DNA from: Oscillospiraceae bacterium
GTDB lineage: Bacteria > Bacillota > Clostridia > Oscillospirales > CAG-382
Length of the DNA: 64,000 bases
Direction: 5' to 3'
Assembly: GCA_015064945.1 (NCBI GenBank)
Contig: SVRF01000003.1
Span: 1-64,000 of the forward strand
Shown here: piece by piece, positions 1 to 64,000 of the stretch
Layout: the number at the start of each line of letters is the position of its first letter
Numbering within the stretch: position 1 is the stretch's first letter
Program-made: the position numbers and the translations under genes
The notes under the pieces: generated by a model
Seen by the model: the letters and a program-made list of their open reading frames with translations, nothing else
Told to the model about the DNA's origin: nothing
Databases searched by the model: none

Positions 1-1
1 A

Positions 2-535
2 TCAGCCTTCATATCCAAAGCCTATTTCCAAAGCCTTCTTGTTAACCTCTGCCAAATGAGCCTTATGGGCGGGGATACCTGCGTTTAGGGAGTCCTTAAA
101 ATACTCCTCATCAAACAGACCGGTCTTTTTAACTATATAGCCAAGCATAATTACGTTAGCCATACCTGTAAGGCCGTTTTCGTTAGCCAACTCGGTAGCA
201 GGAATATAGAAGTAGCTTATATCGTCACGGCTGCCCTTTTTGTTAACAAGAGAGCTGTCGGTGAAAAGCATACCGCCCTTAACAACGGTGCTTTCAAACT
301 TCTCAAAGGAAGGTGCGTTAAACGCCAAAAGCACGTCGGGAGTGGTTACAAGGGGACTGCCGATAGGCTCGTCCTCTACGATAACGCTGCAGTTACAGGT
401 ACCGCCGCGCATTTCGGGACCGTAGGAGGGCAACCAGCTTACGTACTTGTCCTGACGCATACCTGCAAGTACTATCTGCTTACCTGCAAAAAGTATACCC
501 TGACCGCCGAAGCCTGCAAGTAAGATATTACTCAT
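2..535 (-). CDS. 2-oxoacid:ferredoxin oxidoreductase, gamma subunit
   Basis: Gamma subunit of a four-subunit 2-oxoacid (probably branched-chain 2-oxoacid) ferredoxin oxidoreductase, which oxidatively decarboxylates 2-oxoacids to acyl-CoA and reduces ferredoxin in the cytoplasm. About 177 residues, the usual length. The GFGGQG motif near the N-terminus and the EMRGGTCNCSV segment are typical of the family. I start at the second in-frame ATG (535) because AAGGAGG lies 9 nt upstream of it but only 3 nt from the ATG at 541. It overlaps the end of the beta-subunit gene by 8 nt, so the two are translationally coupled. Last gene of the operon visible here; its stop is at the window edge and is complete. 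Confidence 0.9.
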   Translation of the reverse strand: MSNILLAGFGGQGILFAGKQIVLAGMRQDKYVSWLPSYGPEMRGGTCNCSVIVEDEPIGSPLVTTPDVLLAFNAPSFEKFESTVVKGGMLFTDSSLVNKKGSRDDISYFYIPATELANENGLTGMANVIMLGYIVKKTGLFDEEYFKDSLNAGIPAHKAHLAEVNKKALEIGFGYEG

Positions 536-1283
536 TTTCATTTGCCTCCTTTGTTATGTCCTTATACACGCCCAAGGGGTAATGGGTCATCATATTTTCA
601 CGAAGCCATTCCAGCGCCTTATCGGGAGCAAGACCCCAGTTGGTGGGGCAGGTGGAAAGAACTTCTACAAGGCTGAAGCCCTGCTTGTTCTTCTGAACCT
701 CAAATGCCTTGCGGATAGCCTTTTTAGCGGCGCGTACGTTTTTAACGCAGTCCACTGCTACACGCTCTGCATAAGCGGTACCGTCAAGAGTGGAAACCAT
801 CTCGCAAACCTTTATGGGATTGCCCTGTATCTCCTTCTTTCTGCCGTAGGGAGAGGTAGTGGTAACCTGACCGAGAAGGGTGGTAGGTGCCATCTGACCG
901 CCTGTCATACCGTAGATACAGTTGTTGATGAAGATAACGGTGATATTTTCACCTCTTGCACCAACGTGTACAGTCTCTGCCGTACCGATAGCGGCAAGGT
1001 CGCCGTCGCCCTGATAAGTGAATACAAAATTATCGGGGTGGCTTCTCTTAACACCTGTAGCAACAGCGGGAGCTCTGCCGTGAGGGGCCTGAATCATATC
1101 ACAGGAAAAGTAATTGTAAGAAAATACGGAACAGCCAACGGAAGCAATACCAACGGTTTCGCCTTCTATGCCCATTTCGTCAATAACCTCTGCAACCAAG
1201 CGGTGTACTATACCGTGAGTACAGCCGGGGCAATAATGGAAAGGTACGTCTGTCAATGCCTTGGGTTTGTCAAATACAACCAT
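528..1283 (-). CDS. 2-oxoacid:ferredoxin oxidoreductase, beta (TPP-binding) subunit
   Basis: Thiamine-diphosphate-binding subunit of the same ferredoxin oxidoreductase. 251 residues. A CPGC motif sits near residue 18, and the TPP/Mg signature GDGD near residue 92 is followed about 25 residues later by the INNCIYGMTGGQ segment. The start ATG overlaps the stop of the alpha-subunit gene (TAATG). The order ferredoxin - alpha - beta - gamma is the VOR/KOR arrangement found in Clostridia and methanogens. The substrate cannot be fixed from sequence: isovalerate-type (VOR) is favoured by the alpha subunit, but 2-oxoglutarate (KOR) is possible. Confidence 0.92.
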   Translation of the reverse strand: MVVFDKPKALTDVPFHYCPGCTHGIVHRLVAEVIDEMGIEGETVGIASVGCSVFSYNYFSCDMIQAPHGRAPAVATGVKRSHPDNFVFTYQGDGDLAAIGTAETVHVGARGENITVIFINNCIYGMTGGQMAPTTLLGQVTTTSPYGRKKEIQGNPIKVCEMVSTLDGTAYAERVAVDCVKNVRAAKKAIRKAFEVQKNKQGFSLVEVLSTCPTNWGLAPDKALEWLRENMMTHYPLGVYKDITKEANENE

Positions 1284-2347
1284 TATTTTGCACCTCCGTT
1301 CATTTCTTCTATCTTTGCAAGTATTTCGTTAGGTGTGGGGATAACACCGCCGGTTCTGCCAAAGAACTCTACAGGGCGGCGGCAGTCGGTAGCAACCTTA
1401 ACGTCGTCTACCATCTGACCCATATTCATTTCTACAACCAAGAACTTGTCAACCTTTTCTGCAAGTGCGGCAAGCTCCTTCTTGGGGTAGGGCCACAGAG
1501 TAACGGGGCGGAAAAGACCTGCTTTTATGCCCTTTTCTCTTGCGGCTTTAACAGCGGTCTTTGCTATTCTTGCGGTGATACCGTAAGCAACGATGCAAAT
1601 TTCCGCATCTTCTGTCATGTATTCGTCGTACTGAACCTCGTTCTCTTCTATCATCTTGTAGCGTTCGTATCTGTCAAGAACGGTCTGCTCCAAAACTTCG
1701 GGGGAGATGTAGAGGGAGTTAACTATATTGTGTTCTCTCTTATTGCCGTGACCGCAGGCTGCCCAGGTCTTTTCGGGAAGGGCACGTTCCTTCTTGGACT
1801 CGAAGTCAACAGGCTCCATCATCTGACCGAGGGCACCGTCTGCAAGAAGCATAACGGGGGTACGGTAAATATCTGCCAGGTCAAAAGCCTCGCCCATGAG
1901 GGTAGCTATTTCCTGAACGTAAGCAGGTGCAAGCACGATAAAGTGCTGGTCGCCGTGACCCAGTGCCTTGGTTGCCTGCAGATAGTCGGACTGTGCGGGC
2001 TGAATGCCGCCGAGACCGGGGCCGCCGCGCTGTACGTTAACGATAACGCAGGGCAGGTCGGAGCCGATTATGTAGGAAACGCCTTCACTTTTAAGGCTTA
2101 TCCCGGGGGAAGAGGAGGAGGTGAAGGCTCGTTCGCCGGAAGCGGTACAGCCAAGCACCATATTTATTGCGGAAACTTCGCTTTCTGCCTGAAGACAAAG
2201 GCCGCCAACCTTGGGCATCTTCTTTGCAAGGTATTCGGAAAGCTCGGTCTGAGGAGTTATGGGATAACCGAAGAAATAACGGCAACCTGCACGAATAGCG
2301 GCTTCACCGATAACCTCGTTGCCCTTCATAAGCATTTTTTCGCCCAT
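1283..2347 (-). CDS. vorB: 2-oxoacid:ferredoxin oxidoreductase, alpha subunit (VorB-like)
   Basis: Alpha subunit carrying the pyrimidine-binding and transketolase C-terminal-like domains. 354 residues. The FFGYPITPQTEL segment (residues 25-36), the QAESE/VSAINMVLG region and NVQRGGPG (about 103-110) are the conserved core of the VorB/KorA family. The start follows an AAGGAAG ribosome site and overlaps the ferredoxin stop codon (TAATG). With its neighbours it supplies reduced ferredoxin and acyl-CoA (or runs in reverse for branched-chain amino acid synthesis), as expected for an amino-acid-fermenting anaerobe. The VOR assignment is by family resemblance only. Confidence 0.9.
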   Translation of the reverse strand: MGEKMLMKGNEVIGEAAIRAGCRYFFGYPITPQTELSEYLAKKMPKVGGLCLQAESEVSAINMVLGCTASGERAFTSSSSPGISLKSEGVSYIIGSDLPCVIVNVQRGGPGLGGIQPAQSDYLQATKALGHGDQHFIVLAPAYVQEIATLMGEAFDLADIYRTPVMLLADGALGQMMEPVDFESKKERALPEKTWAACGHGNKREHNIVNSLYISPEVLEQTVLDRYERYKMIEENEVQYDEYMTEDAEICIVAYGITARIAKTAVKAAREKGIKAGLFRPVTLWPYPKKELAALAEKVDKFLVVEMNMGQMVDDVKVATDCRRPVEFFGRTGGVIPTPNEILAKIEEMNGGAK

Positions 2348-2565
2348 TATTTCTCACTTCCTTTCTCTACGGTAATAATAACATCGGGACACATAGTGGC
2401 ACACATAGCGCAAGCTATGCATTTTTCCATATCTGTAATGTGTGCGGGATGATAGCCCTTAGCGTTAAGGGCAGAGCTGTCAAGGGCGATAAGCCCCTTG
2501 GGGCAAGCGGTAACGCAAAGCCCACAGCCCTTACAAAGGTCTGTTTTAAAGCTAAGCCTGTTCAT
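2347..2565 (-). CDS. 4Fe-4S ferredoxin subunit of the 2-oxoacid oxidoreductase
   Basis: Small electron-transfer (delta) subunit of 72 residues with two CxxCxxCxxxCP clusters: CKGCGLCVTACPKG near the N-terminus and CIACAMCATMCPDV in the second half, so two [4Fe-4S] clusters. The start is the ATG at 2565, preceded by an AAAGGAAG ribosome site; the frame stays open further upstream but that part (rich in N, R, K) is not ferredoxin-like. First gene of the four-gene oxidoreductase operon; a 43-nt gap separates it from the ATPase gene. Confidence 0.92.
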   Translation of the reverse strand: MNRLSFKTDLCKGCGLCVTACPKGLIALDSSALNAKGYHPAHITDMEKCIACAMCATMCPDVIITVEKGSEK

Positions 2566-2608
2566 TTTTAGCTTCCTTTCTCTGATTCTATATTTAAATT
2601 TTTTAACA

Positions 2609-3265
2609 TTAGAACAGCTGTTTTGTTGCGTTGTCCATATAAACAACGTTATCTGCGGCAAGCCCCGTAACGGACTTCAGCGCCGTATTTCCAATAAAGG
2701 GGATGCCTGTTTTTTCGGATAGTTCTTCACAAACGGCAATGCCCTTCTCTACGGTATCAGCTGTAGTCTCCTCCCCTAAGTTGGTGTTGTTTACGATACC
2801 GCTGAAGCTGAGGCGTGACATAACCTCGATATCACGAAGGGACTGCTCTGCCTCCTCCACAGTAGTGGTAAGAGGGCGGCAGGCATTGTATACGTAAAGC
2901 ATATCGTAGCCCTGTTTTTCGAACTTTTCTTTATACATGGAGAGGGCGATTGCGCCGTCGTCACCGCCCACATCTATAACCGAAAAATCCGTACCGTCAA
3001 AGACGGACAAAAATTCCGGCGGGATGGACGGAATATCCACGTTTGTATTGGCAAACTGAGGGATAATGCAACGTATGCCAAGCTCTCTCAACTCTTCTGC
3101 GTTATCGGCGGTGCGGAAATAGGGGTTTACCACGTCAAGGTCTGCTATTGTAACCTTTTTTCCCTCTGATGCGGCAAGCTTTGCCAGGTTGACCGCCACA
3201 TTGGTTTTGCCTGCGCCGTAATGACCGCAGATTATTACTATACGATTATTGAATTTGCTTATCAT
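2609..3265 (-). CDS. ParA/MinD-like P-loop ATPase
   Basis: About 218 residues. Walker A GHYGAGKT near the N-terminus is followed by VTIADLDVVNPYFR, the switch/Walker-A'-like strand of the ParA/MinD/NifH class, and by VIDVGGDDGA (Walker B region). Lone ATPases of this type often lie beside 2-oxoacid oxidoreductase genes in Clostridia; whether this one helps cluster assembly or does something else is not known. I prefer the ATG at 3265, six nt after a GGTGA; a GTG at 3274 overlapping the U32 stop is the alternative. It partly overlaps or abuts the U32 gene, so it is probably co-transcribed with it. Confidence 0.75.
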   Translation of the reverse strand: MISKFNNRIVIICGHYGAGKTNVAVNLAKLAASEGKKVTIADLDVVNPYFRTADNAEELRELGIRCIIPQFANTNVDIPSIPPEFLSVFDGTDFSVIDVGGDDGAIALSMYKEKFEKQGYDMLYVYNACRPLTTTVEEAEQSLRDIEVMSRLSFSGIVNNTNLGEETTADTVEKGIAVCEELSEKTGIPFIGNTALKSVTGLAADNVVYMDNATKQLF

Positions 3266-3266
3266 T

Positions 3267-4490
3267 TTATTCACCGCATCTGATAATGTCCCACTGTTTT
3301 GCGCCCTTAAGCGGTATGTAAAACACCTGCTTGGGGTGGGGGCAGTTTTCTATTTCTTCCATTTCTTCGTTATACATTTTTTCGATGACCGCATCCCTGC
3401 CGCAACTGCCAGCGCTGAGTATCTGCACCCTGTCACCAACGGAAAATTTATTGCGCTGTATACACTTTGCAAGTCCTGTTTGGGGGTCGTAGTCGCTTAC
3501 GGTTGCCAGATACGCGCGGTCGTTAAGATACACATTGGCACTGCAAACCTTAGCGCTTTGGTGGGGCGAGGTAAAGAAGAAGCCCGTATCATATTCCCTA
3601 TGGCTTACACTTTCCGTCTCCTTCTTCCACATAGGGTCTACCTTATAGCCCTCGGGGTCTGCCAAGTAAGCGTCGTATGCCATACGGTAGGCGTTGGTAA
3701 CGGCGGCGGTATAGTAGGCACTTTTCATTCTGCCTTCTATTTTAAAGCTGTCTATGCCTGCCTCTGCCAACTCCTTAATATGCTCAACCATACAAAGGTC
3801 CTTGGAAGAAAAGGCGTAAGTGCCCTCTGCATCCTCGGTTACGGAAGCAAAAGGAATACCGTCACGCACATCTGCAAGGACATACTCCCAACGGCAGGGC
3901 TGAGCGCACATTCCTCGGTTTGCGTCTCTGCCAACGATGTAGTTGGAAAGCAGGCATCTGCCCGAATAGGAAATGCACATCGCACCGTGGACGAAGCATT
4001 CCAGCTCCATCTCCTCGGGTATATTTCTGCGTATTTCCTTGATTTCCTCTAAAGAAAGTTCCCTTGCCAGCACTACTCTTTTTATGCCCATCTGTTCGTA
4101 CCAAAAACGGCAGGTACGGCTGTTTACCGTGGAGCATTGGGTGGAAAGGTGCATTTCTACCTGAGGGTAGCGCGCCTTTACGGTGGCGATAACGCCCGGG
4201 TCGCTTACTATAAACGCATCGGGCAGGCAGTCCTCTATACTCTCAAGGCTTTTGTCAAGGGCTTCCATCTCAAAGTCCCTTGGCATGGTATTAAGGGCGC
4301 AGTAAACCTTTGCACCGTGGTTGTGGGCAAAGTCAAGCCCCTCCTTAAGCTCCTCAGGTGTAAAGTTATCGGCAGAGGAGCGCATGCCGAAGCGGTTAAG
4401 CGCCATATACACTGCGTCTGCACCGTACATTACGGCAAACTTCAGTTTTTCAAGGTTCCCCGCAGGGGAAAGTATCTCACATTTTTTCAT
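3267..4490 (-). CDS. U32 family protein (TrhP-like tRNA hydroxylation factor)
   Basis: 407 residues. Begins CEILSPAGNLEKLKFAVMYGADAVY, the TIM-barrel N-terminus of the U32 'peptidase' family, with ELECFVHGAMCISYSGRC and later SFKIEGRMKSAYYTA as the family signatures. Members once called collagenase-like proteases are now linked to prephenate-dependent 5-hydroxyuridine formation in tRNA (TrhP/YegQ, Bacillus YrrN/YrrO) or to RlhA; which applies here is inferred. Cysteines in FVHGAMCIS...C and MCAQPC fit the family's metal/cluster site. In Bacillus the yrrN/O genes lie next to yrrL (mltG), the same linkage as here, where the start overlaps the mltG stop (TAATG). Confidence 0.85.
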   Translation of the reverse strand: MKKCEILSPAGNLEKLKFAVMYGADAVYMALNRFGMRSSADNFTPEELKEGLDFAHNHGAKVYCALNTMPRDFEMEALDKSLESIEDCLPDAFIVSDPGVIATVKARYPQVEMHLSTQCSTVNSRTCRFWYEQMGIKRVVLARELSLEEIKEIRRNIPEEMELECFVHGAMCISYSGRCLLSNYIVGRDANRGMCAQPCRWEYVLADVRDGIPFASVTEDAEGTYAFSSKDLCMVEHIKELAEAGIDSFKIEGRMKSAYYTAAVTNAYRMAYDAYLADPEGYKVDPMWKKETESVSHREYDTGFFFTSPHQSAKVCSANVYLNDRAYLATVSDYDPQTGLAKCIQRNKFSVGDRVQILSAGSCGRDAVIEKMYNEEMEEIENCPHPKQVFYIPLKGAKQWDIIRCGE

Positions 4491-6295
4491 TAATTATTCC
4501 CCACATAGGTGCCGTTTTTGATCTGCTCGTTAATTTCTGCCGCTTTTTGCTTGTTTACGCTGTGCTGGTAAGGTGTTTGAGCGTAATAAATATTGCCTGC
4601 CAAATCGGCGTTAAAGAAATACGCAGTGGTAAGATTGAATTCTGCCTTGACCTCAGCCGCCATATCGGGGTAAACCGCGGCGTCAAACGCATCCAAGCCG
4701 GGATTACATATTGCACCCGCAGGAAGACCCGAATACATATAAGAGTTATAGGGTGTATCTATCTCCAGATGGCTGCCGTTGAGTATATCCACCCTATCCT
4801 CGTAAACGCCTTCTTCCCTTATCATCCTCAGTCTTTCTATCTCCATAACGTACTGTATGGTTGCGTCCGACTCCATCTTGTCAAAATCCGCAGAGTTAAA
4901 ACGGTTATGGAATACCTGGGATATATTCTCAAAGTCAGAAAAGCTCTTGCCCTCTGCCTGCACAATGGAAGCAAAGGTTACCATTTCGTCAAAGGTGAAG
5001 CCCATTGACTCGCAGACGGGCTTATAGGTGCTGTAATACTCACTCCATACCCTGGCAGAGAAGGTGTTAAGCATTTTGTTAATAACGTCCACCTCGTCAT
5101 AATCCTTATAGAAAATGTAGGTGTCGGGGTAAAGATAGCCCTCTAAACGGTAAATTCTGCCTTCGGGATATCCTTCCTCCTCCAAAAGCTTAACAAACTC
5201 GTGCTTATAAGGGTACTCGTTTATCGCATATATATAGTTTTCACGTCTGCCTATACCGTTTTCAACAAGCAAGCTTATGATCTGCTCAACGGTATAGCCC
5301 TCGGGGATAACTATCGTAACCTCTTCCCTTACATAGGGTTCGGTCGTCAGCGCTTTGATTATTTGGTCATAGTTCATATCGGGGTTAAGAGTATAGGTAC
5401 CCGCAAGGTACTTGATATCCTCTTCCGGCGGGACTTCTTCGTTAAGGAACATAGTTTTACTAAAGTCGCCGAATATATCGATAATAGTACCTACTATATC
5501 CTCTTCCTCACCCTCTACTGCGTTATCGTCAACATATTTGTATTTAACGTAAAACGTAAATACCTTTTCTTCGTCTATAATACCGTTTTCTTTGAGAAGT
5601 GCCGCTACCTCAGCTGTGGTCATATTTTCGCTGAGGACAACCTGCTTTTCATCATCTGCCTTGACAAACGCAAATATATCGTTTGCCATGGGGATTATAC
5701 CGGGCCAGATATCGGGAAAACCGAAGGCAACAAAGAAAGCCAAAATCATAACTGCGAGGGTATAAGCAAGCGCCTTTATTATGCTTATTGTAAGACTGCC
5801 GTGGGCACGTTTTTCGCGGTTGCGGCGCTTTGCACGGCGATACGCACGCTGTCTTTTCTTTTTTCTGTTTTTATTTTTATCGCCTGCGGAAAAATGATCC
5901 TCGCCAAAAAGCTCCTCCGAGGTCTCGTTATGCTCCACCTTTTTTCCCTCTGCATCGGTAAAATGCCCGCCTTCGGGGGAGGACATAACGGTGTTTTCCT
6001 CGGCCTGGTTGGTATAATGGGGCTGTTCCGACTTGATAACCGCAACGGCATCATCTATACCGCTAAGCTCTTTATTGGAAACACGGGTAGGCTGTATGTT
6101 TACGGCTTCCGTGGCAGATATCTCCTCTGCGCTCTTTTTTGCTTCCTCAAACAGCTTTACGTCGTCGTCCTGAACGGTCTCAAGTTTGTCTTCCGCCGTC
6201 TCGTCGCCTTTTTTTATTCTGTTGGCATCACTGTAGCGTGATATTAAATCGAGAAGCTCGTCCGAGCTTTGTTCGGGATTTTTATTTTCTGTCAA
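4490..6295 (-). CDS. mltG: Endolytic murein transglycosylase MltG
   Basis: 601 residues, longer than the 340-380 usual. The C-terminal two-thirds is the YceG/MltG domain: a LysM-like segment (VVLSENMTTAEVAALLKENG), then the catalytic region with TFASIVQAEG, whose final Glu aligns with the family's catalytic glutamate, and DIDTPYNSYMYSGLPAGAICNPG. A single membrane helix (about residues 170-195) is preceded by a charged, low-complexity cytoplasmic region of about 165 residues ending in Arg/Lys repeats. It cleaves nascent glycan strands and so sets their length. The start codon is TTG, supported by GGAGGG 8 nt upstream. Coupled to the downstream U32 gene. Confidence 0.88.
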   Translation of the reverse strand: MTENKNPEQSSDELLDLISRYSDANRIKKGDETAEDKLETVQDDDVKLFEEAKKSAEEISATEAVNIQPTRVSNKELSGIDDAVAVIKSEQPHYTNQAEENTVMSSPEGGHFTDAEGKKVEHNETSEELFGEDHFSAGDKNKNRKKKRQRAYRRAKRRNREKRAHGSLTISIIKALAYTLAVMILAFFVAFGFPDIWPGIIPMANDIFAFVKADDEKQVVLSENMTTAEVAALLKENGIIDEEKVFTFYVKYKYVDDNAVEGEEEDIVGTIIDIFGDFSKTMFLNEEVPPEEDIKYLAGTYTLNPDMNYDQIIKALTTEPYVREEVTIVIPEGYTVEQIISLLVENGIGRRENYIYAINEYPYKHEFVKLLEEEGYPEGRIYRLEGYLYPDTYIFYKDYDEVDVINKMLNTFSARVWSEYYSTYKPVCESMGFTFDEMVTFASIVQAEGKSFSDFENISQVFHNRFNSADFDKMESDATIQYVMEIERLRMIREEGVYEDRVDILNGSHLEIDTPYNSYMYSGLPAGAICNPGLDAFDAAVYPDMAAEVKAEFNLTTAYFFNADLAGNIYYAQTPYQHSVNKQKAAEINEQIKNGTYVGNN

Positions 6296-6323
6296 TTTTA
6301 AAACCCTCCATAAACCAAAACGG

Positions 6324-7220
6324 CTATGTTAGTGCGTTAATTATAATAAAAGCAGCAATAGGTACAACAAGTGCGGGAGTAATGTATATATACAGGTGAT
6401 TTACGCTTTTTTCCTGCAAGGGTTCATCCTTATAAAGGACGCTGTAGCTGCTATATATAAGCTCTAATCTGGCAAGCATAATAACGGATGCCAAAAGCAA
6501 TAAAACAACAAGCACGAAGCCCACGAAGAGAGGACTTGTATTGAACACGGTGGTGCTTATAAATGTAGTGCTTCCGTAAAGGGAATAGCTGTTAAACAGG
6601 GTATGTATCACCACCGCAGGCCAAACGGAACGGCAAACCGAGGTAACCGCCCCCAACACAAAGCCCGCAAACAGATATATTAAAAAACCGTCGGCGGTGA
6701 AATGGACCATTGTAAAGTACAAAGCGCTTATAATTATGCTGTTTAAGCTGCCGTACTTTTTATACTCGCAAAAAACAATACCTCTGAAAAACAGTTCTTC
6801 ACACAGCGCAGGCACAAGGGCATAAGCAAGAAACATACCGAACTTGCCGTCCTCCATAGCGAAAAGTGCATCCATATAGCCCTTATCGTTACCCACCTCT
6901 ACGCCGTTGCTGTAAAACACAAGCTTTATTACAAGAGAGCCGAAAAACACCACGCCGAAGGCACCTGCGGTAAACAGCACGGTGTTGCCGCTTATCTTAC
7001 CGGAGATAACGGGATAGTTAAGCTTGCCGCCCCTTAAGCCGTAATATATAAACGAGGGCACGGCAAAAACTATTATTTGTATAATTATTATAACCAAAAA
7101 CACGCTGTCCGTACCGATGTTTTCCGCACTTAGGTACTGTCCGCTTAAGGAAAGAAGCACATAAATAACTGCGGTTAACAAGGGCACGCTGACGGGTGTT
7201 GACTTTAAAATATTAAGCAT
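6324..7220 (-). CDS. CPBP family intramembrane metalloprotease
   Basis: 298 residues with about eight hydrophobic segments. The Abi/CPBP (CAAX protease-like) motifs are in order: EELFFRG (EExxxR) near residue 141, TMVHF (FxxxH-type) near 171, and VVIHTLFNS (HxxxN) near 205. These are the glutamate and histidine residues of the Rce1-type active site. A short 28-nt gap and the same strand suggest co-transcription with mltG. GAGGA precedes the ATG. The substrate is unknown; such proteins act in signal or bacteriocin self-protection pathways in other Firmicutes. Confidence 0.85.
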   Translation of the reverse strand: MLNILKSTPVSVPLLTAVIYVLLSLSGQYLSAENIGTDSVFLVIIIIQIIVFAVPSFIYYGLRGGKLNYPVISGKISGNTVLFTAGAFGVVFFGSLVIKLVFYSNGVEVGNDKGYMDALFAMEDGKFGMFLAYALVPALCEELFFRGIVFCEYKKYGSLNSIIISALYFTMVHFTADGFLIYLFAGFVLGAVTSVCRSVWPAVVIHTLFNSYSLYGSTTFISTTVFNTSPLFVGFVLVVLLLLASVIMLARLELIYSSYSVLYKDEPLQEKSVNHLYIYITPALVVPIAAFIIINALT

Positions 7221-7243
7221 TTACCGTCCTCAAATTTTAACCC

Positions 7244-7789
7244 TTAGGCTTTTCTTATCTGCTCTGCTATTTTGCCTGCGGCGTCTGCACCCACAAGCAT
7301 TTCTGCTATTTTAAGCCCAAACTCCAATGACACGCCCATACCCTGTGCGGTTATGAATATGTCGTCTACCTCCACCTTTTCGCCGGTAACGTTAGCTTCG
7401 GGCATATACTTCTCAAAACCGGGGTAGCAGGCGATATTTCTGCCGTCAAGCAGACCCATCTGACCGAGCACAAAGGGTGCGGCGCAAATTGCCGCCACGT
7501 ATACGCCCTTATCAACCGCCTTTTGTACCAGTTCCTTTACAGGGAAGGAGTCTGCCAAGGTCTGTGCACCGGGCATACCGCCGGGAAGCACAAGGGCATC
7601 CATATCATCACCGCTTATATCGGAAAGAAGGCGCTGAGCACTTAGCTTTATACCGTGAGTGCTTTCCACCGAAAGGCTGTCCTCTACGGAAACAAGGATA
7701 ACCTCCGCCCCTGCCCTTGTAAGTATATCGGCAGGTACTATTGCCTCACTTTCTTCAAAACCGTTGGCAAGTAACATTACTACTTTCAT
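7244..7789 (-). CDS. DJ-1/PfpI family protein
   Basis: 181 residues, the usual length for the DJ-1/ThiJ/PfpI fold. Contains FEESEAIVPADILTRAG with the conserved acid near residue 16, and the nucleophile elbow YVAAICAAPFVLGQMGLL with the reactive Cys. Homologues act as protein/nucleotide deglycases, redox chaperones or YajL-type proteins; the exact role here is not determined. Start ATG at 7789 has AGGAAG 8 nt upstream; a TTG further upstream is rejected because it lies before that ribosome site. Confidence 0.85.
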   Translation of the reverse strand: MKVVMLLANGFEESEAIVPADILTRAGAEVILVSVEDSLSVESTHGIKLSAQRLLSDISGDDMDALVLPGGMPGAQTLADSFPVKELVQKAVDKGVYVAAICAAPFVLGQMGLLDGRNIACYPGFEKYMPEANVTGEKVEVDDIFITAQGMGVSLEFGLKIAEMLVGADAAGKIAEQIRKA

Positions 7790-7822
7790 ACAAATATCTT
7801 CCTTATACAACTGTATTTTAAT

Positions 7823-8500
7823 CTATGACCTTATTATTATATCCATTGCAAGCCTTACAAGCTCGCCGCTTATATCCTCGATACTGCGCAAAACGCCGTC
7901 CCTTACACAGTCTATTCTGTGCCAGCCGCATTTTTCGGAGGCGTACAGTGCCGCATTGTAGCTGGCGGCAAGAAAATCGCTGTTTTTCTCGTGGATATCC
8001 TTGGTAACACCCGTGCTGTCACAGCGTTTTTGCACAAGGCTTTCCGACACCCGGGGCGGCAAGCAAAGATATATCACACCGTCAGGCTTGGGCAGACCCA
8101 AAAGCCCATACTCATAACCAACAAGCCATTCCATAAAGTCCTGTCTTGTGTCCTCGGGCAGTTTTGCCATCTGATGAACAAGATTTGCGCTGGTATATCG
8201 GTTTGCTATTATAACCGTGCCGTCTTCGTAATCCTTTTTCCAGTCCAGCATATAACTGCTGTATCTGTCCATAGCGAAAAAGCTTGATGCGGCATAGGCG
8301 TTGACCGCCATAGGGTCTTCGCCGAACTCGCCCTTCAAATACATCTCCACCAAAGAACAGCCCTTTGTGTTATAGTTGGGAAAGGAGATGCAACGGTGCT
8401 TTATTCCCTGTCGCTCCAGGTATTTACAAAGCGCTTTGCTTTGTGTCTCCTTACCCGAGCCGTCAAGCCCGTCTATGGCTATAAGTATACCTTTTTTCAA
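7823..8500 (-). CDS. tmk: Thymidylate kinase
   Basis: 225 residues. Phosphorylates dTMP to dTDP. P-loop GLDGSGKET at residues 10-18, the DRYSSYMLDW nucleoside-binding helix, and ANRYTSANLVHQ carry the family core; the segment KPDGVIYLCLPP precedes the lid. Starts at TTG with AAAGGAAG 8 nt upstream. Lies 21 nt downstream of thyX, which makes its substrate dTMP, so the two form a thymidylate synthesis unit. The longer insert around residues 60-110 is of the class seen in several Clostridial thymidylate kinases rather than the short E. coli type. Confidence 0.88.
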   Translation of the reverse strand: MKKGILIAIDGLDGSGKETQSKALCKYLERQGIKHRCISFPNYNTKGCSLVEMYLKGEFGEDPMAVNAYAASSFFAMDRYSSYMLDWKKDYEDGTVIIANRYTSANLVHQMAKLPEDTRQDFMEWLVGYEYGLLGLPKPDGVIYLCLPPRVSESLVQKRCDSTGVTKDIHEKNSDFLAASYNAALYASEKCGWHRIDCVRDGVLRSIEDISGELVRLAMDIIIRS

Positions 8501-8521
8501 AGCTTTTACTTCCTTTCGGCT

Positions 8522-9280
8522 TTACATTTGACCAAACAGCTCACGCATTTCTGCAGCTTTGCCGCAGCTCATCTTACCTTCGGGGCAGGGACCTGAAATA
8601 CAGGGAGGACCAGCCTTTTTAAACAAGGTAGGCGCAACAACCTTAACTTGTCTGAGCATTTCCGTTGCCAGCTCACGTATTTCCCATTGAGCACGGGAGC
8701 AACAGCGCAAATTGAAGAAATTATAAAGGGAGCGTACGTTCATTGTCATAACTATCTTTGTGTCGCAAGCGTTGGGAAGCACGCTTCTTGCGTCCTCAAA
8801 TGCCAGCTTTTCCGCCGCTTTTTCCGCCGCTTTTTCATCCATACCCTCTTCTTTAAGTCGGACGGTGTGCTTTTCCTTAAGTATAGCGGCAAGCTTTATA
8901 TAATGCGCCCTGTCTTCTTCCATAGCCTTCAAAAACTCTTCCTTAGCCTCGGGTACTGCTTCTATTGCAGGGGGCAAAATATATGTAAAATGCTCTTTGT
9001 TTACGTAGCGTTGGCTTTGCACACTGAAAGAGGCAATGCGGTGACGGGTTATCTGGGCAAGTACCGCTCTGGAAACACCCTCTATACCGAAGGTAAAAAC
9101 AGCGTGCTCAAAGGGGCTGGCGTGACCCAAGGAGGAAAGCATATTTATAAAGCTTTCGGTCTTTTCGGGGGTCAGACCCTCCATAATACCGTCCACACCT
9201 GTTTCGGAATAGCAAAGCTTTGCCGCAGAGGCAATAAGCTTTTCGCAATCGGGCGTGTGTGCAATTATCTGAACCTTCAT
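8522..9280 (-). CDS. thyX: Flavin-dependent thymidylate synthase
   Basis: 252 residues. Makes dTMP from dUMP using FAD, NAD(P)H and methylene-tetrahydrofolate. The ThyX signature RHRxxS is present as ITRHRIASFSVQSQRY around residues 76-91, and a second conserved stretch, ARSVLPNACDTKIVMTMNVRSLYNFFNLR, surrounds the dUMP/FAD-binding Arg residues. AAGGGG precedes the ATG by 9 nt. First gene of a pair with tmk. Organisms using ThyX often lack ThyA and sometimes DHFR, but that cannot be tested in this window. Confidence 0.93.
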   Translation of the reverse strand: MKVQIIAHTPDCEKLIASAAKLCYSETGVDGIMEGLTPEKTESFINMLSSLGHASPFEHAVFTFGIEGVSRAVLAQITRHRIASFSVQSQRYVNKEHFTYILPPAIEAVPEAKEEFLKAMEEDRAHYIKLAAILKEKHTVRLKEEGMDEKAAEKAAEKLAFEDARSVLPNACDTKIVMTMNVRSLYNFFNLRCCSRAQWEIRELATEMLRQVKVVAPTLFKKAGPPCISGPCPEGKMSCGKAAEMRELFGQM

Positions 9281-9294
9281 AAATTTATACCCCT

Positions 9295-10335
9295 TTACTT
9301 TTGATAATTACTGTACCATTCCGTGGCACAGTCCCCCTCTACCTCTGCCTCCTCTATGCCTGTACAGCACTCAAAGGCGGTATCGGAAATAGCGGTAACA
9401 GTAGCAGGCAAGGAAAGTTTTCTAAGCCCCACGCAACCGAAAAAGGCGTATTCTCCAAGGCATTCTACGCCCTCGGGCAGAGCTATCTCCTCCAACAGGA
9501 CACAGCCGAAGAAGCAATAGTCGGGGACGGTGCTTACAGCCCCTTCAAAGCTGAAGGTCCGCAGGTTGTCGCAATGGAAAAAGGCGTTTGACGAAAGCTC
9601 GCATCCCTCGGGCAACACCACGGCATTAATTCCGCTGCATTTTCTGAAAGCCCCATTGCCCACAAGGCTTGTTCCTTCCGGAACAACAAACTCTTCTGCG
9701 CTAAGGCCCTGAGGACATCTTACAAGCTCACTTTTATCCTTGGTATACAAAACGCCTTCCACAGTGCTGTAGCTGCCGTTTGCCACGGAAACCTCTATCT
9801 CCTCAAGAGCGGGGCAAGCATCAAAACTGCTTGCATACACCACTGCAACACCGTTGCCGAGACTTACTTTTTCAAGGGCGGTACAGCCCGAAAACGCACC
9901 CTCTGCCACGTTGACAACGCTGTTGCCCACGTTTATCTGCAAAAGGCTTGTGTTGTTGGCAAAGGCACCGGCGGTTATGGCGGTGACGCTGTTCCCACCC
10001 AACTCTTCGGGAATATCAAGCACGGTGTCGTCGCCGTAATAAGCGCAAAGCTGTGCCACACCCTCTGCCAATATATAGCCAAAGTCGCCGTCTGTCATTA
10101 TATCCTCAGACTCTTCGGCGGTGCTCTCTTCACTTCCCTCTGAGCTTTCGCTTCGGTCTTCAAAGCTTTCCTCAGTGTCGTCTGCCTTTTCCGTGCTGTC
10201 CTGTGCCGCACTGCTTTCCCCCTCGCTTACGTAGGAGTCCGCCTGCTTATCCTTTTTTGGAGCGCAAGCGCTGACGGTACACACAAGAAGCCCGCAGAGG
10301 ACTGACAAAAACAAATTTTTAACAATCAACTTCAT
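9295..10335 (-). CDS. BspA-type leucine-rich-repeat lipoprotein (short paralogue)
   Basis: 346 residues. A lipoprotein signal peptide ends at VSAC (Cys about residue 24), followed by a Ser/Asp/Glu-rich linker to about residue 80. The rest is LRR_5/BspA repeats, recognisable as ITAGAFANNTSLLQINVGNSV, VAEGAFSGCTALEKVSL and EYAFFGCVGLRKLSLPATV. Such proteins sit on the outer face of the membrane and bind proteins or surfaces. The gene begins 3 nt after the stop of the larger LRR lipoprotein, so they are one operon. The binding partner is unknown. Confidence 0.85.
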   Translation of the reverse strand: MKLIVKNLFLSVLCGLLVCTVSACAPKKDKQADSYVSEGESSAAQDSTEKADDTEESFEDRSESSEGSEESTAEESEDIMTDGDFGYILAEGVAQLCAYYGDDTVLDIPEELGGNSVTAITAGAFANNTSLLQINVGNSVVNVAEGAFSGCTALEKVSLGNGVAVVYASSFDACPALEEIEVSVANGSYSTVEGVLYTKDKSELVRCPQGLSAEEFVVPEGTSLVGNGAFRKCSGINAVVLPEGCELSSNAFFHCDNLRTFSFEGAVSTVPDYCFFGCVLLEEIALPEGVECLGEYAFFGCVGLRKLSLPATVTAISDTAFECCTGIEEAEVEGDCATEWYSNYQK

Positions 10336-10338
10336 TAC

Positions 10339-12177
10339 TTACTCAAATTTCAAATTATTACTGCCTACGCCGTTATTTACAAGCCAAGTATGAGCATAGC
10401 TTTCTACCTTAACCGTAAATACCAGATTTTCACATTCGTCAAAGGCATATTTGCCTATACTGTCTATTTTTTCGGAAAGGGTAAGGCTTTCCAAATACTC
10501 GCAACCGGAGAATGCCCTTTCCCCTATGGTGTTTACCTCATCCGGGTTAAAGAAGACCTTGTCCAAACGTGTGCAACCGAAGAAGCAACCGTCCGGCACA
10601 GCACTTATGCCTCGGGGAAGCTTTACATTCTTAAGTCCCCAGCAATGGGAAAATACATAAGTGCCAAGATTTTCAACGCTATCAGGCAGGCTTACGGAGT
10701 TAAGAGAAACGCAGTACGCAAAGGCGGAGTTACCTACGGTGCTGAGACTGCCGTCCTCTGCAAAATCAACGCTGTTAAGGTTTGTGCAACCGCTGAAAGC
10801 GTTGTTGCCGATAGAGGTTAAACTTTCGTGAACAGTAAGCTTTGAAAGATATGCACAGCCCTCAAATACAGAATCGGGAAGAACGGTAATATTAGAAGAA
10901 AGAGCCATATTTACAAGGTTTTCACAGTATGCGAAAGCACCCTTGCCCACAGCACTTACGCTTTCGGGCATAGCGTTTTCCGTTTCTCCGAATTTAATAC
11001 CGCGAAGGGAAGCGCAGGAATAGAAGCAATAATCGGGTATGATTACAATGTCATCCGCCAAAGCAACAGCGCCCAAAGCATTACAGTAGGCAAAAGAATT
11101 AGTGCCCACGCGGGATGCACCTACATAACCCTCGCCGCCTTTAAAGCTTAAGCTTTTAAGCCTTCTGCACCTGTAAAAAGCGTATTCCTCAATGGAAGAG
11201 ATATTCCCTTTTACGGTAAGATTTACAAGTCGGTCACATTCATAAAAAGCGTTTTTGCCCACGGTATCACCTTGCCAATAAACAGTAAGGTTTTGCAAAC
11301 TTTGCGGCATCACAGCCAAATTGTCTACATAACTCGTACCGCCGAAAAGCATACCCGCAAACCAGGTTCCGCCCTCCGCAGGGAAGCAGGGAACAGCCAA
11401 GGTTTCCAAATCATCACAACCGTCGTAAATGCTAATACCCATAGCGGTAACGGTCTCAGGCAATATTAAGCTTTTTAAGGCACTACAGCCTTTAAAGGCG
11501 TTGTTACCGATATTTTCCGCCTCGGTAAGTTCTATACTCACCAAAGTTTCGCAATAGCTGAATGCACCGTCCGCAACGGTTTTGCCACCGGCACGCACGC
11601 TTTGCAGACTTTCGGGCACACCACCCTCGCCGAATATATAGCCAAAGCTGTTGCCGCCGTCGGTCCCGCCCACAAAAGGCAGGTCTATGATTTCAATTTT
11701 TTTGCAACCGTTAAAAGCACCGTATTCAATACGCTCCACCGTAGCGGGCAAAACCACCTGTTTTACCCCAAAGGCAGAAGTGTCACCCTCTGCCTCCCTA
11801 TCGCTGAAGGCGTTAGCGTATACCGCAACAACAGCGGCACCGTTTATCTGTTCCGGCACTCTTACCGCAGTTTCGTTGCCGTTATAGCTTACAACAGCTA
11901 CCCCTGCATTGCCGTTTGTACCGTTGTGTTCGGTTACAGTAAAGTCTTCTGCCGCCGCTTCAGGTATCTCCACGGGCTTGTTTTCTCCGTCTGCACTTTC
12001 ATCCTTTTCGGGACGGGGGGCAGGCGTTGACTGCTGTGCGTCACCGCCCAGCAAACCCTCAAAATAAGAGTCCAAGTCCACTTCTATACAAGCGCAAAGT
12101 GACAGCACCGTTGCCATAAGAACTGCGGCACAAATAAAGCGCTTTATATTTAAGGAAAAGCCTTTTTTAAAAAACAT
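10339..12177 (-). CDS. BspA-type leucine-rich-repeat lipoprotein (long paralogue)
   Basis: 612 residues. Lipobox LCAC places the lipidated Cys near residue 30 after a hydrophobic signal; a Pro/Glu/Ser linker follows to about residue 80. At least fifteen BspA repeats fill the rest (for example VGKGAFAYCENLVNMALSS, IGNNAFSGCTNLNSVDF, IGERAFSGCEYLESLTL). Expected on the cell surface as a binding or adhesion protein. Expression is probably controlled in the 5' leader: a consensus promoter lies about 170 nt upstream and the intervening RNA is highly structured, with the ribosome site inside a small hairpin. Confidence 0.87.
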   Translation of the reverse strand: MFFKKGFSLNIKRFICAAVLMATVLSLCACIEVDLDSYFEGLLGGDAQQSTPAPRPEKDESADGENKPVEIPEAAAEDFTVTEHNGTNGNAGVAVVSYNGNETAVRVPEQINGAAVVAVYANAFSDREAEGDTSAFGVKQVVLPATVERIEYGAFNGCKKIEIIDLPFVGGTDGGNSFGYIFGEGGVPESLQSVRAGGKTVADGAFSYCETLVSIELTEAENIGNNAFKGCSALKSLILPETVTAMGISIYDGCDDLETLAVPCFPAEGGTWFAGMLFGGTSYVDNLAVMPQSLQNLTVYWQGDTVGKNAFYECDRLVNLTVKGNISSIEEYAFYRCRRLKSLSFKGGEGYVGASRVGTNSFAYCNALGAVALADDIVIIPDYCFYSCASLRGIKFGETENAMPESVSAVGKGAFAYCENLVNMALSSNITVLPDSVFEGCAYLSKLTVHESLTSIGNNAFSGCTNLNSVDFAEDGSLSTVGNSAFAYCVSLNSVSLPDSVENLGTYVFSHCWGLKNVKLPRGISAVPDGCFFGCTRLDKVFFNPDEVNTIGERAFSGCEYLESLTLSEKIDSIGKYAFDECENLVFTVKVESYAHTWLVNNGVGSNNLKFE

Positions 12178-12344
12178 TTGTTACTGTCCTTTCGGATAGC
12201 CGAAGCATTATGACCTAAACCTGCCCGAAAGGGCCAAACCGCTATGCTTTTCGGCGTATTTTAATTTGTCGGCTCAGTAATAGGGCTATGGAGATAGTAT
12301 AACCGTATATTCGTCCTGCTACCCCATTTGAAAATCCTATCTCA
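12178..12344 (-). promoter_or_regulatory. Structured 5' leader of the LRR lipoprotein operon (candidate riboregulator)
   Basis: About 167 nt between the predicted transcription start and the ATG. Pairings seen on the minus strand: a 5'-terminal 7-bp helix between 12337-12343 and 12291-12297; a 10-bp helix with a two-base bulge between 12244-12255 and 12199-12208 (GCCGAA/GCAT against ATGC/TTCGGC); an inner GCCC-TTTC-GGGC hairpin at 12223-12234; and a TCC-GAAA-GGA hairpin at 12187-12196 that contains the ribosome site. It does not match any riboswitch consensus I can recall. No leader ORF is evident. Confidence 0.55.
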
Positions 12345-12350
12345 AATTGT

Positions 12351-12379
12351 ATTATCACACAAATCTGTCCGTTTGTCAA
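12351..12379 (-). promoter_or_regulatory. Sigma-A promoter of the LRR lipoprotein operon
   Basis: Minus strand TTGACA (12374-12379), 17-bp spacer, GATAAT (12351-12356). Predicted start near 12344, exactly where the first leader helix begins. Confidence 0.75.
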
Positions 12380-12430
12380 TATTTGCGGCACAATTTAAGC
12401 CGACAAAATACAACACTAAACTCAAAACGC

Positions 12431-12479
12431 CAAAAAACAAAGCCGACCGCAAGGCTTATTGCACCTTTGTGGTCGGTTT
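12431..12479 (-). terminator. Rho-independent terminator of the RND exporter gene
   Basis: On the minus strand an AACCGACC/GGTCGG stem with an inner imperfect CAAAGG/CCTTG stem is followed by CTTTGTTTTTTG. It lies just after the stop of the exporter gene and separates it from the LRR operon. The stretch 12380-12430 between it and the promoter shows nothing else. Confidence 0.75.
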
Positions 12480-12486
12480 AAAGCTG

Positions 12487-15003
12487 TTAAACAGTAGTTT
12501 TTTCTTTTTTGCGCAGGGTCAGCTTAAATATAAGCTTGTCTGCACTGTACAGTATTGCAGGTAGAACTGCGGTTATGAATATGCAGGAGGCAATTGTGCC
12601 TATGCCTATAATCAAGCCCGTATCCGCAATAGCGTTCTGACTGGATATAAAGCATATTACAAAGCCTGCTATTATCATCGTCATCCCTGAGGTGAACACC
12701 GTGGGCAAGGCAGATCTGACCGCTGCGCTCAAAGCCTCGGCTTTATCCATAGTTTTGCGGTTTGTAAGATAATTGCTTGACATTAAAATGCCGTAGTCGA
12801 TGGTTGCCCCCATGAGGATGCAGTTGGCCATAATATAGCTCATAAAGAACTCCGTCCTGCCGAACATGCACATTACGCTCATAGCGAACCACACAGCACC
12901 TTGAATGATGGATATCAGCACCACAGGCAGGGAAAGGGATTTGAAAATGCCGCTGACTATCAGGAAGAGAGCTACTATGGTTATTACGCTGATAAGCCTG
13001 TTGTCATAAGTAAATGAGGTCATAAGGTCATAGGTTGAGGGAATTACCCCTGCCAAATAGCCCTTGCCGAAGTTTCCTTCCACAGCCTTGCCTGCCGCTT
13101 TCATAAAAGCGTTTGTATCGTCACCTTGTGCGGGAAGATCCAAGGACAAAAGCATCATAGAATGCTTTTCACCCATAAAAGTTGCCTGTGCCTTAGCTGC
13201 AAGCGCCTTTGCGCTTTCTATCTGCGCCGCCTTTTCTTCATCGATGAAAGCAGACAACACACCGTCACCGCTTTGAGCGTCTACCAGCTCAAGCAGTTCC
13301 GCGGCGGTGGCGGCAGGTATATCCTGCGGTGAATTTGCGGAAAAGTACATAGCGTACACACCTGCCATAAGCTGTGGCGAAATCTCTTCCTCCATACCGC
13401 CCATAAATGTGTTAGCGACGGAATAAAGAGCGTCGCATTGCTCCTCATAAGTATAAGGTTTGGAAAGCATTGCGGCAACTCCGCTTTGCTCTTTTATAAG
13501 CTCAGCCCCGCTTTGTATCTGCGTTTTAAGCTCCTCGCCCACCAAAGCTGACACCCTGTTATCGCTTTGTATAATGCTGTCGGCAAACAGTATCAAATCG
13601 GCGGTGCTTATCTTTACAAGCGCCTTGTCTTTACTTACGGCATTAAAGGCAAACAGAACACTTGCGTCAGCCTCGGAAACGCCCAGCATCCCTGCCGCTT
13701 CTTTGGCAGTTATATTTTTTGCCAAAGTATTGCTTAGTGCCGTATAGCTTATAAGCATAGGCTTACCGTCGGATTTTTTAAGTGCTCCTATCTCCTCGGC
13801 AAACGCCTTTTCGGCGGCTATATTATCTTCACCGTTTTCATAGACCAAAAGCACCGTGCTGTTTGAACCAAAAACATCGCTTATGGCGTTATCCGTACCC
13901 AAATTAGTGGTGTAGCCAAAACTTAGTCCATCCTTTACAAAGAAGCAGAGGACAACCAGACACAAAAACGCAGGAATAAGCACACGGCGCGCTTTCAATG
14001 CAAAGCTGCAAAGCCCCGTACCTTTAAAGCTGAGCGCCTTTTTGGAAGTTTTATCAAAAAGTTTTTCGGTAAGCAAAATAAGAGCAGGAAACAGCAGAAG
14101 AGAAGCTGCAAGGGATACAAACACACCCTTTATAAGCACTACGCCCAAATCAAAGCCCATACCGAAGCTCATAAACAGAAGTGCAAAAAGACCTGCTACG
14201 GTTGTAAGTGCACTTGCGATAACCGGACGTGCCACCGATTTTACGGTTTGGCGCATCGCCTCGCAGCTTTGAGGTATGCGGCTTTTGTTTTCACGGTAGC
14301 TGTGAAGCAAAGCTATGCTGTAGTCTATGGAAAGTGCAAGCTGTAAGATCGCCGCAACAGAGCTTGTTATATAGGATATATTGCCGAAGATTATATTTGT
14401 GCCCAAGTTGATAACAATGGCTATGCCTGATGCAAAAAGAAGCACCACGGGTTCTAAATAAGATTTGGCGGTAAGAAGCAAAATTACCACCACAAGAAGA
14501 ACGGCAACGATAAGTATATAACCCATCTCGCCCGTAATGGTATTTCTTAAAGCGGCGGTAGATGCCACCGTGCCGCCGTAGCTGGCCCTACCTGCATACT
14601 CATCGTCCATAAGCGCCTTTACATCGCCGTACACCCTGTTTGCCGCCTTTGAATATTCGTCACCCTCAACAAAAACGGTAAATAACGCCGTGTTTTGCTT
14701 ATAGTTCTTTTCAGAGCTTGCATCAAAGCTTACGCTTAATACTTCGGGCAACTTCGACAGCTTTGCAGAAATCTCCGATGCCGTTTTTTTATCCACGTCC
14801 CTTACCATAACCTTTATGTCCGTGGTCATACCGAACTCGTCATTTATTATATTAAGTGCCGTTTTTGTACCCTTTGACTCATCCAAATAGTCGGAAAGAC
14901 TGTAATTTATCTGTACCTTGCCTACAAGGAACATACTTATTACCGCGGCAAAAAGGAAAACGGCTGTTACCGCCCAAACCTTAATTTTATCTTTTTTTGC
15001 CAT
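12487..15003 (-). CDS. MMPL/RND family transporter
   Basis: 838 residues. One N-terminal helix, a large external domain, five to six helices, a second external domain and another five to six helices: the duplicated RND/MMPL layout. The first helix bundle contains ISYITSSVAAILQLALSIDYSIALLHSY and the second FFMSYIMANCILMGATIDYGILMSSNYL, both with the proton-relay Asp motif (S/T)IDY. Firmicutes homologues export lipids or peptides; the substrate here is unknown. The ATG at 15003 is preceded by AGGTGG; an upstream TTG is less likely. Own terminator downstream, hairpin upstream. Confidence 0.86.
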   Translation of the reverse strand: MAKKDKIKVWAVTAVFLFAAVISMFLVGKVQINYSLSDYLDESKGTKTALNIINDEFGMTTDIKVMVRDVDKKTASEISAKLSKLPEVLSVSFDASSEKNYKQNTALFTVFVEGDEYSKAANRVYGDVKALMDDEYAGRASYGGTVASTAALRNTITGEMGYILIVAVLLVVVILLLTAKSYLEPVVLLFASGIAIVINLGTNIIFGNISYITSSVAAILQLALSIDYSIALLHSYRENKSRIPQSCEAMRQTVKSVARPVIASALTTVAGLFALLFMSFGMGFDLGVVLIKGVFVSLAASLLLFPALILLTEKLFDKTSKKALSFKGTGLCSFALKARRVLIPAFLCLVVLCFFVKDGLSFGYTTNLGTDNAISDVFGSNSTVLLVYENGEDNIAAEKAFAEEIGALKKSDGKPMLISYTALSNTLAKNITAKEAAGMLGVSEADASVLFAFNAVSKDKALVKISTADLILFADSIIQSDNRVSALVGEELKTQIQSGAELIKEQSGVAAMLSKPYTYEEQCDALYSVANTFMGGMEEEISPQLMAGVYAMYFSANSPQDIPAATAAELLELVDAQSGDGVLSAFIDEEKAAQIESAKALAAKAQATFMGEKHSMMLLSLDLPAQGDDTNAFMKAAGKAVEGNFGKGYLAGVIPSTYDLMTSFTYDNRLISVITIVALFLIVSGIFKSLSLPVVLISIIQGAVWFAMSVMCMFGRTEFFMSYIMANCILMGATIDYGILMSSNYLTNRKTMDKAEALSAAVRSALPTVFTSGMTMIIAGFVICFISSQNAIADTGLIIGIGTIASCIFITAVLPAILYSADKLIFKLTLRKKEKTTV

Positions 15004-15024
15004 AAAAACCACCTGCAACAGTCA

Positions 15025-15055
15025 AATTGGAGGCGGCGTTTTGCCCCCTCCAATT
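15025..15055 (-). terminator. Hairpin between the PH-domain gene and the RND exporter gene
   Basis: A 9-bp AATTGGAGG/CCTCCAATT stem, one mismatch and a GGC/GCC stem around a short loop. The U-tract after it on the minus strand is poor (TTGACTG), so it may attenuate rather than fully terminate. Confidence 0.5.
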
Positions 15056-15084
15056 CTATTCTATACCGTTTTATAAACTTAATA

Positions 15085-15498
15085 TTAATCGTTATCGTCG
15101 ATAAGGTCGGGTATTCCGTCGCCGTCGCTGTCATCGTCACCGATAATCTCACTTACACGCATACGGCGGTCCTTCTTTACCTCTTCTACCTGACTGTGGA
15201 GCAGTTCCTTTGTATCAAAGCTTGCCTTAATGTTCTTAATTTCCAAAACGGGACAAGTAGAGTCGGAGCTTTTAACCGTAACCGTACCAACACCGAAGAG
15301 CTTTTGCCAAAGGTTGCGTTTTAGGCTTATATCCAACACACGGTAAAGAACAATCTCTTCATATTTGGTGGAAATAAGGCCCGTTTCCATAAAAAGTCTG
15401 TCCTTGCTAAGCTTATACTTTGTAAAGCTTATGGGCATACCCATAAAACGCTTTCTGTCCTGCCACAAAATCTCTATATTGTTTTGCTTTTTTGCCAT
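15085..15498 (-). CDS. Bacterial PH-domain protein with acidic DxDxDG tail
   Basis: 137 residues. The first 105 residues resemble the YdbS/DUF304-type bacterial PH domain (FTKYKLSKDRLFMETGLISTKYEEIVLYRVLDISLKRNLWQKLFGVGTVTVKSSD). The last 17 residues, DDDSDGDGIPDLIDDND, look like a single thrombospondin type-3/calcium-binding repeat, which is odd for a protein without signal peptide or membrane helix. ATG at 15498 has GGAGG seven nt upstream. A terminator separates it from ftsZ, so it has its own or read-through transcription. Confidence 0.75.
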   Translation of the reverse strand: MAKKQNNIEILWQDRKRFMGMPISFTKYKLSKDRLFMETGLISTKYEEIVLYRVLDISLKRNLWQKLFGVGTVTVKSSDSTCPVLEIKNIKASFDTKELLHSQVEEVKKDRRMRVSEIIGDDDSDGDGIPDLIDDND

Positions 15499-15519
15499 AA
15501 ACCGTTCCTCCGTAAATTG

Positions 15520-15552
15520 CAAAAAGGTGTTGCAAACAGCAACACCTTTTTT
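15520..15552 (-). terminator. Rho-independent terminator after ftsZ
   Basis: Minus strand AAAAAGGTGTTGC, loop TGTTT, GCAACACCTTTTT: 8 GC-rich pairs flanked by A/T pairs and a U-tract, seven nt beyond the ftsZ stop. Confidence 0.85.
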
Positions 15553-15558
15553 ATGTCT

Positions 15559-16644
15559 TTAATATCTGTCGGTATTTGTCTTGCGACTGCTGTTAAGCAT
15601 AGAAATGATATTGTCTATATCGTCGCTTTCGTCAACTGTGCCGTTTTCTGTCTGTTCTGCAGTGGGCATAGGCTTGCTGCGATAGTCGCCTCTCTTGTCG
15701 CTGTCAAAACCTGTTGCAACAAGGGTAACAACCATTTCGTCTTCAAGATTGGTGTCAAATGCGGCACCGAAGATGATGTTTGCATCGGGATGAGCTTCGC
15801 CGGTGATCATAGCAACAGCATCGTTAACTTCATCAAGAGCGATGTCGAGAGAAGCGGTAATGTTAACAACGATACCCTTAGCGCCGCTGATGTTGGTCTC
15901 AAGCAAAGGACTGCTCATAGCCATCTTAGCTGCCTGTTCTGCCTTGTCCTTACCCTTAGCGTGGCCAACGCCCATGTGTGCAAGACCTGCATTGCTCATA
16001 ACAGTGCTTACGTCTGCAAAGTCAAGGTTGATAAGACCGTCCATAGTAATAAGGTCGGAAATGCTCTGCACGCCCTTGCGAAGCACCTCGTCAGCTTCCT
16101 GGAAAGCGTTGAGGAAGGTAATTTTCTTATCGGTAAGGAGCTTAAGACGTTCGTTAGGGATAACGATAAGGGAGTCTACGTGTTCCTTAAGCTTTTCAAT
16201 ACCTGCTTCTGCCTGTGCCATACGCTTTGCGCCTTCAAAAGCAAAGGGTTTGGTAACAACAGCAACGGTAAGTACGCCAAGCTGCTTTGCGGCCTTAGCA
16301 ACAACGGGAGCTGCACCCGTACCTGTACCGCCGCCCATACCTGCGGTTACAAACACCATATCGGCATCCTTGATAGCGTCGGTAATCTTTTCGATGGTTT
16401 CTTCCGCTGCCTTTTCGCCAAGGTCGGGATTTGCACCTGCGCCTCTGCCCTTGGTAAGTCTTTCACCTATTGTGATGGTGTTAGGGGTCTGAGATCTTTC
16501 AAGTGCGGCAATATCGGTATTAAGATTTATAAATTCTATATCCTTACAACCAACGCTGATCATACGGTTAACGGCATTACCGCCGCCGCCGCCAACGCCT
16601 ATAACCTTTATTTTTACAACGGGAGCGTTTAAATCCTTACTCAT
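15559..16644 (-). CDS. ftsZ: Cell division GTPase FtsZ
   Basis: 361 residues. Tubulin-like GTPase that forms the Z ring. The signature [11 protein letters not shown] is around residue 100, [14 protein letters not shown] at the N-terminus binds nucleotide, and the synergy loop NLDFADV lies near 200. The C-terminal tail is unusual: it ends [20 protein letters not shown] and lacks the DIPxFLR-type peptide that docks on FtsA/SepF/ZipA in most bacteria. ATG at 16644 follows GGAGG; the upstream TTG is ignored. It has its own promoter (16697-16725) and terminator, so it can be expressed apart from the dcw operon. Confidence 0.97.
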
Positions 16645-16696
16645 TTCTGTTCCTCCAAAAGCCAAAATTATAAAAATTCTAATCTTATTCCATTAC

Positions 16697-16725
16697 AATA
16701 TAACACGTATTTTTAAAAATATCAA
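16697..16725 (-). promoter_or_regulatory. Sigma-A promoter of ftsZ
   Basis: Minus strand TTGATA (16720-16725), 17-bp spacer, TATATT (16697-16702), in the very A/T-rich 134-bp gap between ftsQ and ftsZ. Confidence 0.6.
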
Positions 16726-16778
16726 GTGTTTTTTTAGTTTTTTATTTACTCTTTTTTAATTTTTTAAGTTTTTTTGCC

Positions 16779-17594
16779 TTATTCGGGGGTAAAAATCCCC
16801 TTATTTATCTCAGAAACGTCTATCCTTCCCTTTTCTCCTCTGTTTCCCAGACTGTGCAGTTTATCTGCTATCCCCTTGGCAAAATACAGCTTTGTATCAA
16901 ACTCGTCTATGTCGCCCATATACACGTCATAGCAATCGTCAAGTCCCAAGTATATGCCGAAGCGGTTGTTGGCATCTATATAGCCCACACGGCTTAAAAC
17001 ACCTGCATTTATCATCTCGTCGTATGCCTGCGCTATTATATCGCCTGTACGGGCATCCATAAACTCCAATTTTTCGCCCACTATACAGCGTCTTACGTTT
17101 TTCGGCTCCATACGTATCTTAAGCAAACCGTAAAGCTTGTCCTCGGATGCGGTGTACTCCAAAATATGCATATCATCCGTAAGCAAATATTTCTCTTCGT
17201 TTATATCCACGTACATACAAGGCTCTTTTTCCTCCACGTGGATTATCACGGTGGTTGGAAGGTCACGCTCTATTATCACGTTATTTATGTAAGGCAAGGC
17301 CGTTACAAGGCTTTTTTCCTTATCATCTTTATCAAAAGCGTACAGGTTAGTTCCTTTTTCCACGCCGAAGGCCTCTAAGATCTCCTCCTCAGAGTAGCGT
17401 GTAAGACCTTCCACGCTTACGGTTTTTATCTTGAAAAGCACAAAAAAGCAAATGGCGGTAGAAACAAGAATAAGCACCGAAAAAAGTGCTACATAGAACA
17501 CTCTGCGGCGCATACGCTTGTTTAGCTGTCGCTGTTTGATCTCGTCTAAATCTAAGGCCTTGCGTTTATAACGGCCTTGGTTTTCCGACTGCAT
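16779..17594 (-). CDS. ftsQ: Cell division protein FtsQ/DivIB (POTRA domain)
   Basis: 271 residues. A basic cytoplasmic N-terminus (KRKALDLDEIKQRQLNKRMRR), one membrane helix (about 32-53), then the POTRA domain beginning FKIKTVSVEGLTRYSEEEI and ending RDLPTTVIIHVEEKEP, then the beta domain. With FtsL it activates the septal synthase. It is 15 nt downstream of murG and the last gene before the ftsZ promoter. Confidence 0.88.
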   Translation of the reverse strand: MQSENQGRYKRKALDLDEIKQRQLNKRMRRRVFYVALFSVLILVSTAICFFVLFKIKTVSVEGLTRYSEEEILEAFGVEKGTNLYAFDKDDKEKSLVTALPYINNVIIERDLPTTVIIHVEEKEPCMYVDINEEKYLLTDDMHILEYTASEDKLYGLLKIRMEPKNVRRCIVGEKLEFMDARTGDIIAQAYDEMINAGVLSRVGYIDANNRFGIYLGLDDCYDVYMGDIDEFDTKLYFAKGIADKLHSLGNRGEKGRIDVSEINKGIFTPE

Positions 17595-17609
17595 TATGCT
17601 TTTTCTCCT

Positions 17610-18719
17610 TTATTTTATCATTCCCTCTGCAAGTGCGCAAATCTCATCTGCCGCACCTGCTTTTGCCAAGGACAAAGCGGCTTTTTTCATATTTGATCGC
17701 TTTTCTGCATCTTCTGCCAGCGCCTTTACCGCTTCTGTCAGTGTTGCTCCGTCCGTCTTTGACTCCTCAAGAAGCAACGCCGCGCCTGCGTCCGCAAGAA
17801 CCTTTGCGTTTTTGTACTGGTGGTTGTCGGTTACGTTAGGCGAAGGTATCAGTACAGAAGGCTTGCCCATACAGCAATTCTCCGCAAGGGTTATTGCCCC
17901 TGCTCTGCATATTACCAAGTCTGCTGCCGCCAACTGACGGTGCATATCGTATATATATTCCTTAATTTCTATGTTGCCCGCCTTGTCAAGGCCCTTTTCT
18001 GCAGCTATAGCACCGTACTTGGCGTTGCCGTTTTTGCCGGTTGCGTGAATTGCACGGACTCTTGCGTTGTCTTTAACATAGCCCTCCAGCATATGAAATA
18101 CGTACTTGTTTACCTTTTCCGCACCTAAAGAGCCGCCGAAGGACAGAATATAAATTTCGTCTCTAAGCCCCAACTCTTTACGGGCGCTTTCTCTGTCCGC
18201 CTTCAAGACCTCGGGCTTCAGGGGATTTCCCGTAAGCACAAGTTTATCCTTTATGCTGTCATCAAAAAACTTGCGGCTTTCCTCAAAGCTTATACACACC
18301 CGACCGGCATATTTGGAAAGCTTGCGGGTGGTTACGCCGGGGTATGCGTTCTGCTCGTGTATCAAGGTGGGGATACCGAGGCTTGCCGCCGCCTTTACAG
18401 CCGCCCAGCTTGCATAACCGCCTGTACCTATAACAAGCTGAGGAGAGAAGCGCTTAATTATCTTTTTTGCGGCAGAAACAGAGGTCACAGCCTTTATTGC
18501 CGCATCTATATTGGAAAGGGAGAGCTTGCGCTTAAAACCCCTTACTTTTACAAATTCTATATTATAGCCCGCCTTGGGTACAAGGCTTGCTTCCATACCG
18601 CCCTCAGCGCCCACAAAAAGGCACTGAAAATCGGCGTGGCGTTCCTTTAATGTATTAGCTATGGCAATAGCGGGATTGATATGACCGCCGGTGCCGCCGC
18701 AAGAGAACAATACCTTCAT
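17610..18719 (-). CDS. murG: UDP-GlcNAc:undecaprenyl-PP-MurNAc-pentapeptide GlcNAc transferase
   Basis: 369 residues, GT28 family. Makes lipid II from lipid I on the inner membrane face. N-terminal GGTGGHINPAIAIA is the lipid/phosphate-binding G loop; GTGGYASWAAVKAAASLGIPTLIHEQNAYPG is the second glycine-rich region; AADLVICRAGAITLAE binds UDP-GlcNAc. The gene follows ftsW by 7 nt, as in most dcw clusters. Confidence 0.96.
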   Translation of the reverse strand: MKVLFSCGGTGGHINPAIAIANTLKERHADFQCLFVGAEGGMEASLVPKAGYNIEFVKVRGFKRKLSLSNIDAAIKAVTSVSAAKKIIKRFSPQLVIGTGGYASWAAVKAAASLGIPTLIHEQNAYPGVTTRKLSKYAGRVCISFEESRKFFDDSIKDKLVLTGNPLKPEVLKADRESARKELGLRDEIYILSFGGSLGAEKVNKYVFHMLEGYVKDNARVRAIHATGKNGNAKYGAIAAEKGLDKAGNIEIKEYIYDMHRQLAAADLVICRAGAITLAENCCMGKPSVLIPSPNVTDNHQYKNAKVLADAGAALLLEESKTDGATLTEAVKALAEDAEKRSNMKKAALSLAKAGAADEICALAEGMIK

Positions 18720-18726
18720 TTAAGTA

Positions 18727-19965
18727 TTACCCCTTTTCCATATATGATGAGTATTTGGATACTGAAAGCACAACGCCCATCTCCGCCATCCATATCATTA
18801 GCGAAGTGCCGCCGTAGCTGAAGAAGGGAAGCCCTATGCCCGTACTGGGGATAGTGTTGGTAACAACGGCGATATTGAGAAGCACGTGTGCCGCCAAGGA
18901 GCACATAATGCCTGCAACAAGGAGAGATGCGTACATATTGGGTGCGTTTTTTGCTATAACGAAGCCACGCCATATCAAAAGCGCAAACAGCACCATTACC
19001 ACCAATGCGCCGAAATATCCAAGCTCTTCACAAAGTATTGAAAAGATATAGTCGTTATGTGGTTCGGGGAGAAAGCCGTGTTTTTGGTTGCTTTGACCAA
19101 GCCCCAAACCCCAAAATCCGCCTGCTGAGATAGCATACAGGGACTGCACGGGCTGCCAGCCTGCGCCGCTGAGGTCGGAGAAGGGATCACGCCATATCTG
19201 CACACGACGTATGGAGTGCGCCATGTTTTGCAGAACTATGTACAAGCCGCCTGCACCCACTGCCGCAGAGCCCAACAGCAAAGCCTTGCTTGTGCCGCCC
19301 ATCCACATCATTGCGAAAACTATAATACAAAGAATGATGGTACAGGAAAGATGTGACTGCAAAACGGTAGTAACGGCAGACATACCCAAAAGCAAAACGA
19401 AGGGCAAAGTACCGTAACGGAAGCTGCGCATTTTTTCGGAGTTATCGCTTATATGTCTTGCGCACATAAGAATAAGGGCAAACTTTAAAACCTCGGAAGG
19501 CTGAAAGTCTATACCTATATTAAGCCAACGGCGTGCACCGTTACGCTCCAAACCTATGCCGGGGACTGCCGTTGCCGCATTGATAACCAATGCGAAGATA
19601 AAAAGAGCAAGGGACACACGCTTCAGGCGTCGGTAGTCACCGAAGGCTATAGCCGCAAGCAAGGAAATAACACCCAACACTATAAACGCTATCTGTCTGC
19701 GCGCAAAGTAGAAGCTGTCCTCATACACGCTTTCGGCGCTGGGATAGCTTGCGCTGAACACCATCACCGTGCCTATACAGATGAGTATGGTAAGAATGAT
19801 GATAAATGGACGGTCGGTCTCACCAACCAGTCGAACAAGCTTTAAAACCGTACCGCCGGACTTACGGGGAGTACCGCTGTGTACCGTACGGGCGGCTTTT
19901 GGCGCTTTTGCGGCATCGGAGATGCTTTTTTTACCTGTGGTTCGCACTATTTTCTTTTGTTCCAT
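18727..19965 (-). CDS. ftsW: SEDS glycosyltransferase FtsW
   Basis: 412 residues. Ten-helix SEDS peptidoglycan polymerase that works with the class-B PBP of the same operon. Conserved IGIDFQPSEVLKFALIL holds the catalytic-region residues and FFSYGGTSLMIWMAEMGVVLSVSKY is the C-terminal signature. A 50-residue basic cytoplasmic N-terminus precedes the first helix. Could in principle be SpoVE or RodA, but position between mraY and murG favours FtsW. Confidence 0.92.
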   Translation of the reverse strand: MEQKKIVRTTGKKSISDAAKAPKAARTVHSGTPRKSGGTVLKLVRLVGETDRPFIIILTILICIGTVMVFSASYPSAESVYEDSFYFARRQIAFIVLGVISLLAAIAFGDYRRLKRVSLALFIFALVINAATAVPGIGLERNGARRWLNIGIDFQPSEVLKFALILMCARHISDNSEKMRSFRYGTLPFVLLLGMSAVTTVLQSHLSCTIILCIIVFAMMWMGGTSKALLLGSAAVGAGGLYIVLQNMAHSIRRVQIWRDPFSDLSGAGWQPVQSLYAISAGGFWGLGLGQSNQKHGFLPEPHNDYIFSILCEELGYFGALVVMVLFALLIWRGFVIAKNAPNMYASLLVAGIMCSLAAHVLLNIAVVTNTIPSTGIGLPFFSYGGTSLMIWMAEMGVVLSVSKYSSYMEKG

Positions 19966-19998
19966 TTTTTAAGACCGCACCTCTTTCGCCGTTAGATT

Positions 19999-21036
19999 TT
20001 AATTGATGTAAAGTACCAAAACAAGATATGCCGCAACACAGCAAGCCAAGGTCACGGCGGAGAATATGCCTACTATCTTCCATTCCGACCAGCCGCACAT
20101 TTCAAAATGGTGGTGAATGGGTGCCATTTTAAACAAACGCTTTTTGGTCCTTTTGTAATAAAAGACCTGAAGCATTACGGATATACCCTCGATAAAGTAG
20201 ATAAGTCCTATAAGGAATATAAGGAGAGATGCGTTTGTCCAAAACGCCATAAGCACGGCGGCACTGCCGAGGAAGAGAGAGCCTGTATCGCCCATGAACA
20301 CCTTTGCAGGATAATAGTTAAACGCCAAGAAGGCTATAACGCCGCCAAGAACAGCCGCAGTATACACGCTCATTTGCGGCTTGTCAAGGAACACGGCAAA
20401 GGTGAAGAACATTGTCATAATTATGCAGGATATACTTCCCGCAAGGCCGTCGATACCGTCGGTAAGGTTTGCGCAATTTATAAAGTATACCATAACCAGC
20501 ACGGCGATGATATAGTAAAACACGCCAAGCTCTACCTGCCCTCTTATGAAGGGAAGGTTAACGCTGGTATCTATATAGCCGAAGTAGTTGTTTATAAGCA
20601 GATAGCTTAAGGACGTTACTATAAGAAAGCCCATTTTTTGGGAAGCAGAAAGCCCTTTGTTGCGCTTTTTAAACAGCTTTACATAGTCATCTATAAAGCC
20701 CACCGCGCCCGTAAGCACGGAAAGCAAAAGGTTTATGTGCAGGCGGTAATCCTTTACTCTTTCGCCGTGAACATTCATACAGTAGGGCGGGTCGGTAAGA
20801 GTGTCGAAGCAACAGATAGCCACCGCAACAAGCATACCCACAATAAAGAACAAGCCGCCCATTGTGGGGGTACCCTCCTTGCACTTATGCCAATTGGGAC
20901 CTATATCAAGTATCTTTTGTCCAAGCTTTACCTTACGAAGGACGGGGATGAAGATTTTATACAGAATAAGACTTACGCCAAGAGCTATGGCGAAAGCCGC
21001 AAGGGCTACGACCGTATGTCTTGTATACTCCGTCAT
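19999..21036 (-). CDS. mraY: Phospho-MurNAc-pentapeptide translocase MraY
   Basis: 345 residues, ten membrane helices. Transfers phospho-MurNAc-pentapeptide to undecaprenyl phosphate, forming lipid I. Asp-rich motifs are visible: GFIDDYVKLFKKRNKGLSASQKMG, NCANLTDGIDGLAGS and FMGDTGSLFLG, with MAPIHHHFE near the C-terminus. Start overlaps the murF stop by 4 nt (ATGA). murD, which usually follows, is absent here. Confidence 0.97.
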   Translation of the reverse strand: MTEYTRHTVVALAAFAIALGVSLILYKIFIPVLRKVKLGQKILDIGPNWHKCKEGTPTMGGLFFIVGMLVAVAICCFDTLTDPPYCMNVHGERVKDYRLHINLLLSVLTGAVGFIDDYVKLFKKRNKGLSASQKMGFLIVTSLSYLLINNYFGYIDTSVNLPFIRGQVELGVFYYIIAVLVMVYFINCANLTDGIDGLAGSISCIIMTMFFTFAVFLDKPQMSVYTAAVLGGVIAFLAFNYYPAKVFMGDTGSLFLGSAAVLMAFWTNASLLIFLIGLIYFIEGISVMLQVFYYKRTKKRLFKMAPIHHHFEMCGWSEWKIVGIFSAVTLACCVAAYLVLVLYIN

Positions 21037-22388
21037 AGTTGTGTTTTCTCCATTACTTTACGTATATTTGTTCTGTTGCTTGCTTTGAACAGCACTGTGT
21101 CCCCTGCTTTTATAAGTTTTTCCAAAAGCTCTGCGGCTTTTTCATATTCCGCTGCAGGGAAAAGATAAATGTTTTCTTCCGCCATACCCTTTTGTGCGGC
21201 AGATTTTGCAATATAGCGGGCGTCACTGCCCACACAGATAAGCACATCTGCGCTGTTCGGCACTTTTTCGCCCACAAGGCTGTGCAGTTTTTCTGCGTGC
21301 TCGCCCAGCTCCAGCATATCCCCAAGAACCGCAAAACGCTTGCCGCCGCTTGTTTTAAGTACGCCCAGCGCCGCCGCCATAGACTCGGGCGAGGCGTTGT
21401 AGCAGTCGGCAATAACCTTTATACCGCGGGTTGTACGTATATTCTGTCGGTTGCCCTCGGTGGCAAAGTCTTTAAGCGCCGTTGCGCTTTGTTCTGCGTC
21501 TGCACCCATACGGCAGCTTGCCACAAACACCAAAAGAGCATTCATAACATTGTGTATGCCGTAGGCAGGCAATGCTATTTTTGTTTTTTTGCCGCCGTAG
21601 CAGACTGTAAATTCCACACCGTGGGCTGTTTCTTCTATATTCTCTGCATAAGCTTCTTTGCTTTTATCGCCAACGGAACAAAAAACCGCACCCGCTGTAT
21701 TGCAATTTTTAATAAGCAAGGGGTCGTCGGGCAGGGTGATGCAATCCGTTTCCATACCCTCAAGTATGGAAAGCTTTTCCTTGCAGATGCCTTCCCTACT
21801 GCCGAAAGCGAGAATGTGAGAGTGACCGATATTGGTTATTACCGCCGCAGCAGGCTTTATCAGCGCCGAGATTTTTGCTATCTCTCCCGGGTCGCTCATA
21901 CCCGCCTCCAAAACTGCGTGGGTACAGCTTTTGGGTACGTTAAGCACTTCCATAGGCAGTCCGGTAAGACTGTTGCGGTTACCTGCGCTTTTATAGCAGT
22001 TAAAGCTTGCCTCCATTGTAAGATGCGCCATATTTTTTGCGGTGGTCTTGCCCACACTGCCCGTTATTGCAAGCACCTTTAGCTCTGTAAGCTCTTTGTT
22101 GCGGTGGTATGCCGCAAGGCGGTAAAGGGCTTCTTTTACGGAAGGTACAAGGATGCTGTTGGGGCAAAAGCGGCTTTCGTCATCTATAATTGCGCCGCCT
22201 TCAACGCACATATCAGCCACAAAGCTGTGTCCGTCAAAATTGTCACCTCTAAGGGCGGCAAAAAGTGTATCCGCGCCTTTAATAAGGCGGCTGTCGGAGT
22301 TTACCGCAGTAAACAGACGGTCCTTTATACTTTGGGGATGCAAGCGTCCGCCTGACAACTCTGCTATTTGGTTAAGCGTATATTCCAT
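21033..22388 (-). CDS. murF: UDP-MurNAc-tripeptide:D-Ala-D-Ala ligase MurF
   Basis: 451 residues. ATP-dependent Mur ligase adding the terminal dipeptide. The ATP loop is AITGSVGKTTAKNM, followed by LEAGMSDPGEIA (Glu for Mg) and NIGHSHILAFGS; the C-terminal domain has VIADCYNASPESMAAAL. It adds the product of the D-Ala ligase (one candidate is at 41366-42409). It is preceded directly by the PBP gene, with no murE between them, unlike the classical order. Confidence 0.95.
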   Translation of the reverse strand: MEYTLNQIAELSGGRLHPQSIKDRLFTAVNSDSRLIKGADTLFAALRGDNFDGHSFVADMCVEGGAIIDDESRFCPNSILVPSVKEALYRLAAYHRNKELTELKVLAITGSVGKTTAKNMAHLTMEASFNCYKSAGNRNSLTGLPMEVLNVPKSCTHAVLEAGMSDPGEIAKISALIKPAAAVITNIGHSHILAFGSREGICKEKLSILEGMETDCITLPDDPLLIKNCNTAGAVFCSVGDKSKEAYAENIEETAHGVEFTVCYGGKKTKIALPAYGIHNVMNALLVFVASCRMGADAEQSATALKDFATEGNRQNIRTTRGIKVIADCYNASPESMAAALGVLKTSGGKRFAVLGDMLELGEHAEKLHSLVGEKVPNSADVLICVGSDARYIAKSAAQKGMAEENIYLFPAAEYEKAAELLEKLIKAGDTVLFKASNRTNIRKVMEKTQL

Positions 22389-22399
22389 AAAATACCCCG

Positions 22400-24694
22400 C
22401 TATCCGTCTATACCTTCGTAATATCTTATCTGAATTGATACCACCGTGCCCTCTTCCACAGAGGTGCCAGAGGTAATATCCTGCGATACTACCATGGGTG
22501 TACCGCTTATTTCAGAGCTGTATGCGCCTGTTACCTTGACGTTAAGACCCGCTCTTTGCAGGTTGGAAATGGCGTACTGTGCGCTATAGCCCTTGATGTT
22601 GGGCACGGTAACCATTGCAGGCTCTGTGCCGTAATCCGTATAAAGTATAACCGTACCGTTATCCGTAAGCAAGGTACCGGACTTGGGCATTTGGTTAACA
22701 ACAATATCACCTTCGCCGATAATGCGGTATTCAAGACCTGCTTCGGTTATAGTCTTAATAGCCTCGTCAACGGTTTTTTCGGTGTAGTTTATAACGTTGA
22801 TGTTTTTGTGCTCTGCCTCACCGTTTCTGGGTATTTCAAGATAAGGAAGCACCTCGGAAAGGATGCTGGAAACAACGGGCGCCGCCACAAGGCCGCCGTA
22901 AAATTCGCCTGCGGTAGGCTCGTCAATCACAACGATGATGGCGACCTGAGGGTCCTCGGCAGGGGCAAATGCCACGCAGGAGCTTACATAGTCGTTGTCC
23001 TTTACGGTATCCAGCTTCTGGGATGTACCTGTTTTTGCCGCAATGGAGTAACCCTCTACTGCCGCATTTTTGGTGGAGCCTGTATTTATACCGCCGTAAA
23101 GCACGTCTACAATGGTATTTGCCACCTCGGTGCTTATAACCTGACGGTCGCTTTCGTAATCAAAGGTATAGGTTATGTTGCCGTCGTCATCTGTAAGGTA
23201 TTTTGCAAGATGAGGAGTTACAAGATAACCGCCGTTGGCAACAACCGTTGTCGCACGGAGCTGTTGGATAATAGAGGTCTTGAAGGACTGACCGAAGGAG
23301 TAGGTAGCAAGCTCTATGCGGTTGAAGGCGCTGTTATTGGTGCCGTAGTAGTAGGTTTTGGTTTCGCCCACCATATCGCAACCGCTGAGACCTAAATAGC
23401 CAAACTCTTCAAAATACTGCATAAAGGTGGTTTTACCTATTCTGAGGCCCAAAGAGATAAATGCAGGGTTGCAGGAGTTTTGCAGGGTCTCTGCAATGCT
23501 TTGTGTTCCGTGACCGCCAACCTTATGGCAATGAATGGTCTCGCCGTCCACATCTATGTGACCTACGCAGTCATAGCTGTTGTTCAGGGAGGTTATGCCC
23601 TCCTCCATAGCGATGGCGGTAGTAACTATTTTGAAGGTGGAGCCGGGCTCGTACAGCTCGGTAACAACCTTGTTGTTCCACATTTTGTTGAGCAAACTGC
23701 CATGCAATGCCGCAAGCTCTTCCTCGGTATACACCTGTGTGTCACCGCTTTCATCACCGGGAACAACCGTCCCCACGGAGTTTTGCGCCGCCTCGTATTC
23801 CGCAAGAAACTCGGAAGTGAGGGTATAGGGAGAGTTAAGGTCGTAATTGGGATACACGGCGCTGGCATATATCTCGCCCGTGTTTACGTCCATTACAACG
23901 GCGGCAACACGGTTTTCCACCTTTTGGTCGTAATAAACCTTCTCCAGATACTTTTCAACAATACTTTGTATATTGACATCGATGGTGGTTACAAGGTTTG
24001 CGCCGTCCTCCGCCGCAACGTAGCTGTCATTTTTGGGAGAAAGGTCGTAACCGCCGCCGTTCTTTCTGTAAACAATAAGACCGTCCGTACCGGAAAGGTA
24101 ATCGTCATAGTACAGCTCCAGCCCGAAAAGACCGCTGTCTGTACCGTTAAAGCCGATAACGTGGGAGGCAAGAGTGCCGTACTCGTAGTAACGCTTGCTG
24201 TCTTCCTCCAGGTTCATCATCGTATACAGCTGGTTGTCTATCTGGAACTGACGCACCTTGTCGGCGGTTTCCTCGTCCACATTCTTTTTTATTACCTCGT
24301 ACTGACTGTGAGTTTTTTCGGTTCTTGCAAGGATATCCGCCTTGGGAACGGAAAGCAGTTCGGACAGTCCGTCCACAATAAGATCACGGTAGTAGTTATC
24401 CCCTGCCTTTGCGTCTGCATCCATTATGCCTTTAGGAGATATAAACACCGTCTCCACGGTTTCGCTCATTGCAAGGACCTGCATATTGCGATCGTATATA
24501 GAACCTCTGCTTGCCGGCAGAACCATGGTGCTTGAATACTGCTCCAGCACCTTCTCACGCATTTCCTCGTAATCCATAAGCTGTAGATATGCAAGCCTTG
24601 CACCAAGGCCCAAAAAAAGCAAAAGAACAACCGCCAATGCCGCAAAGCATCGGATGGTTACGTCTTTTTGTGTGATTGAAACGTGTTTTTTCAT
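22400..24694 (-). CDS. Class-B penicillin-binding protein with two PASTA domains (PbpB/SpoVD type)
   Basis: 764 residues. One N-terminal membrane helix, PBP dimerisation domain, transpeptidase domain and two C-terminal PASTA domains (from about residues 625 and 695, e.g. AMVTVPNIKGYSAQYAISNLQRAGL). Active-site motifs: SxxK as PGSTFKIV, SxN as QNSCNPA, and KTG as AAKTGTSQK. It cross-links septal peptidoglycan with FtsW. The N-terminus reads CFAALAVVLLLFLGLGARLAYLQLMDYEEMREKV. The 144-nt gap to ftsL holds a hairpin. It could be the vegetative PbpB or sporulation SpoVD; position in the dcw cluster favours division. Confidence 0.93.
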   Translation of the reverse strand: MKKHVSITQKDVTIRCFAALAVVLLLFLGLGARLAYLQLMDYEEMREKVLEQYSSTMVLPASRGSIYDRNMQVLAMSETVETVFISPKGIMDADAKAGDNYYRDLIVDGLSELLSVPKADILARTEKTHSQYEVIKKNVDEETADKVRQFQIDNQLYTMMNLEEDSKRYYEYGTLASHVIGFNGTDSGLFGLELYYDDYLSGTDGLIVYRKNGGGYDLSPKNDSYVAAEDGANLVTTIDVNIQSIVEKYLEKVYYDQKVENRVAAVVMDVNTGEIYASAVYPNYDLNSPYTLTSEFLAEYEAAQNSVGTVVPGDESGDTQVYTEEELAALHGSLLNKMWNNKVVTELYEPGSTFKIVTTAIAMEEGITSLNNSYDCVGHIDVDGETIHCHKVGGHGTQSIAETLQNSCNPAFISLGLRIGKTTFMQYFEEFGYLGLSGCDMVGETKTYYYGTNNSAFNRIELATYSFGQSFKTSIIQQLRATTVVANGGYLVTPHLAKYLTDDDGNITYTFDYESDRQVISTEVANTIVDVLYGGINTGSTKNAAVEGYSIAAKTGTSQKLDTVKDNDYVSSCVAFAPAEDPQVAIIVVIDEPTAGEFYGGLVAAPVVSSILSEVLPYLEIPRNGEAEHKNINVINYTEKTVDEAIKTITEAGLEYRIIGEGDIVVNQMPKSGTLLTDNGTVILYTDYGTEPAMVTVPNIKGYSAQYAISNLQRAGLNVKVTGAYSSEISGTPMVVSQDITSGTSVEEGTVVSIQIRYYEGIDG

Positions 24695-24751
24695 AATAGG
24701 AATAATACCTGCCGAACAAAGTAATTAGTGGCTTTCTTTATAAAGTCAATA

Positions 24752-24782
24752 AGGGTAAAGCGAAAAATTACGCTTTTACCCT
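24752..24782 (-). other. Hairpin in the ftsL-pbp intergenic gap
   Basis: Minus strand AGGGTAAAAGCG pairs with CGCTTTACCCT across an 8-nt loop, one bulged base. It lacks a U-tract, so an attenuator or RNA-processing/stability element is more likely than a terminator. The rest of the 144-nt gap is A/T rich with a TATAAT but no convincing -35. Confidence 0.5.
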
Positions 24783-24838
24783 AATTATATTGACACTAAA
24801 GCCCATATATGATTGTAGTGGGAATGTTTTAATTAGCC

Positions 24839-25381
24839 TTAACCGCCAAAGAAGGATCTAAGTACACTGCCCGCACCTGCAAGCAAGGTACCGATACCGT
24901 TTTCAACCTCGTCCTCGTATTGGTTTATCTCTACCCCGTCCTCGGTGTGGATCTCTATATGATATTCCTCAACAGTACCGTCACCCGCTTTCATACCAAG
25001 CTGGTTTTCTGCGTACTTCTGCACCTCTTCCACCGTATCCATCTTCGCAATTTTGGTTTCAAGCTTGTCTCTTTCGGCAATAAGCGTGTCTATGGTGGTG
25101 CTGCGCTGTGAAACCTGCTCGCTCAAATCGTCAAGGGTTATGTAGTTCATCATCATAAACAAGAACATAACGGTAAAGCACACAGCTGTAAACACCGTTG
25201 TCCAAGGGAACGGCTTCTTTTCCTCTTCCTTTTTCCTTGTTACTATCTGTATATTGGTAAGGTCGGAGGTAGAGCGCCTCGCCGCAGGATGTGCGGGGGC
25301 TTTTCGTGCTACTTCGACCTTTTTCGCGCCGGTGCTCATAGCTTTGTTGTTATTGTTTGTAAGGTTATTTTGTTTTTCCAT
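24839..25381 (-). CDS. ftsL: FtsL-like divisome protein
   Basis: 180 residues. A 60-residue basic N-terminus (RKAPAHPAARR, TRKKEEEKK), one membrane helix near residues 60-80, then a coiled coil (LDDLSEQVSQRSTTIDTLIAERDKLETKIAKM) and the FtsL/DivIC-like segment AENQLGMKAGDG. Position between rsmH and the PBP gene fits FtsL. ATG at 25381 with AGGTG upstream. The segment encoded at 24938-25033 recurs, 26 of 32 residues identical by my count, in the beta-lactamase-fold lipoprotein at 58299-59429. Confidence 0.85.
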   Translation of the reverse strand: MEKQNNLTNNNNKAMSTGAKKVEVARKAPAHPAARRSTSDLTNIQIVTRKKEEEKKPFPWTTVFTAVCFTVMFLFMMMNYITLDDLSEQVSQRSTTIDTLIAERDKLETKIAKMDTVEEVQKYAENQLGMKAGDGTVEEYHIEIHTEDGVEINQYEDEVENGIGTLLAGAGSVLRSFFGG

Positions 25382-25431
25382 ATTGTAAAGCACCTGTTAC
25401 GAAAGCCTCGCAACATTTCCCTTTCTGTTAT

Positions 25432-26355
25432 TTATAGTTTTTCCGCACAGCGCAGCTTTGCGCTGTGGGAACGGCTGTTTTCCGCAAGTTCTTTTTCCGT
25501 GGGCAACACGGGTTTTCTTGTTACAAGCTTTACGGCAGGCTTTTTACCGCATACGCATATCGGTATATCAGGTGGACAGGTACAGCCCTTTGCCGCCGCG
25601 ACAAATCGGTTTTTAACTATCCTGTCCTCCAAGGAATGGAAGCTGATTATAGCCATCCTGCCGCCTTTATTAAGCAACTTAAGTCCTTTATCTATGGCTT
25701 CCTCTACCGCAGCAAGCTCTCCGTTTACCTCTATACGCACTGCTTGAAATATGCGCTTTACCGAGGAAAGCTTGTCCGTTTTACTGCCACGCACGGTATC
25801 ACACACGGTATTGTAAAGCTGCAAGGTGGTTCTGTACGGAGTCTCCTCACGCCTTTCTCCTATAACAGCAGCTATTTTTCTGCTGAAGCGCTCTTCACCG
25901 TACTCCCAAAAAATACGGCTGAGCTCCTCTGTGCTGTACTCGTTTATGACCTTTGCCGCATCCAAGGGCGCACTGCTGTCCATACGCATATCCAAGGGTG
26001 CGTCCACACTGTACGAAAACCCTCTTTCAACCGTATCCAGCTGATGAGAAGAAACACCAAGGTCCATAAGTATTCCGTCAACGCCATCAAGCCCTAAATC
26101 CGTAAGGACACGGTCTATGTCGCAAAAATTGCTTTTAACAGCGGTAAATCTTTGGTCATTAAGCTTTTTCGCGGCGTTTTGCAATGCGTCATCATCTCTG
26201 TCGATACCAATAACTCTGCCGCCTTGAAGCCTTTCAAGTATAAGACTTGTGTGTCCTGCACCGCCAAGGGTACAGTCCACATATATGCCGTCCTGCTTTA
26301 GATCCAAAAGCTCAACGGCTTCTTCTCTAAGTACGGTATAATGCTTAAATTCCAT
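25432..26355 (-). CDS. rsmH: 16S rRNA (cytosine-1402-N4)-methyltransferase RsmH
   Basis: 307 residues. SAM-dependent methylation of C1402 in the 16S rRNA P site. YVDCTLGGAGHTSLILERL is the SAM loop, GILMDLGVSSHQLDTVERGFSY and MAIISFHSLEDRIVKNRF the other signatures. The start is 2 nt from the mraZ stop. Near the C-terminus CTCPPDIPICVCGKKPAVKL is the usual Cys-rich stretch. Confidence 0.96.
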   Translation of the reverse strand: MEFKHYTVLREEAVELLDLKQDGIYVDCTLGGAGHTSLILERLQGGRVIGIDRDDDALQNAAKKLNDQRFTAVKSNFCDIDRVLTDLGLDGVDGILMDLGVSSHQLDTVERGFSYSVDAPLDMRMDSSAPLDAAKVINEYSTEELSRIFWEYGEERFSRKIAAVIGERREETPYRTTLQLYNTVCDTVRGSKTDKLSSVKRIFQAVRIEVNGELAAVEEAIDKGLKLLNKGGRMAIISFHSLEDRIVKNRFVAAAKGCTCPPDIPICVCGKKPAVKLVTRKPVLPTEKELAENSRSHSAKLRCAEKL

Positions 26356-26356
26356 A

Positions 26357-26779
26357 TCAGAAGCCCAATTCTATAAGACGTGACATAATGTCCTCGCTTT
26401 GCAGGCCTGTGGAAAGCTCTGCATCCCAAGCCGCCTCGTCCCACAGCTCTAAGTGGGTGTTGTTGCCGATAAGCACAACATTTTTATCTATCCCTGCGTA
26501 GTCACGGAAATACTGAGGAACTATAACCCTGCCCTGCCCGTCCAAGGACGACCAAAGGGCGCCTGAAAAGAAATAGCGTTTTATATTCCTGTCCTCTACC
26601 ACCTGAAGCTGTGAAAGCTTGTCTGCAAAGTTCTGCCACGACTCCATAGGATGTATCATTATACATTTGTCAAAGCTGCGGCACATAACAAACTCCGCCC
26701 CCAGCTTTTCCCTAAGCTTTACGGGCACTGACAGCCTGCCCTTGCTGTCCAGATTATGTCTATATTCACCAACAAACAA
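26357..26779 (-). CDS. mraZ: Transcriptional regulator MraZ
   Basis: 140 residues from a TTG start at 26779. The family begins F(V/I)GEY.H.LD.KGRL, and here LFVGEYRHNLDSKGRLSVPVKLREKLG directly follows that TTG, which has AAGGGGG 8 nt upstream; a GTG ten codons earlier would add residues with no family counterpart and lies before the ribosome site. The second half repeats the fold: SSLDGQGRVIVPQYFRDYAGI. MraZ is an AbrB-fold repressor of its own dcw operon; matching repeat sites lie at 26891-26915. Confidence 0.93.
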   Translation of the reverse strand: MFVGEYRHNLDSKGRLSVPVKLREKLGAEFVMCRSFDKCIMIHPMESWQNFADKLSQLQVVEDRNIKRYFFSGALWSSLDGQGRVIVPQYFRDYAGIDKNVVLIGNNTHLELWDEAAWDAELSTGLQSEDIMSRLIELGF

Positions 26780-26890
26780 GCTGTGCGCCCCCTTTCTTAG
26801 TAAAGTCACCGCAAAACACAGTAAAGCACGGAATTTTTGCTGTTTTTAGGTAAAACGATGGTAAATACCGTGAAACTTTTGGGTTTTTGT

Positions 26891-26915
26891 TGCACCTTCT
26901 ACCACAAAATTCCAC
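26891..26915 (-). promoter_or_regulatory. MraZ box: three GTGG-type repeats, 10-bp period
   Basis: Minus strand reads GTGGA-N5-GTGGT-N5-GTGCA: three direct half-sites with 5-bp spacers, just downstream of the predicted start of transcription. Direct repeats of TGGG/GTGG-type boxes with 5-bp spacing are how MraZ binds in other bacteria, so autorepression of the dcw operon is expected. Confidence 0.75.
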
Positions 26916-26927
26916 CCTGTACGGTTT

Positions 26928-26956
26928 ATTATATATTATGTAAAGTCAAAATGCAA
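26928..26956 (-). promoter_or_regulatory. Sigma-A promoter of the dcw operon (mraZ)
   Basis: Minus strand TTGCAT (26951-26956), 17-bp spacer, TATAAT (26928-26933). The leader to the mraZ TTG is about 140 nt and carries the MraZ box at its 5' end. Confidence 0.75.
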
Positions 26957-27007
26957 TAGCAATTTTTACTTTTTTAAAAAATTTTTTGGATTATGTTACC
27001 CTGTTTC

Positions 27008-27036
27008 TTGACAAAAAGCTTATGGGCCGATATAAT
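27008..27036 (+). promoter_or_regulatory. Consensus sigma-A promoter of the TraB-like lipoprotein gene
   Basis: TTGACA (27008-27013), 17-bp spacer, TATAAT (27031-27036): both hexamers perfect. Confidence 0.85.
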
Positions 27037-27076
27037 GGATAAAAAGTTCAATTGTTTACGAAAGGAAAATATAACA

Positions 27077-28174
27077 ATGAAGATCAAAAGACTGATTTTA
27101 GTACTTGCGATGACGGTGGCGTTACTGCTTAGCCTTTGCGCCTGCAGCAAGGAAGAAACGAAGGATAATACGCCGAAAGCGGAAGAAAGTTCAAGTACAG
27201 AAGCAAGCGAAAGCAAGACTGAAGAAAGCACGAGCAAAGAAGAAAGCACGAGCGAAGAAGAAAGCACGAGCGAAGAAGAAAGCACGAGCGAAGAGGAAAG
27301 CACGAGCGAAGAGGAAAGCAAAAACGTGGAAAGCGGCGACTGCACTCCCCTGCTTTACCGTGTTGAGGACAGCGACGGAAGCGTGCTTTACCTGTTTGGT
27401 ACCATTCATTTGGGCGATGACAGAACAGTGTTTCCCGACTACGTTATGGACGCTTATAACGAAAGCGATTTCCTTTGCGTTGAAGCGGATATGATAGCCT
27501 TTGAGCAGGATATGAGCCTGCAAATGGAAGCCGTTAAGAAAATGCTTTGCGAACCGGGCAAAAGTGCAAAGGACTATTTGGGCGAGGAGCTTTATAACAG
27601 CGCAGTTGCAATACTTGAAGAAAAAGATTTGTATATGCAAGCGTTTGATTTTTACAGACCCATAATGTGGGAGAGTTTGCTGAGTCAAGCCCTAATTGCA
27701 GACTCCGATCTGGGAGCCGAATACGGTGCTGATATTCAACTGCTTACCATGGCAAAGGAAGACGGCAAAGAGGTGCGCGAGGCAGAAGGTGTACTGCACC
27801 AATACGACCTGTTGATGAGTGCAGGTGACGAGCCTGTGACCTTAACGGTTGAACAGCTTGTTAAGTACAAAGACATCTATGTGGAACAAACCAACCTTTT
27901 GTATAAATTGTGGCTGACCGGCAACGAAAGCCTATTAAAAAAAGCCATTGCCGACGATTACAGTGAGCTCAGCGATGAGGATGCCGCAATAATGGAAAAC
28001 TACAACAACATTATTGTCGATCAACGCAACCTTGCCATGGCAGACCTGGCAGAGGATTATCTTGAGGAAGGCAAAACCGGCTTTTATGCCGTTGGTGCCG
28101 CCCATATAGTAGGCGACGGCGCTTTGGCACAGCTCCTTGCCGACAGAGGTTATACCGTAACAATCGTTGAATAA
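27077..28174 (+). CDS. TraB/GumN-family lipoprotein
   Basis: 365 residues. Lipobox LCAC (Cys 23), a 60-residue Ser/Thr/Glu linker containing five STSEEE-type hexapeptides, then the TraB/GumN (TIKI-like) domain: YLFGTIHLGDDRT near residue 105 holds the GxxH motif, and the C-terminus FYAVGAAHIVGDGALAQLLADRGYTVTIVE holds the second conserved GAAH. Family members are proposed metalloproteases; the substrate is unknown. ATG at 27077 has AAAGGA upstream; the longer frame begins before the predicted transcription start. It diverges from the dcw operon. Confidence 0.85.
   Translation: MKIKRLILVLAMTVALLLSLCACSKEETKDNTPKAEESSSTEASESKTEESTSKEESTSEEESTSEEESTSEEESTSEEESKNVESGDCTPLLYRVEDSDGSVLYLFGTIHLGDDRTVFPDYVMDAYNESDFLCVEADMIAFEQDMSLQMEAVKKMLCEPGKSAKDYLGEELYNSAVAILEEKDLYMQAFDFYRPIMWESLLSQALIADSDLGAEYGADIQLLTMAKEDGKEVREAEGVLHQYDLLMSAGDEPVTLTVEQLVKYKDIYVEQTNLLYKLWLTGNESLLKKAIADDYSELSDEDAAIMENYNNIIVDQRNLAMADLAEDYLEEGKTGFYAVGAAHIVGDGALAQLLADRGYTVTIVE
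27221..27319 (+). repeat. In-frame 18-bp tandem repeat (STSEEE-type)
   Basis: About five and a half 18-bp units with few substitutions, encoding the acidic linker of the TraB-like lipoprotein. Frame-preserving copy-number change would alter linker length only. Confidence 0.85.
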
Positions 28175-28177
28175 CAG

Positions 28178-28219
28178 ATCACCCCATGAAATCTGACGAT
28201 TTCTTGGGAACCCCGACAA
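28178..28219 (+). repeat. 42-bp structured repeat, copy A
   Basis: Begins three bases after the stop of the TraB-like gene. Stem CCCA/TGGG, one mismatch, stem GAAATC/GATTTC with loop TGAC, then ACCCCGACAA. Same layout as the two tandem copies at 52502-52587, with compensating changes in the stem. Confidence 0.7.
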
Positions 28220-28234
28220 TAAAAGGGAAGGCAG

Positions 28235-28269
28235 CTGCGAGACTTCTCATACGGAAGTCTCGCAGTTTT
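28235..28269 (+). terminator. Rho-independent terminator of the TraB-like gene
   Basis: Stem CTGCGAGACTTC/GAAGTCTCGCAG (12 bp), 7-nt loop, then TTTTATT. Confidence 0.9.
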
Positions 28270-28545
28270 ATTCACCAATTTTCAATTGTCGAGTTGTATT
28301 GCTTAGCAGTTATATTATGCTTCGTATAGTGATATTCGCCTTCCCCGAGTTTGGCAAATAAAACACCATTGAAACCGTGGGGTTTAAATAACACTTTGTT
28401 TTTCAATATCTCGCCATAGGCGAGGAATTTTGAAAACAAAATTAAAGTCAAAATAAGGGTTTGGGCTTAATCCAAGAGTATTTGTACATACAAATGCGAT
28501 GCCGGCGATAATGCAGAACGATAAATAAGGAGTTAAAGGGCAAGT
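28270..28545. other. Intergenic stretch without a recognisable gene
   Basis: 276 bp, A/T rich. I see short near-palindromes (for example CTCGCCATAGGCGAG at about 28410) and an AAGGAG followed by AAAGGGC before the next ATG, but no good promoter or ORF. Confidence 0.4.
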
Positions 28546-28818
28546 ATGAAAACCACAGCAAAAATGTTATTACGATGGCTTGGAGTTTTTCTTCTGTGCT
28601 TTTTGGCAATCTATGTGATTGTATTTTTTGGCGGGTGGAAACTCTTTGAAAGCGGTGACCCTATATTGATAGAAATCGGCGTTGCGCTTGTTTTGTCCAT
28701 CTTCATCTTCGCAATCAACGAAGTGCTAACAAAGCACGAAAGGAAGATAAAAGATTTAGAAGAACACATAAGGAAACTTGAGGATACTATTGCAAAGCAA
28801 CAAATTACAAATCTATGA
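28546..28818 (+). CDS. Small membrane protein with C-terminal coiled coil
   Basis: 90 residues, not recognised. Two hydrophobic helices (about 8-28 and 38-57) followed by a charged heptad-like helix (LTKHERKIKDLEEHIRKLEDTIAKQQ). An AAAGGGC lies 6 nt upstream of the ATG. It stands alone between two terminators. The composition is consistent with a real protein, possibly a membrane-anchored coiled coil, but no function can be named. Confidence 0.6.
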   Translation: MKTTAKMLLRWLGVFLLCFLAIYVIVFFGGWKLFESGDPILIEIGVALVLSIFIFAINEVLTKHERKIKDLEEHIRKLEDTIAKQQITNL

Positions 28819-28828
28819 TTTATCAAGC

Positions 28829-28869
28829 AAAAAACACCGACGGATTTTCAAGATCCGGCGGTGTTTTTT
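28829..28869. terminator. Bidirectional terminator between the small membrane gene and spoIIQ
   Basis: AAAAAACACCG...CGGTGTTTTTT with an inner CGGAT/ATCCG stem; A-tract and U-tract on both sides serve the two convergent genes. Confidence 0.88.
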
Positions 28870-28906
28870 CATCCTTATGAGAAGCAGTCTATCCTTCTCT
28901 CTTCAT

Positions 28907-29734
28907 TTATTTAAGAAGCGATATTTCACGCTCTGCGTTAATAGAGTCCCCGTTCATCCACAACTCAAAATGGAGGTGGGGTACGTCTGCTATCTCCAAT
29001 ATTGCAGTATCGCCCACAGTACCTATAACATCCCCCGCTTTAACGGCGGCGCCTACCTTAATATCCGTAGGAAGCTCTGCTGACAAATTCTGGTATAAAG
29101 AGCTTACGCCTGCTTCGTGGACTATCTCTACGGTAGTTCCCATAAAGGGATGCTGTTCCACCTTACTTACAACGCCGTCGGTGTATGCAAGCACCTCGGC
29201 GCCAAGTTCTGCGGCTATGTCAATACCGCCGTGCACACGGAAATCCTGCATTGTTTCGGAAAATACAAGGCTGTCCATGCTGTAGCCCTTGATCAGCTCA
29301 CCCCTCAAAGGGCGCACATACACCGCCGTAGGCTCCGCCTCGCTTTTATCAGGGTCTTCGCTTTCCTCGGGAGGTAACACCTCATCGGTAACACCGGATA
29401 CATCGCCGCCTACGGGCTTGTCCTGATGCGGAGGTGCGTCAGTCTTGCTGTCATCGCCGAAGGCTACGTTATCACCCGATGATATATGGGTATCGGGCAT
29501 GGGAAGAGAAACGTCGGGCAAGCTGATGCCGTCAAGCTCAAGTTCGTCCACCGAGTCCTGAACCTTGCCTGTGGCGGTAGCCAAGCTAAGTGTCAGCATA
29601 AACACCATACACAGCGCCACGCCCATGTAGATGGCTGACACTGTGTTTTTGGAAAGTCCCTTCTTTTTACGGGACTTTTTCTTTTTGTCCCCTTCTTCGG
29701 GGGGAATCGGTAAAAGTTTTTTGTTGTCGTCCAT
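28907..29734 (-). CDS. spoIIQ: SpoIIQ-like M23 peptidase (LytM domain)
   Basis: 275 residues. Basic cytoplasmic N-terminus (KKKKSRKKKGLSK), one membrane helix (about 33-53), an acidic/Pro linker, then a LytM domain with FRVHGGIDIAA (His and Asp of HxxxD) and HLHFELW (HxH), so all zinc ligands appear present as in Clostridial SpoIIQ. Homologues in the forespore membrane bind SpoIIIAH during engulfment and remodel the septal wall. Adjacency to the SpoIID homologue supports this over a general M23 hydrolase. GGAGGA precedes the ATG. Confidence 0.8.
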   Translation of the reverse strand: MDDNKKLLPIPPEEGDKKKKSRKKKGLSKNTVSAIYMGVALCMVFMLTLSLATATGKVQDSVDELELDGISLPDVSLPMPDTHISSGDNVAFGDDSKTDAPPHQDKPVGGDVSGVTDEVLPPEESEDPDKSEAEPTAVYVRPLRGELIKGYSMDSLVFSETMQDFRVHGGIDIAAELGAEVLAYTDGVVSKVEQHPFMGTTVEIVHEAGVSSLYQNLSAELPTDIKVGAAVKAGDVIGTVGDTAILEIADVPHLHFELWMNGDSINAEREISLLK

Positions 29735-29822
29735 AAAAAATCCTCCGGAAAAAATTTTTTGCCCGTGCTTTTGGGCTTTACCCTATTCTGCACCTTCCGA
29801 AGGAAATTTATTCTTTATGTTT

Positions 29823-30767
29823 TCAGCAAATTAACCGACAAAGAGTAGTATTTGGATAAAAACGCTGTAAAATCTCGGTATAATCCGCCCCCTGTGCCGC
29901 CATAAGCACAGCGCTGCATCGAGACATACCGTAGCCGCTTCCGCTGCCGTAACAGTTTATATCAAAGCCTGTTTTTGTGACTGTCACCGCAAAGCACAGA
30001 CTGTCCAAGCCCAGCGCCGCCGCAAAGGTCTTGCTGTCAAGATTTACGCCGCAAAGCTCTATTTCGGAAACACGGTTACCTGCTGTGAAGTGTGTTTTTC
30101 CTATCCAATTGCCATGTTCCCCTTCAAAGACAAGGCCTGAAGCAGAGAAACGCTTGGCAAAATCTGCCTTTGTATATTTGTAAGTGGTTTTATAGCAGTC
30201 AAAGCCGCTTTCATCCTCCACCTTTACACAACTCAGATAAGGATACTCGTCCCACGACTCGGTGCTGATACAGGATGACAGGTGGCTAAGCCCCATAATC
30301 GGTGTACCCTCATAGCATAACAGCTTATCTTCGGTAAGTAATGCCGCCTTTATGCAACGCTCATCCGCCCCATCGCCCACAGGGTAACAGCAAAACGGGT
30401 CACTGCACAGGTCGTAGCCGCTGTGTACGGGAGCTTCCTTACGGTGCAAAGCAAAAGAACGTATTGCCACCGCCTGCGCCTTCAGTGCTTCGGCGGGACT
30501 GTCGGGTGCCATAACGCCTGCAAGCGCCGCAACCACGTATTCCTCCAGAGCAAGCCTTTTTGCGGTGTTCGTTTCAACTATATACAAAACAAGCTCTGTT
30601 TCGGTGGCGGAAAAGCAGGGAGTCCCCTGAGGTTCGGTAACGCTTTCTTCCGCAAAAGTGCTTTGCTCCGCAGCGTGAGCATCGCCCACATCAGGCAAAA
30701 ACTGCAGGCAGGGTAATACGGCACACCAGACCGCCAATACGAAAAATAACACAAGATAATACTTCAT
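29823..30767 (-). CDS. spoIID: SpoIID-like lytic transglycosylase
   Basis: 314 residues. N-terminal signal-anchor helix, then the SpoIID domain: LEEYVVAALAGVMAPDSPAEALKAQAVAIRSFAL, in which the Glu before ALKAQ aligns with the catalytic Glu of the family, and later GYGMSRCSAVLMAAQGADYTEILQRFYP (the GxGMSQ-GA segment; here SR replaces SQ). SpoIID degrades septal peptidoglycan during engulfment with SpoIIP/SpoIIM. A CATACAAT box 25 nt upstream of the ATG fits a sigma-E promoter. Its presence suggests the organism can sporulate, though only two sporulation genes are visible. Confidence 0.85.
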   Translation of the reverse strand: MKYYLVLFFVLAVWCAVLPCLQFLPDVGDAHAAEQSTFAEESVTEPQGTPCFSATETELVLYIVETNTAKRLALEEYVVAALAGVMAPDSPAEALKAQAVAIRSFALHRKEAPVHSGYDLCSDPFCCYPVGDGADERCIKAALLTEDKLLCYEGTPIMGLSHLSSCISTESWDEYPYLSCVKVEDESGFDCYKTTYKYTKADFAKRFSASGLVFEGEHGNWIGKTHFTAGNRVSEIELCGVNLDSKTFAAALGLDSLCFAVTVTKTGFDINCYGSGSGYGMSRCSAVLMAAQGADYTEILQRFYPNTTLCRLIC

Positions 30768-30791
30768 TAATCCGCACCGCCTTTTTGTTTT

Positions 30792-30799
30792 ATTGTATG
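30792..30799 (-). promoter_or_regulatory. Candidate sigma-E -10 box for spoIID
   Basis: Minus strand CATACAAT, a perfect match to the mother-cell sigma-E -10 consensus, 24 nt before the ATG. The upstream -35 (TTATTAA region about 14 nt away) is weak. spoIID is a sigma-E gene in Bacillus and Clostridium. Confidence 0.5.
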
Positions 30800-30835
30800 C
30801 GCCGTGTGTTTTTTTAATAACAAACGAAAAAGCTC

Positions 30836-30864
30836 TTTACACAAAAAGATTTTTGGTGTATAAT
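30836..30864 (+). promoter_or_regulatory. Sigma-A promoter for the 30896 membrane protein gene
   Basis: TTTACA (30836-30841), 17-bp spacer, TATAAT (30859-30864); AAGGAAG precedes the ATG. Confidence 0.8.
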
Positions 30865-30895
30865 CAGCATTATAAGTTTTCAAGGAAGTGTTTAT

Positions 30896-31855
30896 ATGAA
30901 TTTTAAAGTTGTATACAAAGCGCTTTTGTTGTTCTCGATAATAGCGGCGCTTATTGCGGGCGTATTTATGACTGTCAGCCTGCTTCACCTTTCAGGTGAC
31001 GACGGACTTAATGTATTCCACGCTGACAACGGTGAGTATTATAAGCTGGTCACCTGGATCTTCGGCGTGTGCATGGTTATGTATGTTGCGGCAATAGCCG
31101 TTTTGAGCAAACGTATTGACAAACGTTTGGATTTTTCCGGCGTTCCGTCTCGTATTGCCTACGGTGCGATGTCCTTTGCCACGCTGGGGCTTTTCGGCTT
31201 TTGCATAGGCAGAGAAGCTTTTGCCGACGGCAGCTATGACCTTGGCAATATGTATGTTGTCTACACGAAGGAAGCCTTTGCAAACGTACAGACAACAAAG
31301 GTTTCTTACCTGTATTTGCTGTTTTTGGCAGTGCTTGTGGGTAGCTTTGCCTTCTTTACCTATGCATTTTTCGCAAAAGTCGGCGAAGAAGGTACAAACG
31401 ACAACTTTGCCGCTTTCTCTATGTTGCCTTCTATTGCCTTGGCAGTTAAAATTATTTACGATTTTCTTTTGCAAAGCGGTCACGGATACGGCGCCCTTTA
31501 CAATTTCCACCTCTTCGGCTTGGGGTTTGCCCTTATGTTTTCCGTTTACGAAACACGCTTCCGCTTCAAAAAGGCGGCCCCTGCACCGTACGTATTTTTC
31601 GGCTTGATAAGCGCACTTTCCACCCTTATTTTCAGCATACCCGCTTTAGTGCTTTTCTTTACGGGCAAGGCAGGGGCAAATTGGCACCCGGCTTTTTGCG
31701 CCGTGGATATCGTTATTGTAGTTTACATCTATATAAGGCTGTTTTCTTTAAAGGTTCACCTGTTTGAAAGACAGAAGAAAGAACAGGATATAGCCTTTGC
31801 TTTTGAAGGCGAAGAAGAAGAAGGCATTTCCGCCCACGGACAGAGTATTGAATAA
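30896..31855 (+). CDS. Polytopic membrane protein of unknown function
   Basis: 319 residues, about eight hydrophobic helices beginning near residues 10, 50, 85, 130, 165, 195, 225 and 250. A highly charged C-terminus (FEGEEEEGISAHGQSIE) faces the cytoplasm. I recognise no family motif. AAGGAAG lies 9 nt before the ATG and a good sigma-A promoter is upstream. It is divergent from spoIID. Not obviously a transporter of a named family. Confidence 0.75.
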   Translation: MNFKVVYKALLLFSIIAALIAGVFMTVSLLHLSGDDGLNVFHADNGEYYKLVTWIFGVCMVMYVAAIAVLSKRIDKRLDFSGVPSRIAYGAMSFATLGLFGFCIGREAFADGSYDLGNMYVVYTKEAFANVQTTKVSYLYLLFLAVLVGSFAFFTYAFFAKVGEEGTNDNFAAFSMLPSIALAVKIIYDFLLQSGHGYGALYNFHLFGLGFALMFSVYETRFRFKKAAPAPYVFFGLISALSTLIFSIPALVLFFTGKAGANWHPAFCAVDIVIVVYIYIRLFSLKVHLFERQKKEQDIAFAFEGEEEEGISAHGQSIE

Positions 31856-31871
31856 TTTTTTCAAAAAGCCC

Positions 31872-31900
31872 TTGATTTTCTGAAAAAGATGTGTTATACT
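31872..31900 (+). promoter_or_regulatory. Sigma-A promoter for the C39-like peptidase gene
   Basis: TTGATT (31872-31877), 17-bp spacer, TATACT (31895-31900), 44 nt before the chosen ATG. Confidence 0.75.
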
Positions 31901-31943
31901 CCTTTAGGATAAGGAACATTTGCTTAAGGAGGTGTGGCGACCT

Positions 31944-32948
31944 ATGGGCGTAAAAATACGCAACGCAAGCCTTAAGCTGTTTTGCATAATTTTATGCTGG
32001 GCTTTGCTTTTAGCTCCTTGTGTTTACCTTGTTTATGCGGAGTTTTGTGACACCGCGGCACAGCCCAATTCTGTAGGCAGCGCGCCTGTACTCAGATACC
32101 CCGCACTCCCCAACGGGTCTGTGGCGGCTGATGTTATAGAAAACAGCGACGATGACCTGCCCAAGCAGGATCTGTACGAAAATGCTGACCTTATTGTAAG
32201 CGTACCCGCTGATAAACACGTTATGTCTGCGGACAGAGTGGATATCGAGGCGGCGGCAGGCCAAGCGCCTGACCTGTATAAGCCCCCCGTGGTTGTTCCC
32301 CCTGTTGTTGAGTCCGAGCCGGAAGTGGACAGTTCTGTGCCCGAAGAAGTGCCTGAGGAAGATGACTCCTCTGTGACGGATACCGATAACAGCACGGTAA
32401 TAGGCGGCAACGAAGGCTTTTACGGTACATACGCTTTACTTACCCAGCCCGACGGTTCTTCCTTTATATACTACGACCAAACTTGGGAAGCCTACGCAAA
32501 CCACCCCTACGGTGCAAACACCATCGGCGGCTACGGTTGCGGTCCAACATCTATGGCGATGGTAATATCCAATCTTACGGATACGATAATTACCCCCGAC
32601 AAGATGGGCGATTGGGCACACAGTAACGGTTATTTCATTAATTACAGAGGTACTGCATACGGTCTTTTCCCTGCCGCAAGCGCAATGTACGGCATAAGCT
32701 GTACAACCGCTTCTATTTACGATAAGGAAACGATCGTGGCGGCACTTAAGGCAGGCAAGCTTGTACTTACGATAGTCGGCCCCGGCGATTTTACGATCGG
32801 CAGTCATTTTCTGCTGATAAGGGGCATTACTGATGACGGTCAGCTGTTGCTTGGTGACAGCGGCAAATATGAGTTTGCTAAGCGTCCTTGGGATTATAAC
32901 AGGATCATAAACCAAGTAAGAGGCGGTCAGTGTTGGATTTTTGAGTAG
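31944..32948 (+). CDS. Exported C39-like cysteine peptidase
   Basis: 334 residues from the ATG at 31944. Signal-anchor helix (about 10-30), a 120-residue Pro/Glu/Ser/Asp linker, then a papain-fold C39_2 (PF13529-type) domain: GGYGCGPTSMAMVIS with the nucleophile Cys, GSHFLLIRGITDDGQ with the His, and LLLGDSG with the Asp. Such domains cleave peptides or peptidoglycan stems outside the cell. AAGGAGG lies 12 nt upstream; a TTG at 31920 is the alternative start. A GC-rich hairpin and the tRNA gene follow. Confidence 0.8.
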   Translation: MGVKIRNASLKLFCIILCWALLLAPCVYLVYAEFCDTAAQPNSVGSAPVLRYPALPNGSVAADVIENSDDDLPKQDLYENADLIVSVPADKHVMSADRVDIEAAAGQAPDLYKPPVVVPPVVESEPEVDSSVPEEVPEEDDSSVTDTDNSTVIGGNEGFYGTYALLTQPDGSSFIYYDQTWEAYANHPYGANTIGGYGCGPTSMAMVISNLTDTIITPDKMGDWAHSNGYFINYRGTAYGLFPAASAMYGISCTTASIYDKETIVAALKAGKLVLTIVGPGDFTIGSHFLLIRGITDDGQLLLGDSGKYEFAKRPWDYNRIINQVRGGQCWIFE

Positions 32949-32970
32949 ACCGTAAACAAAGACAAATATT

Positions 32971-32987
32971 GCCCCCAAAACGGGGGC
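32971..32987 (+). other. GC hairpin between the C39 peptidase gene and tRNA-Leu
   Basis: GCCCCC-AAAAC-GGGGGC with no U-tract. It may separate or process the upstream mRNA from the tRNA; no separate tRNA promoter is evident in the 47-bp gap. Confidence 0.5.
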
Positions 32988-32995
32988 AGTCATAA

Positions 32996-33082
32996 GCCGG
33001 TGTGATGGAATTGGCAGACGTGCTGGACTCAAAATCCAGTGGTAGCGATACCGTGCGGGTTCGACCCCCGCCACCGGCACCA
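32996..33082 (+). tRNA. tRNA-Leu (anticodon CAA)
   Basis: Acceptor GCCGGTG/CACCGGC, anticodon stem CTGGA/TCCAG with loop CTCAAAA (anticodon CAA), a long variable arm (TGGTAGCGATACC) as in class II tRNAs, T-loop GGTTCGACCC, discriminator A and an encoded CCA end. Confidence 0.96.
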
Positions 33083-33087
33083 ACAAA

Positions 33088-33124
33088 AAACGCACTTTTG
33101 TCTATCGACAAAGGTGCGTTTTTT
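33088..33124 (+). terminator. Rho-independent terminator after tRNA-Leu
   Basis: AACGCAC plus TTTTGTC paired with GACAAAG plus GTGCGTT (one G-U), loop TATC, then TTTT. Immediately followed by the hairpin array of the S23 cassette. Confidence 0.9.
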
Positions 33125-33310
33125 GAATGATGTTTGCCTGCGGCAAATGATGTTGGCTACGCCAATGATGACGGCTACGCCTAATGATGTGTGCCTGACG
33201 GCACATTGGGGGCAAACATCGCATCACTCGCGGAACGAAGTGGAGCAACATCATTTTGAGCGAAGCGAAAAACATCATATCGCCGCAGGCGATGCATCAT
33301 TTGACAAACA
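33125..33310. repeat. Left hairpin array of the S23 cassette
   Basis: Left half: four short hairpins separated by AATGATG spacers, e.g. TTTGCC-TGC-GGCAAA (33133-33147), TTGGC-TAC-GCCAA (33153-33165), GGC-TAC-GCC (33173-33181), TGTGCC-TGAC-GGCACA (33190-33205). Right half: CATCA(T) spacers, complementary to ATGATG, with further hairpins including ATCGCC-GCA-GGCGAT (33279-33293). Outer bases ATGTTTG (33130) and CAAACAT (33304) pair. The whole can fold as one multibranched cruciform. Confidence 0.75.
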
Positions 33311-33329
33311 TATGAATTTATGATATAAT
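33301..33329 (+). promoter_or_regulatory. Consensus sigma-A promoter of the S23 gene
   Basis: TTGACA (33301-33306), 17-bp spacer, TATAAT (33324-33329). The -35 lies inside the right outer arm of the hairpin array, so folding of the array and promoter use compete. Confidence 0.85.
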
Positions 33330-33350
33330 AACGGAAAAAGTGGTGCAATT

Positions 33351-33704
33351 ATGAAAGAAAACAAACTCGTTGAACTTTCAATGGATTTTTCCGTTGACAT
33401 CATAAACCTTGTTAAATATCTGAAAGCTAATCACGAAACAATCATTGCGAACCAAATCGGCAGAAGCGGCACCTCTATTGGAGCTAATATTCACGAAGCG
33501 CAGTATGCACAAGGAACAAAGGATTTTATATCGAAATTTGAAATCGCGCTCAAGGAAGCAAGCGAAACGGGATATTGGCTCGAACTGCTATATAGAACAA
33601 ATTATATTGATGAACAGACCTTCAAAGCGCTATCCTCTAAATGTACCTCGTTGCGCGTTATGCTGATCGCATCTTGTAAAACTGCAAAGGATAACATAAA
33701 ATGA
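33351..33704 (+). CDS. S23 / four-helix-bundle protein
   Basis: 117 residues. Matches the family named for proteins encoded in 23S rRNA intervening sequences (four helix bundle, PF05635 type): ANQIGRSGTSIGANIHEAQYAQGTKDFISKFEIALKEASETGYWLELL carries the family's GRSGTSIGANIHEA core and the ETxxWLELL helix. Related to the Avd accessory proteins of diversity-generating retroelements by fold. Molecular function is unknown. It overlaps the following small membrane gene by 4 nt and is bracketed by hairpin arrays. Confidence 0.88.
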   Translation: MKENKLVELSMDFSVDIINLVKYLKANHETIIANQIGRSGTSIGANIHEAQYAQGTKDFISKFEIALKEASETGYWLELLYRTNYIDEQTFKALSSKCTSLRVMLIASCKTAKDNIK

Positions 33705-33910
33705 AAAAAGTAAATATTCTACAACTCATAGCCTCCATCTGCTTGTTGATTAGCAGTATTATAAATCTGTTGAATTTATTGATAGAGATTCCATTTGCAC
33801 TCTATGTTTGTACAGGCCCTCTTCTCTTAATATCGGTGATCTTGTTTGGTGTTGTCATTGTCAAACAGATAAAGAACAAAAGGAATTTCTACAACTCCTT
33901 GGGGTTTTAA
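33701..33910 (+). CDS. Small two-helix membrane protein coupled to the S23 gene
   Basis: 69 residues, two hydrophobic helices (about 8-28 and 34-54) and a basic tail (KQIKNKRNFYNSLGF). The ATG overlaps the S23 stop (ATGA), so it is translated with it. Not recognised; could be an accessory of the S23 cassette. Confidence 0.65.
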   Translation: MKKVNILQLIASICLLISSIINLLNLLIEIPFALYVCTGPLLLISVILFGVVIVKQIKNKRNFYNSLGF

Positions 33911-33911
33911 A

Positions 33912-34005
33912 TTAAGTGTGCCTTGCGGCACGATAAGCACACCTTCGGTGCGAGAAGCATGCCTTCGGCAAGTGAAGTGCCTGAAGGCGTGGGTGACACA
34001 CTTAA
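33912..34005. repeat. Right hairpin array of the S23 cassette
   Basis: A perfect 9-bp outer stem, TTAAGTGTG (33912-33920) with CACACTTAA (33997-34005), encloses four small hairpins: GTGCC-TTGC-GGCAC, CACC-TTC-GGTG, TGCC-TTC-GGCA and a GCC-TGAA-GGC. It starts one base after the stop of the small membrane gene. Confidence 0.75.
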
Positions 34006-34074
34006 CTTCAGAGGCATACATATATGTAATTCAAGAATATAAAAATCCTGCAGAACAACAAAGGATAACGAATA

Positions 34075-34437
34075 ATGAAGAAGAAAGCGCTACTGATAAT
34101 TGTTATTGTTGCTATTATGATACCGACAGCATTTTGGGCATCGGCTCTGATCAAATGCGAGATGCTTACGCAAAAATACTATGATGATTTTAAACAAGCG
34201 TATACACAAAACACAATGCTTGGAGAAATGGAATATTTCAAAGTGTTAAGCTGTGACGAAAATACAGCCGAGGTTTACTATGTCAGCAAAGATATGACAG
34301 ATGCCAACGTCTTAACATTCAAAAACAACAATGGCGTATGGCAACAAATATCTTGGGAAACAATTTGGTCTGCATCGGGAAGTGCATCCGGAGTTATATA
34401 TCCATATTGGTGGCACTTTATTTACGGAGGATTATAA
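34075..34437 (+). CDS. Exported or membrane-anchored protein of unknown function
   Basis: 120 residues. One N-terminal hydrophobic helix (KKKALLIIVIVAIMIPTAFWASALI), then a polar domain containing VLSCDENTAEVYYVSKDMTDANVLTFKNNNGVWQQISWETIWS and a Trp/Tyr-rich end. AACGAAT precedes the ATG, a weak ribosome site. No family recognised. It follows the right hairpin array and may be accessory. Confidence 0.55.
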   Translation: MKKKALLIIVIVAIMIPTAFWASALIKCEMLTQKYYDDFKQAYTQNTMLGEMEYFKVLSCDENTAEVYYVSKDMTDANVLTFKNNNGVWQQISWETIWSASGSASGVIYPYWWHFIYGGL

Positions 34438-34490
34438 TAGTTACTTTATTTAATTGCTTTAGCTTCAACGAGGAATGGTATTTGGTGGAA

Positions 34491-34730
34491 ATGGCATTGA
34501 CAATTCCACCACAAGAACTTCAATTCAGCAAAATAATTGTTCCCGAGGAAGGCGTTAAGGAGATGGATTGGCAAACCGTTCTTGCCGAGCAATTCTTGAA
34601 CAATAATGGTACAGAGCGGATTTGTGACCTTTACGAAACACCCGATACTGACAATTCTGATTCTCGTGTCACATTTTTTATTTATGTGACTTCGGGTTCT
34701 CTGTTCGGCAGAGAATATAGTCTATGCTGA
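34491..34730 (+). pseudogene. 3'-truncated remnant of a small conserved Clostridial gene
   Basis: The frame encodes MALTIPPQELQFSKIIVPEEG followed by MDWQTVLAEQFLNNNGTERICDLYETP and SRVTFFIY. From memory this resembles a family of about 100-residue Clostridial proteins of unknown function that continue after the (S/C)RVxFFIYK segment. Here the homology stops at about 34685 and the frame runs antisense into the XRE gene for its last 14 codons. No clear ribosome site. I read it as a broken copy; no search was possible. Confidence 0.4.
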
Positions 34731-34893
34731 CATCGTAAAAATCTGCCAGCCGTACCAATGTTTCGGTGGGGGGCGTACGCTCACCACTTTCAAATTTTGA
34801 AAGAAGCGCTTGCTCTATACCCGTTTTCATTTGCAGAGCTATTTGTGTGTACCCCTTGCTTTTTCGCAGAACTCTAAGATTATTTTTCATCAT
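34678..34893 (-). CDS. XRE-family HTH regulator
   Basis: About 71 residues, a single Cro/CI-type helix-turn-helix: LRVLRKSKGYTQIALQMKTGIEQALLSKFESGERTPPTETLVRLADFYDVSIDYIL, ending CRTENPKSHK. Starts at ATG 34893 (or 34890), with AGAGG 5-8 nt upstream. Two 15-bp palindromes lie between it and the divergent membrane-protein gene, one inside that gene's promoter spacer, so it very likely represses both. Confidence 0.88.
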   Translation of the reverse strand: MMKNNLRVLRKSKGYTQIALQMKTGIEQALLSKFESGERTPPTETLVRLADFYDVSIDYILCRTENPKSHK

Positions 34894-34921
34894 GAACACC
34901 TCTAAAGACATCACAGCATTA

Positions 34922-34968
34922 ATGACATTGTGTCATATTTACTCTTGACAAATATGACGTTTTGTCAT
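34922..34968. promoter_or_regulatory. Twin operators of the XRE regulator
   Basis: ATGACA-TTG-TGTCAT at 34922-34936 and ATGACG-TTT-TGTCAT at 34954-34968, centres 32 bp apart (about three helical turns). The second lies within the spacer of the divergent promoter. Confidence 0.8.
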
Positions 34969-34973
34969 ATAAT
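34945..34973 (+). promoter_or_regulatory. Consensus sigma-A promoter of the 35022 gene
   Basis: TTGACA (34945-34950), 17-bp spacer containing operator 2, TATAAT (34968-34973). Confidence 0.88.
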
Positions 34974-35021
34974 CGAGTTGTCGATAAGACATTATTATTT
35001 TTTGAGGAAAGAGGCGTTATT

Positions 35022-35531
35022 ATGAGCGAGCAAATGTATGAACAGAAGCTGAACGAAAAAGAAGATCAAATGTTGGACAAAATGAGCAGAGCGCTGAGAG
35101 AGATCTGGAAGATTATTGTGTTTTGCTGTATTGGTTGGCTGCTGGTGTGCATCGGCATGAAAACCAATCCGCTGTTCGCCTTGGTCGGTGCACTGGTGAT
35201 ATCCGTTCCGTCGGTTATTTGCGTACGTCGCCACGGTATAAAGAATATTTTTAATTACGACTATGTAATTGAGACTACTTACAGAAGCGGTCGCAAAACC
35301 TACGATGTGGATTTGGGGGGCAAGCTGGGCCTTATGGTAATTCAGCTGTTTGCTACCATTTTCATCGGTGTTGTGCTGACCCCTATTCGTTATGTTGTGT
35401 ATTGTTTGAAATTTAATTCCAACTGTAAGCAGCTGAACTTTAAGCCTGAATTTAAGTTGGGTGTTCTGTTTCCTACCGTTGTCGGTGTTTCTACTTTTAT
35501 AGTGGGTATTGTTTTAGGCAGCATTTTGTAA
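35022..35531 (+). CDS. Membrane protein under XRE control, unknown function
   Basis: 169 residues. A charged coiled-coil-like N-terminus (MSEQMYEQKLNEKEDQMLDKMSRALREIWK), two helices (about 31-65), a polar stretch (YVIETTYRSGRKTYDVDLGGK), then two more helices. Not recognised. I start at ATG 35022 because the frame's earlier start lies upstream of the promoter's -10; AGAGG is 7 nt before the ATG. Expression is expected to be low until the XRE repressor is removed. Confidence 0.75.
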   Translation: MSEQMYEQKLNEKEDQMLDKMSRALREIWKIIVFCCIGWLLVCIGMKTNPLFALVGALVISVPSVICVRRHGIKNIFNYDYVIETTYRSGRKTYDVDLGGKLGLMVIQLFATIFIGVVLTPIRYVVYCLKFNSNCKQLNFKPEFKLGVLFPTVVGVSTFIVGIVLGSIL

Positions 35532-35542
35532 TAATTGAAAAG

Positions 35543-35585
35543 ACAAAGAAAACCTCGAGAATAAGCTCGAGGTTTTCTTTGTTTG
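35543..35585 (+). terminator. Rho-independent terminator of the 35022 gene
   Basis: ACAAAGAAAACCTCGAG pairs with CTCGAGGTTTTCTTTGT over 17 bp with a 6-nt loop. Confidence 0.9.
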
Positions 35586-35623
35586 CAAATTCGCCACGCT
35601 TTTGACATTTCTTAACCGTACTC

Positions 35624-35651
35624 TTGCATTTCCCGTTTTATATGGTATAAT
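35624..35651 (+). promoter_or_regulatory. Sigma-A promoter of the nagA operon
   Basis: TTGCAT (35624-35629), 16-bp spacer, TATAAT (35646-35651); AAAGG 10 nt before the ATG. Confidence 0.7.
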
Positions 35652-35675
35652 CGAACTTAGAAAGGCTTGATAACC

Positions 35676-36830
35676 ATGAAACACATTAAAGGCTTTAAAA
35701 ACGCCCGCATACTTACAGAGGGCGGTATTGCAAGGACAAATCTGCTTATTCAAAACGGAATAATAACAAAGCTTGGGGATTTTGACTGTGATGGACTTGA
35801 AGAGCTTTCCGAGGACAAAATCGTTATCCCCGCTTTTATAGACCAGCACATACACGGTGCTGACGGTGCCGATGCTATAGACGGCACGGCAGAGGCGCTT
35901 GGCAAAGTCTCCAAGGCGCTTGCAAGGGAGGGTACTGCCGCTTACTTGGCGACCACCACCACCGAAAGTGCCAAGTGTATTGTAAAAGCACTTGAAGCAG
36001 TTAAAGCGTACATAGAAAAAGCACCCGCAGAGGGTGCTGGGATACTTGGCGTGCATTTGGAAGGTCCTTTTATATCAAAAAGCTTTCTTGGCGCACAGTT
36101 GCCTGAATTTGCGGTCGCCCCTGATGTGGAAACCTTCAAAAGTTACGAAACCGCAAGCGGAAACAATATACGCCTTGTATCCTTTGCCGTGGAGGAAGCA
36201 GGCGGCAGCGAGCTTTGCGCTTATCTTGTGAGTCAAGGGATAGTTGCTTCTATAGGGCATTCCGCCGCCGCATACGAAGACATAGAAAAAGCAATAACAC
36301 AGGGTGCAAGCAGTGTTACCCACACCTATAACGCCCAGCGCCCCTTACATCACCGTGAGGTGGGGGTGGTCGGCAGTGCTATGCTGTTTGACGAGCTGTA
36401 TTGTGAGGTGATTTGTGACGGTATACACCTGTCGCCCCCTGCGGTAAGGCTTTTACACAGGAATAAACCGAGAGACAAGTTTATACTTATTACCGACTCC
36501 CTACGTGCCAAGTATCTGCCCGACGGAGTTTATCCCGAACCGGGCGGACAGGAGGTAACCGTTAAAAACGGTGAGGCGAGACTTGAAGACGGCACCCTTG
36601 CAGGCAGCACCCTTAAAATGAACAAAGCTGTTAAAAATGCTATGAAGTTCTTGGGGGTAGGACTTGAAGAAGCCGTGCGGTACGCCACGGAAAACCCTGC
36701 CAAGAACTTGGGTGTGTTTGACAGGATGGGCAGTATTGCCGAAGGTAAGCTTGCCAACCTTACGGTTATTGACAGTGATATAAACGTATACCAAACCGTT
36801 CGCAAAGGTATTTGCATATATGAAAAGTAA
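35676..36830 (+). CDS. nagA: N-acetylglucosamine-6-phosphate deacetylase
   Basis: 384 residues, amidohydrolase superfamily. Removes acetate from GlcNAc-6-P in amino-sugar and cell-wall recycling. Metal and catalytic motifs in order: DQHIHGADG, GVHLEGPFIS (Glu ligand), SIGHSAA (His), VTHTYNAQRPLHH (His), and ITDSLRAKYLPDG with the catalytic Asp. Family members usually read THLFNAM where this has THTYNAQ. The end of the gene lies 13 nt before the GH3 start, so they form an operon. Confidence 0.92.
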   Translation: MKHIKGFKNARILTEGGIARTNLLIQNGIITKLGDFDCDGLEELSEDKIVIPAFIDQHIHGADGADAIDGTAEALGKVSKALAREGTAAYLATTTTESAKCIVKALEAVKAYIEKAPAEGAGILGVHLEGPFISKSFLGAQLPEFAVAPDVETFKSYETASGNNIRLVSFAVEEAGGSELCAYLVSQGIVASIGHSAAAYEDIEKAITQGASSVTHTYNAQRPLHHREVGVVGSAMLFDELYCEVICDGIHLSPPAVRLLHRNKPRDKFILITDSLRAKYLPDGVYPEPGGQEVTVKNGEARLEDGTLAGSTLKMNKAVKNAMKFLGVGLEEAVRYATENPAKNLGVFDRMGSIAEGKLANLTVIDSDINVYQTVRKGICIYEK

Positions 36831-36843
36831 AGGAGAAGCGCAG

Positions 36844-38394
36844 ATGAAGTACAGTATAAAACCCGCAAAGGATATGACCGTTGACGAGCTTATCGGTCAG
36901 GTTATAATGATAGGACTGCCCGGCTTGGAACTGGACGGCGGATCCGCCAAGTTTATAAGGGACTACAAGATAGGCAACTACATTTTATTCTCCAGAAACT
37001 ACAAGGACACCAAGCAAATGAAGTCCTTTATGAAGGAGTTGTATGAGTACAGCGAGGAGATAACCGACTCCTTCCCTTTGGTTTCCATTGACCAGGAAGG
37101 CGGTATGGTGGTAAGGCTGTTTAAGGACGTTACCTTCCCTGCCAGTCCTCTAACCACGGCGGCAAGCTCTGTTGAAGACGCACCCTATAAGACAGGCAAA
37201 ATTATAGGCAGTGATATGCTTAAGATGGGTATAAACCTTAACCTTGCACCCTGCCTTGAGATAAACAAGGACCTGCTTAACCCCTTGGTTAACATAAGAG
37301 GCTACGGTGCAACCAAGGAGGCTGTGCTGAGGCACGCATCGGCGTTTGTTCACGGCGTGCAGGACAGCGGCGCGCTTAGCTGTATCAAGCACTTCCCGGG
37401 GGCCGGCTCCAGCACTAAGGACTCGCACCTTGAGCTTCCCATAATAGAGGAGTCCAAGGAAGAGATGCTTAATTACAATATGTACCCCTTTACCCATATA
37501 CTCGAAAGCGACGGGCTTATGAGCAGTCATTGCCTTTTCAAGGCCTTTGACGAAGTGCCCTCTACCCTGTCCAAGGTTTTGCTGACGGACGTACTGCGCG
37601 GACAGATAGGCTACGAGGGACTTATAATCTCCGACGGTATGGAGATGAAAGCTATAACCGACCATTACGGCATAGGCAGAGGCTGTGTTATGGCGCTCAA
37701 CGCAGGCTGTGATATTTTGCTCCTCTGCCACGATTACAACGAACAGAAAGAAGCCTTTGATGCAGTTAAGAAAGCTGTTGATAACGGAGAAATACCCGTA
37801 GAGTTGCTTCGTGAAAAGGCAGAGCGCATAAACAAGGCGAAGGCGAAGCTTGCGGAGGGCCTGAAGGCTAATTTTACCGACGGCGACTACGCAGTTATTG
37901 AGGAAGAACACGCCCTTATGCAAAGCATAGTTGACAACAGCTACACTCTTATTAAAGGTAACGCCCCCAAAATTGACGGTGACACATTGGTTATTTCCTG
38001 TAACGTAAGGGTGGCAAGCATAGCAGAAGACGAGTTTGACGAACGCAACCTTACGGCGGCACTTAAAGCAAGCTTCCCCGAAAACGAGGTGCTTCAGTTT
38101 ACCAAAGACAAAGCCTTTACCGGTGAGGTTATGGCAAAGGCTAAGGAATACGGCAAGGTTTTGGTATACTCCTATGATGCATATAATGACGACGTGCAGA
38201 AGGACACCGTAAACGGCCTGCTTAAATCCGGCAAGGAAGTTTACGTGGTATCCATAAAGGGACCCATCGACCGTCAGTATTTCCAAGGGCTTACAAACTA
38301 CGCCTGCCTGTACGAATACACGCCCAACAGCATAAAGGCTATAGTAAAACAGCTAAAGGGCGAAATTACACTTAACGGTAAAATTCCTGAATAA
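36844..38394 (+). CDS. GH3 beta-N-acetylhexosaminidase (NagZ-like)
   Basis: 516 residues from the ATG at 36844, which has GGAG 8 nt upstream; the earlier ATG lies inside the nagA coding end. VSIDQEGGMVVRL and NLAPCLEIN mark the GH3 barrel; IKHFPGAGSSTKDSHLELP carries the KHFPGxGxxxxDSH loop with the acid/base His-Asp dyad of NagZ-type enzymes; LIISDGMEMKAI holds the nucleophile Asp. A second alpha/beta domain follows (about 370-510). No signal peptide, so it is cytoplasmic and likely releases GlcNAc from muropeptides for NagA, possibly by phosphorolysis. Confidence 0.88.
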   Translation: MKYSIKPAKDMTVDELIGQVIMIGLPGLELDGGSAKFIRDYKIGNYILFSRNYKDTKQMKSFMKELYEYSEEITDSFPLVSIDQEGGMVVRLFKDVTFPASPLTTAASSVEDAPYKTGKIIGSDMLKMGINLNLAPCLEINKDLLNPLVNIRGYGATKEAVLRHASAFVHGVQDSGALSCIKHFPGAGSSTKDSHLELPIIEESKEEMLNYNMYPFTHILESDGLMSSHCLFKAFDEVPSTLSKVLLTDVLRGQIGYEGLIISDGMEMKAITDHYGIGRGCVMALNAGCDILLLCHDYNEQKEAFDAVKKAVDNGEIPVELLREKAERINKAKAKLAEGLKANFTDGDYAVIEEEHALMQSIVDNSYTLIKGNAPKIDGDTLVISCNVRVASIAEDEFDERNLTAALKASFPENEVLQFTKDKAFTGEVMAKAKEYGKVLVYSYDAYNDDVQKDTVNGLLKSGKEVYVVSIKGPIDRQYFQGLTNYACLYEYTPNSIKAIVKQLKGEITLNGKIPE

Positions 38395-38404
38395 TTAAGG
38401 ATAT

Positions 38405-38437
38405 AAAAAAGCCGCACGGTTTTCCGTGCGGCTTTCT
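38405..38437. terminator. Bidirectional terminator between GH3 and BlaR1 genes
   Basis: AAAAAAGCCGCACGG-TTTT-CCGTGCGGCTTTC: 9 GC-rich pairs with A and T tracts, serving convergent genes. Confidence 0.9.
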
Positions 38438-38440
38438 TTG

Positions 38441-40879
38441 TCACTTTACAAGCGATGCGTATTCAAAGCTGTAGCTTGTGCTTGGCATTGATGTTATAGT
38501 GCCTGTGGGGTCAAAATTATACCAAATCTTAAAGCATTGTTCTTTTCCGTTGGGGTCTGTAAATAATATGCAATGGTCGCTTACAAGCTCACCCGTTACG
38601 GTTTTTGCAATAAACGTCTCCCTTGCGGGAAGCGTGCCGTGCTCGTAGGGAGCACCGTTAATCTCGCAAGGGTCGCCCCTGAAGCTGCCGTAGGTCTTGG
38701 CAAAGCGGAAATTCGTAAGGTCTGCGCTTGACCTTATAATAATATATTCCGTACCGCCCCAGTCGCAGTCAAGGTCCGCATTATCAGCTTGTACCGCATG
38801 ATCAAAAGAGCTTATGTCTACAACATAAGAGCTTAGAGCGCTGTCCTTTCGGACGTAACAAGCTAAGGCGTAAGCATACTCAAGATAGAGACAGTCACCG
38901 TCAATGTAATATTCCCCGTGGAAAGAAAGCTTCCCGCTTTCAGCGATGTAAAGGGTGAAATAGCCTTCTTTCGCCAACCATGTAACAGCCTGTTCTTTTG
39001 CGTCTCTGATCACCTTGCCTGTACCGTCTTCATTAAGCAACAGTTCTTGCAGGTCACCACTGCCGTCATCATAAATCCAAGTGCCAATAATACTTGTCAG
39101 ATTTTCTGTTTCTTTTGTGCAGATGTATTCCCCGCCTTTATTGAAGCGCAATGTTAAGCTGTCGCCCTCTACCGTGCATTCTACGGCAAACTCCCAGTTT
39201 GACGAAATTTCTACGGGCTCCACGATATCTATTAACAGTTTTTTCTCATTGGTTTCGTCATAACGGTGCCAACCAAATGCATACTCCGCATCATTAGTGA
39301 TAATGGTTCCTGTGCCGTTAAGCCTGAAGCTGATACTTTTAAACCCTTCGGTATCATCTTCCAAGCGCCAAGTACCGAGAAGAGGCTCGTCTACAGACAT
39401 TAATTTTACATGACTTTTATAATCGTTATCCCATAAAAAACGCATGCTGAGTATGCCGTCTATTATGCTGTAATCGCATTCGGTTGTGGCAAAAGGCTCC
39501 GCGCCATCACCTTCTTCAAGTTCGATAGCAAAGTTGAGCTTATTTGGACGAGCCTTGTCCACAAACCACTCGAACTGCTTCACAACTTGTTCTGTATATA
39601 TGTTTATAACATAGCCTGTGCCGTCCTCTTTAAACATATAACCTATGTTTTGAGCGGCGCCGTTCTCATATTTCGCCCACAAACCGACAAGATATTTACC
39701 GCCTGTAGGGACAGGGAAAATATCCTTTTGTTCTTCCTCGGTGCTTACTTCGGAGCTTTCTTCCTCGGCGCTTACTTCAGAACTTTCTTCCCCTGTGCTT
39801 ACTTCAGAGCTTTCTTCAATACCGCATTCCACTTTCTTTTCGGGGGTGGACAGGAAGCAAAGGGCAAGTACTGCCGCTGTTACCATAACGGCAATAATTA
39901 TCCAGAGTGCGGGCTTTTTATAGCTTAGCGCTTTTTTTATTCGTTGCTTTACGCTTATCTCACCGAAAGCTACGGGGCAGGACATTGCACTGCGCCCCTT
40001 TACGCCGCAGGCAAGCAGTGCGGTGGCGTAGGCCTTGCGCTCCTCGGTGTTAAGCTCTTTTATAACCTTTTCGTCGCAGGCGTATTCTATATCCCTGCAA
40101 AGCAAAATATATGACACCCAAACCAAGGGGTTAAACCAATGAAGGGCAAGGATAAAGAAAGCAAGAGGCTTTACCAGATGGTCAAGGCGCTTTATATGGG
40201 CGTGCTCGTGACGCAATACATAGCTTTGGTTCTCCTCGCTTAAGCCGAAGGGAAGATACACCTTGGGTCTTATAAAGCCAAGCACAAATGGGGAGCCTAC
40301 CTTATCGCCCTTATATATTCCGTTACCCTCTGCAACAGAGGTGGAAAGGGAGCGTTTGAGAAGCAAAAGGCTGAGCGCAAAATACGCAAGCAGTATTGCC
40401 GCGCCTGCTATCCACACGTAACTGCCTATCTCCACCGCAAGGGTACTTCGGTCTACGGAGTTGGCTGCTTCCTCCGCCTTGGGGCTTACTACTTTGTTTA
40501 TAGAATTATCCACAGCCGTTATACCGCTTTGAATTTGAAGCTTGTCTGGCCTTGTAACGGGGCGCACGGGGGATGAAACAACGGGTAAATCGGGCACGGA
40601 AACCGTAGGCGTTTGTGGAACGCTGACAGAAGGTGCTTCTTCCTTCGACACCTCTTCCGCTGTTTGGGTATACACCACCGCTTCCCTGTTAGGTACAAGG
40701 CTTACGGGGCTTTCGAAGCTGAAGGGCACTGCAAGACTTATTGCCACCAAGCCCCAAAGCAGGCACACCGTCCAACGGGGTGCAACACGCTTAAGCACAA
40801 GGCGCAAAACCAACACCGCAAGAATAAGCCAACTTGAAACTATACTAAGGTTAAGTATATCGATAAACAGATTTTTCAC
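38441..40879 (-). CDS. BlaR1/MecR1-type M56 membrane peptidase with a novel sensor region
   Basis: 812 residues. Helices near 10-30, 38-52 and 152-174, then the M56 zinc peptidase with LRHEHAHIKRLDH (HExxH at 224-228) and DIEYACDE, and a last helix at 325-343. In BlaR1 the exterior is a penicillin-binding domain; here it is an acidic SSEVST-type linker (352-383) followed by three to four beta-rich repeats of about 90-100 residues (starts YLVGLWAKYENG, LLGTWRLEDDTEG, IIGTWIYDDGSGD) plus a C-terminal domain. No SxxK/KTG is visible. Start GTG at 40879 with GGAGGGG upstream. It probably cleaves the adjacent BlaI-like repressor on an unknown signal. Confidence 0.85.
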   Translation of the reverse strand: MKNLFIDILNLSIVSSWLILAVLVLRLVLKRVAPRWTVCLLWGLVAISLAVPFSFESPVSLVPNREAVVYTQTAEEVSKEEAPSVSVPQTPTVSVPDLPVVSSPVRPVTRPDKLQIQSGITAVDNSINKVVSPKAEEAANSVDRSTLAVEIGSYVWIAGAAILLAYFALSLLLLKRSLSTSVAEGNGIYKGDKVGSPFVLGFIRPKVYLPFGLSEENQSYVLRHEHAHIKRLDHLVKPLAFFILALHWFNPLVWVSYILLCRDIEYACDEKVIKELNTEERKAYATALLACGVKGRSAMSCPVAFGEISVKQRIKKALSYKKPALWIIIAVMVTAAVLALCFLSTPEKKVECGIEESSEVSTGEESSEVSAEEESSEVSTEEEQKDIFPVPTGGKYLVGLWAKYENGAAQNIGYMFKEDGTGYVINIYTEQVVKQFEWFVDKARPNKLNFAIELEEGDGAEPFATTECDYSIIDGILSMRFLWDNDYKSHVKLMSVDEPLLGTWRLEDDTEGFKSISFRLNGTGTIITNDAEYAFGWHRYDETNEKKLLIDIVEPVEISSNWEFAVECTVEGDSLTLRFNKGGEYICTKETENLTSIIGTWIYDDGSGDLQELLLNEDGTGKVIRDAKEQAVTWLAKEGYFTLYIAESGKLSFHGEYYIDGDCLYLEYAYALACYVRKDSALSSYVVDISSFDHAVQADNADLDCDWGGTEYIIIRSSADLTNFRFAKTYGSFRGDPCEINGAPYEHGTLPARETFIAKTVTGELVSDHCILFTDPNGKEQCFKIWYNFDPTGTITSMPSTSYSFEYASLVK

Positions 40880-40880
40880 A

Positions 40881-41243
40881 TTACTCCCCTCCGTTCTCTA
40901 TAATGCGCTGTATCTCCTCTACCGCCGCATCGCTTAGCTTTTGCTTTTTGGCAAAGGCGGCAATAAAGGCAGGCAAAGAGCCCTCAAAGCGCTTTTCTAT
41001 AAGCTCGTCCACATCCGCCCTTTGTACCTCGTCCTTACTTACAAGGGCGCTTACTATAGAGTTTTCGTTTTTAAGCACCCCACGCTGGGACAGCCTTTTT
41101 ATTACCGTATAGGTGGTTGTGCGTGACCAGCCCAGTTTTTCCTTACACAGCGCCGCAAGAGCAGCACTTTGTATGGGCTGGTTTTCCCAAAGTATAAGAC
41201 AAAATCTGTATTCACTTTCAAAAATTTTAGGTGTAGTGCTCAT
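40881..41243 (-). CDS. BlaI/MecI/CopY-family repressor
   Basis: 120 residues. Winged-helix domain: IFESEYRFCLILWENQPIQSAALAALCKEKLGWSRTTTYTVIKRLSQRGVLKNENSIVSALVS, then a dimerisation helix. ATG at 41243 has AAGGAGG 9 nt upstream. Two overlapping palindromes with GTCTA half-sites cover its promoter. Immediately followed by the M56 peptidase gene, the usual repressor-sensor order. Confidence 0.92.
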   Translation of the reverse strand: MSTTPKIFESEYRFCLILWENQPIQSAALAALCKEKLGWSRTTTYTVIKRLSQRGVLKNENSIVSALVSKDEVQRADVDELIEKRFEGSLPAFIAAFAKKQKLSDAAVEEIQRIIENGGE

Positions 41244-41260
41244 ATATACCGGCCTCCTTT

Positions 41261-41300
41261 TGTCTATTCTATTAGACAACTGTAGTCTAACACATTAGAC
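41261..41300. promoter_or_regulatory. Two BlaI-type operators
   Basis: TGTCTA-N6-TAGACA at 41261-41278 and GTCTAA-CACA-TTAGAC at 41285-41300. The first covers the transcription start, the second the -10 and spacer, giving autoregulation of the repressor-sensor pair. Confidence 0.78.
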
Positions 41301-41312
41301 AGCCTTTGTCAA
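41284..41312 (-). promoter_or_regulatory. Promoter of the blaI-blaR1-like operon
   Basis: Minus strand TTGACA (41307-41312), 17-bp spacer, TAGACT (41284-41289). Confidence 0.7.
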
Positions 41313-41315
41313 TAG

Positions 41316-41361
41316 GCAAAAACAAAAAGACGCAAAACCTTTTTCACAAGATTTTGCGTCT
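41316..41361 (-). terminator. Rho-independent terminator of the D-Ala ligase gene
   Basis: Minus strand AGACGCAAAA/TTTTGCGTCT stem (10 bp) followed by TTTTGTTTTTGCC. Confidence 0.85.
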
Positions 41362-41365
41362 AATT

Positions 41366-42409
41366 TTATGCATTTTGAATAAAAAAGTCTATTATTTCGG
41401 AAAAGCTGTGGCCTGCCGCCTTCATCATAGAGGGAAAATGGCTATGCTCGGTAAAACCGGGGATGGTATTTATCTCACCAAAGATAAGCTCGCCTTTTTC
41501 GGTATAGAAAAAATCCACCCTGGCAAAGCCGTCACAGCTAAGTGCCTTATAAAGTTTCTTTGCCTGCTCCTTCACCCTGTCACGCTCCTCTGCGGAAAGC
41601 CTTGCAGGGATATGGATAACGGTTGAAGTGGGAAAATATTTGGCGTTAAAGTCGTAAAAACCGCACTTTACCTCTGTTTCGTCAACCTCACCTACCACAA
41701 GCTCTTTCTTTCCCATAACGGCACAGGAAATTTCTCTGCCTACAATGGCTTCTTCCACCAGCACGGCGTCGTCGTACTTAAAGGCAGTATCTATTGCGGC
41801 GGCAAGCGCATCCTCTGCGTCCACCTTGGTTACGCCGTAGGAAGAGCCCGCCTTGACAGGCTTTACAAAAACGGGGTAGCCTATTTCTTCCGCAAAGGCA
41901 AAAGCTGCATCCGTACCGTCCCCTTCGGTAAGGAGTACCGCCTTGGGCACGATAGCGCCAACCGTTTCCGCAATGCGCTGTGCAACGTGCTTGTTCATAC
42001 ACAAAGACGAGCTTAAAGAGCCACAGCCGGCTATTGGAATGCCTGCCAACTCAAAAACGCCTTGCACTGTGCCGTCTTCTCCGTTTTTGCCGTGGAGAAT
42101 AGGAAGCGCACAGTCTATGTAAGTGGTTTTTACGCCATCTGCACCGTACTCTATTATACCGTGGGTACTGCGGTTTGGAGACACCGCAACGGGACACAAA
42201 AATTCAGAATTTGCAAGCCAGCGGTCGGTGGGGATATCCTCTATATCTCCGTTGTAAACAAACCAATCCCCCTCCTTGCTTATGCCGATGGGGATAATAT
42301 TATATTTTTGACGGTCTATATTTTTAAGCACTGCATAAGATGAAAGCAAAGAAACGGAGTATTCCGAGGAGCATCCGCCGAAAAGGACGGCTACTGTTTT
42401 TTTGTTCAA
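41366..42409 (-). CDS. D-alanine:D-alanine/D-serine ligase, VanG-like
   Basis: 347 residues, ATP-grasp. ATP-dependent ligation of D-Ala to a second D-amino acid for the wall precursor used by MurF. Motifs: AVLFGGCSSEYSVSLLSS, PILHGKNGEDGTVQGVFELAGIP, FVKPVKAGSSYGVTKV and the C-terminal GEINTIPGFTEHSHFPSMM. The overall pattern and the (F/T)xxHSxxP tail resemble, from memory, VanG/VanC-group ligases more than the Ddl of Bacillus, but D-Ser versus D-Ala specificity cannot be read. TTG start with AAGGAG 9 nt upstream; own promoter and terminator, no vanT/vanXY neighbours. Confidence 0.87.
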   Translation of the reverse strand: MNKKTVAVLFGGCSSEYSVSLLSSYAVLKNIDRQKYNIIPIGISKEGDWFVYNGDIEDIPTDRWLANSEFLCPVAVSPNRSTHGIIEYGADGVKTTYIDCALPILHGKNGEDGTVQGVFELAGIPIAGCGSLSSSLCMNKHVAQRIAETVGAIVPKAVLLTEGDGTDAAFAFAEEIGYPVFVKPVKAGSSYGVTKVDAEDALAAAIDTAFKYDDAVLVEEAIVGREISCAVMGKKELVVGEVDETEVKCGFYDFNAKYFPTSTVIHIPARLSAEERDRVKEQAKKLYKALSCDGFARVDFFYTEKGELIFGEINTIPGFTEHSHFPSMMKAAGHSFSEIIDFFIQNA

Positions 42410-42444
42410 AGCACATAACTCCTTAGTTTATAGTATCTGCTATC

Positions 42445-42473
42445 ATTATACTCCTTTACCGCTGAAAAAGCAA
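42445..42473 (-). promoter_or_regulatory. Sigma-A promoter of the D-Ala ligase gene
   Basis: Minus strand TTGCTT (42468-42473), 17-bp spacer, TATAAT (42445-42450). Confidence 0.7.
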
Positions 42474-42475
42474 CA

Positions 42476-42907
42476 CTATTTTAAACACGAACGAACCAAA
42501 TACAAAACGGTGCCCAAAACCATAAGCACAGCAGATACCAAAATATACAGATACATATAGTAAAGCTCCGTCCCGAATACTGACACGCTGTTTACCACAT
42601 AGCCCGAAATATCAACTACCCCCTTAAGGGTGAAGCCCACTGCAAGACTTATAACGCCCCAATTATACAGCTGCTTCGTCAAACATCGTGGGGATGCAAG
42701 CTTAAAGGCGTACAGTAAAGTATAAGGCAACACACCAAAAACAAAGGGCACCAAGGCAAGATAAGTCATATAGGGCGAAGAAACCCCGTGGCTTAAGCTT
42801 TGGTAAACAGAACTGAAAAAACCGCAAAATGCCGTTGCCCCAAGAAAAGCTGTAGAGATGCGGGCGTTTTTTCTTCTGTCATCAATAATCGTATCCGATA
42901 TATACAA
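42476..42907 (-). CDS. Four-helix membrane protein of unknown function
   Basis: 143 residues with four hydrophobic helices (about 18-36, 46-68, 82-104, 113-140) and short loops. Its start overlaps the end of the phosphodiester glycosidase gene by 26 nt, so the two are coupled. Not recognised. Confidence 0.6.
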   Translation of the reverse strand: MYISDTIIDDRRKNARISTAFLGATAFCGFFSSVYQSLSHGVSSPYMTYLALVPFVFGVLPYTLLYAFKLASPRCLTKQLYNWGVISLAVGFTLKGVVDISGYVVNSVSVFGTELYYMYLYILVSAVLMVLGTVLYLVRSCLK

Positions 42908-43778
42908 TATCGCTTACCTCCCTTTCAGATATTCTTTTGCCGTTTGTGGTGGGATTGTTGACTACCCGACCGTTAAAATACATGGTAGAAGAACCGCCTC
43001 CGTCCAAATTATATGCGTGTACTGCACCCAAGCTTTGCAAAAACTCTGCAAGCCGGTACAGGCTAAGCCCTTTACTTTCGCTTGTTCTTCCGTCTCCAAC
43101 AACAAAGGCGTAATGATTGGAGTTGTAATAAACAAAAGCGGTACGGGGGTTGTCAGCCATCGCTTTGTCCACCTCGTCAGAGGTAGTAACGCTTATTTGT
43201 CCGTCTTCCACCAAAGCGGGACCGAAGGACAAAATCTGCATTGCCCCTGCTGTCTTAAGGGCTTCTGCGTCGCCGTTGGCAGCGGTAACAATCTCCGTTC
43301 TGCCGTCGGAATATATAACCAAGGACTCATCCTCGCTGTAACCGTCGAAGCCGCGGTATAAAGTTCCGTTACGAAGCACGCAACCCTCACGAGCGCTGTA
43401 ATAATCGCCGTTTATGGCAAGTATGGCATCCTTTGCCTCTGCTATTTCCGATGTTTTCTCCTTAATATTCCTGCCGTATCTGTCGCCTGCAAGGGCGGTT
43501 TTAAGCAAAGACGGCCGTGCAAGCACCACATCCGCCACGTAAACGGTAGTGTTGTCTACACGGTGAGTGCTTAGGGTGATTTTAATGTTACCGTCAACAT
43601 AAGTATCATTTGTAACCGATATTTTTTCTGTGTTTGCGGAAAGGTTTGTCTTCTCTTCCTCTGTTGGATTTACAACAGCAACACCCTTTTGCGGCAATAC
43701 ATAGGTGTAAAGTAATATATATACCGTAAATGCCGATAACAGCAAACCGTAGATTAGCGAAAAGATATATTTCCTCAT
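42882..43778 (-). CDS. Phosphodiester glycosidase family protein (NAGPA domain)
   Basis: 298 residues. N-terminal signal-anchor helix (about 5-28), then the NAGPA-type domain: AILAINGDYYSAREGCVLRNGTLYRG, RTAFVYYNSNHYAFVVGDGR, and AVHAYNLDGGGSSTMYFNGRVVNNP near the C-terminus, the last being the family's hallmark DGGGSSTM motif. Family members cleave or process phosphodiester-linked sugars in surface polymers; the substrate here is unknown. Confidence 0.87.
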   Translation of the reverse strand: MRKYIFSLIYGLLLSAFTVYILLYTYVLPQKGVAVVNPTEEEKTNLSANTEKISVTNDTYVDGNIKITLSTHRVDNTTVYVADVVLARPSLLKTALAGDRYGRNIKEKTSEIAEAKDAILAINGDYYSAREGCVLRNGTLYRGFDGYSEDESLVIYSDGRTEIVTAANGDAEALKTAGAMQILSFGPALVEDGQISVTTSDEVDKAMADNPRTAFVYYNSNHYAFVVGDGRTSESKGLSLYRLAEFLQSLGAVHAYNLDGGGSSTMYFNGRVVNNPTTNGKRISEREVSDIVYIGYDY

Positions 43779-43888
43779 GCTTTGGTTTCCTTTCTACTGT
43801 TTGTATGTACGAAATGTTAGCAGTTCTTTGTTAAAACGACCTTAACTGTAAGCGGCGATTTATGTGATATTTTGCTTTTCACATTTGG

Positions 43889-43918
43889 TTGACAAAACAC
43901 GACAAAACGTGCTATAAT
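43889..43918 (+). promoter_or_regulatory. Sigma-A promoter of the dehydratase-activase operon
   Basis: TTGACA (43889-43894), 18-bp spacer, TATAAT (43913-43918). The spacer carries a repeated ACGACAAAAC-like element. Confidence 0.75.
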
Positions 43919-43974
43919 ATTAAATAATTAAATGGAGGAGTTTGCCGTTTGTTTAACATAACGGCAATTGAAAT

Positions 43975-46911
43975 ATGACTTATCTGCTTGGTATTGATAT
44001 AGGCTCTACAACCGCAAAAGCCGTACTTTTAAAGGACGGCGTTACGGTGTACGAAAAATATGCCCGCCATTTCTCCAAAGTAAGGGAAAAGACGGCGGAG
44101 CTTATTGCGGAAATAGAGAAGCTCACCGGTGACGAAAAGCTTAGAATAGCCATATCCGGCTCGGCAGGACTTGGGCTTGCGGAAGGCATAGGCATTGCCT
44201 TTACGCAGGAGGTTTTTGCAACGGGCGAGGTGGTTAAAAAGCTTGTTCCCGACGCTTCCTGCGTTATAGAGCTGGGCGGCGAGGATGCCAAGATTATATT
44301 TTTTGACGGCGGCGTTGACGAACGTATGAACGGCAGTTGCGCCGGCGGTACCGGCGCGTTCATTGACCAGATGGCAACTCTGCTTGACTTGACGCCCGAC
44401 CAAATGGACGAACTTAGCTTACAGCATCAACGACTGTATCCCATCGCATCCCGATGCGGTGTTTTTGCAAAAACTGACATACAGCCCCTGCTTAATCAAG
44501 GTGCAAACAAGGCGGACGTGGCAGCGAGCATATACCAAGCGGTGGTTAACCAGACCATTGCAGGGCTTGCACAGGGTAGACGCATAAAGGGTAAGGTGTT
44601 GTTTTTGGGCGGTCCCTTGTATTACTGCAAAGGGCTTAGACAGCGCTTTACAGAGACATTGGGACTTGCGGAAGAAGATGCCATATTCCCTGACTATGCC
44701 CGCTACGCGGTAGCAATGGGTGCGGCGATTTACGCAGAAAAAAGCGGCAGTACGGTTACCGCCGCAGAGCTTATGAAGAAGATCAGGCAAACCAAGGAAA
44801 ATGCGGTGTCTGCCAACAGACTGCCTCCTTTGTTTGCGTCACAGGAAGAATACAGGGCATTCAAGACAAGGCATTCCCTGTCTACAGTACCCAAAATAAA
44901 CATAGAAGAATACAGCGGAAAAGCATATTTGGGCATCGACTGTGGCAGTACGACCACAAAGCTTGTGCTTATTTCCGCAAACAGAGAGATTTTGTACAGC
45001 TATTACGCCTCCAATAAGGGTAACCCCGTTGAGGTGGTAAAGGATGAGCTTACAAAAATATATGGGCTTATCAAAGACCGCATAGAGATATGCGGCTGTG
45101 CCGTTACAGGCTACGGCGAGGAGCTTATTAAGCACGCCTTCGGCGCGGATGCAGGCGTGGTTGAGACCATTGCCCATTACACGGCGGCAAAGCATTTCTG
45201 CCCCGACGTAGATTTTATACTTGACATAGGCGGTCAGGACATAAAGTGCTTTAAGATACGGGGCGGTGCCATTGACAGCATTATGCTTAACGAAGCTTGC
45301 TCTTCGGGATGCGGTTCCTTTTTGGAGACCTTTGCAAAATCAATGGGTTGCAGCATTGCGGAATTTGCGGAAAAGGGCATTTTCGGCAACAACCCCGTAA
45401 ATCTGGGCAGCCGTTGCACGGTATTTATGAACAGTTCCGTAAAGCAGTCCCAAAAAGAAGGGGCGGCTACGGAGGATATATCCGCAGGACTTTCCGTAAG
45501 CGTTGTAAAGAACGCACTATACAAGGTTATCCGTGCTACATCACCCGATGAACTGGGAGAAAAGGTGGTTGTACAGGGCGGTACCTTCCTTAACGATGCA
45601 GTGCTTCGCTCCTTTGAGAAAGAGCTTGGCAAAGAGGTAATACGCCCCGACATTGCAGGGCTTATGGGCGCATTCGGTGCGGCTATCTACGCAGAGCGTT
45701 TCACCAAAAGCGGACTTATGGACGCAGAAGGGCTTAAAGCTTTTACACATCAGGCAAAAAGCACGGTATGCAGAGGTTGCACCAACCGTTGCCACCTAAC
45801 AATAAACAGCTTTGGCGGCGGTAAACGCCTTATATCGGGCAACCGTTGCGAAAAGGGCGCAGGCGGAGGTGAAAGCTTCAAGCCACTGCCCAACCTTTAC
45901 GAGTTTAAGCGCAATTATCTGACTTCCCTGCCCCACGGCGACGGTGACAAGGGAGTTATCGGTTTGCCCTTGGCGCTGGGGATGTTTGAGCTTTTGCCTT
46001 TGTGGAACGGAATTTTTACAAGTCTTGGCTTTAAAACCGTGGTTTCTTCCCTCTCCACAAGGGCTACCTATGAGAAGGGACAGTTCTCAATTCCCTCGGA
46101 CACCGCTTGTTATCCTGCAAAGATAATGCACGGACACATCGAAGAGCTGATAGACGCAGGAGTGGACGCTGTGTTTTACCCTTGCCTCAGCTATAACATA
46201 AACGAAAAGGTTTCAGATAACCACTACAACTGCCCCGTGGTTGCTTATTACTCCGAGCTGATAAACGGAAATATGGATATTGGCGAGCGCACGAGGTTTT
46301 TGTACCCCTACCTTACGGTAAACAACAAGCGCGAGCTGGCAAGGGAGCTTGGGGAGTGCCTTGCACCCTTTGGACATTTCAGCAGTACAAAGCTGCGCAG
46401 TGCCGTAAGCAAGGGCTTTAAGGCATACAACGACTATATGGCGGCAGTAAAAAAAGAAGGCGAAGCGGCACTTGCACGGGCAAGGGCTGAAGGGAAGCGC
46501 ATAATGATACTCAGCGGCAGACCCTACCATATCGACCCGGAAATAAGCCACGGCATAGATCAGCTTGCCAATACCTTGGGGTTTGCGGTAGTAAGTGAAG
46601 ACAGCGTGTGCCACTTGACGACTCCGCCGAAAAGTGTGGCGGTTCTTAACCAGTGGACCTACCACGCAAGACTTTACCGCGCCGCAAAATACGCCACGGA
46701 AAACGAGGACGCACAGCTTGTACAGCTTGTTTCCTTCGGATGCGGCGTGGATGCCATCACCACCGATGAGGTAAGAAGTATCCTTGAGGATGGCGGCAAG
46801 TATTATACGCAGCTTAAGATTGATGAGATAACCAATTTAGGCGCAGTCAAAATAAGACTTAGAAGCCTTATCGGGGCGCTGGAGGAAAAGGAGGCGAATG
46901 GCAAAAAATGA
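43975..46911 (+). CDS. Acyl-CoA dehydratase activase-like protein (tandem ASKHA domains)
   Basis: 978 residues. Two BcrAD/BadFG-type ASKHA ATPase domains: LLGIDIGSTTAKAVLLKDG at residue 3 and YLGIDCGSTTTKLVLI near 320, each followed by a cluster-binding segment (NGSCAGGTGAFIDQMA and NEACSSGCGSFLETFA). Then a DUF2229-like region (ALGMFELLPLWNGIFTSLGF, FPSDTACYPAKIMHGHIEEL). ATP-driven electron donors of this class activate [4Fe-4S] or double-cubane dehydratases. In most Firmicutes I recall, this and the next gene are one protein of about 1400 residues. Confidence 0.88.
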   Translation: MTYLLGIDIGSTTAKAVLLKDGVTVYEKYARHFSKVREKTAELIAEIEKLTGDEKLRIAISGSAGLGLAEGIGIAFTQEVFATGEVVKKLVPDASCVIELGGEDAKIIFFDGGVDERMNGSCAGGTGAFIDQMATLLDLTPDQMDELSLQHQRLYPIASRCGVFAKTDIQPLLNQGANKADVAASIYQAVVNQTIAGLAQGRRIKGKVLFLGGPLYYCKGLRQRFTETLGLAEEDAIFPDYARYAVAMGAAIYAEKSGSTVTAAELMKKIRQTKENAVSANRLPPLFASQEEYRAFKTRHSLSTVPKINIEEYSGKAYLGIDCGSTTTKLVLISANREILYSYYASNKGNPVEVVKDELTKIYGLIKDRIEICGCAVTGYGEELIKHAFGADAGVVETIAHYTAAKHFCPDVDFILDIGGQDIKCFKIRGGAIDSIMLNEACSSGCGSFLETFAKSMGCSIAEFAEKGIFGNNPVNLGSRCTVFMNSSVKQSQKEGAATEDISAGLSVSVVKNALYKVIRATSPDELGEKVVVQGGTFLNDAVLRSFEKELGKEVIRPDIAGLMGAFGAAIYAERFTKSGLMDAEGLKAFTHQAKSTVCRGCTNRCHLTINSFGGGKRLISGNRCEKGAGGGESFKPLPNLYEFKRNYLTSLPHGDGDKGVIGLPLALGMFELLPLWNGIFTSLGFKTVVSSLSTRATYEKGQFSIPSDTACYPAKIMHGHIEELIDAGVDAVFYPCLSYNINEKVSDNHYNCPVVAYYSELINGNMDIGERTRFLYPYLTVNNKRELARELGECLAPFGHFSSTKLRSAVSKGFKAYNDYMAAVKKEGEAALARARAEGKRIMILSGRPYHIDPEISHGIDQLANTLGFAVVSEDSVCHLTTPPKSVAVLNQWTYHARLYRAAKYATENEDAQLVQLVSFGCGVDAITTDEVRSILEDGGKYYTQLKIDEITNLGAVKIRLRSLIGALEEKEANGKK

Positions 46912-48167
46912 TGAGCAGTTATGTTGAGTTCACCGAGGAAATGAAAAAGGACTACACCATACTTGCACCCAATATGTTACCGCTTCAGCTTTCCTTGGTA
47001 GCAAACGTGCTGAAAAGCGAGGGTTACAATATAGAGCTTTTGGAAAACAGCGGACCGCAGATACCCGAAACAGGACTTAAGTACACCCATAACGATACTT
47101 GTTATCCTGCAATTCTGGTTATCGGTCAGTTTATGGACGCATTGCTTTCGGGCAAGTACGATCTTGACAAGGTTGCCCTTATATATTTCCAGACAGGCGG
47201 CGGTTGCCGTGCCTCCAACTACATATCTCTTATAAGAAAAGCCCTTAAAAACGCAGGACTTGGACATATACCTGTCATCTCCTTCAGCTTTGCGGGTCTT
47301 GAAAAGCACAGCGGTTTTAGGCTTTCACTTTCCGCACTGCACAGGATAATCTACGCCGTAATATACGGTGATATACTGTTTTTACTCAGAAACCAGTGCA
47401 AGCCCTATGAGCTGGAAAAAGGTGCATCCCAAAGGATGGCAGATGAATACTGCACATTGCTTGAAGAAATGATGCGCAAGGACGGGGTTTCTTTTAAGAA
47501 ATTTAAGGCAAACTGCCGTATGATATTGGATGCCTTTGCCGCAATCCCCCGCAGTACGGAAAAGAAGGTGCAGGTCGGCATAGTGGGTGAGATATACGTT
47601 AAGTTTTCGCCCCTCGGCAACAATAATCTGGAGCAGCTTTTGGTAGATAACGGTGCAGAGGTTACCATCCCCGGTCTGCTTGACTTTTTCCTGTACTGCA
47701 TTTACAACAACATTACGGATTACAAGCTGTACCGCAGGGGCAAGCTTAAGTATCCCGTGCTTAAATTTGTATACAAGTTCCTTATTAAGAAACAGCAAGA
47801 GATCATCGACCTTATAAAGGAGCACGGTATTTTCCGTGCACCCGGCTCTTTTGCACGGACGGCGGAGCTTATTAAAAGCTATATGAGCCACGGCTGTAAG
47901 ATGGGTGAAGGTTGGCTTTTACCTGCGGAAATGCTGGAGCTTGCGGACAGCGGCGTTAAGAACATTGTATGCACCCAACCCTTTGGCTGTTTGCCCAACC
48001 ATATCTGCGGTAAAGGGATGATGAAGCCTATTAAAGACCGCAACCCCGACGTTAATATCGTGGCTATCGACTACGATGCAAGCGCATCAAAGGTTAACCA
48101 GGAAAACAGAATAAAGCTTATGCTTGCAAACGCCGCAGAAGAGAAAAAAACACCTGCAACGGTTTAA
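46908..48167 (+). CDS. 2-hydroxyacyl-CoA dehydratase-like component
   Basis: 419 residues. Begins VEFTEEMKKDYTILAPNMLPLQLSLVANVLKSEGYNIELL and contains HNDTCYPAILVIGQFMDALLSG, FQTGGGCRASNYISLIRKAL and CTQPFGCLPNHICGKGM, Cys-containing segments of the dehydratase family that could bind an iron-sulfur cluster. Overlaps the activase gene by 4 nt (ATGA), so the two products are made together and probably form a complex. The physiological substrate is not known for this branch. Confidence 0.85.
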   Translation: MMSSYVEFTEEMKKDYTILAPNMLPLQLSLVANVLKSEGYNIELLENSGPQIPETGLKYTHNDTCYPAILVIGQFMDALLSGKYDLDKVALIYFQTGGGCRASNYISLIRKALKNAGLGHIPVISFSFAGLEKHSGFRLSLSALHRIIYAVIYGDILFLLRNQCKPYELEKGASQRMADEYCTLLEEMMRKDGVSFKKFKANCRMILDAFAAIPRSTEKKVQVGIVGEIYVKFSPLGNNNLEQLLVDNGAEVTIPGLLDFFLYCIYNNITDYKLYRRGKLKYPVLKFVYKFLIKKQQEIIDLIKEHGIFRAPGSFARTAELIKSYMSHGCKMGEGWLLPAEMLELADSGVKNIVCTQPFGCLPNHICGKGMMKPIKDRNPDVNIVAIDYDASASKVNQENRIKLMLANAAEEKKTPATV

Positions 48168-48175
48168 ACAAAAAC

Positions 48176-48209
48176 CAACAGCCGACAACCCCTCGGCTGT
48201 TGCTTTTTT
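48176..48209 (+). terminator. Rho-independent terminator of the dehydratase operon
   Basis: CAACAGCCGA-7nt-TCGGCTGTTG followed by CTTTTTT. Confidence 0.92.
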
Positions 48210-48231
48210 GTGCATTCCTACCAAAAAAGCA

Positions 48232-48261
48232 TTGACAAGCGCCGATTTAATGTGTTAAAAT
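48232..48261 (+). promoter_or_regulatory. Sigma-A promoter of the large dockerin protein gene
   Basis: TTGACA (48232-48237), 18-bp spacer, TAAAAT (48256-48261); GGAGG 9 nt before the ATG. Confidence 0.7.
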
Positions 48262-48292
48262 TAAAGATAGATTATTTTGGAGGTATGCAATA

Positions 48293-51200
48293 ATGAAAAG
48301 ACGTTTATGGGCGTTGGCTCTTTCTGTAGCATTACTGCTTTCTGCGCTGTGTGTTCAAACACCTGCCACCGCGGCGGATGCTGACTATATACCTAATATT
48401 TTGGAGTACGGAAGCTACAGCTCTTCTGCCGAATTCGTCATAACCTCTTATCACGGTATGGTGGAATTTTCCTCTTTGGCAGGCACCACCAATTTTAAAG
48501 GTAAGACCCTTTATTTGGGCTGTGACATTGATATGTCTTTAGGCAATTACACCCCTTTTACCTCTTTCTCCGGTACCTTTGACGGACAGGGCTATGCTTT
48601 GAAATCCATAAAGATAAGTGTAACCGATGTTCAGGCCGGAGTATTCGGCACCGTAAACGGCGCAGGCACGGTTAAAAATTTGGGCGTAGAGGGCGGAACC
48701 ATGACCTTGACCTCTTCATCCGACTCCTACCGTCTCGGCAGTATAGCGGGCGTTAACAAGGGAAAAATAGAGCGTTGTTACAGCACTGCATCACTTACGG
48801 TAAAAAAAGGCGGCACGGTTACCGACCTTTCCGTAGGCGGTATTGCGGGCGGTTGCATTACCAGCGGCGTTATTAAAGATTGCTACTTTGCAGGCTATGC
48901 CAAGGGGGTTGACCACGCATCCGGCATTTGCGACTGGGGACAGGGACACAATACGGGCTATATCGCCTCCTTAACCAACTGCTACAGCATCGGTGAGCTT
49001 GTGGCAACCGAATGCTTTGGACTTGCCAGATACAGCGCTTCCACCTTGGAGGAGAACTATCCCAACGCTATTACAAACTGCTATTACCTTAGCCAATACA
49101 AGGACGTTTCCTTTACGGATACCGATGTTTCCATAAACAAAACCGATTTGGGTACGGGCAAGCTGGCGTATCTGCTTGACGGCGGTGCTACAGCCTCCAC
49201 AAGAACGAGAGTTTGGCACCAAGGTGAGCTTTTTCCCGAACTTTCGGGCGATAAGGCCATAGGCACTTATAAACTCACCCTTAAATACACGGCAAACGGC
49301 ACTTCCGCAAGCGTTACCGCATACAAGAACGCAGGCGCTACCGTTTCCTTCAGCAACATCACCGCAACACTAAGTTCCTCCGGCAATGTAACAAACAATG
49401 TGTTTACAATGCCTGCCAAGGCTTGCACACTTAACATAAGTACTGCTTTGCCTTTGATAAACGATTACGCTTCCAATACATCGGCTACCGAGTTTATTGT
49501 TGTTAACGCCGCAGGCTTCACCACTCTTGCAAGCACGGTCAACGCAGGGACGGATACCTTCTCCGGCGACAAGATTTATATGCTTAACTGCATTGATATG
49601 AGTTCGGTAAGCCATACCCCTATAGGCGTATATATTTCCGACAGCGACCGCAGCAAGACCTTCCAGGGCACTTTTTACGGCAACGGGAACAAGGTTTGCG
49701 GTCTTAACGTAAACAAAACAAGTCTTAACGGCGGCGGGCTTTTCGGTACTCTGTACAAGGCAAAGATATACGATTTGGGCATTTCCTACGGTACGGTAAA
49801 AACCGCTAACAGAGCCGGCGGCATTGCAGGCTATGCGGATGCGAGCCAGATTAAAAACTGCTACAATCTTGCGGATATAACCACAACCACAGGCATTGAC
49901 GGTGCAGGCGGTTTGGCAGGCGTTTCGCGCTCTACCACCAAGTACACCAACTGCTTTAATTTAGGCACGGTTACCGCCACCGCAGGCTGTGCAGGCGGTA
50001 TAACAGGTTGGGGACAGACCAACGTTGTTCTTACCAACTGCTTTAACATGGGCAAGGTTACCGCAGGCGACGGCGACAAGCAGGGGCTTACACGCTATGC
50101 AGCGGCAGGGCTTACAACTATCCCTGTTGCGTCTTATTTTCTTAAAGCGAGCTGTGCTTCCGACTACGGTGTAAGCAAGAGCCGCACTCAGTTTGCGTCG
50201 GAAGAGCTGGCGTGGTTGCTGAACACCAAGGGCGGCACGGCAACAAACAGCCTGGTATTTACTACCACTCCGCTGTGTCCCGCTATATGCTACACCGCAT
50301 CCACGGGAGCAAAGCCCACCGTTAAGGTTACGGTAAACAGCAAGGATTCAGAGGGTAACATCGTTAATTCCGCAACAATGTATAAAAACGGCGGTGAAAT
50401 GCTGGTTCCGCCGCTTAACAGTACAAACTATATTGCCAACGCAGGTGTTGCAGCACCTGCAAAAGACGGGACGAAGGCTATAACCATGAAGAGATTGGAA
50501 AAAGGCACGCTGAACATAGGTACAGCCGCAGAGCTGAACAGCTTTATTTCCGCAGTTAACGGCGGCAACAGCTATGACGGATACACGGTTAAGCTCACTG
50601 CCGATATTGATATGAGCGCTTACACCTGCAAGCCTATCGGTACAAGCTCCAAGCCGTTCAGCGGTATATTTGACGGTTGCGGGTTTACGGTAAAGAACTT
50701 CAACACCGCCGCATCTAATACAAAATACAGCGCCATGTTCGGCACCCTTAAAGGCGGCACGGTAAAGAACTTGTATCTGGCAGATTCCAGGATTATAGGC
50801 GGGTATTTCTCCGGTGCTGTTGTAGGCAACAACTTGGGCGGCAGTGTTATAAACTGCGGCACCAACGCCACGGTTGAAAACCACTATACCACCGCAGAGC
50901 ACGAGATTTCCGTAATGAGTTTTAATGTCCGTGTAAACAGCGATGCTTCCCCCAACTCGGTATCCGACCGTGCACCCAGAGTAAAACAGCACATAGCGGA
51001 TTACAACCCCGATATTATAGGCTTTCAGGAGGTTGTTCCCCTTTGGAAGAGCAACTTTGACTCCTGGCTTACGGGTTACAGCAAGGAGTTTATATGGAGA
51101 GACTCCGCAGGCACGGAGGCGGCGCCCCTTTATTGGAAGACCGACAAGTTTACCGTGTTGGAGCAGGGCTCATTCTTCCTAAGCGAAACGCCCGATGTTA

Positions 51201-52501
51201 TGTCCAAGGGGTGGGATGCCAACTATAACCGCACCTGCAGTTATGCGGCGCTGGTTCATAAGGCATCGGGAATACTTGTACTTGCCTTCAACACCCACCT
51301 TGATAACGGCGGCACGGAGGCGAGACCCAACGGCGCGGCGCTTATTGCAAGCCGTATGCAGGCGTTGGAGGAAAAATACAAGGGTCAAGGCTACGGTGAC
51401 AATATAGCCATGTACTGCACGGGCGACTACAACAGCAAAAAGAACTCTACTGCATACGCAAATATGACGGCGAATCTTGCAGACCTGAGAACCGATGCCA
51501 ACACCAAACTTTCCTCCACAAGCCTTGGCACATACAACGGTTGGGGTGCTTCCGACTCTCTTATCGACTTTATATTCACCAACAACCACGGCAGTGAAAG
51601 CCTTACCTACAAGGTTAACAACGAGCAGATAAACGGCTACTATATCTCCGACCACTACGCGGTTTACGGCACTTTTGCCCTTAACTATATGCATTTAGGC
51701 GGGCTTGTGGGCTACAACAGCGGCTATGTGACCGATTGCTTTACCACAGGTACCGTGGCAGGCGGTATGAACACAGGCGGGCTTATAGGCTATAACACGG
51801 GCGTATTGGCAAACAGCTATAACGGAAATATTGTTGATTCCACAGACTTCATGGGTGGGCTTATAGGTGTTAACAAGGGCACTGTTACAAACTGTCACTA
51901 TCTTGGAAACAGCGCATATACCGCTTACACCAACAACACCGAAACGGTACCCACTCTTACAGAAACAGAGATTAAAACCGCAGACTTTGCCGCAACCCTT
52001 TCCGTTGGAAACACCAAGTGGTACCAATCCGAAGGACTCAACAGCGGTTACCCCTTCCCTGCTCCCTTGTTTATGAACAAACTTTTGATAATAAAGAGCA
52101 GTTCCGGCTATAGCAGAACCGAAAATAACTACTTATTCTCGGTGAGCGAAAGCACTGATGTTGCCACCCTCGCCTCCAACTTTGACAATGTGGGACTTAT
52201 CGTACGCAATAACAGCGGCACAGAGATCAGCACAAGCGCCAAGGTAGGCACGGGCTATACCGTAAGTCTGGAGCTTAACGGCACGCTTATAGACAGCGTT
52301 ACGGTTGTTGTAAAGGGTGATCTTTCAGGCGATGGTGCGATAAACACCACGGATATGGCAGCTATGCGCAAACTTCTTACAGCCTTTGCCCCTGCAGATT
52401 TGCAAAAGGCGGCGGCTGACCTTACGGGGGATGACACATTAAACACAACTGACCTGTTAATTCTAAGAAAACATTGCTCAGGCAAAAACCTCATAAGTTA
52501 A
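48293..52501 (+). CDS. Secreted GLUG beta-helix protein with nested EEP nuclease-fold domain and C-terminal dockerin
   Basis: 1402 residues. Signal peptide 1-28. GLUG-type beta-helix repeats (GSIAGVNKGKIERCYS, GGIAGYADASQIKNCYNLADIT) span most of 40-860. At about 869-1130 an endonuclease/exonuclease/phosphatase domain interrupts them, with ISVMSFNVRV, IGFQEV (metal Glu), FNTHLDNGG, CTGDYNSKK and ISDHYAVYG. GLUG repeats resume (GLVGYNSGYVTDCFTTGTV) and a type I dockerin (two LSGDGAINTTD-like Ca loops) ends the protein at about 1342-1395. A secreted enzyme, perhaps acting on phosphodiesters, docked to a cohesin. Confidence 0.88.
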   Translation: MKRRLWALALSVALLLSALCVQTPATAADADYIPNILEYGSYSSSAEFVITSYHGMVEFSSLAGTTNFKGKTLYLGCDIDMSLGNYTPFTSFSGTFDGQGYALKSIKISVTDVQAGVFGTVNGAGTVKNLGVEGGTMTLTSSSDSYRLGSIAGVNKGKIERCYSTASLTVKKGGTVTDLSVGGIAGGCITSGVIKDCYFAGYAKGVDHASGICDWGQGHNTGYIASLTNCYSIGELVATECFGLARYSASTLEENYPNAITNCYYLSQYKDVSFTDTDVSINKTDLGTGKLAYLLDGGATASTRTRVWHQGELFPELSGDKAIGTYKLTLKYTANGTSASVTAYKNAGATVSFSNITATLSSSGNVTNNVFTMPAKACTLNISTALPLINDYASNTSATEFIVVNAAGFTTLASTVNAGTDTFSGDKIYMLNCIDMSSVSHTPIGVYISDSDRSKTFQGTFYGNGNKVCGLNVNKTSLNGGGLFGTLYKAKIYDLGISYGTVKTANRAGGIAGYADASQIKNCYNLADITTTTGIDGAGGLAGVSRSTTKYTNCFNLGTVTATAGCAGGITGWGQTNVVLTNCFNMGKVTAGDGDKQGLTRYAAAGLTTIPVASYFLKASCASDYGVSKSRTQFASEELAWLLNTKGGTATNSLVFTTTPLCPAICYTASTGAKPTVKVTVNSKDSEGNIVNSATMYKNGGEMLVPPLNSTNYIANAGVAAPAKDGTKAITMKRLEKGTLNIGTAAELNSFISAVNGGNSYDGYTVKLTADIDMSAYTCKPIGTSSKPFSGIFDGCGFTVKNFNTAASNTKYSAMFGTLKGGTVKNLYLADSRIIGGYFSGAVVGNNLGGSVINCGTNATVENHYTTAEHEISVMSFNVRVNSDASPNSVSDRAPRVKQHIADYNPDIIGFQEVVPLWKSNFDSWLTGYSKEFIWRDSAGTEAAPLYWKTDKFTVLEQGSFFLSETPDVMSKGWDANYNRTCSYAALVHKASGILVLAFNTHLDNGGTEARPNGAALIASRMQALEEKYKGQGYGDNIAMYCTGDYNSKKNSTAYANMTANLADLRTDANTKLSSTSLGTYNGWGASDSLIDFIFTNNHGSESLTYKVNNEQINGYYISDHYAVYGTFALNYMHLGGLVGYNSGYVTDCFTTGTVAGGMNTGGLIGYNTGVLANSYNGNIVDSTDFMGGLIGVNKGTVTNCHYLGNSAYTAYTNNTETVPTLTETEIKTADFAATLSVGNTKWYQSEGLNSGYPFPAPLFMNKLLIIKSSSGYSRTENNYLFSVSESTDVATLASNFDNVGLIVRNNSGTEISTSAKVGTGYTVSLELNGTLIDSVTVVVKGDLSGDGAINTTDMAAMRKLLTAFAPADLQKAAADLTGDDTLNTTDLLILRKHCSGKNLIS

Positions 52502-52587
52502 ATCACCCCAAGAAGTCTTACGACTTCTCGAGGACCCCGACAAAAATCACCCCAAGAAGTCTTACGACTTCTCGGGGACCCCGACAA
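52502..52587. repeat. 42-bp structured repeat, tandem copies B and C
   Basis: Two copies (52502-52543, 52546-52587) start right after the stop codon. Each has CCCC, stem GAAGTC/GACTTC around loop TTAC, then a GGGG/GAGG and ACCCCGAC. On the minus strand the loop reads GTAA, a GNRA tetraloop. Copy A is at 28178-28219. Confidence 0.75.
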
Positions 52588-52596
52588 CAAATAAAA

Positions 52597-52634
52597 AACA
52601 TCGGTAGGAATATTTCCTCTACCGATGTTTTTTC
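52597..52634. terminator. Bidirectional terminator between the dockerin gene and the PAP2 gene
   Basis: AACATCGGTAG and CTACCGATGTT stem with inner GAA/TTC, flanked by A and T tracts; serves convergent genes. Confidence 0.88.
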
Positions 52635-53296
52635 TATTCTGCTTTAAAAAACTTACTTAAACGTTGATGCTTGAGCACATACGCCAAGCAATACATTATA
52701 GGCACCAGAGCGAATGCCGCGAAAACATCTATTATGGAATGCTGTTTTATAAGCACCGTTGATGCGGAAATAAGCAGACAAAGCACCAAGGACGAATATT
52801 TAAGAAGCTTATACCTTGCAAGCTTTTCGTCCTTGCAAAGGCAAATATGTAATGCCACGCTGACATAAACGTGCATACTGGGAAGCACCGTCGTGGGTGG
52901 ATCGATACCACGTATAAGCTTTACCGCCTCCACAAGCAAATTTTCCCTTGGGAAAGCTTCCATCCCTGCCCTGTCAAAGTACATGGGGATAAAAGTACAG
53001 ATAAGCATACACACAAAGGCACCGCCCGCAACCATAACTGTAAACCTGAAAAATTTGGCAGGACGCTTGAAAAAGGTATAAACACCTAAAAGCCCCAGCT
53101 GTACATACCAAAGGATATATGGGATAACAAACCACTCGCAAAACGGAATTTTATAGTCCAATCCGCAAACTATGGGATAAGGGTCACGGCCCATGGTTGT
53201 TTGCTGCAGCAAAGAGTACCAAAGCCCGTGCACGGGCCAATAGGCAAGCAACCATATTTGCGGATGCGCTTTTAAATATTCTTTTATTTTTGACAT
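52634..53296 (-). CDS. PAP2-superfamily membrane phosphatase
   Basis: 220 residues, about six helices. The PAP2 motifs are LPSMHVYVSVALHICLC (PSxH) and ISASTVLIKQHSIIDVFAAF (SxxxxxxHxxxD); the first motif (KxxxxxxRP) appears as FFKRPAKFFRF. ATG at 53296 with AAGGTG upstream. Last gene of a five-gene operon; 9 nt from the preceding stop. Could dephosphorylate a lipid or undecaprenyl pyrophosphate in service of the operon product. Confidence 0.82.
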   Translation of the reverse strand: MSKIKEYLKAHPQIWLLAYWPVHGLWYSLLQQTTMGRDPYPIVCGLDYKIPFCEWFVIPYILWYVQLGLLGVYTFFKRPAKFFRFTVMVAGGAFVCMLICTFIPMYFDRAGMEAFPRENLLVEAVKLIRGIDPPTTVLPSMHVYVSVALHICLCKDEKLARYKLLKYSSLVLCLLISASTVLIKQHSIIDVFAAFALVPIMYCLAYVLKHQRLSKFFKAE

Positions 53297-53305
53297 AAAC
53301 ACACC

Positions 53306-55492
53306 TTATTGAGGCTTGCCGTCAACATAAGTGATGGTACGCCATTCCTCTTCATCGCCGTAATAATATTGGGCTTTCCCCTGTAAAAAGCCTTCCACGA
53401 AGTCTCCTTTTACCATATCGCCGTCGGCATAGGCAATAACGCCGTAGCCGCTAAACTTGCCGTCTTCAAAGCCGCCGCTGTAGCTGCCGCCTGCGGCAAA
53501 GGTCAGAACCGCCTCGTCGTCGTGGTATTTGTTGTGGACAAAGTAACCCTTATAATGGTCGCCGTTTTTAAACAAAGCTGTACCTTCGCCCTCTAAAACA
53601 CCCTCTACAAAGACACCCGTATAGCTGTTGCCGCCGATAACATAAGTACCCTTGCCGTTTTGTACATTATTTATCCATCCGCCTTCGTAGCTGTCGCCGT
53701 TACTGTAAAGATACTTGCCCTGCCCGTGGCGCACGCCCATAACAAAGTCACCTTCGTACACGTCGCCGCTGGTCCAGACAAATTTCCCCTTGCCGTGCCA
53801 TTTGCCGTCCTTAAGAGTGCCCTCGTACATATCACCGTTGGCACATTCATAAACGCAAACGCCCGTGGGCTTACCCTCGAAGAAGGTGCCAGAAACAAAG
53901 CCGCCGTCGGGGAAGTACCAAGTACCCGTGCCGTTTATCTCATCCTCGTACCAAATGCCGTCGTAGCGACTGCCGTCGTTATATTTATATAGTCCGTTGC
54001 CGTTGAACATTCCCTCGGAAAAACTGCCGCTGTAGCTTTCGCCGGAATTAAAGACCAAGGTTCCCGTACCGTCGGGCACTCCCTGCACAAGCCAGCCCGT
54101 ATACAGGCCTTCCCTATACGCTATGGTTCCGTATTCCCTCTCGGGGATATCAAAGGAAGGTTCGTCACTTGCGCCGTCCTCGCTTATTTCCTCCGAGGAA
54201 GGCTCATCGGAATTATGCAAAACCTCTTCATCCGAGGTATCTGTACTGTTTCTGCCGGGGGTCATAAGCCGTGTACCTATAAACAGAATGGCAAACACAA
54301 GGACACAGATAAGAAGAAGTGCGGTAGCGATATCGCCTGCGGTCATCCTCTGTTTACCGTTTTTATAGCGCTTTATGTCCAGCGCTGTCATAAGCTGTTT
54401 GTTGCGCTTTAGGGTAGCTTTATCCACCGACGCCCCTTTTGCATAGCGTGCCGCAGGCTTTTTACCCCTGAACAACAGAGAAAACCACCTGAATACCCAC
54501 ATCAAAGGTAACAGGAAGGGCAGATACTTCAAAAAAGGATACCTTTCCTTCATCGCGCCGAAGGACGGGAACACCGATGAGATAAAATAGCCTAACCTGC
54601 TTTTATCCCCACGCTTGTTGGCAGCGCTTATCTCGGCACTGCCGAAAACGCCGCCCGATAATATGTAGTCCGCAAAGTTCTGCGTAAGCTCGTCGGGAGT
54701 GTTGCCGTAGAACAAACAATGTATAAGCTTTTTTACCTGTATTTCAAAGCGTACAAGCCCCATGGACTCCAGCACGCTTTTAACATACCCATCGTCCAGC
54801 TTTAAACCGCAACGGGAGAAAAATACCTTTATATCCGCAAGCATACGTATACCTGCGCCCGAGGTGCGGACGTGACGGGCAAAATGGGACAGCATATAAA
54901 TATAAAAATCACTTAGGTTAAGGGAAAGTCTAAAGCCCTTTTCCCCTACGGGCAGGGCACGCTCCATAAGATTTTTGTGGAAGTCACTGCTGTCCGCAGG
55001 CTTCCAATGCAGCTCGAATACATTGCCGTTTTCGTGCTTATATATGTCGTGTCCGCTGTGAGAGTCAGTTCTCTTATATCCACAGCTTTCCATTACTTTT
55101 TTTGCATCCTTACGGTTAAAACGCTCTATCATTATATCCGTATCGCCCATAAGGCGCATATCGGTGGAGGGGTAATACATACGCATCACACTGCCCTTAA
55201 GGGGGAGATAATTAAGCTCCGCTTTGTCAAAAGCGGCAAAGACACGCTTCTCCTCCTCTTCACGGCTAAGGTCCCAAAGCAATGCTTGGTTGTGGACGTC
55301 CTCCAGCATAGTGCGAAGTTCTGCGGGAATATCTGCGCCGCTTAGAGAGTAGTAAACAGAGCTTGCCACACCCTGCGACATAGCAAGACGGAAAAACTCT
55401 GCAGATTTAACATCCGCAAAGTCTGCATTACAGGCTTTGCCTGCCAAAGCGGCAGCATAAGCCTTGACCAAATTTCTTTCCGTTAGCGTCAT
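53306..55492 (-). CDS. Nucleotidyltransferase (NTP_transf_5)-TM-MORN fusion protein
   Basis: 728 residues. Residues 1-340 match the 'uncharacterised nucleotidyltransferase' family found in lasso-peptide and other PqqD loci: NYLPLKGSVMRMYYPSTDMRLMGDTDIMIE, with the GDTD metal motif at 116-119. A membrane helix follows at 388-408, a Ser/Asp/Glu linker to 450, then about twelve MORN repeats (GTGTLVFNSGESYSGSF, GKGKFVWTSGDVYEGDF) to the end. Predicted topology puts the transferase in the cytoplasm and the MORN array outside. I know of no described protein with this fusion. Confidence 0.85.
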   Translation of the reverse strand: MTLTERNLVKAYAAALAGKACNADFADVKSAEFFRLAMSQGVASSVYYSLSGADIPAELRTMLEDVHNQALLWDLSREEEEKRVFAAFDKAELNYLPLKGSVMRMYYPSTDMRLMGDTDIMIERFNRKDAKKVMESCGYKRTDSHSGHDIYKHENGNVFELHWKPADSSDFHKNLMERALPVGEKGFRLSLNLSDFYIYMLSHFARHVRTSGAGIRMLADIKVFFSRCGLKLDDGYVKSVLESMGLVRFEIQVKKLIHCLFYGNTPDELTQNFADYILSGGVFGSAEISAANKRGDKSRLGYFISSVFPSFGAMKERYPFLKYLPFLLPLMWVFRWFSLLFRGKKPAARYAKGASVDKATLKRNKQLMTALDIKRYKNGKQRMTAGDIATALLLICVLVFAILFIGTRLMTPGRNSTDTSDEEVLHNSDEPSSEEISEDGASDEPSFDIPEREYGTIAYREGLYTGWLVQGVPDGTGTLVFNSGESYSGSFSEGMFNGNGLYKYNDGSRYDGIWYEDEINGTGTWYFPDGGFVSGTFFEGKPTGVCVYECANGDMYEGTLKDGKWHGKGKFVWTSGDVYEGDFVMGVRHGQGKYLYSNGDSYEGGWINNVQNGKGTYVIGGNSYTGVFVEGVLEGEGTALFKNGDHYKGYFVHNKYHDDEAVLTFAAGGSYSGGFEDGKFSGYGVIAYADGDMVKGDFVEGFLQGKAQYYYGDEEEWRTITYVDGKPQ

Positions 55493-55494
55493 AT

Positions 55495-55914
55495 TTACCC
55501 TCTTTTACCCCTTAGCATCCGTAAAGCCGTGCGCCGAAGAACACGCAGTCTTCCGTACATTCGATGGGAAAAGCCTTGCAGTTTGCGGCTTTTACCCTCT
55601 GTTTCCGCCCTTACGGCAAGTGCCGCCACAAGACTTTTGTCCACGCCTTTTTCCGTAACAAGCTCGTTATCGCCACGGCAGTTAAGGCTGTCTTTTGCGA
55701 CCTTTACAACACGGTGCAGTACAACTGCCCCGTTTTTGCGTTTATACAAAACAATATCGTATTTTTTGATTTTTGCGGGAGCGGTAAGCTCCACCATCGT
55801 AACGCCATCCTTAAAAAGGGGCATCATACTTATACCCGTTACCGTAAGCTCAGCCCTTGCGCCTCTGTCCACACGCTGTTTTATCAAATCGAAAACATCA
55901 TCATTCTTCAACAA
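55495..55914 (-). CDS. S24/S26-family signal-peptidase-like protease
   Basis: About 139 residues. TVTGISMMPLFKDG holds the nucleophile Ser (GxSMxP), IKKYDIVLYKRKNG the strand before the base, and VVLHRVVKV a His where eukaryal/SipW-type signal peptidases have the catalytic His. No N-terminal membrane helix is visible. I start at TTG 55914, 6 nt after GGAGG, within the pqqD-like 3' end. Overlapping genes on both sides. Might cleave a leader peptide. Confidence 0.78.
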   Translation of the reverse strand: MLKNDDVFDLIKQRVDRGARAELTVTGISMMPLFKDGVTMVELTAPAKIKKYDIVLYKRKNGAVVLHRVVKVAKDSLNCRGDNELVTEKGVDKSLVAALAVRAETEGKSRKLQGFSHRMYGRLRVLRRTALRMLRGKRG

Positions 55915-56167
55915 GGCACGCCTCCCTAAGCTTGCCGTAAAATCTGTCCACATCTGCGGCGGCAATAACCTCATCCACTTCGTAGGTGCTTGTAAGGGCG
56001 GCAACAGTTTCCTCTCGGTCAAGCCCTTTTTCCAAGGAGCGCCATATAAACGCACCCGTGCCGTTAAAGCTTATCATACCGTTGAACTGTAATTTTGCAT
56101 CACCCGTAGGCACAACAATATAACTTTCGCCAAGCTCCCTTAAAACAAAGCCCTGCTTTATCTTCAT
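55901..56167 (-). CDS. PqqD-family peptide chaperone (RiPP recognition element)
   Basis: 88 residues. Begins MKIKQGFVLRELGESYIVVPTG and continues FNGMISFNGTGAFIWRSLEKGLDREETVAALTSTYEVDEVIAAADVDRFYGKL, the PqqD winged-helix pattern. PqqD proteins bind leader peptides of ribosomally made, modified peptides. Starts inside the stop of the kinase gene (ATGA). Confidence 0.86.
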   Translation of the reverse strand: MKIKQGFVLRELGESYIVVPTGDAKLQFNGMISFNGTGAFIWRSLEKGLDREETVAALTSTYEVDEVIAAADVDRFYGKLREACLVEE

Positions 56168-56862
56168 CTTAAATCCTCCGTTGCCGCAAAGGCGGTAAAC
56201 GCCGCCTCGTCCTGCATATTACAGTCCAAGGAAAGCACGCTGACCTTATCCAAAAAGCTTTGTAAGCTGACAAAAAGCGCATCCATACCGTGACTGTCAG
56301 CAGGGCGCAGCATCGACTCCAACAGCAAATAAGGCGTTTTGCTTTTATCCATGGGCTTAACGTAATTAAACTCTGCCCGCCTTAAAAAGTATAGGGCTTT
56401 TACAACGCCGCAGGCGTTTATGCGCCCGTATCCGCTGCCGCACCAAGGGGTGCCGAAGGCGTAGGGCACGCCATCGATTATACGGATGGCAGGCTTATCG
56501 TCATTGATGATTACGGCACCTTCTATATTCTTGACCCAAAGGGCGGCGTGGGTGGATTTACCGATGCCGCTGGGGGCGGAAAATAAATACACAAAATCCT
56601 TGTAAAGTACCGCAGAAGCATGAAGCACAAAGCCACCGTGGTAAAGCAGTTGGCTGCAAAACTCCACACAGCTTAACTGATACTCCGCCAAAGGGACAGA
56701 AAGTCCCGCTTGCTGAGCCAATGCCTGTACATCCGCATCCTTAAGCTTTATGCTTATATCGGAAGCGCTATCCCTACTTAAAAAGGGGGCGGCTCTATCC
56801 AAAAGCTCATTATACTGAGGGGTCATTTCCACATTTAAGCCGCATATACGGTAAATTGCCAT
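56164..56862 (-). CDS. HPr-kinase-like P-loop kinase
   Basis: About 232 residues from the ATG at 56862 (GGGGAG 4 nt upstream). P-loop SAPSGIGKSTHAALW near residue 98, INDDKPAIR near 120 and FGTPWCGSGYGRINA follow the HprK/P-like C-terminal domain. In lasso-peptide clusters (paeninodin type) relatives phosphorylate a peptide's C-terminal Ser; a PqqD gene follows directly here. First gene of the operon, with its own consensus promoter. Confidence 0.82.
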   Translation of the reverse strand: MAIYRICGLNVEMTPQYNELLDRAAPFLSRDSASDISIKLKDADVQALAQQAGLSVPLAEYQLSCVEFCSQLLYHGGFVLHASAVLYKDFVYLFSAPSGIGKSTHAALWVKNIEGAVIINDDKPAIRIIDGVPYAFGTPWCGSGYGRINACGVVKALYFLRRAEFNYVKPMDKSKTPYLLLESMLRPADSHGMDALFVSLQSFLDKVSVLSLDCNMQDEAAFTAFAATEDLR

Positions 56863-56915
56863 ATTACTCCCCCTCTCCTCACGAAAAGGCACATATCGCC
56901 TTTTAATACGACTTA

Positions 56916-56944
56916 ATTATATAACAGCAAAGATACAAAGTCAA
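56916..56944 (-). promoter_or_regulatory. Sigma-A promoter of the kinase-PqqD operon
   Basis: Minus strand TTGACT (56939-56944), 17-bp spacer, TATAAT (56916-56921). Confidence 0.82.
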
Positions 56945-56976
56945 TGCGTTTAGCGGGAAAAACTTTATAATTTTTA

Positions 56977-57005
56977 TTGATTTGGAGAACAAAAGGTGGT
57001 ATAAT
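56977..57005 (+). promoter_or_regulatory. Sigma-A promoter of apgM
   Basis: TTGATT (56977-56982), 17-bp spacer, TATAAT (57000-57005), divergent to the kinase operon promoter 32 bp away. Confidence 0.75.
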
Positions 57006-57011
57006 GATGTG

Positions 57012-57074
57012 ATGAATATTTATGAAAGGAGTATATCCTTTGGCGTTTTGGCAAAAGGATGCTTGGTTTTATGA
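57012..57074 (+). CDS. Possible 20-codon leaderless ORF before apgM
   Basis: ATG at 57012 lies at the predicted transcription start of the apgM promoter; the frame encodes 20 residues and its TGA overlaps the apgM ATG (ATGA). No ribosome site is possible if transcription starts there. It could couple translation or be chance. Confidence 0.3.
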   Translation: MNIYERSISFGVLAKGCLVL

Positions 57075-58285
57075 AATATATTATTCTTGTGGGCGACGGT
57101 ATGCCCGACCTGCCCATTGCAGAGCTTGGCGGCAAGACCCCTATGGCTGCGGCAAACAAGCCCTATATGAACTATATTGCCTCTATGGGTATTAACGGCA
57201 GAGCTTTTACGGTGCCTCGCAGTATGACCCCCGAAAGTGACACGGCAAACCTTGCGCTTATGGGTTATAATCCCGAGATCTATTCCAAGGGGCGCTCTCC
57301 TTTGGAGGCGGTAAGTATGGGCATAAATATGGCAGAGGACGAAACCGCCATACGCGCAAACCTTGTTGCTCTTTCCGACCTGGGTGAGCCTTACGAAGAA
57401 AAGATAATGCTTGACCACTCCTCCGACGAGATACCCACTGAGGAAGCACGCATACTTATTGAGGACTTGAACAAGCATTTTGCAAACGATGTTTTCAGAC
57501 TTTACGCCGGTATAAGCTATCGCCATTGCCTTATCTGGAAGAACTGTCCTCCCTTTTACGATTTCTCCCGTCCCCACGATATCCTTAACGAGACCATCAA
57601 GGCATATCTGCCTACCAAGGACACAAGCCGTCCTTTCCTTAAACTAATGAAGGAAAGCTTTGACTTCCTTAACAACCATCCCCTTAACATAAAGCGTGCC
57701 GCCGCAGGCAAGAAAAAGGCAAACTCTTTGTGGCTGTGGAGCCCCGGCAAAAAGCCTGCCCTGCCCTCCTTTAAGGATATGACGGGCTTGGATGCATCGG
57801 TTGTTTGCGCAGTTGACCTTATAAAAGGCATAGGCCTTTGCGCAGGGATGGACGCACCCGAGGTTGAGGGTGCAACCGGCAATATTGACACCAACTTTAA
57901 AGGCAAGGCTGACGTTGCTTTGCGTGAGCTGATGAACGGCAAGGACTTGGTTTATATCCACGTGGAAGCGCCCGATGAATGCGGTCACAGAGGTGAAGCG
58001 GACAATAAGGTTAAATCCATAGAGCTTATAGACAAAGAAATTTTAGGTTATATGATGAACGAGCTGGACAAGGCAGGCGAGCATTACAAGATCTTGCTTA
58101 CGCCCGACCACCCCACTCCCATCTCCGCAAGAACCCACACCTTGGACGCAGTACCCTTTGTTATTTACAAGAGCAACCAAAAGCGCAAGGGCAACATTGA
58201 GGTTTACGACGAAAAGAGCGGATATGAAGGCGGCGTATACTTAGAGGACGGTTACAAGCTTATGGACCTGTTCCTTAAGGTTTAA
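57071..58285 (+). CDS. apgM: 2,3-bisphosphoglycerate-independent phosphoglycerate mutase, archaeal type
   Basis: 404 residues. Alkaline-phosphatase superfamily enzyme interconverting 3- and 2-phosphoglycerate. YIILVGDGMPDLPI gives the first metal Asp, RSMTPESDTANLALMGYNP contains the phosphorylated Ser-equivalent, VHVEAPDECGHRGEADNKVKSIELID and LLTPDHPTPISARTHTLDAVPFVIY hold the remaining metal ligands. Such ApgM proteins in Clostridia coexist with GpmI. AAAGGA precedes the ATG by 11 nt. Confidence 0.92.
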   Translation: MKYIILVGDGMPDLPIAELGGKTPMAAANKPYMNYIASMGINGRAFTVPRSMTPESDTANLALMGYNPEIYSKGRSPLEAVSMGINMAEDETAIRANLVALSDLGEPYEEKIMLDHSSDEIPTEEARILIEDLNKHFANDVFRLYAGISYRHCLIWKNCPPFYDFSRPHDILNETIKAYLPTKDTSRPFLKLMKESFDFLNNHPLNIKRAAAGKKKANSLWLWSPGKKPALPSFKDMTGLDASVVCAVDLIKGIGLCAGMDAPEVEGATGNIDTNFKGKADVALRELMNGKDLVYIHVEAPDECGHRGEADNKVKSIELIDKEILGYMMNELDKAGEHYKILLTPDHPTPISARTHTLDAVPFVIYKSNQKRKGNIEVYDEKSGYEGGVYLEDGYKLMDLFLKV

Positions 58286-58298
58286 CGGAGGCCTTTGT

Positions 58299-59429
58299 AT
58301 GACTAAAAGAATTCTGGCCCTGTTGTTAAGCCTTGCTATGGTAGTTCCGTTTTGCGGCTGTGCGGAAGACGAGCCTGCGGTAAGCGAGGAAAAGAGCGAG
58401 CTTGCAAAGAAAGACGCGGTAGAAGAAATACAGACCTACGTAGAAAACGAACTAGGCATGAAGGCGGGCGACGGCACCGTTGAGGAATATTATATCGAAA
58501 TCCACACCGAGGAAAGCACCGCAGAGGAAAGCACCGCAGAGGAAAGCACCGCAGAGGAAAGCACCGCAGAGGAAAGCTCTGCGCCGCCCGTACTTACCAC
58601 GGTACAACCCGACCCTAACTGCGGTATTACATTGCCCGAAAGTATAGACCCCGACTATCTTGAAACCATAAGACAGACCTTGGACAGCGCACCCTATGCC
58701 TGTGCAATGTTCTATGTAGATTTGGAAACGGGTCTTTCCGTAAGCTACAATCCCGACAGAATGTTTGCGGGCGCCAGCCTTATAAAAGCCGAATACCTGA
58801 TGATGGTATTTGACGAAATACAGGAAGGCAGAGAAAGCTACGACAACGCTTATACCTACACACCCGGGAACAAGCGTGACGGCACCACCAAAATCCCCTA
58901 TGATTTTGAGTTTGGGGACAAGATCACCGTAAAACAGCTTATAGAATACGTGGTTTGGCACAGCGATAACACGGGATATAATATGCTTCAAAGCTATGTA
59001 AGATCCTATTACGATATTTTCGATTGGGCAAAGGAACGCTACGGTACGAAATTTGAGTATAAGGACTGTAATTGGCTTAACGCAAGAGGCGTTACCGAAT
59101 GTTGGAAGGATATTTACAACCGCTATAAAAACGGCGACGAAGATTATATGTGGTATGTAAGCCTGCTCTTGGAAGCCAACGAAAACAAGTTTATAAGAGG
59201 TGGCTTACCCAAGGACGCAAGCGGAAATTATATGTATAAGGTTGCCCACAAATACGGTATGGATATTAATGCATCCAACGACGCGGCAATAGTATTTTAC
59301 GAGGACAGACCCTACTTTTTGGTAGTGCTTACGGACTATATAGGCATTAACACCGAAAGATTTATAAACGAGGTTTCTTCCGAGGTTTTTGCTATGCACG
59401 AGTATATCTGCTCCTTTAACGAAAATTAA
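58299..59429 (+). CDS. Class-A beta-lactamase-fold serine hydrolase, lipoprotein
   Basis: 376 residues. Lipobox FCGC (Cys 21). Residues 41-72 repeat the FtsL segment from 24938-25033 (ENELGMKAGDGTVEEYYIEI), then an EESTA linker of five 5-residue units. The enzyme domain has SxxK as GASLIKAEYL, SDN as HSDNTGYN and HKYG in place of KTG. There is no clear Glu166 motif, so this is more likely a carboxypeptidase-like or wall-binding hydrolase than a resistance enzyme. It is 13 nt downstream of apgM and ends in a 41-bp hairpin related to repeats A-C. Confidence 0.84.
   Translation: MTKRILALLLSLAMVVPFCGCAEDEPAVSEEKSELAKKDAVEEIQTYVENELGMKAGDGTVEEYYIEIHTEESTAEESTAEESTAEESTAEESSAPPVLTTVQPDPNCGITLPESIDPDYLETIRQTLDSAPYACAMFYVDLETGLSVSYNPDRMFAGASLIKAEYLMMVFDEIQEGRESYDNAYTYTPGNKRDGTTKIPYDFEFGDKITVKQLIEYVVWHSDNTGYNMLQSYVRSYYDIFDWAKERYGTKFEYKDCNWLNARGVTECWKDIYNRYKNGDEDYMWYVSLLLEANENKFIRGGLPKDASGNYMYKVAHKYGMDINASNDAAIVFYEDRPYFLVVLTDYIGINTERFINEVSSEVFAMHEYICSFNEN
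58509..58583 (+). repeat. In-frame 15-bp tandem repeat (EESTA)
   Basis: Four identical 15-bp units plus one degenerate unit encoding the linker of the serine hydrolase lipoprotein. Confidence 0.9.
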
Positions 59430-59798
59430 AATGCCCCATAAATCCGAAAAGTTTTATGGAGCTCCCAACAAAAAAGGCAGGCTACAAAGCCTGCCTCAGA
59501 CCGCTGACAAAGGCACAGACCACGAAAAAAGAAAAATATAATTACACATAAAGATGAAAATTCAGGGACGCATCCCTGAATTTTCTGCATTACATTGTAT
59601 TTTTTCGTTCAAAACGAACCTCGGCTCACAGTACATTGGTACAGTTCTCGCCTCGGTTCGTCTTGTCTGCACTCTTTCTCAGCACTCTGCCAAGCTGATG
59701 ACAAGTTTGTCATCAGCTTGAGGCAGGCTACAAAGCCTGCCTTATGTTTTCACGAGAAAGGGCTAAGCGAAATGCTTAACCCTTTTATTTCTTTATAT
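59430..59798. other. Hairpin-dense intergenic stretch between convergent genes
   Basis: 369 bp without an ORF. Contains: CCATAAA/TTTATGG hairpin (59435-59459) resembling the 42-bp repeat; an identical 22-bp hairpin twice (59475-59496 and 59721-59742); a perfect 13-bp stem around CGCA (59556-59585); a perfect 14-bp stem (59691-59720); and a terminator-like AAGGG-TAAGC hairpin with TTTTATTTCTTT (59757-59795). Between 59590 and 59690 GAACC/GGTTC and GTAC repeats suggest further folding. Confidence 0.6.
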
Positions 59799-61355
59799 TT
59801 AACCAATAGTGATAGTACCGAAGGACTCGGTTATCAAATCTGCGTCAAATTTAAGGATCTGTGATGCGTCCAAGCTATCCGTTTTGCCGTCGCCGTTTAC
59901 ATCACCTACAAGCTCGGTTGCAGCATCAAAGGTGATAAGCTCCGCATCGTGACGGAGTACATAAGCAGCATCCAAATTGTCAACATTGCCGTCATAGGTT
60001 ACGTCGCCCAATACATATTCCTGCCCTGCAGAGGACCAAACAGCATAAAGGGTTACATCTGCATTTGCGGTATAGCTTGCGCCCGCTTCATAAGCAACAA
60101 CGGTGGAGCTGCTGCTTGTTGCCCAGCCTTCAAAGGTAAAGCCGTCTTTAACAGGAACAATGCTGCTGAGGGTAAGCGCTTCGCCTTCCGTTTTTGTCTG
60201 AGCAGAGGGAGCACCTGCGCCGCCGTTAGCATTGTAGCTTACGGTATAGGTGCGTACTGCGTCACCGCTTACGCTTACGGTATGAGCTGCACCTGTAACG
60301 CCGTAATTAACAAAGCCTGCTGCATCTACTGCCAAAACAAAGGTCTCGTTAACCAAATCGTTATCGATGCTGATAACAGCCTCACCTGCGGAAAGCGCCT
60401 TAAAGGTGATGGCAAAGCCAAGACTGTTATCCGCTTTTACATAATAATCATCGTTTGCCAAGAGATCATCAGCAGTACAGGCAACACTGAGCCAATAGGG
60501 TACAGCGCCTTTATCGGCAGAACTTAAATCGGTGGTTTTGCCAGCCCAATTTGCGGGCACGATAGGTTCTGCGGAAACAAGCTGAAGTTTGGTCTTGTCG
60601 TATACAAGAGGAAGGTCGCAAGCAACGAGACCGTTGGGTGCGGTTATAGCATTAACATAAGCGTTAACGGTAAAGGTGCTGCCTGTAGCAACGGCAGTTT
60701 TGCCGCTTAAGGACATAGCGGCACCGGGCTTGTAGGAGCCGGTAGAGAAGCCGTATGCTTCAAGCTCGTCAAAGCTTACAACGTATTTGTAACCGGAAGA
60801 AGCTTGGGTATTAAGCTCTACCTTTATCTTCTTTACGTCCATAGCGGTTTCGCTAAAGGTGGCGGTAACGTCAAAATACTGCTCATCAGTAGAGTCGGGT
60901 GCATAGGGTGCGCCCTCGATAGCTACAGAGCTTTCCTCAAAAGAAAGTGAGCTGTAGGAGCCCGTTTCGCCTGCAACCTGAATATCAACAATGTTAAGAT
61001 ATCTGTTGCCGTTTCTGCGAACGCCGCGGAAAACAAGACAGTTCACAAAAGAGGGGGCTTTTAAAGTAAACTCGATTATAGTGGAGCTATAGGTACCCAC
61101 AAGCTCTACAGTAGTGCCGGGAACGCCGTACATATCGTCAAATTCCACGTCCTCACCGCGAACCTTACCGTCGTTAAGCACGGTACAGGAGGTATCTGTG
61201 CAGGAATTTAAAAAGCCGTTACTGTCCTCCACATAAACATAGGTTGCATCCAAAAGCAGGTTTTTGCCGAGTTCCTCTGCACCTGCAGGTACGGTAAATA
61301 CCACGGTGCTGAGGCACATAAGCAAGCAAAGAATAAATGCAAGGGTTCTTTTCAT
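59799..61355 (-). CDS. Secreted cohesin/dockerin protein with N-terminal F5/8C-like domain
   Basis: 518 residues. Signal peptide 1-26. Residues 31-206 form a beta-rich domain resembling F5/8 type C/CBM32. Residues 219-370 read like a type I cohesin (VATGSTFTVNAYVNAITAPNG, CDLPLVYDKTKLQLVSAEP, SLGFAITFKALSAGEAVISI). An InlB/Listeria-Bacteroides repeat (YNANGGAG...FEGWATSSS...DVTLYAVW) spans 379-448, and a dockerin (GDVTYDGNVDNLDAAYVLRHD and GDVNGDGKTDSLDASQILKFD) spans 457-512. A possible small scaffoldin or adaptor. GAGGAAAATAACA precedes the ATG. Confidence 0.8.
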   Translation of the reverse strand: MKRTLAFILCLLMCLSTVVFTVPAGAEELGKNLLLDATYVYVEDSNGFLNSCTDTSCTVLNDGKVRGEDVEFDDMYGVPGTTVELVGTYSSTIIEFTLKAPSFVNCLVFRGVRRNGNRYLNIVDIQVAGETGSYSSLSFEESSVAIEGAPYAPDSTDEQYFDVTATFSETAMDVKKIKVELNTQASSGYKYVVSFDELEAYGFSTGSYKPGAAMSLSGKTAVATGSTFTVNAYVNAITAPNGLVACDLPLVYDKTKLQLVSAEPIVPANWAGKTTDLSSADKGAVPYWLSVACTADDLLANDDYYVKADNSLGFAITFKALSAGEAVISIDNDLVNETFVLAVDAAGFVNYGVTGAAHTVSVSGDAVRTYTVSYNANGGAGAPSAQTKTEGEALTLSSIVPVKDGFTFEGWATSSSSTVVAYEAGASYTANADVTLYAVWSSAGQEYVLGDVTYDGNVDNLDAAYVLRHDAELITFDAATELVGDVNGDGKTDSLDASQILKFDADLITESFGTITIG

Positions 61356-61418
61356 TGTTATTTTCCTCTCAACATAATATTATATAGATTTAATATTCCC
61401 ATATTAAAAACGCAAAGA

Positions 61419-61913
61419 TCAAAGGGAAATGATCGTCCTATCCATACGCTTTGCGTATCCAACCGTATACGCAGTGCCGCCGCCTTGCTTGCGCAAATAG
61501 CAAACACAGTACTTGGCGTGTTTTACCATATATTCATTGCGAAGCCGCATACAGTCGTTTTTGTAGTTTCGGTTAACATAATGTGCAAGGTCGCAATCAG
61601 ACAAAATATCATCATAGACCCGTTTGTTGCAGTCCGACCACTTTTCAGACTGATTATCGCAGGGAAGCGCCAACACAAGCTTTATAAAGGGGTATTTGCT
61701 TTTAAGGGATAACACCGTCTGTGCCGCCATTGTGTCAAAGCCCAAAGCGCCGCCTGCAATGAACACTACAACGCCCTTGTTGATCAAATTTTCCGTCTCT
61801 GCTTTAAGCCTGAGCTCTATATCCTCTACCGCTTCGGCAGGGATAACACGATGGCCCGTGAAGCAACAGCACTGTTCAAGGCTGTAACGGCTTTCTAATT
61901 GGTCATGCGTCAT
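61419..61913 (-). CDS. SLOG-family protein (YpsA/DprA-like Rossmann fold)
   Basis: 164 residues from ATG 61913, which follows GAGGG by 5 nt and overlaps the end of the upstream lipoprotein gene by 11 nt. CCCFTGHRVIP and FIAGGALGFDTMAAQTVL are the SLOG nucleotide-binding loops (GxxGFD); RNEYMVKHAKYCVCYLRKQGGGTAYTVGYAKR is the C-terminal signature of the YpsA/DUF1273 group. Such folds bind nucleotides or ADP-ribose derivatives; the role here is unknown. Confidence 0.83.
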   Translation of the reverse strand: MTHDQLESRYSLEQCCCFTGHRVIPAEAVEDIELRLKAETENLINKGVVVFIAGGALGFDTMAAQTVLSLKSKYPFIKLVLALPCDNQSEKWSDCNKRVYDDILSDCDLAHYVNRNYKNDCMRLRNEYMVKHAKYCVCYLRKQGGGTAYTVGYAKRMDRTIISL

Positions 61914-62700
61914 AGCTACCCTCAAGAACCCGTTTTCCGTCCTCGTCGGTAACCCATTTTTCATAGCTTTCGGCAACGCCGCCCACGTATTTATAAACAA
62001 GCTCTGCCGTTTGCTTACCTGCCTCGTCATAAACATATTCCGTACGGGCAGTTATCTCGCCTTTTCCGTTGCGGGTGGTAACCGAGGAATAATAGCCTTT
62101 CGCCGTATATTCATACGCCACAGAGCTTTTAAGCTTATCGCCGCCGTCGTAAATATCTATCTGCGTGTTTTTACCGGCGTCATTATAGCTGTACAGCTTA
62201 TACTCTAAAACTGCGCCGTCGGTAGTGTAGCTTATGCTTTTTGTCTGCTTACCCTCAGCGTTATACAAAGTGCTAAGGGAAGGCTTGCCGTTTTTATACT
62301 CTATCCTTTCGGAAAGCACGCCGCCCAGATAGCAATACCTGTACTCGTTACCGTTTTTATAGATATGGCTGTAAAGCGTACCTTCGTTAGGTGTGCAAAA
62401 GCTTTCGGAAACAAGCTTATATTCATTATTGTATTCTCTTATATACGTGCCGTCCGATTGATAAGAAAACTTGGTAATGCTTTCGATCTGTGCGTCTTTA
62501 TTAAAACAAACACGCTCTTCTACCCTACCCTCGGCATCGTATATATTATCGTAACGCAAAGCATCCGTATAGTAAAACAGAGACTGGGGTTGATTGCTTT
62601 GCCCTGCCTTGCTTTCATCGGGAGTGTCCGTCTTATCGCAACCGCAAATAAGCAAAGCTCCGCACAAAACAGCAAGCGTTAAAAGTTTTTTGTTCTTCAT
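61903..62700 (-). CDS. Lipoprotein with YwqK/RHS-like tyrosine-rich repeats (1)
   Basis: 265 residues from ATG 62700 (AGGTG upstream). Lipobox ICGC. The mature part is a run of about 22-residue beta-strand repeats with Y/D and K/G positions (YDAEGRVEERVCFNKDAQIESITKF, YNAEGKQTKSISYTTDG, YDEAGKQTAELVYKYVGG), like MORN-variant/YwqK or RHS-type repeats. It is a paralogue of the gene upstream. Confidence 0.75.
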   Translation of the reverse strand: MKNKKLLTLAVLCGALLICGCDKTDTPDESKAGQSNQPQSLFYYTDALRYDNIYDAEGRVEERVCFNKDAQIESITKFSYQSDGTYIREYNNEYKLVSESFCTPNEGTLYSHIYKNGNEYRYCYLGGVLSERIEYKNGKPSLSTLYNAEGKQTKSISYTTDGAVLEYKLYSYNDAGKNTQIDIYDGGDKLKSSVAYEYTAKGYYSSVTTRNGKGEITARTEYVYDEAGKQTAELVYKYVGGVAESYEKWVTDEDGKRVLEGSYDA

Positions 62701-62708
62701 AAGCACAC

Positions 62709-63428
62709 CTACTGTTCTATAGGCAAAGAGTTGCCGTTTACGTCATACTTCTCAACAAGTATTATATCGTCATCTCTGTACTCATAAACCTCGTGCAATA
62801 CAAAAGCACCAAAAGGTGTGTATTGCACCGTTTCTTCCAACAAAACCTCGCCATTTTCGGGGTCAAGGGTCTGAATAACGGTGACGCAAGCTATATTGTT
62901 TTCGTAGCTTACGCTTTCTTCCCTGATACACCTTAGCTGAGAGTCGTAGCCGTAAAAATACTCTTCGTTAAGCACGCCGTCCTTGTTATAGACAACTACG
63001 CTTTCCACCAAATCGTTTATATTGAGAGACGTAACCGTTTTGCCAGTGTACGCGCCGTTTTTGTCATAGCCCTTGGCTATAACCTCACGGCCGTTTACCG
63101 TATACAAGGTGTCGGTAAGCACGTCACCGTTTTGCCTGTAATTTATCTGTTGTTCAAGTTGTCCGTCAAAGCCGTAAAAGCTTTCGCTTTTCAAAAAATT
63201 GCCGTCATACAGCCTTTCGGCAAATATAATGCCGTCCTCCCTGTAATCACGCAGGGCATAGGTGCCGTCCTCATACTCGGTCCTTACGGTATAAATTGCA
63301 CCGCTGTATTCTTGCTTTGCGCTTTCTTCGATTTCTCCGCTTTGGTCGTAAGTTTGCTCTTCTTTTTCGCAAGCTGCGGAAGAAAAAACAAAAAGGGTAA
63401 GGAAAAACAAAATGATATACTTCTTCAC
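62709..63428 (-). CDS. Lipoprotein with YwqK/RHS-like tyrosine-rich repeats (2)
   Basis: 239 residues. Lipobox SAAC. Repeats such as YREDGIIFAERLYDGNFLKSES, YDKNGAYTGKTVTSLN and YNKDGVLNEEYFYGYDSQ place it in the same family as the downstream neighbour. A promoter lies upstream at 63464-63493. Stops 8 nt before the start of the neighbour, so they form one operon with the SLOG gene. Confidence 0.75.
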   Translation of the reverse strand: MKKYIILFFLTLFVFSSAACEKEEQTYDQSGEIEESAKQEYSGAIYTVRTEYEDGTYALRDYREDGIIFAERLYDGNFLKSESFYGFDGQLEQQINYRQNGDVLTDTLYTVNGREVIAKGYDKNGAYTGKTVTSLNINDLVESVVVYNKDGVLNEEYFYGYDSQLRCIREESVSYENNIACVTVIQTLDPENGEVLLEETVQYTPFGAFVLHEVYEYRDDDIILVEKYDVNGNSLPIEQ

Positions 63429-63463
63429 GGTCTTCCTACCCCCCCATTATCAATCTGATGATT

Positions 63464-63493
63464 ATTATAATACACAGTATTACCTTTTGTCAA
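63464..63493 (-). promoter_or_regulatory. Sigma-A promoter of the YwqK-like lipoprotein operon
   Basis: Minus strand TTGACA (63488-63493), 18-bp spacer, TATAAT (63464-63469). Confidence 0.75.
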
Positions 63494-63510
63494 GAAAAAC
63501 AAAAAAACTA

Positions 63511-63539
63511 TTGCAATAATTGCTGTGTAGCTGTAAAAT
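63511..63539 (+). promoter_or_regulatory. Promoter of the ComEC-like lipoprotein gene
   Basis: TTGCAA (63511-63516), 17-bp spacer, TAAAAT (63534-63539). Confidence 0.6.
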
Positions 63540-63571
63540 ATTTATGGTATTTCAAATATTCGGAGGCATTT

Positions 63572-64000
63572 ATGGCAAGAAGGTTAATTTGTTCTTTGCT
63601 TTTTATTTCCATCATTATTATGTCGTGCTTTGCCTGTCAAAAGGAAACCTCCTCGGAAGAGTCGGAAAAAAGCAGTTATATAAGTGAATCTGCAGTGCAA
63701 AGCGACACTCAAAAAGAAGAGAGCATCCCCTCTGAAGGCAGTGCGGATAAAAGCAACTTTTACATAATGTTTATAGACGTGGGGCAGGCTGACGCAAGCC
63801 TTATAATGTGCGATGGGCACTATATGCTTATCGACGGCGGCAACGTGGCGGACAGCAACCGCATTTACAGCGTACTGAAATCCCGCGGAGTGAAGCATTT
63901 GGACTACGTTATAGGAACCCACGCCCACGAGGACCATATAGGCGGGATAACGGCAGCATTCAGCGCCTGTACGGTGGGTAAGGTTTTTTCGCCCGTGACG
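63572..64000 (+). CDS. ComEC/Rec2-like metallo-beta-lactamase-fold lipoprotein (3' end beyond window)
   Basis: At least 143 residues, cut by the window edge. Begins MARRLICSLLFISIIIMSCFAC, a signal with lipobox FAC, then a Ser/Glu linker. NFYIMFIDVGQADASLIMCDGHYMLIDGG and VIGTHAHEDHIGG (HxHxDH zinc motif) match the stand-alone ComEC-type MBL hydrolases secreted by many Clostridia. GGAGG lies 5 nt before the ATG. Confidence 0.85.
   Translation, partial: MARRLICSLLFISIIIMSCFACQKETSSEESEKSSYISESAVQSDTQKEESIPSEGSADKSNFYIMFIDVGQADASLIMCDGHYMLIDGGNVADSNRIYSVLKSRGVKHLDYVIGTHAHEDHIGGITAAFSACTVGKVFSPVT

Follow-up and report, generated by a model that had tools for sequence, protein, structure and literature searches.

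A five-gene operon in the 64,000-nucleotide stretch of DNA analysed here (the window) is, with a probability that we put at about 0.72, a clostridial variant of the RiPP machinery for linear polyphosphorylated peptides (LPPs), combined with an envelope module. LPPs were first described in 2026, in Bacilli and without a known role (Popov et al., published in May 2026, PMC13381572). Their clusters, as in Paenibacillus alginolyticus, read lppA-K-B-S-D-N, that is, LppK-B-S and then D and N; LppK polyphosphorylates a serine of the core, and LppS cuts off the leader with LppB (PMC13381572). The window operon encodes a kinase, a discrete RRE, a SipW-like peptidase and an NTP transferase in the same order, and shares with the LPP clusters the absence of a macrolactam cyclase. 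It differs in having neither a precursor nor an MsbA-like exporter, in the fusion of its transferase to a transmembrane (TM) helix and MORN repeats, and in the addition of PAP2. An LPP-type variant with a diverged substrate seems the most likely account. As the first three genes stand in the LPP core order, an earlier note on this DNA, which had proposed a system that recognizes, phosphorylates and cleaves a peptide, was largely right, but with prior art.

The five reading frames are intact, lie on the minus strand, and are flanked as a set by a promoter and a terminator (Table 1). The PqqD frame overlaps that of the kinase by 4 nt and is itself overlapped by the S26 frame by 14 nt; gaps of 2 nt and 3 nt precede the transferase and PAP2 genes, respectively. 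The -35 and -10 boxes and the spacer length of the promoter were conserved in two congeners (G002 and G003) in spite of diverged flanking sequence, and the promoter match is therefore more than chance. The terminator had been skipped by an automatic scan because its hairpin loop exceeds 8 nt. Both sister genomes carry the same five genes in the same order, and comparison with these two species indicated purifying selection on all five (dN/dS of about 0.3 or less in the gene pairs where it was computable). The layout from promoter to terminator given in the earlier note was thus confirmed, and the genes do co-occur in other genomes; as described below, they nevertheless form two modules with separate histories, not an obligate unit.

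Table 1. Features of the operon, in positions of the window.
Feature	Position	Strand	Basis
Sigma-70-type promoter, TTGACT-17-TATAAT	56916..56944	-	11 of 12 consensus positions; kept in G002 and G003
HprK-like kinase, putative peptide kinase (LppK-type), 232 aa	56164..56862	-	AlphaFold fold, motifs, structure matches; best start ATG 56862 with ribosome-binding site GGGGGAG, stop 56164
PqqD-type discrete RRE (LppB-type), 88 aa	55901..56167	-	PF05402 1.3e-15
Soluble His-type S26 (SipW/archaeal signal peptidase I-like) putative leader peptidase, LppS-type, about 139 aa	55495..55914	-	Best start TTG 55914 with ribosome-binding site AGGGAGG, stop 55495
NTP_transf_5 nucleotidyltransferase (LppN-type)-TM helix-acidic Ser/Glu linker-about 11 MORN repeats, 728 aa	53306..55492	-	PF14907 3e-38, PF02493 1.7e-35
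NTP_transf_5 catalytic domain	54710..55402	-	Invariant residues, PF14907
Transmembrane helix, aa 385-410	54263..54340	-	Hydrophobicity 3.04 over 19 aa
MORN repeats, predicted ectodomain	53348..54103	-	PF02493; motif every 23 aa
PAP2 membrane phosphatase (PSMH ... KQHSIIDV)	52634..53302	-	PF01569 2.1e-5, PF14378 3.7e-4, both below cut-off
Intrinsic terminator	52591..52634	-	Hairpin ACATCGGTAG...CTACCGATGT, then T run; sequence read directly

The kinase matched none of the Pfam or NCBIfam models, and it could not be assigned to any of the HprK-related cassettes that are present in NCBIfam. Its AlphaFold model (pLDDT 93.8) resembles known structures of HPr kinase and PEPCK (Z 11-13), and by this model the protein has the HprK/PEPCK fold. 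The P-loop SAPSGIGKST, on whose integrity the earlier reading depended, is intact, as are NDDKP and GTPW, and Walker A and the latter two motifs were conserved among 27-36 relatives. A profile of the PqqD family matched the lasso B1 protein TbiB1 (1.8e-10) and LppB (9x8z, 1.2e-5). In the alignment to 9x8z, the LppB residues N33, Y60, D70, F74 and L83 were retained in the window protein, whose Y62, D72 and F76 were at least 90% conserved among 24 relatives; by this alignment, the residues with which an RRE reads a YxxP leader have been retained. As for the peptidase, the matches to Pfam S26/S24 (0.0019) and to the NCBIfam model of signal peptidase I (2.5e-9) were both below cut-off, the former a curated one, while G-x-S-M-x-P, H-R and G-D were invariant in 23 relatives. 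S29 and H67, counted from the TTG, match S29 and H68 of LppS, and the invariant D82 is probably the counterpart of LppS D93. The enzyme shares the S26 Ser-His catalytic family with SipW and the archaeal type I signal peptidases; unlike them, it has no membrane anchor and is encoded with an RRE and a kinase.

HprK-like kinase, PqqD B1 and nucleotidyltransferase also make up the tailoring set of the paeninodin and pseudomycoidin lasso clusters (PadeK, PsmK, PsmN; PMC9266682), and the best matches of the PqqD profile are lasso B1 structures. A paeninodin-type lasso cluster with dispersed genes would share these traits, but we consider it highly improbable. In contrast to those clusters, the window has an S26 protease instead of the transglutaminase-like B2 and no macrolactam cyclase near the operon, and its RRE carries the Asp of the Tyr-type pocket where PbaB1 has Gln. 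The Asn_synthase matches in the genome were a 632-aa AsnB-like protein (full-length) and a 44-residue match, and no lasso-type cyclase was seen in three genomes. That neither a lasso cyclase nor a transglutaminase-type peptidase lies beside the operon, and that an S26 enzyme stands in for the lasso leader protease, had both been remarked from the letters alone, and both hold in the window neighbourhood; the latter is also the architecture of the LPP clusters.

We could not find the substrate of the window lineage. Two profiles that detect precursors in relatives picked up no LppA-like peptide when applied to the window, its genome (G000, an assembly 84% complete), G002 and G003, in agreement with the earlier statement that none lies in or next to the operon. 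No small reading frame of the 167-bp gap upstream or of either flank proved to be conserved across three congeners, and a leader expression combined with a ribosome-binding site, run on 27 loci, returned no precursor in the window trio. The DNA pattern ATGAARN{3,6}TAYNNNNNNCC matched more often than its reversed control in G000, G002 and G003, yet no peptide family was evident. When G000 and G003 were searched for the C-terminal domain that precursor-linked secreted proteins share, the matches were internal to large proteins, and none was followed by a small gene. The MsbA-like exporter was absent from the operon and both neighbouring genes.

On the other hand, related Clostridia carry many LppA-like precursors, with the leader MKxxYExPEhEIxxFxxEDhhTxS, and one of them is encoded in G001, a member of the same genus (MKKSYIKPDMEVV...). 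Such precursors were present in 33 of 50 genomes with the kinase and in 10 of 98 without it (Fisher 4e-12; 148 relatives, without correction for phylogeny). Their leader, YxxPEhEIxxFxxEDhhTxS from the Tyr onward, differs from YxxPxVLxHQxIxFETxxS of the LPPs, and no NCBIfam model scored above cut-off on them. Another difference from the LPP clusters is that they are often unlinked to the kinase operon and typically lie directly behind the gene for a large secreted protein. Clostridial LppA-like precursors that co-occur with the kinase, often unlinked and behind secreted-protein genes, are new, as are the lack of detectable precursors and of an operon-borne exporter in the window genome and both of its sisters, and the separate transferase-MORN and PAP2 module described below. 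The kinase, RRE and peptidase genes stand together at about 60 of 121 related loci, and the exporter is found at 39 of the 121. Isolates of Acetivibrio alkalicellulosi and Herbivorax (L140, L122) have the complete set. The earlier proposal that these three proteins act on a peptide encoded elsewhere agrees with the LPP architecture and with the common unlinked precursors of relatives; for the window genome, no precursor was found.

Taking the secreted proteins into account, the substrate of the trio might be a larger, YxxP-containing protein of the envelope, or the acidic Ser/Glu linker of the transferase-MORN protein, and not a small RiPP. At the related loci L033, L040, L052, L053, L070, L121, L122, L131, L138, L140 and L146, the three genes adjoin genes for proteins that are secreted or anchored in the membrane and have acidic linkers. 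In two of these proteins, 9 residues of the core of the local precursor recur without a change, and the window transferase has a similar TM helix and Ser/Glu linker. However, their signal peptides or anchors mean that a cytoplasmic kinase would meet them only before export, a YxxP leader was not noted at their N-termini, and the transferase-MORN protein is also conserved at loci that lack the kinase. We regard such a substrate as improbable.

The last two genes have a history of their own. In the transferase, G100, Y107-P108, D117-x-D119 and E160-x-H162 were invariant among nine relatives; its fold is that of a nucleotidyltransferase, with MenT1 and ANT(2'') matched at Z 11, and a PDB sequence search gave no real match. 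Its TM helix is positive on the N-terminal and acidic on the C-terminal side, and the MORN domain, modelled at low confidence as a beta-hairpin ladder, is thus predicted to lie outside the membrane. The fusion through a helix and an acidic linker is as had been described, with about 11 repeats at 23-aa spacing in place of "about twelve". PAP2 motifs were conserved in congeners. In G001, G004 and G006, the transferase-MORN gene occupies the same locus, the kinase, RRE and peptidase genes are missing from it, and PAP2 is present where the contig reaches. The pair is therefore a separate module, and the link of the transferase to a peptide may be loose.

This pattern would also be expected of a remnant that has lost precursors and exporter and is losing the trio, the transferase-MORN and PAP2 proteins alone being useful for envelope or glycopolymer modification without peptides. 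Precursors are absent in G000, G002 and G003, the trio is missing in the three congeners above, G006 falls inside the trio-bearing group of the transferase tree, which suggests loss, and evolution is faster in the kinase and peptidase than in the transferase and PAP2. Decay is nonetheless unlikely: in three species separated by dS >0.9, all three genes are intact, dN/dS is about 0.08-0.29 and no catalytic residue has been lost, and the gene overlaps and promoter are conserved.

Under the LPP-type reading, kinase, RRE and peptidase would, by analogy, carry out the reactions of the LPP paper. The PqqD protein would bind a YxxP leader, the kinase would phosphorylate a serine of the RRE-bound peptide once or several times, and removal of the leader by the S26 peptidase would follow, the RRE presenting the site. 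For the remaining parts, we infer both topology and function: the membrane-anchored transferase, with MORN outside, is the candidate enzyme for attaching a sugar-phosphate or nucleotide-phosphate group, and on the outward-facing side of the membrane PAP2 may have a phosphorylated lipid or a phosphate product as its substrate. Nucleotidylation of the peptide, as suggested in the earlier note, is one putative reaction of the transferase. The homologue in pseudomycoidin adds hexose to phosphoserine (PMC9266682), and deletion of LppN had no visible effect (PMC13381572); the MORN fusion and PAP2 hint at membrane coupling of this unexplained step. The substrate, not encoded beside the operon, would be either a peptide whose leader has diverged beyond detection or one encoded in sequence that the assembly lacks.

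Tentatively, we raise the possibility that the clostridial trio is a genome-wide hub maturing many small phosphopeptides, each matched to and encoded behind a giant secreted surface protein, and that in the window lineage it serves a new, unrecognised substrate, tied to the membrane transferase, with its MORN domain outside, and the lipid phosphatase. If so, LPPs would be building or docking units of the cell surface, not secreted antibiotics. The clostridial set takes LPPs into gut and rumen Clostridia with dozens of precursor sequences, and as most of these are tied to large secreted proteins, the question of LPP function becomes directly testable. Capsule or polysaccharide genes adjoin many of the relatives' loci, another likeness to the LPP clusters. 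The host genome of the window is of the gut type of Clostridia.

Five genes on the minus strand of the window (52634-56944) encode an HprK-like kinase, a PqqD-type RRE, an S26 peptidase, an NTP_transf_5 protein fused through a transmembrane helix to MORN repeats (transferase-MORN), and PAP2. On our reading of the window, their order and tight spacing were all as described in an earlier note. The kinase start is better placed at ATG 56862 and that of the peptidase at TTG 55914, giving a soluble protein of ~139 residues (138 in the sister species G003). The promoter named in the earlier note retains both boxes and their spacing in two sister species despite differing flanks, and the terminator is clear on reading by eye. 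Identities across the five genes were 70-86% against the sister species G002 and 52-64% against G003, and dN/dS was far below 1 for every comparison computable, dS being saturated for PqqD against G003. The conserved promoter, these identities and the low dN/dS indicate that selection maintains the operon in three species or more.

The kinase, PqqD and S26 genes (K-B-S) form a conserved neighbourhood, occurring together in most of 40 relatives from the window's order and in ~60 of 121 loci overall, accompanied by NTP_transf_5 in ~20. Of the 121 loci, 39 had an MsbA-like ABC transporter gene and 22 had capsule-regulator genes. Kinase, PqqD, S26, NTP_transf_5 and MsbA-like transporter constitute the architecture of the linear polyphosphorylated peptide (LPP) clusters, lppA-K-B-S-D-N. 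In these, multiple phosphorylation of a core serine is carried out by LppK, the YxxP leader is bound by LppB and cut by LppS together with LppB, LppD is responsible for export, and LppN has no proven activity (Popov et al., PMC13381572). The match is independent, as the gene set and the precursors described below had been seen before this paper was found. The class was thus already published in 2026, and the operon is a variant of it. What is new is a lineage without a detected precursor, a modular MORN/PAP2 partner, and clostridial LPP precursors linked to secreted proteins; a word search of the paper for secreted or surface proteins, S-layers and MORN came back empty.

The kinase matches no Pfam or NCBIfam model. 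Its confidently predicted structure (pLDDT 93.8) aligns at Z 11-13 to HPr kinases and PEP carboxykinases, and the modelled fold is the one an HprK-like kinase should have; across 36 relatives, its P-loop, NDDKP and GTPW segments hardly vary. The nearest PDB matches of the PqqD protein were lasso B1 RREs, and LppB matched as well. When N33, Y60, D70, F74 and L83 of LppB were mapped onto it, all five were kept, including D70, the tyrosine-reading residue, whose place is taken by Gln in the lasso protein PbaB1. In the S26 protein, G-x-S-M-x-P, H-R and G-D are conserved across 23 relatives. The fold of the transferase is that of a nucleotidyltransferase (Z ~11 to MenT1 and ANT(2'')). Its catalytic domain leads into a transmembrane helix flanked by positive residues on the near side and acidic residues on the far side; the MORN units come next, and we infer that they lie outside the cell. 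Most likely, the operon makes an RRE-guided phosphopeptide or phosphoprotein, and modification of this product or of its carrier follows at the membrane. The kinase, RRE and peptidase steps are proposed from the LPP study (PMC13381572) and the conserved residues, while the steps assigned to the transferase and PAP2 are putative. The pseudomycoidin homologue of the transferase adds hexoses to phosphoserine (PMC9266682); such hexose addition would suit the capsule context.

Upstream of the kinase in ~20 loci are small ORFs whose leader follows MKxxYExPEhEIxxFxxEDhhTxS and whose core is acidic, with aromatic residues close to the end. A profile of these precursors found more copies elsewhere in the same genomes and also matched genomes outside the training set (E ~1e-12). 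Among 148 relatives, a precursor was present in 33 of 50 kinase-bearing genomes vs 10 of 98 lacking the kinase (Fisher 4e-12, kinship ignored), and of the 43 precursor-bearing genomes 41 harboured the kinase or transferase. Several paralogous precursors with differing leaders and a nearly identical core, SDEEVFVDGGDLFD, were observed in loci L176, L183, L185, L186 and L189 of the relatives G008 and G020, where no PqqD gene was found beside the kinase.

In long loci, a same-strand gene ends within 60 nt upstream of 24 of 33 distinct precursors. By a crude predictor, 15 of 17 complete upstream genes encode a signal-like N-terminal segment, vs 20% of ORFs of at least 200 residues in the same loci (Fisher 3e-9). 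Many encode 1000-2500 residues, and some have a C-terminal domain in common. Precursor genes directly behind the very large ones are often unlinked to the kinase operon. The tails of two SLH-domain secreted proteins exactly reproduce nine residues of the core of the local precursor, EGDNGTGWG (L052 11408-12547) and DNDIADPWG (L033 8804-9691); the longest string shared by unrelated pairs was five residues.

LPP-like precursor genes located behind very large secreted-protein genes in loci of relatives
Feature	Locus	Coordinates
Precursor gene	L161	6746-6904
Precursor gene	L163	8201-8329
Precursor gene	L165	6793-6924
Precursor gene	L167	7382-7627
Precursor gene	L166	3948-4136
Precursor genes	L053, L122, L140	

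The window genome and both sister species possess K-B-S, yet no precursor was detected in them with profile searches effective in relatives, and a pattern search for other leaders in this lineage gave no clear family. Their operons also lack an exporter gene. In the congeners G001 and G004, transferase-MORN and PAP2 follow the same divergent phosphoglycerate mutase gene, with K-B-S missing. The earlier note, which proposed a RiPP-like operon with its substrate encoded elsewhere, was right that the operon is true and unusual, and its reading was nearly correct, but the five genes are not one obligate unit: because congeners keep transferase-MORN and PAP2 at the same locus without K-B-S, the operon consists of two modules. 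A third congener, G006, has the same arrangement without K-B-S, on a contig that stops inside the transferase gene. As G006 falls inside the K-B-S-bearing group in the transferase tree (82/95 support), loss of K-B-S is likely there; the pattern may instead reflect a second gain of K-B-S. Locus L261 (7495-9945) of G016, from another genus, has a PqqD gene immediately in front of a transferase-MORN gene, with neither kinase nor peptidase. Judging from gene content, at least some species have a transferase-MORN pair that can function with no kinase present.

The region is flanked in the window by a large secreted protein with GLUG, exo/endonuclease-phosphatase and dockerin domains (48293-52501) and, on the other side, by another that looks dockerin-bearing by eye (59799-61355); G003 has proteins of similar length at both places. 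A ~40-nt hairpin unit, GTCGGGGTCC[C/T]CGAGAAGTCGTAAGACTTCTTGGGGTGATTT, stands in two tandem copies at 52500-52585, in the space separating the operon from the convergent gene.
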